DNA of 36,170 nt from Flavobacteriales bacterium (lineage in GTDB: Bacteria > Bacteroidota > Bacteroidia > Flavobacteriales > UBA1820): the NCBI GenBank assembly GCA_017537565.1, contig JAFYKQ010000060.1, positions 1-36,170 of the forward strand, given 5' to 3'. This document shows positions 1 through 36,170 of the stretch, one piece after another. The notes beneath the pieces were generated by a model. That model saw nothing but the letters and a program-made list of their open reading frames with translations. It made no database searches and was not told the origin of the DNA. Each line of letters starts with the position of its first letter. Positions within the stretch are counted from its first letter, which is position 1. The position numbers and the translations under genes were made by a program.

Positions 1-8
1 ATATACCA

Positions 9-38
9 AAAGGCTCGCCCCTCGAGGGGCGAGCCTTT
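9..38 (-). terminator. Intrinsic terminator of the mmd operon
   Basis: Perfect 30-nt palindrome with a very GC-rich core (ggctcgcccc / ggggcgagcc) flanked by AAA and TTT, lying about 20 bp past the stop codon of the last gene of the minus-strand decarboxylase operon. The U-run is short, so the hairpin may act in both directions. Confidence 0.8.
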
Positions 39-58
39 ATATATAAAGGAGAGATTCT

Positions 59-1312
59 TTAACGCAAGAAGCTCAACAGCACACCTGCTGCCATAGCCGA
101 ACCTATCACACCAGATACGTTAGGAGCCATAGCGTGCATCAATAGGTGGTTTTTAGGGTTGGTTTTAAGACCTTCCACCTCTGAAAGACGTGCAGCCATA
201 GGAACGGCAGACACACCAGCCGAACCGATAAGTGGGTTTATCTTGTTCTCTTTGCTCAAGAACAAGTTCATAAGACGAGCAAACAGAAGACCAGCCGATG
301 TTGCCACACAGAATGCACACGCACCCAATGCAAATATCTTGATAGATTCTGGAGTCAAGAACACAGATGCCTGTGTAGAAGCACCTACTGTAAGACCTAG
401 AACTACCACCACAGCCGAGTTAAGAGCGTTTGATACTACGTCTGAAAGACGTTTTGTAACGCCAGACTCTTTAAGCAAGTTACCCAAGAACAATGTACCT
501 AGCAGTGGTATAGCGTCTGGAGCAATCATAGAGCAGATGATAAACGCAATGATAGGGAATAGGATTTTTTCTTTCTGTGTTACTACACGAGAAGGTTTCA
601 TCACTATACCGCGTTCGCTCTTAGGAATGAGAAGACGCATAAGAGGTGGCTGAATGATAGGCACCAGTGCCATATATGAGTAAGCGGCAATGGCTATCGA
701 ACCCAGATATTTAGGAGCCAGGATACCAGTTACATATATAGCCGTAGGGCCGTCGGCACCACCAATGATGGCGATAGAACCAGCTTCTTTTGTATCAAAA
801 CCTAGACCCAATGCAGCAGCAAACGTAGCAAAGATACCTATCTGTGCAGCAGCACCCAGCAACATAAGTTTAGGGTTGGCTATAAGATATGAGAAGTCTG
901 TCATCGCACCTATACCCAAGAATACCAGTGGAGGATAGATACCCAGTTCCACACCTTGGTATAGATAGTACATCACAGAACCTTCTTCTTCTGCATATAC
1001 ACCCAATGCTTCGGCACCAGGGATATTGCCCAATATCACACCAAAACCTATAGGAAGAAGTAGCAGTGGTTCAAATCCTTTGAATATGGCAAGCATCACA
1101 TATACCACACCTATTATCATCATAACGATGTTACCTATGTTAAGGTGTGCAAATGCCGTGCTTTGAAGGAATGTAGTGATACCATCTAGCATCTTATCAA
1201 GGATACTCGCATCTGGAGCAGCAGCAACGGCAGGGTCAACCACGCCTTGTGCCAACAGCGATACGCCACCTATGGTGAGAAGGGCTATTAATAATGTTAA
1301 AAATCGCTTCAT
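59..1312 (-). CDS. mmdB: Na+-translocating methylmalonyl-CoA decarboxylase, beta subunit
   Basis: Integral membrane subunit of the biotin-dependent Na+ pump. In this family it removes CO2 from carboxybiotin and exports Na+. The 417-aa protein is hydrophobic throughout, with many membrane segments, and carries the family motif GGADGPTAIYVT near residue 185, whose Asp is implicated in Na+ coupling. The N-terminus (MKRFLTLLIALLTIGG) looks like a signal or extra membrane segment, and about 60 residues precede the conserved core, as in other Bacteroidota. It is the last gene of the operon, 5 bp after the biotin carrier gene. Oxaloacetate or glutaconyl-CoA decarboxylase beta subunits are homologous; the adjacent mmdA and mce favour methylmalonyl-CoA as substrate. 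Confidence 0.93.
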   Translation of the reverse strand: MKRFLTLLIALLTIGGVSLLAQGVVDPAVAAAPDASILDKMLDGITTFLQSTAFAHLNIGNIVMMIIGVVYVMLAIFKGFEPLLLLPIGFGVILGNIPGAEALGVYAEEEGSVMYYLYQGVELGIYPPLVFLGIGAMTDFSYLIANPKLMLLGAAAQIGIFATFAAALGLGFDTKEAGSIAIIGGADGPTAIYVTGILAPKYLGSIAIAAYSYMALVPIIQPPLMRLLIPKSERGIVMKPSRVVTQKEKILFPIIAFIICSMIAPDAIPLLGTLFLGNLLKESGVTKRLSDVVSNALNSAVVVVLGLTVGASTQASVFLTPESIKIFALGACAFCVATSAGLLFARLMNLFLSKENKINPLIGSAGVSAVPMAARLSEVEGLKTNPKNHLLMHAMAPNVSGVIGSAMAAGVLLSFLR

Positions 1313-1317
1313 TATAA

Positions 1318-1740
1318 TTATGCTATTTCTACCAGGATATCGCCTTGAAGTACAGAATCCTGAGGTTTAACTTTAACTGATTTTACTACACCTGTGCTTT
1401 CTGCCAGTATGTCGCTTTCCATTTTCATAGCTTCCATAACCAGAAGTTTGTCACCAGCTTTAACGCTATCACCTTCTTTTACGTTTACAGAAAGGATAAC
1501 ACCTGGTAGAGGAGCTTCTACTTTAGAAACAGCAGCAGATGCCACAGGAGCTGTCTTGGCGTTCTGTGATACTGTTGGGTTTGAAACTACGCGTGGAGTT
1601 TTGGTAACAGGTTTAAGTGTTTTTTCCATTTCTACCTGGAACGCTGTACCGTTTACTTCTAGGTTGATGATGTTATCTTCTACCGAAGTAATATCCACAG
1701 AAAAATCGTTGTTATTGATTTTAAATTTATATGACTTCAT
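1318..1740 (-). CDS. mmdC: Biotin carboxyl carrier subunit of methylmalonyl-CoA decarboxylase
   Basis: Carries the CO2 group on biotin between the carboxyltransferase (alpha) and the membrane decarboxylase (beta). The 140-aa protein has an N-terminal region of about 45 residues, an Ala/Pro/Thr/Val-rich flexible linker (about residues 45-75) and a C-terminal biotinyl domain. The biotin-accepting lysine is Lys106 in the motif EAMKMES, preceded by the typical PLPGVI start of the domain. It sits between the delta-like and beta subunit genes, the normal order. The flexible linker is expected for a swinging-arm carrier. Confidence 0.93.
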   Translation of the reverse strand: MKSYKFKINNNDFSVDITSVEDNIINLEVNGTAFQVEMEKTLKPVTKTPRVVSNPTVSQNAKTAPVASAAVSKVEAPLPGVILSVNVKEGDSVKAGDKLLVMEAMKMESDILAESTGVVKSVKVKPQDSVLQGDILVEIA

Positions 1741-1780
1741 TTAATTTGTTTTTTATTAAAGGGTTAATAACGATAGTGTA

Positions 1781-2173
1781 TTAACGGCGAGCGCCTTTGA
1801 AAACGCCACGGTTTGTAACATATATCTTGGATGACCAAGGTGAGTATGATTTGGCAGCACGGTCTATAGTGATGATAGCATTTTCATCTTCGTGAGCCTC
1901 GTCCATATACTGATATATGGCAGCAGAAATGGCAGCTACTGTGTTGGCAGAAAGTTTTCCTTTCAGTACCACAGGAGCTTCAGTCGCATCGGCTGCTTTC
2001 TGTGGAGCTGGTTTGGCTACCTTTTTAAGGCGTAGGTCTTTGGCCATTATTTTGCCAAAGATGATAAACACCAGTGCCAAAACCATCATCATACAGATGA
2101 CTATCATAGCACCTCCTACTCCCACTACAAAGGCAGTGTCGCCATTGGCCTCCATTGCTAAAAAGTTTATCAT
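1781..2173 (-). CDS. mmdD: OadG/MmdD-like small membrane subunit of the decarboxylase
   Basis: Small anchor and assembly subunit, equivalent to OadG or MmdD, that holds the alpha subunit to the membrane. The 130-aa protein has one membrane segment (about residues 14-38), a Lys/Ala/Pro linker, then a soluble domain with an Ala-rich helix (AAISAAIYQYMDEAHEDE) and the C-terminal signature YSPWSSKIY typical of OadG-like proteins of Bacteroidota. The first ATG gives MINFLAMEANGD; Met7 is an alternative start. It begins 14 bp after mmdA. Family assignment rests on this architecture and on position. Confidence 0.85.
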   Translation of the reverse strand: MINFLAMEANGDTAFVVGVGGAMIVICMMMVLALVFIIFGKIMAKDLRLKKVAKPAPQKAADATEAPVVLKGKLSANTVAAISAAIYQYMDEAHEDENAIITIDRAAKSYSPWSSKIYVTNRGVFKGARR

Positions 2174-2187
2174 ATTCTTTTAATGTA

Positions 2188-3750
2188 TTATAGAGGAATA
2201 TTTCCGTGTTTTTTGGCAGGGTTAAGGTCTTTCTTGTTGGCAAGAGCTTCCAATGCACGACATATGCGGAAACGAGTATTGCGAGGCTCGATTACGTCGT
2301 CGATATAACCCAATGATGCTGCCTGATATGGGTTTGCAAATTCTTTTGTGTATTCGGCTTCTTTTTCGGCACGGAATTTAGCACGTTCTTCGGCGTCTTC
2401 CATTTTCTTCATCTGGCTACCGTTCAAGATACCTACTGCACCAGATGCACCCATAACAGCGATTTCGGCAGATGGCCAAGCGTAGTTCATATCACCACGC
2501 AACTGTTTTGGACTCATCACACAGTGTGCACCACCATATGATTTACGCAATGTAACTGTAACTTTTGGTACAGTAGCCTCACCAAATGCATAAAGAAGTT
2601 TTGCACCGTGAACGATAACACCACCGTATTCCTGTCCTGAACCTGGCAAGAATCCTGGTACGTCTACAAGTGTTACAAGAGGAATGTTGAACGCGTCACA
2701 GAAACGTACAAAACGTGCACCCTTGCGGCTAGCGTTGATGTCTAGAACACCTGCCAAGAATTTAGGCTGGTTGGCAACGATACCTACTGGACGACCATTG
2801 AAACGTGCAAAACCTACGATAAGGTTCTTGGCGTATGAGCTGTGTACTTCTACCATTTCGCCGTTGTCCACAACAGTCTTGATGACTTCCATCATATCGT
2901 AAGCCTTGTTTGGGTCGTCTGGGATTATCTCGTTAAGAGATTCTTCTAGACGGTCTATTGGGTCGTTGCAAGAGATGATAGGAGCTTCTTCAAGGTTGTT
3001 TGAAGGCATAAAGCTCAACAGTTTGCGAAGCATAAGGATACCTTCTTCGTCACTCTTAGCTACAAAGTGTGTAACACCAGATTTTGATGCGTGTACGCTA
3101 GCACCACCCAAGTTTTCTGTCGAGATGTCTTCACCTGTTACAGATTTAACCACAGTAGGACCTGTAAGGAACATATATGATGTGCCTTCTGTCATAAGGA
3201 TAAAGTCTGTAAGAGCTGGAGAATATACAGAACCACCAGCACAAGGACCAAAGATACCTGAAAGCTGTGGTATAACACCAGAAGCCAATATGTTGCGTTG
3301 GAAGATTTCGGCATAACCAGCCAATGAACGTACACCTTCCTGGATACGAGCACCACCAGAATCGTTAAGAGCTATAACAGGAGCTCCTACTTTCATAGCC
3401 TGGTCCATAACTTTGCATATCTTAAGAGCAAAAGTTTCTGAAAGTGAACCGCCAAATACAGTGAAATCCTGTGCAGCTACATAAACGATACGTCCGTCTA
3501 CTGTACCACGACCTGTTACCACGCCGTCGCCATAGTATTTTTCTTTGTCCATACCAAATGCAGTGGTACGGTGAGTTACAAACATATCAAATTCTTCAAA
3601 AGAGCCTTCGTCTAGAAGTAGCTCTATACGTTCACGAGCTGTGAGTTTGTTCTGGGCGTGTTGTTTTTCTATACGTTTTTCACCACCACCCACGCGAGCT
3701 ACGTTGCGTTTTTCTACCAGCTCGCGGATTTTTGTTTTTATTTCAGACAT
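2188..3750 (-). CDS. mmdA: Methylmalonyl-CoA decarboxylase, alpha (carboxyltransferase) subunit
   Basis: Cytoplasmic carboxyltransferase that moves the carboxyl group from (S)-methylmalonyl-CoA to biotin on MmdC, giving propionyl-CoA. The 520-aa length is normal for the acyl-CoA carboxylase beta-chain family. Visible hallmarks are the N-terminal [16 protein letters not shown], the [15 protein letters not shown] oxyanion-hole region, [19 protein letters not shown], and the C-terminal half with [21 protein letters not shown] and [11 protein letters not shown]. Propionyl-CoA carboxylase beta chains are close relatives; the linked beta and delta pump subunits show this copy belongs to the Na+-pumping decarboxylase. 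Confidence 0.95.
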
Positions 3751-3791
3751 AAAAATGTTGAATTTTGAGGGTTACTTATATGTGTTTTATA

Positions 3792-4235
3792 TTATTCGCA
3801 ATTGCATTTGCAGCAGCATTCGCCTGCTTCTGCTGGGTTTTCACATAGTTCTGTAAGAACACCAAATGTTGATTTTGGGTGAAGGAATGCTATGTTAAGA
3901 CCTTCGGCACCTTTACGAGGAGCTTTGTCTATAAGCATAACACCGTCTTCTTCGGCAGCTTTAAGCTGTTCTGCAAGACCTTTAACAGCAAATGCTACGT
4001 GCTGTATGCCCTGTCCTTTTTTCTCGATAAATTTGGCGATAGGACCATCTGGTGCAGTAGATTCCAGAAGTTCTATTTTTGTCTGACCTACCTTGAAGAA
4101 TGCTGTACGTACTTTCTGTTCTGCCACTTCTTCTATAGCGTAGCATTTAAGACCCAGTTTTTCTTCGTAAAATTTGATGGCTTCGTCTAGATTACTTACG
4201 GCGATGCCCAAGTGTTCTATGTGTTCTAATTTCAT
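3792..4235 (-). CDS. mce: Methylmalonyl-CoA epimerase with cysteine-rich tail
   Basis: Interconverts (R)- and (S)-methylmalonyl-CoA, linking the B12-dependent mutase to the decarboxylase. The 147-aa protein belongs to the glyoxalase/VOC fold: the N-terminal EHIEHLGIAVSNLDEAIKFY, GIQHVAFAV around residue 77 and the C-terminal FGVLTELCEN fit the metal ligands of the family. It is the first gene of the operon, 41 bp before mmdA. Unusual: after the normal end of the fold at LCEN (about residue 133) there is an extra tail, PAEAGECCCKCNCE, with five cysteines in seven residues (140-146). Confidence 0.92.
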   Translation of the reverse strand: MKLEHIEHLGIAVSNLDEAIKFYEEKLGLKCYAIEEVAEQKVRTAFFKVGQTKIELLESTAPDGPIAKFIEKKGQGIQHVAFAVKGLAEQLKAAEEDGVMLIDKAPRKGAEGLNIAFLHPKSTFGVLTELCENPAEAGECCCKCNCE

Positions 4236-4297
4236 GATTATGAATGTTTAATGATTGAAATCTATAAAATTTAATCTCTTGATGAGATTTTACCGTG

Positions 4298-4336
4298 CAA
4301 ATGTCGGGATTAATTGTTGATAAATTACGATATTTG
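4298..4336. promoter_or_regulatory. Divergent promoter region between mce and meaB
   Basis: Two near-matches to the Bacteroidota -7 box TAnnTTTG face away from each other: GACATTTG on the minus strand (4298-4305), upstream of mce, and GATATTTG on the plus strand (4329-4336), upstream of meaB. Each has one mismatch at the first base. No convincing -33 TTG at the usual spacing was found, so this is a position-supported guess. Confidence 0.4.
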
Positions 4337-4364
4337 CCATAAATTTTTAATGAAAAATAAAAAA

Positions 4365-5375
4365 ATGAATGTAAAATACACACCACGTAAAAGATTTTCG
4401 CCAGAAGAGTATGCAGAAAGCATCTTAAAAGGCGACCGTATAATGTTGTCCCGTGCCATAACGCTTATAGAAAGTAAATTGCCTAGTGATGTGGCATTGG
4501 CAGAAAAGGTACTGGAACTCATACTTCCTTATACGGGTAAATCTCTACGTGTAGGAATTACAGGAGTCCCCGGAGTGGGAAAATCTACTTTTATAGAATC
4601 ATTCGGAGGACTTATAACCAGTATGGGTAAAAAACTGGCAGTTCTTACCATAGACCCTTCGTCTCAACGTAGTAAAGGTTCTATCCTAGGTGACAAGACA
4701 CGTATGGAGTCTTTGGCCAATGACCCTATGGCATACATACGTCCATCGGCATCGGGAGCGACGCTGGGAGGTGTTAATGACAAGACTCGTGAGACGATGT
4801 TGCTATGTGAGGCTGCAGGCTATGAAGTGGTGCTTATAGAGACCGTGGGAGTAGGGCAGAGCGAGACTACGGTGGCTGCCATTACAGACTTTTTCCTTCT
4901 GCTCATGTTGGCTGGTGCTGGCGATGAACTGCAAGGTATAAAGAAAGGTATAATGGAGATGTGTGATGCACTGGTTATAACCAAGGCCGATGGCGATAAC
5001 GTAAATATGAGCCGTATGGCCGCACGTGAGTATCAGAATGCATTGCGTCTGTTCCCTGCACACGATTCGGGTTGGGAACCAGAAGTGCTTACTTGTTCTT
5101 CGCTTAAAAAAGAAGGTCTGGAGTCTATATGGGACGTGATAATACGCCATCACGAGTTGGTTAAAAAGACAGGACATTTTGACGCCAAACGTATGGAGCA
5201 GAACATAGCGTGGATGAATGAGATAATAGACTACTACCTTAAATATGACTTCCTGCACGACACAGAAGTAGAGGGAGCAATGGACTTTACGTCACACCAG
5301 GTAGAAAGTGGTAAACTACCAGCAATTACTGCTGCAAAAAAACTACTTTCACTCTATCGCAAAAAAGAAATGTAA
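4365..5375 (+). CDS. meaB: Methylmalonyl-CoA mutase-associated GTPase (MeaB/ArgK)
   Basis: G3E-family GTPase that protects and reloads the cobalamin cofactor of methylmalonyl-CoA mutase. From Met at 4365 it has 336 residues: P-loop GITGVPGVGKST, the DPSSQRSKGSILGDKTRM switch region, VETVGVGQSE, and the base-recognition motif ITKADGDN. The frame is open further upstream, with an alternative ATG at 4350 and one at 4314; the latter lies upstream of the likely -7 box at 4329-4336, so 4350 or 4365 is preferred. It is divergent from the mce-mmd operon. No methylmalonyl-CoA mutase gene is in this window. Confidence 0.93.
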   Translation: MNVKYTPRKRFSPEEYAESILKGDRIMLSRAITLIESKLPSDVALAEKVLELILPYTGKSLRVGITGVPGVGKSTFIESFGGLITSMGKKLAVLTIDPSSQRSKGSILGDKTRMESLANDPMAYIRPSASGATLGGVNDKTRETMLLCEAAGYEVVLIETVGVGQSETTVAAITDFFLLLMLAGAGDELQGIKKGIMEMCDALVITKADGDNVNMSRMAAREYQNALRLFPAHDSGWEPEVLTCSSLKKEGLESIWDVIIRHHELVKKTGHFDAKRMEQNIAWMNEIIDYYLKYDFLHDTEVEGAMDFTSHQVESGKLPAITAAKKLLSLYRKKEM

Positions 5376-5384
5376 TAGAGAATT

Positions 5385-5430
5385 TTTATACTGAAATCGG
5401 CACCCCGCGGGGTGCCGTTTTCAGTATAAA
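5385..5430. terminator. Strong bidirectional hairpin between convergent units
   Basis: A 46-nt hairpin: outer arms tttatactgaaa / tttcagtataaa, one mismatch, then an 18-nt perfect palindromic core ggcacccc..ggggtgcc. It lies 10 bp after the meaB stop and about 55 bp past the end of the minus-strand mini-gene, so it can end transcription from both sides. Confidence 0.85.
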
Positions 5431-5484
5431 TAAGGAATTTGTTTAAGAAATAAATAGTAAAGTTGTGTTTTTAGATTATGAAAC

Positions 5485-5562
5485 TTAATCTCTATCTCCT
5501 TTACCTTGTGCCCAGTTAAACACATTTATTATTATTACTATGAAAAATATAACTTCAAACAT
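5485..5562 (-). CDS. Putative 25-residue membrane mini-protein
   Basis: Short ORF read as MFEVIFFIVIIINVFNWAQG then KGDRD and a stop. One strongly hydrophobic segment (residues 2-16) with an aromatic boundary (FNW) and a charged tail (KGDRD) is the pattern of a bona fide small membrane protein, and it is AT-rich with ATA/ATT isoleucines. It starts 14 bp after the stop of the 178-aa membrane protein gene in the same direction, before the hairpin at 5385-5430, so co-transcription is likely. No function is recognised; translation is unproven. Confidence 0.45.
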   Translation of the reverse strand: MFEVIFFIVIIINVFNWAQGKGDRD

Positions 5563-5576
5563 GATTTTTAGTTAAT

Positions 5577-6113
5577 TTAGTTACTTAATTGTTTTTCACT
5601 TGCTTCTACTACTCTTGAAAACCCTCTTATAATAGGGTAGTACAGGATGCCACTTCCACCTGCTATTACGAATACCATGCCTGATTCCTCTCCGTCACTA
5701 CACAATGCTATTCCTGCAATGAGAGATATTATAGATGCTATAAATGATAAAATCGCTATTTTATCTATCCATGAACTCCATTTTTTAGATTGTTTCTTGG
5801 GTTCGTCTTTTTTCTCTTCTTTGACAAGAAGTTTGTTGTTTTTATCTTGTTGAGTGGTAGAGGTAGTAATAGGGGAATATTTCAAAAGTTCCTCATACTC
5901 TTCATCTGTAATGTCTATAGGTGTATATTTTATCATTTCTTTATAAAATCCAGTATTATCTCGTTTACAACCTTCCAGATTATAGCTGAAATATGTTTTC
6001 TCTTTAATAGTTTTACTTTCATCTACTAGTCCCAGAGAGATAAGGTGTTCGTCTCTTTTTCTTTTTTGTTCTGCTTTTTTCTCGTTGATAAATGCTTCTA
6101 ATAGTGTGTTCAT
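5577..6113 (-). CDS. Hypothetical membrane protein, 178 aa
   Basis: Not recognised. The N-terminal two thirds are soluble and highly charged: a Lys/Glu-rich helix (residues 7-22), an acidic DITDEEYEELLKYSP segment (67-81), and a Lys/Glu/Gln-rich linker (85-110). Two membrane segments follow (about 118-138 and 144-163) with a short cytoplasmic end. Translation fits one protein with no frame disruption. It lies downstream of the structured RNA and its terminator (6181-6222), with no obvious promoter of its own in 6114-6180, so expression may rely on read-through. The 25-codon mini-gene follows at once. Confidence 0.7.
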   Translation of the reverse strand: MNTLLEAFINEKKAEQKRKRDEHLISLGLVDESKTIKEKTYFSYNLEGCKRDNTGFYKEMIKYTPIDITDEEYEELLKYSPITTSTTQQDKNNKLLVKEEKKDEPKKQSKKWSSWIDKIAILSFIASIISLIAGIALCSDGEESGMVFVIAGGSGILYYPIIRGFSRVVEASEKQLSN

Positions 6114-6180
6114 AAGATAATTGTTTTATAAGTTATATGCAATATTGCCGTTTTTATACGCTGTTCTATGCTTACTTTTT

Positions 6181-6222
6181 AAAACAAAAAAGAGGCACAG
6201 AACTACTCGTCATACGCCTCTT
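6181..6222 (-). terminator. Intrinsic terminator of the 6S-like RNA
   Basis: Minus-strand hairpin: stem aagaggc (6222-6216) / gcctctt (6196-6190) with a 19-nt loop, followed at once by ttttgtttt (6189-6181). Its 5' arm is the same segment that closes the long helix of the upstream RNA, so the two structures exclude each other at this point. Confidence 0.7.
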
Positions 6223-6386
6223 GGCTCACCACAAGCCATCACACACTATGAGAGCAGTCTGCACCCTATATGGAACAAACTCCTCAATGTGTGTGAATTA
6301 CAGCTCGTCTATCTATGCTGAGGTGGTGATTCAGAGGCGATTGAGCTGATATGTCTATGTAAATACGTGCGGTATAATACCAACAC
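6185..6386 (-). ncRNA. ssrS: 6S-like structured RNA (Bacteroidales-1 type candidate)
   Basis: Fills most of the 320-bp gap between genes. A perfect -7 box TACATTTG lies at 6391-6398 and an intrinsic terminator at 6181-6222, giving a transcript of about 200 nt. It folds as one long hairpin: cgcctct (6339-6333) with agaggcg (6221-6215), tcaccac (6329-6323) with gtggtga (6232-6226), then a bubble of 26 nt on the 5' side and 6 nt on the 3' side, then tcacacac (6296-6289) with gtgtgtga (6246-6239), continuing in a further short stem. A long rod with a large asymmetric central bubble is the 6S RNA shape, and known Bacteroidales 6S homologues have this promoter type. Assignment is by structure only; a leader or attenuator for the 178-aa gene is the alternative. 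Confidence 0.55.
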
Positions 6387-6390
6387 AATA

Positions 6391-6398
6391 CAAATGTA
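6391..6398 (-). promoter_or_regulatory. ssrS: -7 box of the 6S-like RNA promoter
   Basis: Exact match to TAnnTTTG (TACATTTG on the minus strand), about 35 bp past the stop of the 1361-aa protein gene and pointing into the structured RNA. No clear -33 TTG at 19-22 bp. Confidence 0.55.
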
Positions 6399-6433
6399 TG
6401 CAAAATTGTGAAATGATATGCTTGTAAATGAAA

Positions 6434-9400
6434 TTATTTGAATGTGGCTTTAAAGGCCTCCACGCGGGATTTGCTCGCTCGGCGTATGATATATTGCCCA
6501 GCAGTGGCGTCGCGGTATTTTTCTGTCGCTGTATCAAAGGCTTTCATAGTGTCATTATCACTGCACATAAAGTCCAGTGTGCCGTTTTTATAACGTAGAA
6601 AAATGTATTGGCGGTCTTTATCGTTATAGAAGTAAAGATTGATTTCGTCTGTGCCGTTGGGGCTTTTGGTGATGGATAGCAGGGCATTGAGCTGTAGATG
6701 GGTGGCTGTTCCACAGATGGCTCGTAGTGTAACACTTCCACTGTGTATGAGCGTGGTAGGCATAGATGAAGAACGGGCGAGTGATATTCCCTCTAGTGCC
6801 AGTGTAGAACGACTGATGTCTTCTTTTTGAGATAGGTATTTCCACGCGGGGCTTTCTTTTTCCATACGTGAGGGGAGAGCCATCTGTGAGGCGAGAGAGA
6901 TGAGGCTTTCGCTTATCTGTGATGGTAGTTCTACTGTGAGGGCTATGGATATGCTATCTCCAGTGATACTGCCGTCGTTCATATCCATACGCAGTGTGCC
7001 TGCTGCGTTACTTTTCATATATCCAGCGGCATCGTTTATAAAAATGTCCCCGCGGGTAGTGATGCGGCATTCGTCGTGGTAGTAGCGGTATAGAGGGTAG
7101 GAAGATGTGTCGCCTACTTCATATATACCCATATAGTCATCGTGGCTTATAATACCGTGGACGCTGGACAGTAGGCTATGTGAAGGAATGTCATTCCCCA
7201 TAAATACCCCTACAAATCCTTCGTGGGAGCAGATAATGCCATTGGTGGTGGGACTTGTGGGGTTAAAACGCAATGTGTCTCCTACGGGGGAGTCGATCTT
7301 TATGCTACCAGTTATCATAGAGGAACATATGCCGTCTATGGGGTACAGGGTGCCTCTCAATCCCAGGCCTTTGATGCTGCCTTTGAGGGTACTTTGCCCT
7401 CGGAAACGGAAGTATGCTCCCAGTTCATATTCACGCTCCATATAAGTATCGGCCGCAGCAACTATATGCCCAGTCTCATCTACCGAAAGATGTGAGAACA
7501 GCATAGGGTAGGTGATGCCATCAGCATCGGTATAGTCATATGTGGCACGTCCCTTTATTCCGCACCCCGGTAGTATTTCTATATGAGCGTCATACAGGTG
7601 GTGGTACCTGGTAGATGTGTCAAGTATTATTTCTGCTCCCTCCAATGCTCTTATCTCCCCACCCGATAGGATAGTTATGTCATTGTTTGATGGAATGATA
7701 TAAGAGTGAGCATAGATGAGGCTGTCGGTTCCCGTTATGTGCAGGCTGTCACCGTGGGGGTTATATTCTGCACTGCTGGCGGGGATAGAAAGTGTGCATT
7801 TGCTATTTATAGAAACATATCCTTTGTCATCGGGAGAATAAAAATTTACAATCATATCACTATCATTCCACGTGCCTCGGCTCATAGAAATATGGGCATT
7901 GATGCTATTTATGTTTATGGCATTGCTGTCCTTTACAGTGAAGATGCCTGTATGTTCATCTACAATAAAACTTACAGAAGAATTCTCTATTATGACGTTA
8001 CGTGTAGAATCTTTACCTAATGTTATATGTGCATCATAGGAGGATATACTATCCTTGCCCATTGATAGATGAGGGCTTTCTATCACGCTGTTGTTCATTT
8101 TTATAGTTCCGTTGCCCGTAAGACCTTTAGGTGATAGGAGAAGTAGGCCTGTAAAGACGTAGTTGTCATCATAGACGTGGCATAGGCTACTATCTGCATA
8201 GATGGAGATGATGTCCTCTGCCGTATCCCAAATGGTTTTAACACTGTCGGTAAAAGCACGGGGAGTGTTATATTCATCGCTGCGGTCTATTTTTACCATA
8301 GAGTTATAAGCAAGTACGCTATGAGGATACATACGCAACGGCGATGCAGATACCGTAGCACTTAAATATGTGTAATGTCCATCTCCTGTAATTCCTTCCC
8401 CGTCAAGGTCTAACGTCCCATAATACTCCCCGCGGGAATAAAACGAGACTCCGTCGTTAAAATCGGCCTTTTCAAATCCCAGTGTGAGGTCTTTCATCAC
8501 ACTTACCCTACGTGCAAACGCTGGTACTATTCCACCAGTGTACAGCGTCCCATCAAAGTGTATCCCTCCCGTAGAGCGAGCAGATAGGCTGTCTATCATA
8601 AACGGTTCAAGGGTGAGATGTAGATTATCACGCCCATATAGCGAGTCCAGGTGTGGGTAGAATATGTATGATGGTTGTGAGGTGGAGAGTATAGGGTAGG
8701 ATTTGCTGGCGTGACGCATAGATTTGTCATCGGGCGCCCCAAGTATTATCTCCCCCCGTAGTGAGTCGATAGTGTTTTTTATGTAATCATAGGTCCCGTT
8801 AGGAGATGGTACGCGTATCTTCATCTGTGATGTCCCACCCAATGTTATGCTGTTCTTTTCATATTCAAAGTCTGCACGACCATCTATCGTGAATAAACCT
8901 AGTGTGATACTGCCTCCGTATGAGAAATTGCCTTCTTTCTGTGCTATGACACCAGTGCTATCGGGGGTTAAGAATATATCTCCACTTGGTGATAGTTTTA
9001 CCATTTCCATATTTGACAGGTCTATGTGGCCTGTCTTCCCGTCCATATGGGCTATGATATCGGTATCTTTTTTTCCGTAGTAAGATATGCCGTCATAGTC
9101 TTTCTTACCATTGGCAGAAAGAACCATATGTTCAAATCCAGGATAAAGTGTAAGCGAGCGGGAGACATAATCATAATGCCCATATCCCAGACGTGATAGT
9201 TCCATTGCGATGTGTGTGGCTGTGGTGTATGATGATGATATGGCACGGGAGATATCTTCTATGGGTGTGGTGTGTCCTATTTGACAGGAAGATAATATAT
9301 CGGGTAGAGGGTTGTAGGTGCCTTGGAGACCGAAATGACGATATATCTCTTTCTCAAAATACCTAGATGATATGACTAGTGGTCTTACCCTGCTATCAAA

Positions 9401-10519
9401 TGCAAATGCTATATCACCATCGTTACAGTCTATCCTCACTGCACGTGCAAATAATTTAAGTTCTGAAAACGAGTTGTAAAACGGTGCCGATGATAATTTG
9501 TCTTCATTCTGATAAAGGGTGAGCGTGTGTGCCGCCCTATCATATACTCCTAGGGATAAAGGGTGGGTGAGACTGTCCTGTCCTATATTTATGCTAGATA
9601 TAGCACGTGATATGCGTATGGTGCTATCCATAACTTGTATCTTATTGCTATATAGTCTGCATAGAGGAGTGTTGTTTCTCGTGGCGGTAAATATGGCGTG
9701 AACCCTATCGGTAGAGTTTATAGATATGTCACGGTGGCGTGTGTGTAACTGTCCAGATAGAGAAAAACGACGTTGTCTATCGCTTATTAAGACTTCGTCG
9801 CTGTGAGAAGTGAAGATGGGGTAAGAATCATAAGGTGTCATATACTCAAAACTGCCCAGTACACCACTTACAGAATATGCAGCTATGTCTATCTTTGCGT
9901 GCAGACTATATATGTGTGATAAGTGAGGGATAAGACAAGAATTGCCAATGTGATATATGATGCTATCTGTCGTGGATATAGGCAGAGATAAACGTCCTGT
10001 CTTTATAGGTACAGAATCCAGTGAAGGGTAATAACTCCCATCAAATGACGTGATGGTAAGTGTGTTCTCACCGCTGGTGTGGAAAAGGTGTGCGTTTTTT
10101 ATAACGTAGGACAAGTCTTTGGCGTGGATTTCTATGTCTTTACAAGAGAAACTCCACGTGTTATTGGACTGGTGATATAGTGTGTGGTCTTTAAGAAAAG
10201 CGAGGTTCCGTGATAGTGTGGATTCTATATGGGGGAGAGTAGAGGAGGCAAGGAGGGAGTCCACCGTATGACAATATTCCACCAGTGTGCTGTCACTGCC
10301 CATACATAGACGTCCTACATATTCTATGCTCTCCATAAAGAGTCCCATATTGCTACGGTCTTTAAGACCTGCGTTCCATACACGGCTGGCAGTGGAATCT
10401 ATCTGTGCGATTGTTGTAGGTAGTAGTTTTTTTGGGTCAAAAACATACTCCCCCTTCTGTGCCATAAGACCCAGATGGGGGAGTAGTGAGATTAAAAGAA
10501 ATAAAGTTCTTTTTGTCAA
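6434..10519 (-). CDS. Large exported protein of unknown function, 1361 aa
   Basis: Function not recognised. The N-terminus MTKRTLFLLISLLPHLGLMAQ is a clear signal peptide with cleavage near Ala20-Gln21. After a helical region (about residues 30-130) almost the whole chain is short beta-strand-like, Gly/Ser/Thr/Asp-rich sequence with alternating hydrophobics, as in beta-helical or solenoid surface proteins. The segment GGIHFDGTLYTGGIVPAF (about residue 655) and similar G-x-hydrophobic runs recur. No type IX sorting tail, lipobox or membrane anchor is seen, so it is probably periplasmic or outer-membrane associated. The gene starts 16 bp after prmA and is the last of that operon. A single intact frame of over 4 kb argues for function. 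Confidence 0.85.
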   Translation of the reverse strand: MTKRTLFLLISLLPHLGLMAQKGEYVFDPKKLLPTTIAQIDSTASRVWNAGLKDRSNMGLFMESIEYVGRLCMGSDSTLVEYCHTVDSLLASSTLPHIESTLSRNLAFLKDHTLYHQSNNTWSFSCKDIEIHAKDLSYVIKNAHLFHTSGENTLTITSFDGSYYPSLDSVPIKTGRLSLPISTTDSIIYHIGNSCLIPHLSHIYSLHAKIDIAAYSVSGVLGSFEYMTPYDSYPIFTSHSDEVLISDRQRRFSLSGQLHTRHRDISINSTDRVHAIFTATRNNTPLCRLYSNKIQVMDSTIRISRAISSINIGQDSLTHPLSLGVYDRAAHTLTLYQNEDKLSSAPFYNSFSELKLFARAVRIDCNDGDIAFAFDSRVRPLVISSRYFEKEIYRHFGLQGTYNPLPDILSSCQIGHTTPIEDISRAISSSYTTATHIAMELSRLGYGHYDYVSRSLTLYPGFEHMVLSANGKKDYDGISYYGKKDTDIIAHMDGKTGHIDLSNMEMVKLSPSGDIFLTPDSTGVIAQKEGNFSYGGSITLGLFTIDGRADFEYEKNSITLGGTSQMKIRVPSPNGTYDYIKNTIDSLRGEIILGAPDDKSMRHASKSYPILSTSQPSYIFYPHLDSLYGRDNLHLTLEPFMIDSLSARSTGGIHFDGTLYTGGIVPAFARRVSVMKDLTLGFEKADFNDGVSFYSRGEYYGTLDLDGEGITGDGHYTYLSATVSASPLRMYPHSVLAYNSMVKIDRSDEYNTPRAFTDSVKTIWDTAEDIISIYADSSLCHVYDDNYVFTGLLLLSPKGLTGNGTIKMNNSVIESPHLSMGKDSISSYDAHITLGKDSTRNVIIENSSVSFIVDEHTGIFTVKDSNAININSINAHISMSRGTWNDSDMIVNFYSPDDKGYVSINSKCTLSIPASSAEYNPHGDSLHITGTDSLIYAHSYIIPSNNDITILSGGEIRALEGAEIILDTSTRYHHLYDAHIEILPGCGIKGRATYDYTDADGITYPMLFSHLSVDETGHIVAAADTYMEREYELGAYFRFRGQSTLKGSIKGLGLRGTLYPIDGICSSMITGSIKIDSPVGDTLRFNPTSPTTNGIICSHEGFVGVFMGNDIPSHSLLSSVHGIISHDDYMGIYEVGDTSSYPLYRYYHDECRITTRGDIFINDAAGYMKSNAAGTLRMDMNDGSITGDSISIALTVELPSQISESLISLASQMALPSRMEKESPAWKYLSQKEDISRSTLALEGISLARSSSMPTTLIHSGSVTLRAICGTATHLQLNALLSITKSPNGTDEINLYFYNDKDRQYIFLRYKNGTLDFMCSDNDTMKAFDTATEKYRDATAGQYIIRRASKSRVEAFKATFK

Positions 10520-10535
10520 TAGGTGTGATGCTGGA

Positions 10536-11366
10536 TTACTCCTTGCGTAAGTGCAGAGCCGTCCAATGGTCTTTTTCTATCGCTCCTGCCATCTTAAAAC
10601 CATAGCGAGCAGCTTCCTCTATAAGCACAGGAGCATCTGGGACGTAAAATCCGCTCAAAAGCAGATGCCCACCGTCTCTTATAGCATCACAATAGACCTG
10701 CATATAACGCAAAAGGATATTGCGGTTGATATTTGCCAGCAATATATCAAATTTTTCATCACCCAATGCATCGGCACCACCCAGTTTAACTGTTATATCT
10801 GGAGTGCAGTTGGCCTGTATGTTATCCTGTGCGTTATCATAAGCCCACTGGTCTATGTCTATGCCTACCACGTTCTTCCCTCCCAATTTTTTGGCAAGAA
10901 TGGCCAGTACGGCAGTCCCACAACCCATATCACATACGTCCTTACCCTCGATATCCATCGATAGCAGATGCTGCATCATCATATATGTCGTCTGGTGATG
11001 TCCCGTGCCAAATGACATACGTGGCTCTATGATGATGTCTATGCCGCTATCTGGAGCCTTGTGGAAAGGAGCGCGCACCATAGCTTTACCGTCCACGTCT
11101 ATCGGTGTGAAATTGCTTTCCCATACAGCATTCCAGTCCTGTTGAGGTATGATTTTTTTCTCATATGAAATCTCCATATCGGGCAAGTCCCATAGGAACA
11201 TATCATTGAAATCTTCTTCACAGAATAGTTCTTCCTGTATGTAGGCCTTTAATACACCGTCCTCTATCGTGAAACTTTCAAAAGGCAGCTCTGAAAGAGC
11301 TGCCTCTGCTATTTCCAGTCCAGGCACAGAAGGGCAGACTGTAAAAGTGTATTCTATGTAATTCAT
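10536..11366 (-). CDS. prmA: Ribosomal protein L11 methyltransferase
   Basis: SAM-dependent methyltransferase that trimethylates ribosomal protein L11. The 276 residues have a small N-terminal substrate-binding domain and a Rossmann-type domain: IIEPRMSFGTGHHQTTYMMMQ (PrmA signature), the SAM loop CDMGCGTAVLAILAKK, the acidic end VVGIDID, and LLANINRNIL in place of the NPPY-like motif. Length is typical. It is packed 1 bp after gpmI and 16 bp before the large exported protein, implying one transcript. Confidence 0.93.
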   Translation of the reverse strand: MNYIEYTFTVCPSVPGLEIAEAALSELPFESFTIEDGVLKAYIQEELFCEEDFNDMFLWDLPDMEISYEKKIIPQQDWNAVWESNFTPIDVDGKAMVRAPFHKAPDSGIDIIIEPRMSFGTGHHQTTYMMMQHLLSMDIEGKDVCDMGCGTAVLAILAKKLGGKNVVGIDIDQWAYDNAQDNIQANCTPDITVKLGGADALGDEKFDILLANINRNILLRYMQVYCDAIRDGGHLLLSGFYVPDAPVLIEEAARYGFKMAGAIEKDHWTALHLRKE

Positions 11367-11367
11367 A

Positions 11368-12894
11368 TTAGTGTTCTATGAGAGATTCTCCGCTCATGAG
11401 AGGGGATTTTTCTATGCCCATCAGTTCCAGTACAGTAGGAGCTACATCTCCCAGTTTGCCGTGACGTAGAGTAGGGTGATACTCATTGTCTATAAGGAAG
11501 AATGGTACAGGGTTTGTCGTGTGGGCTGTATTTGGAGAACCGTCTGGGTTGGCCATCATTTCAGAGTTTCCGTGGTCGGCAGTGATAAGAACCGTATAAC
11601 CGTTGCGTAGGGCTGCTTCTGTTACAGCTCCTGCACACTGGTCTACAGTCTGGTCGGCTGTGATGGCAGCTTCCATAATACCTGTATGGCCTACCATATC
11701 ACTATTGGCAAAGTTAAGACAGATAAAGTCTGCACTCTTGGCGTCTAGTTCTGGTATGATTTTATCACGTACGTCCTGTGCACTCATTTCTGGTTTAAGG
11801 TCATAAGTTGCAACCTTTGGTGAAGGGCACAATATGCGTTTCTCGCCATCAAATTCTTTTTCACGTCCACCCGAGAAGAAGAATGTAACGTGAGGATATT
11901 TTTCGGTCTCGGCTATACGTATCTGTTTCTTACCTGCCGCAGCCACCAGTTCACCCAGTGTGTCGTTAAGGTCTTCGCTGTCATATACCACGCTCACTCC
12001 GCGGAAGTTGTCATCATATTTGGTCATAGTGACATATTTAAGTGGCATCTTGTACATACCGTATTCGGCGTGGTCTTCCTGTGTAAGAGCATTTGTTATC
12101 TCACGACCACGGTCGCTGCGGAAGTTAAAGCATATAACCACATCACCTGCCTCGATAGTAGCTACTGGTGCTCCCGAAGGCTGAGTCATAATGATAGGTT
12201 TGATGAATTCGTCTGTAACGTCTGCATCATATGAAGCCTGAACGGCAGCCACAGCATCGGTAGATTTTTCACCTACACCGTTTACCATAGCGTCATAAGC
12301 TATTTTTACGCGTTCCCAACGGTTGTCGCGGTCCATAGCATAGTAACGACCTATGATAGTAGCCAATTCACCGCCTGTTGTCTGCATAGCGTCTAGTAGT
12401 TCTTCTATAAAGCCCTTACCGCTCTTAGGGTCACAGTCACGTCCGTCCATAAAGGCGTGTACATAAACATCATTAAGTGATGATGCTTTGGCGGCAGCCA
12501 AAAGACCTTTCAGGTGGTCTATATGTGAGTGTACACCACCGTCTGAAAGCAGACCCATAAAGTGAACTTTTTTACCTTCGCGGCGTGCATAATCAAATGC
12601 ATCTACCAGTACAGGGTTCTGTGCCAATGTGCCGTCCTGTGCAGCCAAAGATATTTTGACCAAGTTCTGGTAAACCACACGTCCAGCTCCTAGGTTCATA
12701 TGTCCTACTTCTGAATTACCCATCTGTCCGTCTGGAAGACCTACTGCAAGCCCCGAAGCGTCAAGCGTCGTAAATGAGTATTTGCCTTGCAGGGAGTCCA
12801 TAAATGGTGTCTGTGCTATATCTATAGCTGAAACACTACGGTCTGGAGCTATGCCCCAACCGTCTAGAATCATAAGAAGTACTTTCTTTTCCAT
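11368..12894 (-). CDS. gpmI: 2,3-bisphosphoglycerate-independent phosphoglycerate mutase
   Basis: Glycolytic enzyme that interconverts 3- and 2-phosphoglycerate using two Mn2+ ions. At 508 residues it has the usual length. Visible motifs are the N-terminal metal loop LMILDGWG, the catalytic Ser in GNSEVGHMNLGAGR (about residues 60-73), HAFMDGRDCDPKSG, GRYYAMDRDNRWER, NFANSDMVGHTG and the C-terminal metal-binding ITADHGNSE with HTTNPVPF. It lies 43 bp downstream of the 507-aa membrane protein gene and directly upstream of prmA. Confidence 0.96.
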   Translation of the reverse strand: MEKKVLLMILDGWGIAPDRSVSAIDIAQTPFMDSLQGKYSFTTLDASGLAVGLPDGQMGNSEVGHMNLGAGRVVYQNLVKISLAAQDGTLAQNPVLVDAFDYARREGKKVHFMGLLSDGGVHSHIDHLKGLLAAAKASSLNDVYVHAFMDGRDCDPKSGKGFIEELLDAMQTTGGELATIIGRYYAMDRDNRWERVKIAYDAMVNGVGEKSTDAVAAVQASYDADVTDEFIKPIIMTQPSGAPVATIEAGDVVICFNFRSDRGREITNALTQEDHAEYGMYKMPLKYVTMTKYDDNFRGVSVVYDSEDLNDTLGELVAAAGKKQIRIAETEKYPHVTFFFSGGREKEFDGEKRILCPSPKVATYDLKPEMSAQDVRDKIIPELDAKSADFICLNFANSDMVGHTGIMEAAITADQTVDQCAGAVTEAALRNGYTVLITADHGNSEMMANPDGSPNTAHTTNPVPFFLIDNEYHPTLRHGKLGDVAPTVLELMGIEKSPLMSGESLIEH

Positions 12895-12937
12895 GTTTTA
12901 TATCTTGTTTTTAAAATTTTTCGTTGTGAGATGTGTT

Positions 12938-14461
12938 TTATTTTTGAGAATCCGTTCTATGTATAGGGTTATAGTAATAGTGTATAACATCGGCCACTAC
13001 ATCATACCAATCTTCTGCTGTGTGTACTATCTCCCATATAGGGGTAGTAGGCTCTTTTGGCGGAGATGTAAAATGAGCTGGATTTTTTAAGTATAGGGTA
13101 TAGAGAACTTGTTCTATTGTGTTGGTTGCATATTTGTCGGTTGTAGTGCTTATGCTAGCACGGTCAAAGTCTGTTTTTTCACAGAAAGACCTAAAATCAT
13201 ATTCCTCGTTAAGTGACTGGTAGATGAGGTTGTCTATATCTATCATGTCGTCTTCGCTGGCAAGATTGTCTATGAGTTTAAGTCCTGGCGATAATTCATT
13301 TTTGTCTATATATAGTATATCTATCAAGAAATGATTGACCATAGTTACAGCTTCTATGTATTCCTCTTGTGATATCCAAGATTTTTTATGAGAGAAAGAA
13401 ATATCCACAGAAATACTTGCAGGGTTATAGTAATAATGTATAACATCGGCCACTATATCATACCAGTCTCCTACTGTGTGTACTATCTCCCATATGGGGG
13501 TAGTGGGAGTTTTAGGAGGTGTTGTGAAATCAGATGGGTTTTTAAGGTAGTGGGCATAGTCCAGTTGTTCTAAGACGTTTATTATAAATTTATCGGTAGG
13601 GTTGCTTATGTTGTATTTTATGTATTTAAAATCATGTTTTTTACAGAAAGTAACTAAATTATAGCCATCTTTAAGCCTCTGGTAAATGATGTTGTCTATG
13701 TTTTTTTGGTCATTTTCACTCGCATGAAGGTCTTTGGATAGGCTTGCATCGTGTGATATTTTGTATGCATTTATTCCCAGGGAGTCTATAAGAATTTTAT
13801 CTACTATTTTTATAGCTTCGTTATAAGCATTCTGTGATACCCAAGATTTTTTTCTGAAAACAGAGCAGGCCTTGTTAATGCTAGATTTAGTCTCATCAGA
13901 TAACTGTGGGGAGTGCAGAGTAGGCTCTCCTGCTGCCTTCCAAGCTTTATACATACCAGCCAATGCATCTGAAACTGATGTGCTTGTGTTATGTGATGTA
14001 GAAGACTTTTTTTCGGGGTTTAAAAACTGATAATCGCCTATCATCTCATATGCCATAGGACATATGTATAACATAGCCGCACCCACTATGAATATAAGTA
14101 TCTGTAATATCCAGCCTATGTCATATATCCCGTTTTGGTTTGCCCACATACCGCATAATGGCAGTGATATGGATATGAGCAACACGATTATAGAGATAAG
14201 AGATGCAGCGGCGTATGCAGTATCAGATTTGTATTTCTGGTTTTTTGGGGCGAAAAGCTTTTTGGCTGATTTTTTAGCTTGTGAATATGATTGACATTCA
14301 GATGTAGATATCCACATGTAAAATCCCACAGCATAACAAAATGCTGTGGCATAAAAGAATATGCCGTAATGTATGTGAGAAAATACACATAGGAATCCCG
14401 CTATATACATCACATAGATGATAAACGCAGTAGAGATAACTTGTGTTTTGGTTTTCAGCAT
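12938..14461 (-). CDS. Four-TM membrane protein with a duplicated C-terminal module
   Basis: Not recognised. The 507 residues begin with four membrane segments (about 9-29, 31-51, 81-103, 114-136). The rest is soluble and is built from two copies of one module of about 140 residues: copy 1 at about 204-347 and copy 2 at about 359-499. Both start with KKSW(V/I)SQ, contain (N/D)xIYQ and a FC(K/E)K motif, and end in PTTPIWEIVHT, DWYD(I/V)VADVIHYYYNP. DNA identity is still obvious near the 3' ends of the copies. It starts divergently from the FG-GAP protein; a likely promoter lies at 14520-14552. It may share a transcript with gpmI, 43 bp downstream. Confidence 0.8.
   Translation of the reverse strand: MLKTKTQVISTAFIIYVMYIAGFLCVFSHIHYGIFFYATAFCYAVGFYMWISTSECQSYSQAKKSAKKLFAPKNQKYKSDTAYAAASLISIIVLLISISLPLCGMWANQNGIYDIGWILQILIFIVGAAMLYICPMAYEMIGDYQFLNPEKKSSTSHNTSTSVSDALAGMYKAWKAAGEPTLHSPQLSDETKSSINKACSVFRKKSWVSQNAYNEAIKIVDKILIDSLGINAYKISHDASLSKDLHASENDQKNIDNIIYQRLKDGYNLVTFCKKHDFKYIKYNISNPTDKFIINVLEQLDYAHYLKNPSDFTTPPKTPTTPIWEIVHTVGDWYDIVADVIHYYYNPASISVDISFSHKKSWISQEEYIEAVTMVNHFLIDILYIDKNELSPGLKLIDNLASEDDMIDIDNLIYQSLNEEYDFRSFCEKTDFDRASISTTTDKYATNTIEQVLYTLYLKNPAHFTSPPKEPTTPIWEIVHTAEDWYDVVADVIHYYYNPIHRTDSQK
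12965..13387 (-). repeat. Intragenic tandem duplication, copy 2
   Basis: Encodes residues of about 359-499 of the 507-aa membrane protein. The stretch after gggttatagtaat and including tataacatcggccacta matches copy 1 closely over at least 100 bases. Confidence 0.8.
13421..13852 (-). repeat. Intragenic tandem duplication, copy 1
   Basis: Encodes residues of about 204-347 of the same protein and aligns with copy 2 over its whole length. Conservation is strongest in the segment coding TPIWEIVHT through HYYYNP and weaker in the middle, which points to duplication followed by divergence. Confidence 0.8.
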
Positions 14462-14519
14462 ATTATTTATGGTTTGTCTATGACAATAATTGACCGTCTT
14501 TTTCTATTTAAGCAGTAGG

Positions 14520-14552
14520 CAAAGTTACGCATTTTATCTGTTTTTTTATCAA
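14520..14552 (-). promoter_or_regulatory. Promoter of the 507-aa membrane protein gene
   Basis: Exact -7 box TAACTTTG on the minus strand at 14520-14527, with a TTG at 14550-14552, 22 bp upstream. The leader would be about 50 nt. Confidence 0.55.
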
Positions 14553-14579
14553 GGTTAAGGTCTTAAAATATAAATATCG

Positions 14580-14598
14580 TCATAGTTTAAAACTATGA
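14580..14598. promoter_or_regulatory. Inverted repeat upstream of the FG-GAP protein gene
   Basis: Perfect 9-bp inverted repeat with a 1-bp centre, tcatagttt-a-aaactatga, ending 24 bp before the start codon at 14623. It is AT-rich and has no T-tract, so an operator or a 5'-UTR hairpin is more likely than a terminator. No TAnnTTTG box was found for this gene. Confidence 0.35.
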
Positions 14599-14622
14599 TG
14601 TAAAATTCTTAAATTAAAGCAG

Positions 14623-16770
14623 ATGAAAAACTATATGACGATATTGTTCTGTGGACTGTGTACGGTTGTTTTACCGCAGGATAAACACTGGGTGCAGGTG
14701 CAAGAGATAGAGGTCATAAAGGACGGTAGACCTCTAATGATGGCTTGGGCGGGAGGAATGAATTACCCTCAATTCTCCTCTATGGATATAGATGGTGATG
14801 GGCTGGAGGATATAGTGGCATTTGAACGGGACGGAGACGTGATACGTACATTTGTCTATAAAGATGGGACGTATCGTTATGAGCCACAGTATGAAAGATT
14901 TTTTCCACCATTGCGTAACTGGGCATTACTAGTTGACAACGATAGTGATGGACTCAAAGATATATTTGCTTTTAATGTGCTGGGTATAGAACTGTGGAGC
15001 AGGGTAGGTGGCCGTGATACATTGCTATGGGAGAAAGAGACATTTGATTATAATACGCCCGATGGTATCGTCACACGAGATGCCATCAAGACCGCAGGGC
15101 AGGGAGGCTATGATATAAACATAAATGTAAACTATCAAGACATTCCCGCCATAAGCGATATAGATGGCGATGGTCGCCCAGATATTTTGTGTTTTGGACT
15201 CACGACGGCACTGCCACAGGGTGTGACACTGGAATACTTTAGGCAAGTCTCACCGCTGGTGTTTACTCGTGAGGATTACTGCTGGGGTGGTTTTGCCCAG
15301 TCCTATACGTCCAATGATATCTATCTGGACGTGTGTCGAGGGAGTGATAGTATGAAAAAAAAGCCTCCCACGCGAATGATGCATCTAGGGTCGGCTCTGC
15401 TGGCGATGGACGTAAGCGGTAATGGTCTTAAAGATATCATAATGGGAGAGCTGTCCTTCCCCAATGCCACGGTAGTCTATAACACAGGGTCAAGTGTATA
15501 TGCACGTATGACACGTTGTGATGCACATTTCCCTGTCGAAGATAACCCTGTTCATATAGAAAATCTTCCAGCGTTCTATGCCGTAGATACAGACCACGAC
15601 GGCAGCGAAGAACTTATCGTCGCACCGGCAGTTACGGGTAGTGAAAACCATAACAATGTTTGGCTTTATAAAAACGTAAGTTCTACATCTGTAAAACGGT
15701 TTGAGTTGCAGAATAATAGTTTTCTGGTAGAGGATATGATAGATGTAGGCGAATGTTCTCGTGCTACATTTGCCGATGTTACCCGTGATGGTCGCGAAGA
15801 TATGATACTTTCTACATATGGATATTATAACAAGGGGGGAACATACACATCACGACTCTCTCTTTATAAAAATACGAGCATAGGGGATAAGACATCGTTC
15901 ACACTTATAGATGAAGACTATGGAGGTTTTTCATCGTGGAGGAGAGAGGCATTACACCCTGCATTTGGCGATGTGAATAGTGATGGTATACTGGATATGA
16001 TAATAGGTGATGGCGAAGGTTATGTGCATATGCTCATAGGAAGAAAAGACGGTACCTATGTGGTGGATAGGTACTATCTGTGTGGAGTAGATGTGGGGGA
16101 TAATGCTATGCCAGCCTTATGGGACGTAGATGAAGACGGACTTCTGGATATAGTGGTGGGAGGCAGTACTGGTCGCTTGTACCTGCTGTGTAACAGGGGG
16201 ACACGTACGGCTCCTCATTATGAGATAGTATCACAAGTGTGGGCAGGGGTGGATTATTCTATGTATGCAGGGCAGGGAAATACACTGTCTCCTGCTTTTT
16301 ACAGGAAACAAGGCAGGGATTATATGCTGTTGGGATTGCGTGGAGGGAGTGTAGCACTCTATGAGTTATATGATGGTGATATGAGGCTTATAGATGAAGA
16401 TGTGATAGGGTATAGTGTTGGTAAAAACGCTACTGCGACACGGTATGTGTCTATGGTAGGAGATAGCTATATGGTGGTAGGTTGTGCAGCGGGAGGATTT
16501 CTGCTGTTTAAGGATAACGACAGGGAGGATATCCCCTATGACAATGAAAAGACTATCACACTCTATCCCAATCCTACATCAGACCTCCTATATGTGGAAA
16601 TAGAAGATAAACTATGTAAGCGATGGACCATCTATGATAGTGCAGGCAGTAAATGTGATACAGGACATACCCTGCCCATAGATGTAAAATCCCTTCCACG
16701 CGGGATATATATCTTACGCATAGAAGGGATAAATGGTGAGAGTTATACTTCTCGTTTTATCGTCAAATGA
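14623..16770 (+). CDS. FG-GAP/VCBS repeat protein with type IX sorting domain
   Basis: Secreted or surface-bound protein of 715 residues. The N-terminus MKNYMTILFCGLCTVVLPQ is a signal peptide. The body carries about eight FG-GAP/VCBS-type repeats with Ca2+-loop motifs: DIDGDGLEDI, DNDSDGLKDI, DIDGDGRPDI, DVSGNGLKDI, DTDHDGSEEL, DVTRDGREDM, DVNSDGILDM and DVDEDGLLDI, consistent with a beta-propeller. The last 80 or so residues start at ITLYPNPTSDLLYVEI and end in PRGIYILRIEG..SRFIVK, the type A C-terminal domain used by the type IX secretion system and removed during export. The partner or ligand cannot be inferred. Its stop codon abuts that of pdxH on the other strand. Confidence 0.9.
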   Translation: MKNYMTILFCGLCTVVLPQDKHWVQVQEIEVIKDGRPLMMAWAGGMNYPQFSSMDIDGDGLEDIVAFERDGDVIRTFVYKDGTYRYEPQYERFFPPLRNWALLVDNDSDGLKDIFAFNVLGIELWSRVGGRDTLLWEKETFDYNTPDGIVTRDAIKTAGQGGYDININVNYQDIPAISDIDGDGRPDILCFGLTTALPQGVTLEYFRQVSPLVFTREDYCWGGFAQSYTSNDIYLDVCRGSDSMKKKPPTRMMHLGSALLAMDVSGNGLKDIIMGELSFPNATVVYNTGSSVYARMTRCDAHFPVEDNPVHIENLPAFYAVDTDHDGSEELIVAPAVTGSENHNNVWLYKNVSSTSVKRFELQNNSFLVEDMIDVGECSRATFADVTRDGREDMILSTYGYYNKGGTYTSRLSLYKNTSIGDKTSFTLIDEDYGGFSSWRREALHPAFGDVNSDGILDMIIGDGEGYVHMLIGRKDGTYVVDRYYLCGVDVGDNAMPALWDVDEDGLLDIVVGGSTGRLYLLCNRGTRTAPHYEIVSQVWAGVDYSMYAGQGNTLSPAFYRKQGRDYMLLGLRGGSVALYELYDGDMRLIDEDVIGYSVGKNATATRYVSMVGDSYMVVGCAAGGFLLFKDNDREDIPYDNEKTITLYPNPTSDLLYVEIEDKLCKRWTIYDSAGSKCDTGHTLPIDVKSLPRGIYILRIEGINGESYTSRFIVK

Positions 16771-17439
16771 TTAAGGAGCCAGACGCTCTATCTTCCACAG
16801 GTATGTCTGCTCGTCTAGCGTGTAACGCAAACGGTCGTGCATACGGTTTGGACGTCCCTGCCAGAACTCTATCACACGAGGACGCACTATGTACATACCA
16901 CAATGTTCAGGACGGGTAACTTCCTTACCTTCAAATTCTGTTTCGTATCTAGCGAGTTCCCCATCTAGATATTCTCGAGATGGGACTATACTGCTCTGTT
17001 GTGACGCCCAAGCCCCTAGTCTTGAACCACGAGGACGAGTCATAAAGTATCCGTCAGACACTTCACTCGGTGCCATTTCGGCACGGCCTTCTATAATGAT
17101 GGCACGTTCCTGTGAATCCCAGAAAAACGATAGGCATACATCTGGGTGCAACTCTATCGAATGCCCCTTTGTGCTATGATAGTTTGTGTAAAAATAAAAA
17201 CCTTCCCAAGAGAAACGTTTAAGCAGTACCACACGTGCACGAGGTGTCCCCGATGGAGATATCGTGGATAGTGTCATAGCATTTGCTTCTTCTATATCTG
17301 GGCAGGAGTCTGCATCGTGATACCAGTTCTGAAATAGCTCCATAGGATTGTCTGTAACGTGAGCTTCGTCCAGTGTGTATTTTTCATACACGCGACGTTC
17401 CATACTTAAATCCTCGCTCATTTTTTCATTCTTTTCCAT
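16771..17439 (-). CDS. pdxH: Pyridoxamine 5'-phosphate oxidase
   Basis: FMN enzyme that oxidises pyridoxine or pyridoxamine 5'-phosphate to pyridoxal phosphate. From the ATG at 17439 it has 222 residues with the full family pattern: MTLSTISPSGTPRARVVLLK (FMN site), FYTNYHSTKGHSIELHP, SRLGAWASQQSS, and the C-terminal substrate motif FWQGRPNRMHDRLRY. The frame is open 33 codons further upstream, but that extension would overlap tcdA and is not family-like. With the chosen start the gene begins 14 bp after the tcdA stop, as the last gene of the efflux unit. Confidence 0.95.
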   Translation of the reverse strand: MEKNEKMSEDLSMERRVYEKYTLDEAHVTDNPMELFQNWYHDADSCPDIEEANAMTLSTISPSGTPRARVVLLKRFSWEGFYFYTNYHSTKGHSIELHPDVCLSFFWDSQERAIIIEGRAEMAPSEVSDGYFMTRPRGSRLGAWASQQSSIVPSREYLDGELARYETEFEGKEVTRPEHCGMYIVRPRVIEFWQGRPNRMHDRLRYTLDEQTYLWKIERLAP

Positions 17440-17453
17440 ATAGCAATCTTTTT

Positions 17454-18185
17454 TTATCTTTTGAGTAATTCTCTTATAACGTGTGATGCAGCATACAGCC
17501 CAAACGTTGCAGGCATATATGAAACCGTACCATAGCACGAACGTTTAAATTCCTCGCCACTTACCAGTTCCATACTGCTCTCATCTGCCAGTTCTTCTGA
17601 ATATACGGCTGTAAAACCGCGAGCGTGGCGACCGGTCTCCTGTCTTATACGTTTGCGAATGTTGCGTGCCAGCGGACAGTTACGACTACGGGAAATATCT
17701 GCCACACGTACCATAGTAGGGTCAAGACGTCCTCCTGCACCCATGGCACTTACCAGCGGTACTCCCTTTTCCTGTGCCGAATATATAAGTGCCAGTTTGG
17801 GAGATATGCTGTCTATGCAGTCCACCACATAGTCATATGATGTGTCTATTATGTCTCTTGCGTCATCTGGCCGTAGAAATTTCTCTACCACACATAGTTC
17901 TATGTCTGGATTTATGTCGCGTAAACGTTCTGCCATAAGATGGGCTTTGCTACTACCAACGGTAGAATGTAGTGCCAGTAGCTGACGATTGATGTTGGTC
18001 GTAGAGACAGTATCGGCATCGACTATCGTCATACTGCCTACACCTGCACGTGCCAAAAACTCTGCCGCAAATGCACCTACACCTCCCAGCCCTACCACCA
18101 GCACACGTGCCGATGATAGTTTTTCCACGCCGCTGTCTTTAAGCAGTAGTCGTGAACGTTTATCCCATCTTTCCTTTTCTTCCAT
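17454..18185 (-). CDS. tcdA: tRNA threonylcarbamoyladenosine dehydratase (TcdA/CsdL)
   Basis: E1-like enzyme that uses ATP to cyclise t6A37 in tRNA to ct6A. The 243 residues contain the ThiF/MoeB-type nucleotide loop VLVVGLGGVGAFAAEFLARAGVG, the Asp end IVDADTVSTTNINRQ, the R-x(n)-K region with SKAHLMAERL, and DCIDSISPKLALI. The C-terminal SYMPATFGLYAASHVI is typical of TcdA rather than ubiquitin-like activators. It starts 6 bp after the TolC-type gene, so it is transcribed with the efflux genes although unrelated in function. Confidence 0.92.
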   Translation of the reverse strand: MEEKERWDKRSRLLLKDSGVEKLSSARVLVVGLGGVGAFAAEFLARAGVGSMTIVDADTVSTTNINRQLLALHSTVGSSKAHLMAERLRDINPDIELCVVEKFLRPDDARDIIDTSYDYVVDCIDSISPKLALIYSAQEKGVPLVSAMGAGGRLDPTMVRVADISRSRNCPLARNIRKRIRQETGRHARGFTAVYSEELADESSMELVSGEEFKRSCYGTVSYMPATFGLYAASHVIRELLKR

Positions 18186-18191
18186 ACTGTT

Positions 18192-19367
18192 TTACAATGT
18201 GTACTTGTTAAGGCAGGCACATAGACTGGCATAGTCATATAGAGCCTGCAGGTAGCCTTCGCTGGTACTGTAAACTGTTTCCAGTTCTGTGAAATAGTCC
18301 AGTATGCTTATTTCTCCCCACTGCAATGCCTTGCGTAATAGTATGCTGTTCTTCTTTCCAAACGCATCGGCGTGGTAGGCGGTGAGGAGTTTTTGAAGAG
18401 AGATAGCTTCTTTATACATACTCTCTATCTCGCTTTCTATCTCGTTTTCCATAAGAGATAATTCTCTACGGCTTTCCTCTATCTGTAGTCTGGCGGCAGA
18501 TATAGTATGACGGCTCTCCCATACAGGAAGGCTTATGCCCAGCATTACTCCGTTAAATTTGGCTCCATCGGCAGAGGCGTGTTTGTATCCTGCACTGAAT
18601 TTAGGCAATGCCATAGACGTGGACAATGATTTTTCTTTTTCACTTACAGAAAGTCTGGCCTTGCCTGAAAGTAGTCTGGGGTCTTTTTCTTTCATCAAGT
18701 GTTTAAGACTGTCCAGTGATGGTATTTCCATCGTCGTGCCTGTGATGATATTGACCGTAGGAGTAATCTCTATCCCGCTTATGTATGAAAGACGTGTGCA
18801 GGCTTTATCCAGTAGAGATTGATTGCGGGAGAGGTGTTGCATAGCGGCGAGCATCTGCATAGAGACTTTGTTTTCTTCCAGAGCCGATATGCTACCACTC
18901 TCGCGACGTTTCTCACTCATCTGTTGAGCCGCGAGAGCATCTGTATAACGCAAACTGTCTACTTCTAGTAGGTTTTGCAGTCGTTTTATCTCTATGATGA
19001 GCAGTTGTGCTTCCAGTAGAGTGTTCATACGTTCTGCCATATAATCATATGATGCAGACGATGATTTAAGCATAGCTATCTTGTTGCGTTGGAAATATGC
19101 GGTAGGAAAATCAAATCCTTGTGCTACGGTAAATTCGCTCTGCGTGCCAGCGACACCAGCTCCCCATAGACGAGTGTATCCTACTTCGGGATTTGGCAGA
19201 GTGTTTCCTACGTGGGCTTCTTTGTCCGTAAGTTCTTCTTTGGCACGAGCTGCAGCTATATGTACACCTTGACTTTCCACTGCACGCAATATGCTCTCGC
19301 TGCTGTGCTGGCCATAGAGAGAAATAATACAGGCAAATGTTATGATAGTTGTATAGATTTTACGCAT
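18192..19367 (-). CDS. TolC-family outer-membrane efflux channel
   Basis: Outer-membrane channel of the tripartite metal-efflux system encoded just upstream. From Met at 19367 (MRKIYTTIITFACIISLYGQ, a signal peptide) it has 391 residues. The long helical segments, the two half-repeats and the motif GYTRLWGAGVAGTQSEFTVAQGFDFP followed by GAKFNGVMLGISLPVWESRHTI fit the CusC/CzcC branch. An upstream in-frame Met at 19394 would place nine extra polar residues before the signal peptide. It overlaps the 3' end of the pump gene by 28 bp, indicating translational coupling. Confidence 0.9.
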   Translation of the reverse strand: MRKIYTTIITFACIISLYGQHSSESILRAVESQGVHIAAARAKEELTDKEAHVGNTLPNPEVGYTRLWGAGVAGTQSEFTVAQGFDFPTAYFQRNKIAMLKSSSASYDYMAERMNTLLEAQLLIIEIKRLQNLLEVDSLRYTDALAAQQMSEKRRESGSISALEENKVSMQMLAAMQHLSRNQSLLDKACTRLSYISGIEITPTVNIITGTTMEIPSLDSLKHLMKEKDPRLLSGKARLSVSEKEKSLSTSMALPKFSAGYKHASADGAKFNGVMLGISLPVWESRHTISAARLQIEESRRELSLMENEIESEIESMYKEAISLQKLLTAYHADAFGKKNSILLRKALQWGEISILDYFTELETVYSTSEGYLQALYDYASLCACLNKYTL

Positions 19368-22300
19368 TTTTCTTTTCTGTTTTTCTGTGTCCAAATATAA
19401 ACTATGGGTATGATAAAGTCGTTGAGAAGGGTAGAGGATAGAAGTCCACCCAGTATAACCTTTGCCATAGGGCTTTGTATTTCATTGCCAGGTAGGTCTC
19501 CGCCTATGGCCAGTGGTATAAGTGCCAGTGCCGATGTGAGTGCCGTCATAAGTATAGGGTTAAGACGGTCTAGAGAACCGTGCAGTACGGCATTATAAAG
19601 ATTTTCTCCCTCTTTCTGTAACTGACCATAACGGCTCACAAGTAGTATGCCGTTACGTGTAGCGATACCAAATAGTGATATGAAACCTATGATGGCAGGT
19701 ATGCTTATAATGCCGCTGCTCAACCATATAGCCATCACTCCACCTATAAGAGCAAATGGCATGTTGAGCATTATGAGTGACGAAATTTTTAAGTTCTTGA
19801 ATTGCTGGTATAGCATCATAAAGATTACCAACAGAGAGAAAATAGATGTAAGCATCAGTGTGCGCGAAGCCTGACGTTCGCTTTCAAACTGTCCTCCATA
19901 TTCCACGTGGTAGCCTTCTGGCATTGAAACCTGTGTATTTACTATATCTTGTATTTTTTCTACTGCACCACCTAAGTCTCCGTCTGCAACGTTGGCCGAA
20001 AGAACTATCTTGCGACGTACATTCTCACGAGAGATAGTATTGGGCCCTGCCGTGCTACGCACTTCACATATCTGGTCTAGTGGAACTTTACCCATAGGCG
20101 TGTCTATGTACATAGAAGCGATACTCTCCATCGTTGCACGCGAAGCGTCTTCGGCCTTGACCGTGATGTCATACACTCGGCTGCCTTGATAGACGTTTGA
20201 AACCACACGCCCTGCCAGTGCTATGTCTATGTATTCCTTAAAGTGAGACATTGCTATGCCGTATTTGGCCAACATATCTCGGCGGGGAACTATGGTGAGT
20301 TGTGCACGTTCTATCTGTGGTTCCAGGTTTACGTCTGCTATACCCTCTACACCGCTTATTTTTTTCTGTATATCCTGCCCTATGCGATACATAGTGTTGA
20401 GGTCATCACCAAAAATCTTGATGGCAATGTTGGCACTAGTACCCGATAGCATAGCATCTATACGGTGAGAGATAGGCTGTCCTACCTCTATGGCTACACC
20501 CGGTATGTCTGAAAGTGTATGTCGTACGTGAGCAAAAAACTCGGCACGAGAACGGTCTTTAAGTTCAAAAGGAACTTCCAGTTCTGATGCGTTGGCACCT
20601 AGTGCGTGTTCGTCCAGTTCTCCACGACCTGTCTTACGGCTAACGGTTTTGACTTCGGGTATAGAGAGGAGTTTCTTTTCTATGATGCGTCCTATACTGT
20701 CGTTCTGGTGTATGTCTATACCTGGTAATGTGCTGGTGCCTATACTCAACGAACCTTCGTTAAAAGCAGGAAGGAAACTGCGTCCCAGTTGAGTCATTAT
20801 ACATACCGCCACTATAAGTACTGCAGCCATCGTACCCATACATATTCTCTTGTGATGTAGTACCCATATAAGAGATTTTTCATACCATTTCTTTACAAAG
20901 GCCGAAACAGGAGGTTCTTTTTCTGAACGTTTCATACTCTTTTCTCCCTTGAGAAGGAAATAGCACAACACAGGAGTAATAGTCATAGCCACTACCATAG
21001 ATGCGGCTAGAGATACTATAAATGCTATACCCAGCGGAATGAGCATACGGCCTTCCATGCCGCTTAGGAAAAATAGTGGTATAAAAGCCGTGATAGTTAT
21101 AATAGTAGCACTCACGATAGATGAACGTATCTCTACCGATGCGTCATATATGACGTTTAGCGTTCCTTTGCGTTCCTCTGGTGGGAGCAGATGGTTTTCC
21201 TTGAGACGTTTATACACGTTTTCAACGTCTATAATGGCATCATCTACCAGCGAACCTATCGCTATGGCCATACCGCCTAGACTCATCGTGTTAATAGTAA
21301 GTCCCATCATATGCATCACAAGTATCGCAACTAGTAGCGATAGAGGCAATGCCACGAGTGATATGATGGTCGTACGGCCGTTCATAAGGAATAGGAACAG
21401 TACCACCACGACAAATAAAGCCCCCTCTATAAGAGCTCTCTGTATGTTGTTTATAGAGTGGTTTATAAAATCTGCCTGACGGAATATATCTGTCGATACG
21501 TGAACACCATCGGGTAGTTTGGACGATATTTCATCTACCGCAGCATCTAGTCTCGATGTGAGTTCTATGGTATTGGTAGCTGGTTGTTTGGTTATGGTTA
21601 CCAGTACGGCAGGTACTGTCTTTTCTGATGCCAGCCCCAGTATAGGGCTCTTGCCTCCAGTTTTAACCGTTGCTATATCACCTATCGTTACAGGAGAACC
21701 ATCTACACTTTTAACCACACAGCGAGCTATATCTTCTGTATGTGTGGTAGATACCAGTCCTCTTACTATGTATTCGTTGCCCCACTGGTATAGAATACCA
21801 CCTATGGAGTTTTCGTTGAATTCTCGTGTGGCGTCCAGTAGTTCGTCCAGTGTTACGCCATGGTAGTTCATCTTTTCTGGAGAGAAAAGTATCTGGTATT
21901 CTTTTATATCACCACCTATGACTGTTGCTTGGGCAACACCCTGTACAGACATAAGTCGTGGACGGAATGTCCAGTCTCCCAGCGTGCGTAATTCTTCCAT
22001 AGATACCTCGCCTTTGGGTGAGGTGAGAGCCACTATGTACATCTCGCCAAGTATAGATGACTGTGGTCCCATAGTAGGAGTACCTACGCTGGCAGGGAAT
22101 GCATCTACTAGTGTGGATAGTTTTTCTGATACTATCTGGCGGGCACGGTATATGTCCATTCCCCAGTCAAATTCTACCCATACCACAGAAAATCCTGTCG
22201 TGGCACTGGAGCGTACACGACGTACACCCGTAGCACCGTTAAGAGCTGTTTCCAGTGGGAAGTTAACCACGCGTTCTACTTCTTCTGGAGCTAGACCTTT

Positions 22301-22459
22301 GGCTTCGGTCATAACGGTAACCGTCGGTGCGTTAAGGTCTGGGAACACATCTACGTCCATTCTCTGTGTGGTATATACTCCCGCTATCGTGAGCAATGCC
22401 GATGTTATGAGAATGAATATGCGGTTCTTTATGCTGAATTTTATGATATTGTTGAGCAT
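19340..22459 (-). CDS. CusA/CzcA-family heavy-metal RND efflux pump
   Basis: Inner-membrane proton-driven pump for metal cations. The 1039 residues show the family start NNIIKFSIKNRIFILI, DVDVFPDLNAPTVTVMTEA, GMDIYRARQIVSEKL, and the TM4 proton-relay segment AIGSLVDDAIIDVENVYKRL with the acidic residues expected of heavy-metal RND pumps. TM segments cluster near the start, at about 340-550 and 860-1020, separated by two large periplasmic loops. The metal (Cu/Ag versus Zn/Co/Cd) cannot be read safely; His-rich neighbours would fit Zn, Cu or Ni. It starts 37 bp after the adaptor gene. Confidence 0.93.
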   Translation of the reverse strand: MLNNIIKFSIKNRIFILITSALLTIAGVYTTQRMDVDVFPDLNAPTVTVMTEAKGLAPEEVERVVNFPLETALNGATGVRRVRSSATTGFSVVWVEFDWGMDIYRARQIVSEKLSTLVDAFPASVGTPTMGPQSSILGEMYIVALTSPKGEVSMEELRTLGDWTFRPRLMSVQGVAQATVIGGDIKEYQILFSPEKMNYHGVTLDELLDATREFNENSIGGILYQWGNEYIVRGLVSTTHTEDIARCVVKSVDGSPVTIGDIATVKTGGKSPILGLASEKTVPAVLVTITKQPATNTIELTSRLDAAVDEISSKLPDGVHVSTDIFRQADFINHSINNIQRALIEGALFVVVVLFLFLMNGRTTIISLVALPLSLLVAILVMHMMGLTINTMSLGGMAIAIGSLVDDAIIDVENVYKRLKENHLLPPEERKGTLNVIYDASVEIRSSIVSATIITITAFIPLFFLSGMEGRMLIPLGIAFIVSLAASMVVAMTITPVLCYFLLKGEKSMKRSEKEPPVSAFVKKWYEKSLIWVLHHKRICMGTMAAVLIVAVCIMTQLGRSFLPAFNEGSLSIGTSTLPGIDIHQNDSIGRIIEKKLLSIPEVKTVSRKTGRGELDEHALGANASELEVPFELKDRSRAEFFAHVRHTLSDIPGVAIEVGQPISHRIDAMLSGTSANIAIKIFGDDLNTMYRIGQDIQKKISGVEGIADVNLEPQIERAQLTIVPRRDMLAKYGIAMSHFKEYIDIALAGRVVSNVYQGSRVYDITVKAEDASRATMESIASMYIDTPMGKVPLDQICEVRSTAGPNTISRENVRRKIVLSANVADGDLGGAVEKIQDIVNTQVSMPEGYHVEYGGQFESERQASRTLMLTSIFSLLVIFMMLYQQFKNLKISSLIMLNMPFALIGGVMAIWLSSGIISIPAIIGFISLFGIATRNGILLVSRYGQLQKEGENLYNAVLHGSLDRLNPILMTALTSALALIPLAIGGDLPGNEIQSPMAKVILGGLLSSTLLNDFIIPIVYIWTQKNRKEKCVKSIQLS

Positions 22460-22496
22460 TTCTTTTTCCGTTTATGTGAATGAAAATGGAAAAACA

Positions 22497-23720
22497 TTAG
22501 TGTTCGTGGCTGTGAGGTATAGCACCTGTATTCCCAGCCAATTTTACACGATAGACACCTGCTGTAACTATTGTTTCGCCAGCTTTAAGACCGCTCTTTA
22601 TCTCTACGTTTACACCATCTGTCATACCTATCACTACAGGTTGTTTGCGGTAGCTGTCACTGCAAGTCTTTACATATACAAAGTATTCGCCTTGTTCTTC
22701 TGTGATGGATTGTGCAGGTATGGTTATAGTTTCAAAAGCCGAGTCTACGCGTAGATATACATCGGCAAAGGCTCCTTCTGGAATATCTCCCGTAGAGTCG
22801 TACTCTATGATGAGTGAAAGCAGTCCAGCACCAGATACGCTCTTGGAATAAGTGATTACTTTACCGCCCAGTGTAGCAGTGTCATATTTTTTACCTGCCG
22901 TAGTTATAAATACAGCCGATGTTATCTGTGCCAGTTTGTCAAAATACTTCTGTGGAACATCGACTTCTATACGTCCGCGGGTGTTTTTAACCACTTCAAA
23001 AAGAGCTGTTCCTCTTTCCACATAATCACCATTTTCTACTGCTATGTTTTTTATAAACCCACTCATAGGGCTTTTTACAGCTATTTCTTTTCCTGTGTTT
23101 TTATTGATGGACTCGTAAGCCATACGTGCTTTGTCATATTCGGCGCGTGTAGCGTCATATGTGTCTTGGGATATGATATGGTCTGTGATAAGACTATCGG
23201 CACGTTGCATACGGGCTGTCCATAGTTTATAGTCGGCCTCTATTGTAGCTACCGATGCACCCTGAGTGTTATCTGCCGCTATACGCATAACAGGGCTGCC
23301 GCCATTTACCATAGAACCACGAGCCGTATTGTTGTTAAATCTCACAAGACCAGTGGCAGGTGCTGTAACTACTGTCGCCCCCTGAGGAGTGGTGATTATT
23401 CTACCAGCTGTCTTTATAACGGGGTGGAAATGGTTGCGACTTACCACCTGTGTGGCAAAACTACCCAGCGAAGCTTCGTGAGCGGTAAAGGTTATCTCAC
23501 CTTCATTGTGGCTATGAGCAGCGTGGTCGTGCCCCTCGTGAGAGTGAGTCTCGTGAGCGTGAGAAGAATGGTCATGCCCCTCGTGAGAGTGAGTCTCGTG
23601 AGAGTGAGTCTCGTGAGTGTGAGAAGAATGGTCGTGTCCCTCGTGAGAGTGAGTGCTTGTATTGGTGCCTCCGCAGGCTGCTACACATAGAGCAGTGAAG
23701 ACTATAATAAATTTTTTCAT
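22497..23720 (-). CDS. RND periplasmic adaptor lipoprotein with His-rich N-terminus
   Basis: Membrane-fusion protein joining pump and channel. The 407 residues start with a lipoprotein signal, FIIVFTALCVAAC, with Cys16 as the lipid site. A histidine-rich stretch follows (about 23-72): a three-fold repeat of THSHEGHDHSSHxHE-like units with about 20 His. The standard adaptor then begins: barrel and lipoyl halves (TAPATGLVRFNN / AVKSPMSGFIKNIAVENGDYV), a short hairpin (about 150-200) and the C-terminal domain GLKAGETIVTAGVYRVKL. It ends in SHEH. The His repeats are absent from ordinary CusB/CzcB cores and may buffer or scavenge metal. Confidence 0.92.
   Translation of the reverse strand: MKKFIIVFTALCVAACGGTNTSTHSHEGHDHSSHTHETHSHETHSHEGHDHSSHAHETHSHEGHDHAAHSHNEGEITFTAHEASLGSFATQVVSRNHFHPVIKTAGRIITTPQGATVVTAPATGLVRFNNNTARGSMVNGGSPVMRIAADNTQGASVATIEADYKLWTARMQRADSLITDHIISQDTYDATRAEYDKARMAYESINKNTGKEIAVKSPMSGFIKNIAVENGDYVERGTALFEVVKNTRGRIEVDVPQKYFDKLAQITSAVFITTAGKKYDTATLGGKVITYSKSVSGAGLLSLIIEYDSTGDIPEGAFADVYLRVDSAFETITIPAQSITEEQGEYFVYVKTCSDSYRKQPVVIGMTDGVNVEIKSGLKAGETIVTAGVYRVKLAGNTGAIPHSHEH
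23505..23654 (-). repeat. Tandem DNA repeat coding the His-rich stretch
   Basis: About three copies of a 45-48 bp unit built around cctcgtgagagtgagtctcg and gagaagaatggtc. The period is a multiple of three, so copies change length without shifting frame. Such repeats are prone to strain-to-strain copy-number change. Confidence 0.75.
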
Positions 23721-23763
23721 TGCTATGATAAAAAGATATGATTTGTGTATAAATATGATGTGT

Positions 23764-23782
23764 CCTCCCTGCCGTAGGGAGG
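23764..23782. other. Hairpin between the DUF6769-like gene and the adaptor gene
   Basis: Seven-bp perfect stem cctccct / agggagg with a 5-nt loop in the 72-bp gap of the efflux unit. There is no T-tract on the minus strand, so it is more likely an mRNA stability, attenuation or processing element than a terminator. Confidence 0.4.
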
Positions 23783-23792
23783 TAAATATAAG

Positions 23793-24230
23793 CTATGAAA
23801 AAACAGGAGGAGCTCTCAATCCATATATATCACCCGTAGGAGAGTGGTATATATGATATGTGTCATCATATGGCAGAGTGTTATAAAAACAAGTGATGAT
23901 GTTATGGTTGTAATTCTCTAAATAGTAGAAATCTATATGTAAATGACAGGATTCATCATCACTGTCCTCTATGGTAATGCTCTCTATGATTTTGTCCTTG
24001 CGTTCTATGTCTGGCGAATAGTAATTGATAGATAGTGTGCAAGGAGCGTCTGTATCTGTATGTGTGGAGTGATTATGTGAATGAGAATCACAGGAGTGAG
24101 AGCAAGAATTGGCACAGAAACATACTGCAGCCCCATCGTGATGATGAGGTATGACAGTAGGAGCGAGCATTAGCAGTGTAGCCAATGCCAATAGTCCCCA
24201 AGACACTATGTGTAAAACCTTTCTGTGCAT
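23793..24230 (-). CDS. DUF6769-like His-rich exported or membrane protein
   Basis: Small protein of 145 residues from the ATG at 24230 (MHRKVLHIVSWGLLALATLLML), chosen over the ATG ten codons upstream because the likely -7 box at 24247-24254 overlaps that start. One membrane or signal segment (about 5-27) is followed by VIPHHHDGAAVCF and a Cys/His-rich stretch (CSHSCDSHSHNHSTH), then an acidic and Tyr-rich region. This layout resembles the Bacteroidota DUF6769 family (from memory). As first gene of the efflux unit it is probably a periplasmic metal-binding accessory or sensor. Function is unproven. Confidence 0.75.
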   Translation of the reverse strand: MHRKVLHIVSWGLLALATLLMLAPTVIPHHHDGAAVCFCANSCSHSCDSHSHNHSTHTDTDAPCTLSINYYSPDIERKDKIIESITIEDSDDESCHLHIDFYYLENYNHNIITCFYNTLPYDDTYHIYHSPTGDIYGLRAPPVFS

Positions 24231-24246
24231 ATCCCTTTTGTACGCA

Positions 24247-24254
24247 CAAAGATA
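24247..24254 (-). promoter_or_regulatory. -7 box of the metal-efflux operon promoter
   Basis: Exact TAnnTTTG (TATCTTTG) on the minus strand just before the start codon at 24230, implying a leader of only about 10 nt. No good -33 TTG was seen. Confidence 0.5.
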
Positions 24255-24320
24255 CGACAAAATATGGGATAATGATACAGATTTTAATGTTAAAGCCTTA
24301 TATGATGTGTGTTATGTTAT

Positions 24321-24818
24321 TTACTCCTGTTCTACCCACATAAGACGTGATGTGTCATATCCTTTTTCTCTCGCAGTATTGAGCAAATGATTTTTTACAT
24401 CGTCTGTAAGTGATGGTGTTCGGGATAGTATCCATAGGTATTTATCGCTGGAAGAGCCTATGAGAACATAACGGTATTCTGGGTCCAAATCCAGAATGAT
24501 ATAGTCTGAATAAAACCACAGGAAGAACGATACCTTCAAATGTAGCGGATTCCCATCATCGGCCATTTTGGCACGACCTATGGCTGTTTTTATCTTTCCA
24601 TCTGGACGTACACCGCTGTTTTCTACACGCACCTTGCCGTCGTCTTCCAGGGTGTATGTTGTCTTGACGTGGGAGAGTCCTCGTTCAAACCAGTGGTCAA
24701 AGCGCGCTACTTCGTACCAACGGCCCATGTATTTTTCTATGTCAAAATTTTTATTTCCAGCTGTTTCCTCGCCAGGAGATGCAAAAAGGCAAAGTAGTAT
24801 CATAGCTAGTGTTTTCAT
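24321..24818 (-). CDS. Lipocalin family protein (Blc-like)
   Basis: Eight-stranded barrel protein that binds lipids in the envelope. The 165 residues include the first lipocalin signature YMGRWYEVARFDHWFERG (about 30-47), the YTLEDDGKVRVENSG strand, and the C-terminal YVLIGSSSDKYLWILSRTPS, all as in bacterial Blc. An N-terminal hydrophobic stretch (MKTLAMILLCLFASPG) acts as a signal; Cys10 does not sit in a good lipobox. The gene is a separate unit upstream of the efflux operon, 90 bp away. Ligand unknown. Confidence 0.92.
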   Translation of the reverse strand: MKTLAMILLCLFASPGEETAGNKNFDIEKYMGRWYEVARFDHWFERGLSHVKTTYTLEDDGKVRVENSGVRPDGKIKTAIGRAKMADDGNPLHLKVSFFLWFYSDYIILDLDPEYRYVLIGSSSDKYLWILSRTPSLTDDVKNHLLNTAREKGYDTSRLMWVEQE

Positions 24819-24924
24819 TGGTTTAAGGTTGTTGTTTGCTTATAAATGTACGGTATTTTTCTGGATTTTTATGCTATAAAAAAGCAAATTTTTTTACGGG
24901 GAATGTTTTTTTTGCACAAAATTC

Positions 24925-24942
24925 TTACGATTTACATCGTAA
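24925..24942. promoter_or_regulatory. Operator-like palindrome ttacgat-ttac-atcgtaa
   Basis: Seven-bp perfect inverted repeat with a 4-bp centre, 37 bp before the ATG at 24979. Size, spacing and AT-rich arms are those of a dimeric repressor site; BlaI/MecI-type operators are one possibility (inference). Confidence 0.4.
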
Positions 24943-24978
24943 ATATAACGCATACAAATAATCAAAAAACGTACAGCC

Positions 24979-25050
24979 ATGAAATCACTTAAATTCTTTC
25001 TCCTGGCGGTGATAGCGGGGTTTCCCCACACTCAAACTTCGCTTTATTAG
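24979..25050 (+). pseudogene. Truncated exported-protein start, interrupted at codon 14
   Basis: An ATG preceded by an operator-like palindrome opens MKSLKFFLLAVIAG, a plausible signal peptide. It then continues as FPHTQTSLY and stops at TAG (25048-25050). The same frame is otherwise open to TAA at 25183-25185. The sequence after codon 14 changes character: GC-richer, with no typical coding pattern, and with nested inverted repeats. This looks like the head of a secreted-protein gene cut off by other sequence; a genuine 23-aa peptide is the alternative. Confidence 0.4.
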
Positions 25051-25190
25051 CCTCGCTACGCTCGTCTAACAAGCTACGGATATGAGGTCTCGGTCGTATT
25101 TTGTCTGGCTATCCTGCGTGCGTTTTTAATGTCAATGGGACGAGCGGTGGGCGGCTACTTAGAGAGGCTCTGGTGCCAAATTTAAATAGT
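25014..25190. other. Structured GC-richer element of unknown nature
   Basis: Begins with a small gggg-ttt-cccc hairpin (25017-25027) and holds two nested complementary pairs: agcctc (25049-25054) with gaggct (25164-25169), and cgctcgtc (25059-25066) with gacgagcg (25139-25146). Codon-like order and base use differ from the flanks. It could be a small RNA or a short repetitive or mobile element. The 24819-25250 gap holds nothing else but the truncated start, the palindrome and the terminator. Confidence 0.35.
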
Positions 25191-25201
25191 AGTGATAATT
25201 A

Positions 25202-25237
25202 AAAAAAAGGGAGTTGCCGCGGCAACTCCCTTTTTTT
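25202..25237. terminator. Perfect bidirectional terminator
   Basis: A 36-nt perfect palindrome: seven A, gggagttgccg / cggcaactccc, seven T. It lies 13 bp after the stop of the RRM protein gene (minus strand) and can also stop plus-strand transcription coming from the element at 24979-25190. Confidence 0.9.
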
Positions 25238-25250
25238 AAGGTATGGTATA

Positions 25251-25871
25251 TTACTCTTCGCTAGGAGTAGTATTTTCGTTGTCATAACGACGGTAAGGAC
25301 GCTGTGGGGCGTTATCCCTTACTTGATATGGACGCTGCTGATACCCACCGTTGTTCTGGCGTGGACGATACCCGTTGTTATTCTGTTGCTGACGGTATCC
25401 ACCATTGTTCTGACGTGGACGATACCCGCCGTTGTTTGGACGTTGGTTGTATTCGCCTCCATTTTGACGAGGAACATATCCTCCCTCACGACGTGTGTAC
25501 TGACCTTCACCCTGTGGGTTGTAAGGTCTTTCACTTCTCTCCTTGCGTTGAGCAGGACGATAATTTACCTGTCGTGGACGGAACTGTTTCTGTGGGGCAG
25601 GGGTAGAAGGGTGAGTCTTTTTGTACTCTTCGTGAGGTACAGACTCTTTAAGAGTGATTACAGAACCTTCATATTCCACACCTTCTAGTTCGGCGATGGC
25701 TTGAGCGGCTTTTTCATCATCACTCATTTCTACAAAACCGTAACATTTGGAACGGCCTGTCTGTGGGTCCATAATGACTTTGGAAGAAGTTACCTCTCCC
25801 CATTGTTCCAGAAGCATCTGTAAAGATTCTGATGTAGTGCTTTGGGATAGTCTTGCTACAAAAATTTTCAT
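25251..25871 (-). CDS. RRM-domain RNA-binding protein with low-complexity tail
   Basis: Bacterial RRM (Rbp) protein of 206 residues. The N-terminal 75 residues are one RRM, with RNP2 IFVARL (3-8) and RNP1 KCYGFVEM (42-49). A Pro/Gln/Arg-rich linker follows, then a Gly/Asn/Gln/Arg/Tyr repeat region (about 130-190) of units like GGYRPRQNN. Short RRM proteins of this kind are common in Bacteroidota, where some act as global RNA regulators; this one is unusually long because of the tail. Two overlapping -7 boxes lie upstream. Confidence 0.92.
   Translation of the reverse strand: MKIFVARLSQSTTSESLQMLLEQWGEVTSSKVIMDPQTGRSKCYGFVEMSDDEKAAQAIAELEGVEYEGSVITLKESVPHEEYKKTHPSTPAPQKQFRPRQVNYRPAQRKERSERPYNPQGEGQYTRREGGYVPRQNGGEYNQRPNNGGYRPRQNNGGYRQQQNNNGYRPRQNNGGYQQRPYQVRDNAPQRPYRRYDNENTTPSEE
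25319..25440 (-). repeat. Degenerate tandem repeat coding GGYRPRQNN units
   Basis: About four imperfect copies of a 27-30 bp unit in the 3' part of the RRM gene, coding GGY(R/Q)(P/Q)(R/Q)QNN-type motifs. Confidence 0.6.
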
Positions 25872-25948
25872 TAAAAAAAGATGTAAAAATTAAAAATTAA
25901 ATAAAATGTTACTATGTATTATGGATTGGGTTCTTTTCAAATGACGGG

Positions 25949-25968
25949 CAAATATACAAACAAAAATA
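25949..25968 (-). promoter_or_regulatory. Tandem -7 boxes upstream of the RRM gene
   Basis: Two exact TAnnTTTG matches on the minus strand, TATATTTG (25949-25956) and TATTTTTG (25961-25968), 12 bp apart. The first would give an AT-rich leader of about 70 nt. Confidence 0.55.
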
Positions 25969-26002
25969 AATCATAAGACTTTTTAATTAGAAATTTGTTG
26001 AT

Positions 26003-26010
26003 TATTTTTG
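26003..26010 (+). promoter_or_regulatory. -7 box of the small membrane protein-mrp unit
   Basis: Exact TATTTTTG. Transcription would start near 26016, which rules out the TTG at 26008 as a start codon and supports the ATG at 26044. Confidence 0.5.
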
Positions 26011-26043
26011 AGGCCCAAAATCATCACCGTCATTCACTATCCT

Positions 26044-26265
26044 ATGACACAGATTATAAGACGATATGCCTCGCGTTATGGACTGGGAGTTTCCTCTCGT
26101 CTGGCTGCTCGTATGTCTATGAGAACCAATAGTATGCGTTCTTTTATGATATATAGTGCGTTTTTTACATTGGGGGCTTCGTTTGTGGTGTATCTGTTGC
26201 TGGCAGGACTGCTCAAGATAAAAGATTTGATTTTCAAACCTCGTCGTTCGGTGTTTGATTTGTAG
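26044..26265 (+). CDS. Small basic membrane protein, 73 aa
   Basis: Not recognised. From the ATG at 26044 the protein has an Arg-rich amphipathic N-terminus (RRYASRYG, SRLAARMSMR), one membrane segment (about residues 32-55, FMIYSAFFTLGASFVVYLLL) and a short basic tail ending in PRRSVFDL. It lies 36 bp upstream of mrp in the same direction, without a terminator between, so it is probably in the same transcript. A longer version from a TTG at 26008 is unlikely because that TTG is part of the -7 box. Confidence 0.65.
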   Translation: MTQIIRRYASRYGLGVSSRLAARMSMRTNSMRSFMIYSAFFTLGASFVVYLLLAGLLKIKDLIFKPRRSVFDL

Positions 26266-26301
26266 AGAAATGATTGAAAAATAACATTAAAAGATAAAGA
26301 A

Positions 26302-27369
26302 ATGAATATTGAAAAGGAAAAGATATTGGAGGCTTTGCGTCCTATTATGATGCCTAGTACATCTATGGATATAGTAGATGCAGGAGGTATTCGTGATATA
26401 ATGATAGAAGATGATGCTATTCATATAGAGGCGGTTATATTTTCTCCTGCTATGAATATGCGTCGTAAGACAGAAAACCAAATCATTTATCTCATAGAAA
26501 AACTATACCCACAGGCTCGTATCACTGTACATGTAGGTAGTGAAAAACCAGCCGATGATAAGATAGCACCGGTTGAAACTTCTATATCTCGTGTAAAACA
26601 TATCATCGCTATAGCATCGGGTAAGGGTGGTGTAGGTAAATCTACTCTTTCGGCAAACCTGGCCATAGCACTTTCTCGTAAGGGTTATAAAGTGGGACTA
26701 GTAGATGCCGATATATATGGCCCATCTATGCCTATAATGTTTAACGTGGAAGACGCTATGCCTGTCGCAGTGCGTGAGGGTGATAAAGATATGATGGCAC
26801 CTATCGAAGCCTATGGCGTAAAACTACAATCGATAGGCTTTTTTGCCAAGGCAGGTCAAGCGATGGCTTGGCGTGGAGCTATGGCTACCAAGGCTCTTCA
26901 ACAGATGATATTTGAAACAGTGTGGGGAGAACTTGACTTTCTACTTATAGATATGCCTCCTGGAACGGGAGATATACACCTTACTCTTACAGGAGCACTT
27001 CCACTTACGGGAGCTATCGTTATAACTACCCCACAGAATGTAGCTCTTAACGATGCACAGCGTGGTATAGAGCTATTCCGCAATGACAATATAAACGTGC
27101 CGGTGATAGGTGTAGTGGAAAATATGTCATATTTCACTCCTGCCGAATTGCCAGAAAACAAATACTATATATTTGGTAAACACGGTGGTAAGAACTTGGC
27201 AGAGGATTATGGTATTCCATTCTTGGGAGAGATACCACTTGTGCAGTCTATACGCGAGGCGGCCGATGCAGGACAGCCTATCGCACTAGTAGATGATAGC
27301 CCTATGGCTCGTGCTTTTTCTGATGTGGCAGACAGCATAGTCCTATATGCCGAAAAATCACTCCAATGA
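26302..27369 (+). CDS. mrp: Mrp/ApbC-type P-loop ATPase for Fe-S cluster transfer
   Basis: Cytoplasmic ATPase that carries Fe-S clusters to target proteins. The 355 residues have an N-terminal MIP18/DUF59 domain (about 1-85) and a ParA/Mrp domain with deviant Walker A ASGKGGVGKSTLSANLA, VDADIYGPSMP, and the DMPPGTGDIHLT segment. In place of the CxxC pair that binds the bridging cluster in ApbC/Nbp35, the segment after VENMSYF reads TPAELPENKYYIFG and has no cysteine, as I recall for other Bacteroidota. It is followed 3 bp later by a NifU-domain gene. Confidence 0.93.
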   Translation: MNIEKEKILEALRPIMMPSTSMDIVDAGGIRDIMIEDDAIHIEAVIFSPAMNMRRKTENQIIYLIEKLYPQARITVHVGSEKPADDKIAPVETSISRVKHIIAIASGKGGVGKSTLSANLAIALSRKGYKVGLVDADIYGPSMPIMFNVEDAMPVAVREGDKDMMAPIEAYGVKLQSIGFFAKAGQAMAWRGAMATKALQQMIFETVWGELDFLLIDMPPGTGDIHLTLTGALPLTGAIVITTPQNVALNDAQRGIELFRNDNINVPVIGVVENMSYFTPAELPENKYYIFGKHGGKNLAEDYGIPFLGEIPLVQSIREAADAGQPIALVDDSPMARAFSDVADSIVLYAEKSLQ

Positions 27370-27372
27370 TAA

Positions 27373-27657
27373 ATGGATAACACGCAAGATTATAAAACGC
27401 TAGCACAGCACGGAATAGATGACGTCCGTGCTGTTTTGCTAGGTGATGGTGGGGATATACGTCTGGTGGGAGTATCTGGTGATGCCCGCGTGGTGTATGT
27501 CTCTCTTATGGGTGTGTGTGCAGGTTGTATGATGAGCGAAGTTACTCTTTCCACACTTGTAAAAGGAAGTATAAAAAAATACATTCCACAGGTAGAAGAA
27601 GTGGTGAACGTGGGAGAGGGTTATGCAGACTGTGAGGGTGGAGATACATACCTGTGA
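27373..27657 (+). CDS. NifU C-terminal-domain Fe-S carrier protein
   Basis: Small 94-residue protein made of one NifU-like domain. The cluster-binding CxxC is in GVCAGCMMSEVTL (about residues 54-57), followed by the helix TLVKGSIKKYIPQVEEVVNV. The order mrp then NifU domain, with a 3-bp gap, says the two act together: this protein supplies the cysteines missing from the C-terminal part of Mrp (inference). No terminator follows clearly in the 123 bp before queD. Confidence 0.9.
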   Translation: MDNTQDYKTLAQHGIDDVRAVLLGDGGDIRLVGVSGDARVVYVSLMGVCAGCMMSEVTLSTLVKGSIKKYIPQVEEVVNVGEGYADCEGGDTYL

Positions 27658-27734
27658 TTTTTTTTACGGTGAGAATAGATATTTAAAAAACACTCTATTT
27701 TATTGCCGATAGAGGTAAATCCAAAACTCTTTAT

Positions 27735-27742
27735 TACATTTG
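27735..27742 (+). promoter_or_regulatory. -7 box of the queD operon
   Basis: Exact TACATTTG, 38 bp before the queD ATG. The predicted leader starts with a small hairpin, gagcat (27749-27754) / atgctc (27764-27769). No -33 match at normal spacing. Confidence 0.5.
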
Positions 27743-27780
27743 CAAACAGAGCATCATAAATCTATGCTCGGTGATATATT

Positions 27781-28239
27781 ATGTCTGTAATACGCGTTAC
27801 CAAAGAATTTACATTTGAAGCAGCACACGCCCTTTATAACTATGATGGGCAGTGTTCCAACATACACGGGCATTCATACCGACTATTTGTTACGGTAAAG
27901 GGTAGTCCTGTGTGTGATATAAATCACCCAAAAAACGGTATGGTGATGGACTTTTCTTATCTCAAAGAGATAGTAAACCGCCACGTTATAGAACCTTTGG
28001 ACCATAGCCTGATGGTGTATAATTTATCTCCACAGGCAGATATACGTACATCGCTTGCAGGTAAAGGTGTGGGTATGAAGATAGTGGAGTGCCCATATCC
28101 TCCCACGTGTGAGATGTTGCTTTCAGACCTTGCGGGAAAGATAAAAGCTTCGTTGCCAGAAGGTGTTACGCTGCATCGTTTGCGTCTGCACGAGACCGCC
28201 ACTTCCTATGCCGAATGGTGTGCCAGTGATAACGAATAG
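27781..28239 (+). CDS. queD: 6-carboxy-5,6,7,8-tetrahydropterin synthase (QueD)
   Basis: Second step of queuosine (7-deazaguanine) synthesis: dihydroneopterin triphosphate to 6-carboxytetrahydropterin. The 152 residues show the pterin-synthase fold with Zn histidines in FEAAHAL and NIHGHSY, the catalytic Cys in GQCSNIHGH, LDHSLMVY, and the C-terminal LHETATSYAEW. 6-Pyruvoyltetrahydropterin synthases are relatives; the GQCSNIHGH order and bacterial context favour QueD. All eight isoleucines are ATA. lpxH follows 30 bp later. Confidence 0.9.
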   Translation: MSVIRVTKEFTFEAAHALYNYDGQCSNIHGHSYRLFVTVKGSPVCDINHPKNGMVMDFSYLKEIVNRHVIEPLDHSLMVYNLSPQADIRTSLAGKGVGMKIVECPYPPTCEMLLSDLAGKIKASLPEGVTLHRLRLHETATSYAEWCASDNE

Positions 28240-28269
28240 ATGGGGACTTATATGTTAAATAAGTTATAG

Positions 28270-29052
28270 ATGGAAAAGATAAAGATAGATTTAGAAGAGG
28301 GAAAGAAAGTATATTTCATATCAGATACTCATCTGGGTATAGGAGGCAGTTTGCGTACGATAGAGAAAGAAAAGAAAGTTGTCGCTTGGCTGGACGAGAT
28401 GCGTGATACGTGTGCAGCCCTTATAATGTGTGGGGATATGTTTGACTTCTGGTACGAATGGAAAAAAGTAGTCCCTCGCGGTTATATACGGCTGATGGCA
28501 GCCATAGCCCGTTATACAGATAATGGTATCCCTGTTTATTTCTTTACGGGAAATCACGATATGTGGTCAAATAATTATATGGTGGAACATCTGGGGGTAC
28601 GCCAGTACCACGACCCCGTGGAATTTGAAATATCGGGGTGTAGATTTTTGGTAGGACACGGCGATGGACTGGGCCCAGGCGACCACAAATTCAAGGCAAT
28701 GAAGGCTCTCTTTAAGAATGGTGTAGCACGATGGCTCTTTTCACACCTTCTGCATCCAGATTGGGCGGTGGGAATAGCAGATTATTTCTCGCGTCGTTCT
28801 CGTACGGCAACAGGTACGGGGGATAAGATATATATGGGAGATGATAAGGAGTGGTTGTGTCTCTACTGTCGCGATACGTTGGCAAGAGGGGATAAATATG
28901 ATTATTTTGTATTTGGGCATCGTCATCTGCTCATAGACAAGACGCTTCAGGGAGGAGCCAGATATGTAAATCTTGGTGATTGGCTCACGTATGACAGTTA
29001 TGGAGTGTGGGACGGCAGTAATTTTGAAATTAAACATTATCCAGAGCGATGA
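28270..29052 (+). CDS. lpxH: UDP-2,3-diacylglucosamine diphosphatase (LpxH-type)
   Basis: Lipid A enzyme that cleaves UMP from UDP-2,3-diacylglucosamine. The 260-residue calcineurin-like phosphoesterase has the metal motifs ISDTHLGI, CGDMFDFWYEW, TGNHDMW, GHGDGLGPGDHKFK and VFGHRHLL. The GDGLGPGDHKFK and FDFWYEW segments are typical of LpxH rather than general phosphoesterases. The stop codon overlaps the next start (ATGA at 29049-29052), so translation is coupled to the GHMP kinase. Confidence 0.88.
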   Translation: MEKIKIDLEEGKKVYFISDTHLGIGGSLRTIEKEKKVVAWLDEMRDTCAALIMCGDMFDFWYEWKKVVPRGYIRLMAAIARYTDNGIPVYFFTGNHDMWSNNYMVEHLGVRQYHDPVEFEISGCRFLVGHGDGLGPGDHKFKAMKALFKNGVARWLFSHLLHPDWAVGIADYFSRRSRTATGTGDKIYMGDDKEWLCLYCRDTLARGDKYDYFVFGHRHLLIDKTLQGGARYVNLGDWLTYDSYGVWDGSNFEIKHYPER

Positions 29053-29966
29053 AAAAGGAGTTTTACGGTCACGGCAAACTGATGCTTACTGGCGAATACA
29101 CTGTACTGGACGGAGCTACTTCGCTGGCTTTACGTACGCGTGTAGGGCAACGTCTTATAGTGACACCTAGCCCAGATATGGAAAAGGCTCTGTTATGGGA
29201 TAGTATAGACCATAGTGGTAACGAATGGTTTTGGGGTGTGTTTTCTCCTGCGGGAGATGTGATGTCGGCTACAGATATGGCTACGTCGGCACGTCTGTCT
29301 TCTTTCCTTAAAGTATGTATAGAAAAAAATCCAGAGTTTAACATAGCTGGTTTTACTGCACGTGTGGAGAGTGAGTTTGACCTTTCGTGGGGATTGGGCA
29401 GTTCATCATCGCTTATATATACCTTGGCACGTTGGGCAGAAGTGGATCCTTATGATGTGCTGGACGGGGCATTTACTGGTAGCGGATATGACATAGCTGC
29501 GGCTCACCCTTCGCGATATAATGGGTTGCTTTACAATAGAATAGATGGTAACCCACAGTGGGAGGACGTAGATTTCAAACCTTCGTATGCCGATGATATA
29601 TATTTTGTTTACAGCGGGCAGAAACAGAACTCACGTGATGGTATAAAGGCATATCGTACACTATCTAGTGATAAGCGTCGTGCGGTTATTCCTGCCATAG
29701 ATGAAATAGGTAGAAAGATGTTAAAGGCGGGAAGCCTGTCGGCATTTGAAGAATGTATAGATGAACACGAAAAAATAATGTCATCTTTGATAGAAATAGA
29801 GAGTATCAAGACGCAAAAATTCCAAGATTTTACCACGGGAAGTGTTAAAAGTTTGGGTGCTTGGGGAGGAGATTTCTATATGGCTACGGGAAAAGATGCC
29901 CCAGAGTACTTTAAGAGCAAGGGTTATGATGTAATTATCCCATTTGCCTCACTTATAGAAAAATAA
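29049..29966 (+). CDS. GYDIA-family GHMP kinase
   Basis: Small-molecule kinase of the GHMP fold, 305 residues. The N-terminal YGHGKLMLTGEYTVLDGATSLAL is the substrate and opening motif, LSWGLGSSSSLIYTLARW (about 110-125) is the ATP-binding motif 2, and GSGYDIAAAHPSRYNGLLYNR gives the family its name. C-terminal GAWGGDFYMATG is motif 3. The substrate of this family is not known to me; mevalonate or a related metabolite is a guess from homology. It is translationally coupled to lpxH. Confidence 0.85.
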   Translation: MKKEFYGHGKLMLTGEYTVLDGATSLALRTRVGQRLIVTPSPDMEKALLWDSIDHSGNEWFWGVFSPAGDVMSATDMATSARLSSFLKVCIEKNPEFNIAGFTARVESEFDLSWGLGSSSSLIYTLARWAEVDPYDVLDGAFTGSGYDIAAAHPSRYNGLLYNRIDGNPQWEDVDFKPSYADDIYFVYSGQKQNSRDGIKAYRTLSSDKRRAVIPAIDEIGRKMLKAGSLSAFEECIDEHEKIMSSLIEIESIKTQKFQDFTTGSVKSLGAWGGDFYMATGKDAPEYFKSKGYDVIIPFASLIEK

Positions 29967-29977
29967 CACTTTATATG

Positions 29978-30008
29978 TTTGGTTAATTGGTAGAAAGAAT
30001 TATTTTTG
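29978..30008 (+). promoter_or_regulatory. Complete Bacteroidota promoter upstream of the DUF2795 gene
   Basis: TTTG at 29978-29981, a 19-bp spacer, then exact TATTTTTG at 30001-30008. Start codon at 30057, so a leader of about 40 nt. This is the best-formed promoter in the window. Confidence 0.7.
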
Positions 30009-30056
30009 CACCGCTAAAATACAGAGAAACCTAAATAATCAAAAACGTAAGAAAAT

Positions 30057-30278
30057 ATGTATTGGACACTTGAATTGGCACAGTATCTTTCAGACGCTCC
30101 TTGGCCAGCGACCAAAGACGAGCTTATAGACTATGCTATACGTACGGGAGCCCCTCTAGAAGTAGTGGAAAATCTACAAGCGACAGAGGACGAAGGCGAG
30201 GTGTATGAATCTATGGAAGAGCTTTGGCCAGATTACCCCACAGATGACGATTTTCTGTGGAACGAGGAGGAGTACTGA
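30057..30278 (+). CDS. DUF2795 domain protein
   Basis: Acidic 73-residue protein starting MYWTLELAQYLSDAPWPATKDELIDYAIRTGAP (family pattern YL.. PATK.EL..YA...GAP..V...L). The remainder is Asp/Glu/Tyr-rich (DDDFLWNEEEY). DUF2795 proteins are short, widespread in Bacteroidota and of unknown function. It stands alone, with its own promoter upstream and terminator downstream, and may be highly expressed. Confidence 0.85.
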   Translation: MYWTLELAQYLSDAPWPATKDELIDYAIRTGAPLEVVENLQATEDEGEVYESMEELWPDYPTDDDFLWNEEEY

Positions 30279-30310
30279 TTTACTAAGTATTTGAATCTAA
30301 TTATTTTATA

Positions 30311-30342
30311 CGGCAAAGTCTATGGACTTTGCCGTTTTTTTT
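30311..30342 (+). terminator. Intrinsic terminator of the DUF2795 gene
   Basis: Ten-bp perfect stem cggcaaagtc / gactttgccg with a 4-nt loop (tatg), then eight T. It lies 32 bp past the stop. Confidence 0.92.
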
Positions 30343-30381
30343 ATGTGGTAAAAAAATGTGTTTATTTTTACTGTGAGATGA

Positions 30382-30410
30382 TTTGTTTTGAAAAATTATG
30401 CATACTTTTG
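30382..30410 (+). promoter_or_regulatory. Promoter of the 159-aa secreted protein
   Basis: Exact -7 TACTTTTG at 30403-30410; TTTG at 30382-30385 is 17 bp upstream, slightly short for the class. Confidence 0.5.
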
Positions 30411-30460
30411 TCATAAATGTTCAATAAAATACTTGGTTTAATCATAAAAATAATACGACA

Positions 30461-30940
30461 ATGAAAAAGTTGTTTTTAATAGCATTGATGACATTCTTTA
30501 CAGTGTCATATGCATCGGCACAGTGGACTACCTACTATGTAGTAGAACAGGAGGGAGAAGAGTATCCTAGTCAAAGCTTTTTTAAGATAGACTGGAGTGC
30601 TAAATATTTTTTCCTGGATTCAGACAGCGAAGATGAAACAAAATGTCCTATGAAAAACTTTAAGGAGAGTGGTGGTAAGAAGACGTTTGATGTTTATTAT
30701 ACCAAATCGGTAGGTGGAGGAAAGTATTGCAGTGTGGTATTTGTTACAGATGCCAACGGCAAAATGACTCTTACACAGACTATGCCAGGGGAAGGAGGAA
30801 AGACATTGAAGATGACTTATATCCTTTCAGATAAAAAACCTATGAAAGATGCTGCTGGAGATGTGAAAAATAATCCAAAAGGCCTTTTAAAAGGCGGTGT
30901 TGATAAGGTAAAAGGTCTTTTCAAAAAGAAAAATACATAG
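30461..30940 (+). CDS. Small secreted protein of unknown function
   Basis: Not recognised. The N-terminus MKKLFLIALMTFFTVSYASAQ is a clear signal peptide with cleavage after Ala20 or Gln21. The mature part (about 138 residues) is predicted beta-rich with many Lys/Gly/Asp and ends in a basic tail, LLKGGVDKVKGLFKKKNT, rich in Lys and possibly amphipathic. It is bounded by its own promoter and by the terminator at 30991-31018. Confidence 0.8.
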   Translation: MKKLFLIALMTFFTVSYASAQWTTYYVVEQEGEEYPSQSFFKIDWSAKYFFLDSDSEDETKCPMKNFKESGGKKTFDVYYTKSVGGGKYCSVVFVTDANGKMTLTQTMPGEGGKTLKMTYILSDKKPMKDAAGDVKNNPKGLLKGGVDKVKGLFKKKNT

Positions 30941-30990
30941 TATGGCAGAAAAGTGTGGTAGGGTGTAGCCTTGTAGCACATTGAAGATAA

Positions 30991-31018
30991 AAAAGAGCAG
31001 ACGTACGTCTGCTCTTTT
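30991..31018. terminator. Bidirectional terminator between convergent genes
   Basis: Perfect 28-nt palindrome aaaagagcagacgt / acgtctgctctttt between the 159-aa protein gene (plus) and the zinc-finger membrane protein gene (minus). Confidence 0.9.
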
Positions 31019-31047
31019 GTTTTATGTACTGGAAGTATTGTGATGTC

Positions 31048-32694
31048 TTAAAAGATTCCTGCTATAAGTATTATAATCATAGCGATGATATATGTAACCA
31101 AAAATATAGCTCCTGCTGCTAGAACAGATACTCCTGTGTATGATAATAGCAGTGCTATCATAGAGTAGATTATAAAGTTCCATATGCCTAGAATGAAACC
31201 TCTTATAAATCTCATAGTAGATGAAGCTACCCTGTATGTAAATGCCGGTATTTTTGATTTGCGGGATTTCATTCCCTTATACATCACAAAGGCGAGAGAT
31301 ATAGCCATTATGAATTTTGGAGTTATATCCCATTTTTCCATCAACCAAGTGCTCCATGGTGCAAAGAAATCATAGTGATAGTATAGTGTGTAGAATATGG
31401 GAGCAGACAGCATAGTACATATCACGACCGATAGATTGATGCCAAATTTGGCAGAGGTAGCCATTCTCTCTTCTAGTTGTTGCTGCATATAGGCTTCGTT
31501 GGAGCCGGCTTGAGGATATTTGTTTACCTTTTGCAGTACCGCCCAAGCCTGCCCAAACTGACGTTTTTTGCAGTAGTGGTTTACACGTGTTTTAAGGTCG
31601 TCCATCTTTTGGGACATAGGAGATGTAACTGTAAATAGTTTCCAGCTATCTCCTACTATCATACAGCTGAATCTATTTCCGTCCACTTCATATATAACGG
31701 TTTTGGCACTGCATTCACACAGCTCAACATCACTGAAACATACAGCAGTATGAGATGAGCGTTCTATATAAACGGGTAGTTTTGAAAGCATATCTCCTAC
31801 TACGGGACGTGAGTCAAGCGATGCTTGTTTAAAATCATCTCGGTCAATATGTACCCTCTCTATTACCTTCCATGGAGTATCCCCGTCAATCAATTTACTC
31901 ATCTTTCCTATTTCGTCCTGTGAAAACAGGGAAGGGAATAGATAATCTATATAATTTTTTGTGTATTGTATAAGGTGTAACTGCCAGTATTTTAATACCT
32001 TTTTGTCTCCTCCACAGCTACCGCATATAACTTTACCTGTCGTATTACAAGTCTTACAAGGTATTTCTTTGTAAGAAAAGGTTTCTACTTTTCCTGTGCC
32101 ATTGCACTTGTAACACGTTTTTTTATCTTCTCGTGTTTTTCTTACGTGGCGTAATACATATTTTTCTTGATAATTGTCCCATACCCGTTCATAATCAAAA
32201 TATTCTTTGGTTTCGGTTTTATATCCTCGACCATAGCATATGGGACACACTTCTTTTATGGTAATCTTTTGCTCTATTACTCCTTTACCACCACATTCTG
32301 GACAAATGACTTTACCCGTGGCATTGCAGGTAGGGCAGTCTGAGATGTAATCTGTACCAGATATGTTATAGAAAGTGTCTTTGGATGTGAAATCATTGGG
32401 TAAAGGCACTATCTTCCAGCGGTCTATATCAGACTCTTGGCAGGCGGTAGAGCGTGAAGGTATCCTGCCCTTGATACGGTCATAGGTGTTTTTAAGCAGA
32501 CGCTTATCATATTGCGTTTTAAGGACGCTCCTATATAGCGGAGAGTCCCATACTTCTATTACTTTAAGGGAGTCTCCCAGGTCATTGCGATTGTATCCTT
32601 CTACCGATGCTCCCCACTGATTGAACAGCAGACGAAATCTTTTTTCTTCCTCTCTGGTGAAAGAAATTTTCTGTGGGTTTTTATAGTTTGCCAT
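31048..32694 (-). CDS. Membrane protein with DnaJ-like six-CxxC zinc region
   Basis: 548 residues, function unknown. The N-terminal part (1-110) is basic and soluble. Residues 120-227 hold six CxxC motifs, most as CxxCxxxG: CPTCNATG, CPECGGKG, CPICYGRG, CYKCNGTG, CKTCNTTG, CGSCGGDK. DnaJ has four CxxCxGxG; six suggests three zinc sites. A soluble part (about 240-400) follows, then membrane segments at about 418-440, 460-474 and two or three between 498 and 548. There is no J domain, so it is not a DnaJ. It starts 12 bp after the 155-aa gene. Confidence 0.8.
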   Translation of the reverse strand: MANYKNPQKISFTREEEKRFRLLFNQWGASVEGYNRNDLGDSLKVIEVWDSPLYRSVLKTQYDKRLLKNTYDRIKGRIPSRSTACQESDIDRWKIVPLPNDFTSKDTFYNISGTDYISDCPTCNATGKVICPECGGKGVIEQKITIKEVCPICYGRGYKTETKEYFDYERVWDNYQEKYVLRHVRKTREDKKTCYKCNGTGKVETFSYKEIPCKTCNTTGKVICGSCGGDKKVLKYWQLHLIQYTKNYIDYLFPSLFSQDEIGKMSKLIDGDTPWKVIERVHIDRDDFKQASLDSRPVVGDMLSKLPVYIERSSHTAVCFSDVELCECSAKTVIYEVDGNRFSCMIVGDSWKLFTVTSPMSQKMDDLKTRVNHYCKKRQFGQAWAVLQKVNKYPQAGSNEAYMQQQLEERMATSAKFGINLSVVICTMLSAPIFYTLYYHYDFFAPWSTWLMEKWDITPKFIMAISLAFVMYKGMKSRKSKIPAFTYRVASSTMRFIRGFILGIWNFIIYSMIALLLSYTGVSVLAAGAIFLVTYIIAMIIILIAGIF

Positions 32695-32706
32695 ATTTCT
32701 TCCTCC

Positions 32707-33174
32707 TTATTTTTTAAATGCTACTGCTTCGTTGTCAAAATCTAGTGGTCGTATAGAACTGAATCCTAACTGTATGGATATTATAATTGCGATGATTACT
32801 AGAATAGAAAATATCACAGGTATAGCAAGAGCCAGACGGTCTGTCTGGGTAATCTCTTCTTCCCATTGTTTGTCATCTAGTGCCTCAAAACAATATGATA
32901 TTACTGTTAGGCCTTTGAATTCGTCTGTTGTTTTGCCTTCTTCGAGGTCTTTTTTGTATAAAATCTCGGCACATTGTACTGTCTTTTCTTTGGCAGCTTT
33001 TATGTTGGAAGGATAGTATGCTGTATATGCAGCATAGAAAACATCTTTATAAGCGGACGTTGTGGTGGTGCTTTCGGTCGCTTCTTGGTCGTTGGGGCGG
33101 GATATGTGGTATTGTACCAAGAATCCCACGGCTCCAAATAGTAGCCCGTATTTTAAAAAAGTTAGGATTTTCAT
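32707..33174 (-). CDS. Small two-TM protein, partner of the zinc-finger protein
   Basis: 155 residues, not recognised. One membrane segment near the N-terminus (about 4-22), a soluble acidic and Lys-rich middle part with two cysteines (Cys68 and one near residue 94), and a second membrane segment (about 114-137) followed by a short tail. Both ends are probably cytoplasmic with a periplasmic loop, or the reverse. It is the first gene of a two-gene unit with the zinc-finger membrane protein and shares the 205-bp divergent region with secA. Confidence 0.75.
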   Translation of the reverse strand: MKILTFLKYGLLFGAVGFLVQYHISRPNDQEATESTTTTSAYKDVFYAAYTAYYPSNIKAAKEKTVQCAEILYKKDLEEGKTTDEFKGLTVISYCFEALDDKQWEEEITQTDRLALAIPVIFSILVIIAIIISIQLGFSSIRPLDFDNEAVAFKK

Positions 33175-33222
33175 ATCGGGAGATATTTAAGTTAAATGTT
33201 ATGAGTTATATAATGGTTGAGG

Positions 33223-33253
33223 CAAATATATAAAACATTTATGGTCTTGACAA
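33223..33253 (-). promoter_or_regulatory. Promoter of the zinc-finger protein unit
   Basis: TTG at 33251-33253, a 20-bp spacer, then exact TATATTTG (minus strand) at 33223-33230; leader about 40 nt. Confidence 0.65.
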
Positions 33254-33314
33254 TCATTCACATAAAGAATATAGTTTTAGGTTTATCTTTTTATGTTTTT
33301 CTTCTTAAAATGCG

Positions 33315-33322
33315 TATATTTG
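33315..33322 (+). promoter_or_regulatory. -7 box of the secA promoter
   Basis: Exact TATATTTG, about 57 bp before the secA ATG; 84 bp separate it from the opposing -7 box at 33223-33230. No clear -33 TTG. Confidence 0.55.
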
Positions 33323-33378
33323 CAATTCTGAAAAACCCAAATCAGTATAAATACACAAAACACACATTTTTATTACAG

Positions 33379-36170
33379 ATGAGTCTTATAGAAAAGATAA
33401 TGAAGGTATTCTTTGGTGATAAATCTGCCAAAGACATCAAGGCTATACGTCCATACATAGACCGTGCTCTTTCATATGGTGAAAGCCTCAAGTCTATATC
33501 CAATGACCAGCTGCGTGCCAAAACGACCGAATTCCGCACTCGTATAAAAGAGGCGGTAGAGGCATTGGAGGCAGAAATCGCTACTCTACAATCACAGGCC
33601 GATGTAGAAAATCAAAAAGCAGTAGGTGACACATCGGGAGAAGGAGCGTCAAACCAAGACGAAAAAACACGCCTTAAAAATCTGGAAAATATATTCTCTC
33701 GTATAGACGAACTTAAAAAAGAGGTTCATCGTGTTACAGAAGAGACACTTAAAGAAATCCTGCCCGAGGCATTTGCGGTGGTTAAGGAAACGGCTCGCCG
33801 TTTTGCGACTAATGAAATGTTGGAAGTTACGGCTACGCCTTTTGACCGTGAGCTTTCGGGTACTCACCCAAATGTTACGCTAGATGGTGAAAAGGCTCTG
33901 TGGGCGACTTCGTGGGACGCTGCTGGTACGGCTGTGAGATGGGATATGGTGCATTATGATGTACAGCTTATAGGTGGTGTGGTACTGCACGAGGGTAAAA
34001 TAGCCGAAATGGCAACGGGTGAAGGTAAAACACTGGTGGCTACACTGCCTATATACCTCAATGCACTGCCTGGTAAGGGTGTACACGTGGTAACGGTGAA
34101 CAACTACCTGGCTCGACGAGATGCTGCGTGGATGGGACCTCTATTCCAGTTCCACGGACTTTCGGTGGATTGTATAGATAACACTACGCCAAACAGCCCA
34201 GAACGTAAAAAGGCATATCTGGCAGATATCACTTATGGTACCAATTCTGAATTTGGTTTTGACTATTTGAGAGATAACGGTGCACGTGATGCCGATGAAC
34301 TGGTACAGCGTGAACACAACTATGCGATAGTGGACGAGGTGGATAGCGTGCTTATAGATGATGCGCGTACACCGCTTATCATATCGGGAGAGATGGTAGG
34401 TGGAGATAACAGTGAGGAATTTGTTGCCTTGCGTCCACAGGTAGAGATGATAGTGGCAGAACAAAAACGTTTTATACAGAAGGAATTTGTAGAGGCAAAA
34501 CGTCTTTTGAGTGAGGGTGATAACTCTTATACAGATGACGGTGAGGGCGGTGGAGCCAAACTGTACCGTGTCTTCCGTGGTGCGCCAAAGACGACTGCTC
34601 TTATCAAGTTTTTGAGCGAAGGCAATAACAAACTCCTACTGCAGACTGTCGAGGCCAAATATATGGAGTTGGGTAACCGTCTTATGCCTGCGATAGACAA
34701 AGACCTTTATTTCACGATAGATGAACGTATAAACACTATCCAGCTTACAGACCGCGGTGTGGCATTGTTGTCAAAATATAACAACGATGAAAACTATTTC
34801 ATACTTCCAGACCTGAGTGTTGATATAGAGGCTATAAAGAACGACGAGAGTCTTACTCCGTCCGAAAAAGACGCTGCCCGCGAAGCGTTGTATCGTGATT
34901 TCAGTGTCAAGAGCCAACGTTTGCACATACTTACACAGATGCTTAAAGCATATATGCTGTTTGAAAAAGACGTGCAGTATGTGATAATGAATAACGAGGT
35001 CAAGATAGTCGATGAGCAGACAGGCCGTATAATGGAAGGTCGTCGTTATTCAGACGGATTGCACCAGGCACTGGAGGCTAAAGAAAATGTCAAGATAGAA
35101 AAAGCAACCCAGACATATGCTACTATTACACTGCAGAACTATTTCCGTATGTACAAGAAATTGGCAGGTATGACGGGTACCGCTATGACCGAGGCCAATG
35201 AGTTCTGGGAAATATATAAACTGGACGTGGTAGAAATCCCTACCAACCGCCCAATAGCCCGTGTGGACCAGGCAGATATGTTGTTCCGTACCAAACGTGA
35301 AAAGTACAATGCGATAGAGCGAGAGATAGCCCGATTGCACGAGGAGGGACGTCCTGTACTGGTGGGTACGACATCGGTAGAGGTGAGTGAGCTTATATCT
35401 CGTCGTTTGAGTATGAGAAAGATAGAGCATAATGTGCTCAACGCCAAACTCCATATGCAGGAAGCCGAGATAGTGGCACGTGCGGGTAAACCGGGTGTTG
35501 TTACTATTGCGACAAATATGGCTGGTCGTGGTACCGACATCAAACTTACGCAGGAGGTAAAAGACAAGGGAGGTCTTGCTATCATAGGTACAGAACGCCA
35601 CGATTCGCGTCGTGTGGACCGTCAGTTGAGAGGTCGTGCTGGACGTCAGGGAGACCCAGGTACATCACAGTTCTATATTTCGCTGGAAGATAATTTGATG
35701 CGTCTTTTTGCTTCGGAACGTCTGGGTAAGATTATGGCATTCCTGGGGCTTAAAGATGGTGATGTGATACAGGATAAACGTATAACCAATATGGTGGAAA
35801 AAGCACAGAAACGTGTGGAAGAAAACCATTTTGGTTCTCGTAAACATACGTTGGAATATGACAACGTGATGAATTCACAGCGTCAGGTGGTATATGCACG
35901 TCGTCGTCACGCATTGTTTGGAGACCGTCTATCGGTGGATATTTCAAATATGATGAGTGACGCTTGCTATGTGATAGTAAATGAAGAGAAAAACGGAGGT
36001 TCGTATGATGAATTCCGTCGTAGGGTGTTGGAAGCATTTGCGGTGGAATGTCCTATAAGTGAGGAAGATTTCACGGCGGGTAGTGTAGAGGCGTTGTCAT
36101 CTCGTATGGTAGATGCTATGTATGTGGTTCTTAAAGAAAAGATGGAACGTGTGGTTAAAGACGTATATCC
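33379..36170 (+). CDS. secA: Preprotein translocase ATPase SecA (3' truncated by window end)
   Basis: Motor ATPase that pushes unfolded proteins through SecYEG. The window holds 930 codons from ATG; Bacteroidota SecA is about 1100 residues, so the C-terminal part is missing. Seen are the DEAD core with Walker A EMATGEGKT (near 210), LARRDA, TYGTNSEFGFDYLRDN, Walker B AIVDEVDSVLIDDARTPLIIS, and the second ATPase domain with ATNMAGRGTDIKL and ERHDSRRVDRQLRGRAGRQGDPG. Residues of about 55-125 form a long charged, Gln/Glu/Lys-rich insertion near the N-terminus, seen in SecA of this phylum. Ile is mostly ATA. Confidence 0.97.
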   Translation, partial: MSLIEKIMKVFFGDKSAKDIKAIRPYIDRALSYGESLKSISNDQLRAKTTEFRTRIKEAVEALEAEIATLQSQADVENQKAVGDTSGEGASNQDEKTRLKNLENIFSRIDELKKEVHRVTEETLKEILPEAFAVVKETARRFATNEMLEVTATPFDRELSGTHPNVTLDGEKALWATSWDAAGTAVRWDMVHYDVQLIGGVVLHEGKIAEMATGEGKTLVATLPIYLNALPGKGVHVVTVNNYLARRDAAWMGPLFQFHGLSVDCIDNTTPNSPERKKAYLADITYGTNSEFGFDYLRDNGARDADELVQREHNYAIVDEVDSVLIDDARTPLIISGEMVGGDNSEEFVALRPQVEMIVAEQKRFIQKEFVEAKRLLSEGDNSYTDDGEGGGAKLYRVFRGAPKTTALIKFLSEGNNKLLLQTVEAKYMELGNRLMPAIDKDLYFTIDERINTIQLTDRGVALLSKYNNDENYFILPDLSVDIEAIKNDESLTPSEKDAAREALYRDFSVKSQRLHILTQMLKAYMLFEKDVQYVIMNNEVKIVDEQTGRIMEGRRYSDGLHQALEAKENVKIEKATQTYATITLQNYFRMYKKLAGMTGTAMTEANEFWEIYKLDVVEIPTNRPIARVDQADMLFRTKREKYNAIEREIARLHEEGRPVLVGTTSVEVSELISRRLSMRKIEHNVLNAKLHMQEAEIVARAGKPGVVTIATNMAGRGTDIKLTQEVKDKGGLAIIGTERHDSRRVDRQLRGRAGRQGDPGTSQFYISLEDNLMRLFASERLGKIMAFLGLKDGDVIQDKRITNMVEKAQKRVEENHFGSRKHTLEYDNVMNSQRQVVYARRRHALFGDRLSVDISNMMSDACYVIVNEEKNGGSYDEFRRRVLEAFAVECPISEEDFTAGSVEALSSRMVDAMYVVLKEKMERVVKDVY

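Follow-up and report, generated by a model that had tools for sequence, protein, structure and literature searches.

How a signal-peptide start that breaks off after 14 codons came to lie against a GC-richer, hairpin-bearing segment is the question raised by positions 24925-25190 of the window, by which we mean the whole stretch of DNA analysed (36,170 nucleotides; contig JAFYKQ010000060.1 of Flavobacteriales bacterium GCA_017537565.1). A sequence-only reading had offered two answers, a small mobile or repetitive element inserted in a regulated gene, or a structured RNA using that gene's promoter. The most likely answer is of a familiar kind, a gene relic beside a genus-restricted interspersed repeat (here repeat B), which is neither a new RNA nor a freshly inserted mobile element. 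The locus was compared within its own genome (G000, a 1.7 Mb draft assembly of 136 contigs, 97% complete) and with a sister genome of the same genus (G002), the comparison partner for synteny; copy numbers in both come from sequence searches and from individual stretches that were read. The features of the locus are as follows.

24321-24818, minus strand: lipocalin-family gene (Pfam Lipocalin_2), left flank of the relic and synteny anchor; G002 ortholog 76% identical.
24906-24978, plus strand: promoter and 5' UTR of a multi-copy gene family; 79-86% identity to the sequence preceding family genes of G000 and G002.
24979-25020, plus strand: 14-codon coding remnant (MKSLKFFLLAVIAG), the start of a SusC-like protein (CarboxypepD_reg and plug); matched by family signal peptides.
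25014-25022, plus strand: putative deletion junction AGCGGGGTT, similar to the gene (AGCGGGGCT) and to the repeat hairpin (AGTGGGGCT) alike, as seen against the C34 gene and the C21 repeat copy of G002.
25017-25032, plus strand: hairpin unit GGGG-TTT-CCCC followed by a tail, ACACT; the G002 C21 copy has the identical right arm.
25033-25142, plus strand: left-truncated B copy, core CAAACTTCG...GTCAATGGGACG, recognized by identity to other copies in G000 and G002.
25143-25187, plus strand: small palindromic unit (AGAGAGGCTCT) and TTTAAA joint; such kinds lie beside other B copies too.
25209-25230, strand not assigned: hairpin GGGAGTTGCCGCGGCAACTCCC between A and T runs, resembling an intrinsic terminator; similar hairpins follow family genes on C57 and C101.
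25251-25871, minus strand: gene for an RRM RNA-binding protein (Pfam RRM_1), converging on the relic; ortholog on G002 C18.

Farther to the left, window positions 23513-23690 carry histidine-rich tandem repeats (HSHEGHDHSSHAHETHSHETH) near the N-terminus of an HlyD/CzcB-like efflux adaptor.

When 24900-25220 was searched against G000, its left part and positions 25031-25142 gave two separate sets of matches, and in G002 the head and tail again matched separate places, indicating that this stretch is a chimera of two multi-copy sequences. Their join is real in the G000 assembly and is what matters most in the original observation. GC content rises, as had been noticed, from 0.28 upstream to 0.38 in the head and 0.50 in the repeat, and the frame, interrupted by one TAG, is otherwise open to 25185.

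The head had been taken for a gene start cut short, and this was borne out. The ATG at 24979 and the signal-peptide-like start are present, and from about 24906 to 25020 the sequence corresponds to the start of a gene family, upstream region and first codons included; intact members run on past codon 14 (...GSLSLGAAAQNYEVKGVVIDAKGEPVVGATV). The GATAGCGGGG variant of the relic signal peptide is also found in the G002 C34 gene and on G000 C20, and the family variant GATAGCGGGGCTATCC is found, with one change, in the G002 syntenic gene and on G000 C20. The relic promoter may still fire, yet the product would be only a 23-codon peptide. The operator-like palindrome TTACGAT-TTAC-ATCGTAA is likewise present (24925-24942), but it is neither conserved nor more than chance would give: perfect 7-bp palindromes with loops of 0-8 number 58 in the window, and the perfect form is private to the relic copy, homologous heads reading GTACATTTACATCGTAGAT. 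The operator reading was rejected on both grounds.

An intact paralogue of the relic carries PF13620, PF13715, and PF07715 (CarboxypepD_reg, CarbopepD_reg_2, and plug), and a comparison of the family profile with the PDB found SusC homologues, matched over their N-terminal and plug regions. The proteins are about 550 aa long and end after plug-like modules; no barrel family was matched in them, either in Pfam or in the PDB profile comparison, that would indicate a C-terminal beta-barrel, and a low-confidence structure model of a family protein (mean pLDDT 65.5) shows none. In a search of 60 genomes, matches were confined to G000 (13), G002 (17), and G001 (9, weaker); the other 57 had none. Since these counts include diverged relatives and fragments of a single gene, G000 and G002 can reasonably be credited with about 10 copies each. 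The expanded family is seen on G000 C57, C72, C101, C90, C112, and C29, and on G002 C27, C34, C6, C8, and others, with very similar 5' ends, at least two promoter types, and many copies at contig ends. The signal-peptide codons of family genes (e.g., L107 1501-1566) form a small palindrome in two versions, GATAG-CGGGG-CTATC and GATAG-GCAGC-CTATC. Other truncated family genes in G000 end at contig ends, which leaves the relic as the only internal one seen.

The suspicion that the right part is repetitive also proved correct, with 7 core copies of B plus partial units in G000 and others in G002. The core in the window is 94-95% identical to five other G000 copies, 89% to a sixth, and 95-96% to two in G002. 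The copies that were read are intergenic and lie mostly beside terminators at gene 3' ends. The long form, about 235 bp, consists of a hairpin (CCTCTTTTCTTTG...CAAAGAAAAGAGG) and an imperfect palindrome of about 110 nt running from ACGCAG to CTGCGT. Some copies keep the right part only, with another left arm in front, and the ends carry small palindromic caps, which makes the B repeats mosaics. The window copy, which extends over about 25017-25142 with its hairpin cap (the GGGG-TTT-CCCC hairpin described earlier does lie at 25017-25027), is a left-truncated form starting at CAAACTTCG, like the G002 C21 and G000 C45 copies, and lacks the left pairing arm of intact copies. A second repeat form with a different left arm (TTCTTTCTTTTGTTTGGTAGACAAAAGAAAGAA hairpin after a longer shared sequence) is present on G002 C42, C23, C1, C6, and C15, mostly near contig ends.

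Judged by sequence searches, B is lineage-specific and found only within the genus. DNA searches of 36 genomes from outside it found nothing, and a near-exact pattern run over GTDB 220 contigs was found only in the sister MAG JAGAUI01 (Flavobacteriales, water deer colon), although diverged relatives would escape both searches. Several identities for the repeat were tried and rejected. A 51-codon minus-strand frame is open in some copies but contains a stop in one, and a sample of 295 genomes of the class yielded no relative beyond G000; a phage origin was set aside as two exact patterns were unmatched in viral contigs. An integron attC cassette site was dismissed because the integrase model TIGR02249 gave only sub-threshold matches in G000, as in all 14 control genomes, and a REP/BIME element with its REP-associated transposase because PF01797 (Y1 transposase) had no match in the 97% complete genome. 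No published description of this repeat was found in the literature.

The sister genome bears on how the two parts were joined. It does hold the uninterrupted allele that might be expected of a damaged gene: on G002 C34 a family gene stands beside the lipocalin ortholog, in the same place and direction as the relic, and runs uninterrupted until the contig stops, some 22 codons before the family's C-terminus would be reached. On G002 C18 the RRM gene starts 347 bases into the contig, and these bases, at the 3' side of the gene, contain a degraded B copy oriented as in the window (GTCTCGGTAGCATTTTGTCAATGGGACGG) together with a terminator-like hairpin, suggesting that the repeat is probably older than the truncation. 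Collinearity between the window and G002 holds for RRM and for the four genes that follow it (26044-28239), and in the window the family gene body is absent beyond the repeat. We therefore consider it probable that a gene relic was joined by deletion to a pre-existing intergenic repeat.

Under this deletion model, the ancestor would have carried, in order, lipocalin, family gene, B repeat, terminator, and RRM, and a deletion of about 1.6 kb or more would have joined the gene at codon ~14 to the hairpin capping B, most likely through slippage or illegitimate recombination at a short word that gene and repeat have in common, AG[C/T]GGGG (AG[C/T]GGGGCT). The hairpin at the junction reads AGCGGGGCT in the gene, AGTGGGGCTTCCCCACACT in the repeat, and AGCGGGGTTTCCCCACACT in the window, where it is chimeric: its left arm is of the gene type, its right arm of the repeat type, and the two pair with one C-A mismatch. 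The window follows the gene up to AGCGGGG and the repeat beyond (closest repeat copy AGTGGGGCTTCCCCACACTCAAAC; window GATAGCGGGGTTTCCCCACACTCAAAC), which is what a deletion between short similar words would be expected to leave. We infer the order of events and the microhomology mechanism from these comparisons, and this B copy is presumably functionless. Against the model, the ancestral order is not read through in G002, where it is pieced together from two contigs that both break near repeats; the G002 C34 locus has another promoter type than the window, so either paralogue exchange also occurred or the orthology is imperfect; and a draft-assembly chimera is possible.

A broader possibility concerns rearrangement at B copies. 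On G002 C21 two genes flank one B copy (near 20258-20491), and their G000 orthologs lie on two contigs, C72 (14694-14930) and C57 (23288-23521), on each of which collinearity ends at a B copy; on the far side of one of these copies lies a family gene. This single example suggests that B copies can be rearrangement points. Together with the promoter types that differ between syntenic loci, it underlies the doubtful proposal that B repeats and shared promoters form a recombination system of the genus that moves and exchanges barrel-less SusC-like genes as cassettes, in which case the window would represent a failed exchange.

Of the insertion originally proposed, a cut gene next to a multi-copy repeat stands, but a simple insertion does not, because the remainder of the gene is missing beyond B. 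A small MITE-like element might have inserted and the rest of the gene been lost later, and the multi-copy, intergenic character of B and its long form opening with a strong hairpin would suit such an element. This is nevertheless unlikely, given that the gene body is missing on the far side, that the sister species also has a B copy by RRM, that no terminal inverted repeat or target-site duplication is evident by eye on the flanks of B copies, and that a Y1 transposase was not found in G000. In addition, the window copy starts at the same internal point as two other hairpin-capped copies, and was thus probably already truncated. Still less probable is a contig wrongly joined at a repeat: the draft is fragmented, and contig ends are a frequent place for family genes and B copies, but the two sequences have no more than about 7-9 bases in common at the join, much less than the word sizes usual in assembly, and both sides are compatible with G002 contig ends, making misassembly of the junction unlikely.

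The nested long-range pairs that had suggested an RNA exist (CGCTCGTC at 25059-25066 with GACGAGCG at 25139-25146, and AGCCTC at 25049-25054 with GAGGCT at 25164-25169) but are not unusual, as 179 8-bp inverted repeats within 120 bases occur in the window. Across B copies, 6-7 of the 8 pairs of the longer helix are kept in most (G-U counted) and 2 of 8 in one, and the second helix relies on a separate hairpin unit. Intact copies fold differently, as the imperfect palindrome. Relative to shuffled sequences, 25010-25190 has a z of -0.10 on the plus strand and -2.43 on the minus strand (0.07 for 25016-25145 alone), and minus-strand z values of -1.7 to -2.9 were obtained for 4 of 6 other B copies tested. 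RNAalifold on five long copies gave a 44-pair consensus palindrome with a single compensatory pair and a covariation term of +0.32, so compensatory change, sought as a sign of RNA, gives no support. A structured regulatory RNA expressed from the family gene's promoter is hardly credible, despite the palindrome with its one compensatory change and the minus-strand folds, since that promoter drives the plus strand, which folds at shuffle level, the window copy lacks the left pairing arm, other B copies do not adjoin this promoter, and no Rfam family matched at gathering or relaxed thresholds.

On the deletion model, an odd-looking junction becomes a case of gene decay at a repeat, and a false candidate for a structured RNA is removed. 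Of some wider interest are the barrel-less SusC-like genes of uncultured gut Flavobacteriales, an expanded family with shared promoters that lies beside mosaic repeats, at least one of which marks a rearrangement point.

Both halves of the junction resemble known systems. The family proteins share with SusC/RagA TonB-linked outer-membrane proteins an N-terminal CarboxypepD_reg domain and a plug, but at about 550 aa they appear to repeat reg/plug modules and have no beta-barrel. Repeat B resembles REP/BIME elements in its arrays of small palindromic units at gene 3' ends near terminators, but differs in that the genome has no detected REP-associated (Y1) transposase. Stem-loop-containing interspersed repeats have been described as 92 families in 40 bacterial genomes (PMC2267715). 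Compared with these at the level of general description rather than family by family, B is set apart by its mosaic build, exchangeable left arms, hairpin caps, and few copies, but it is like them short, multi-copy, mostly intergenic, and apparently able to fold into a stem-loop.
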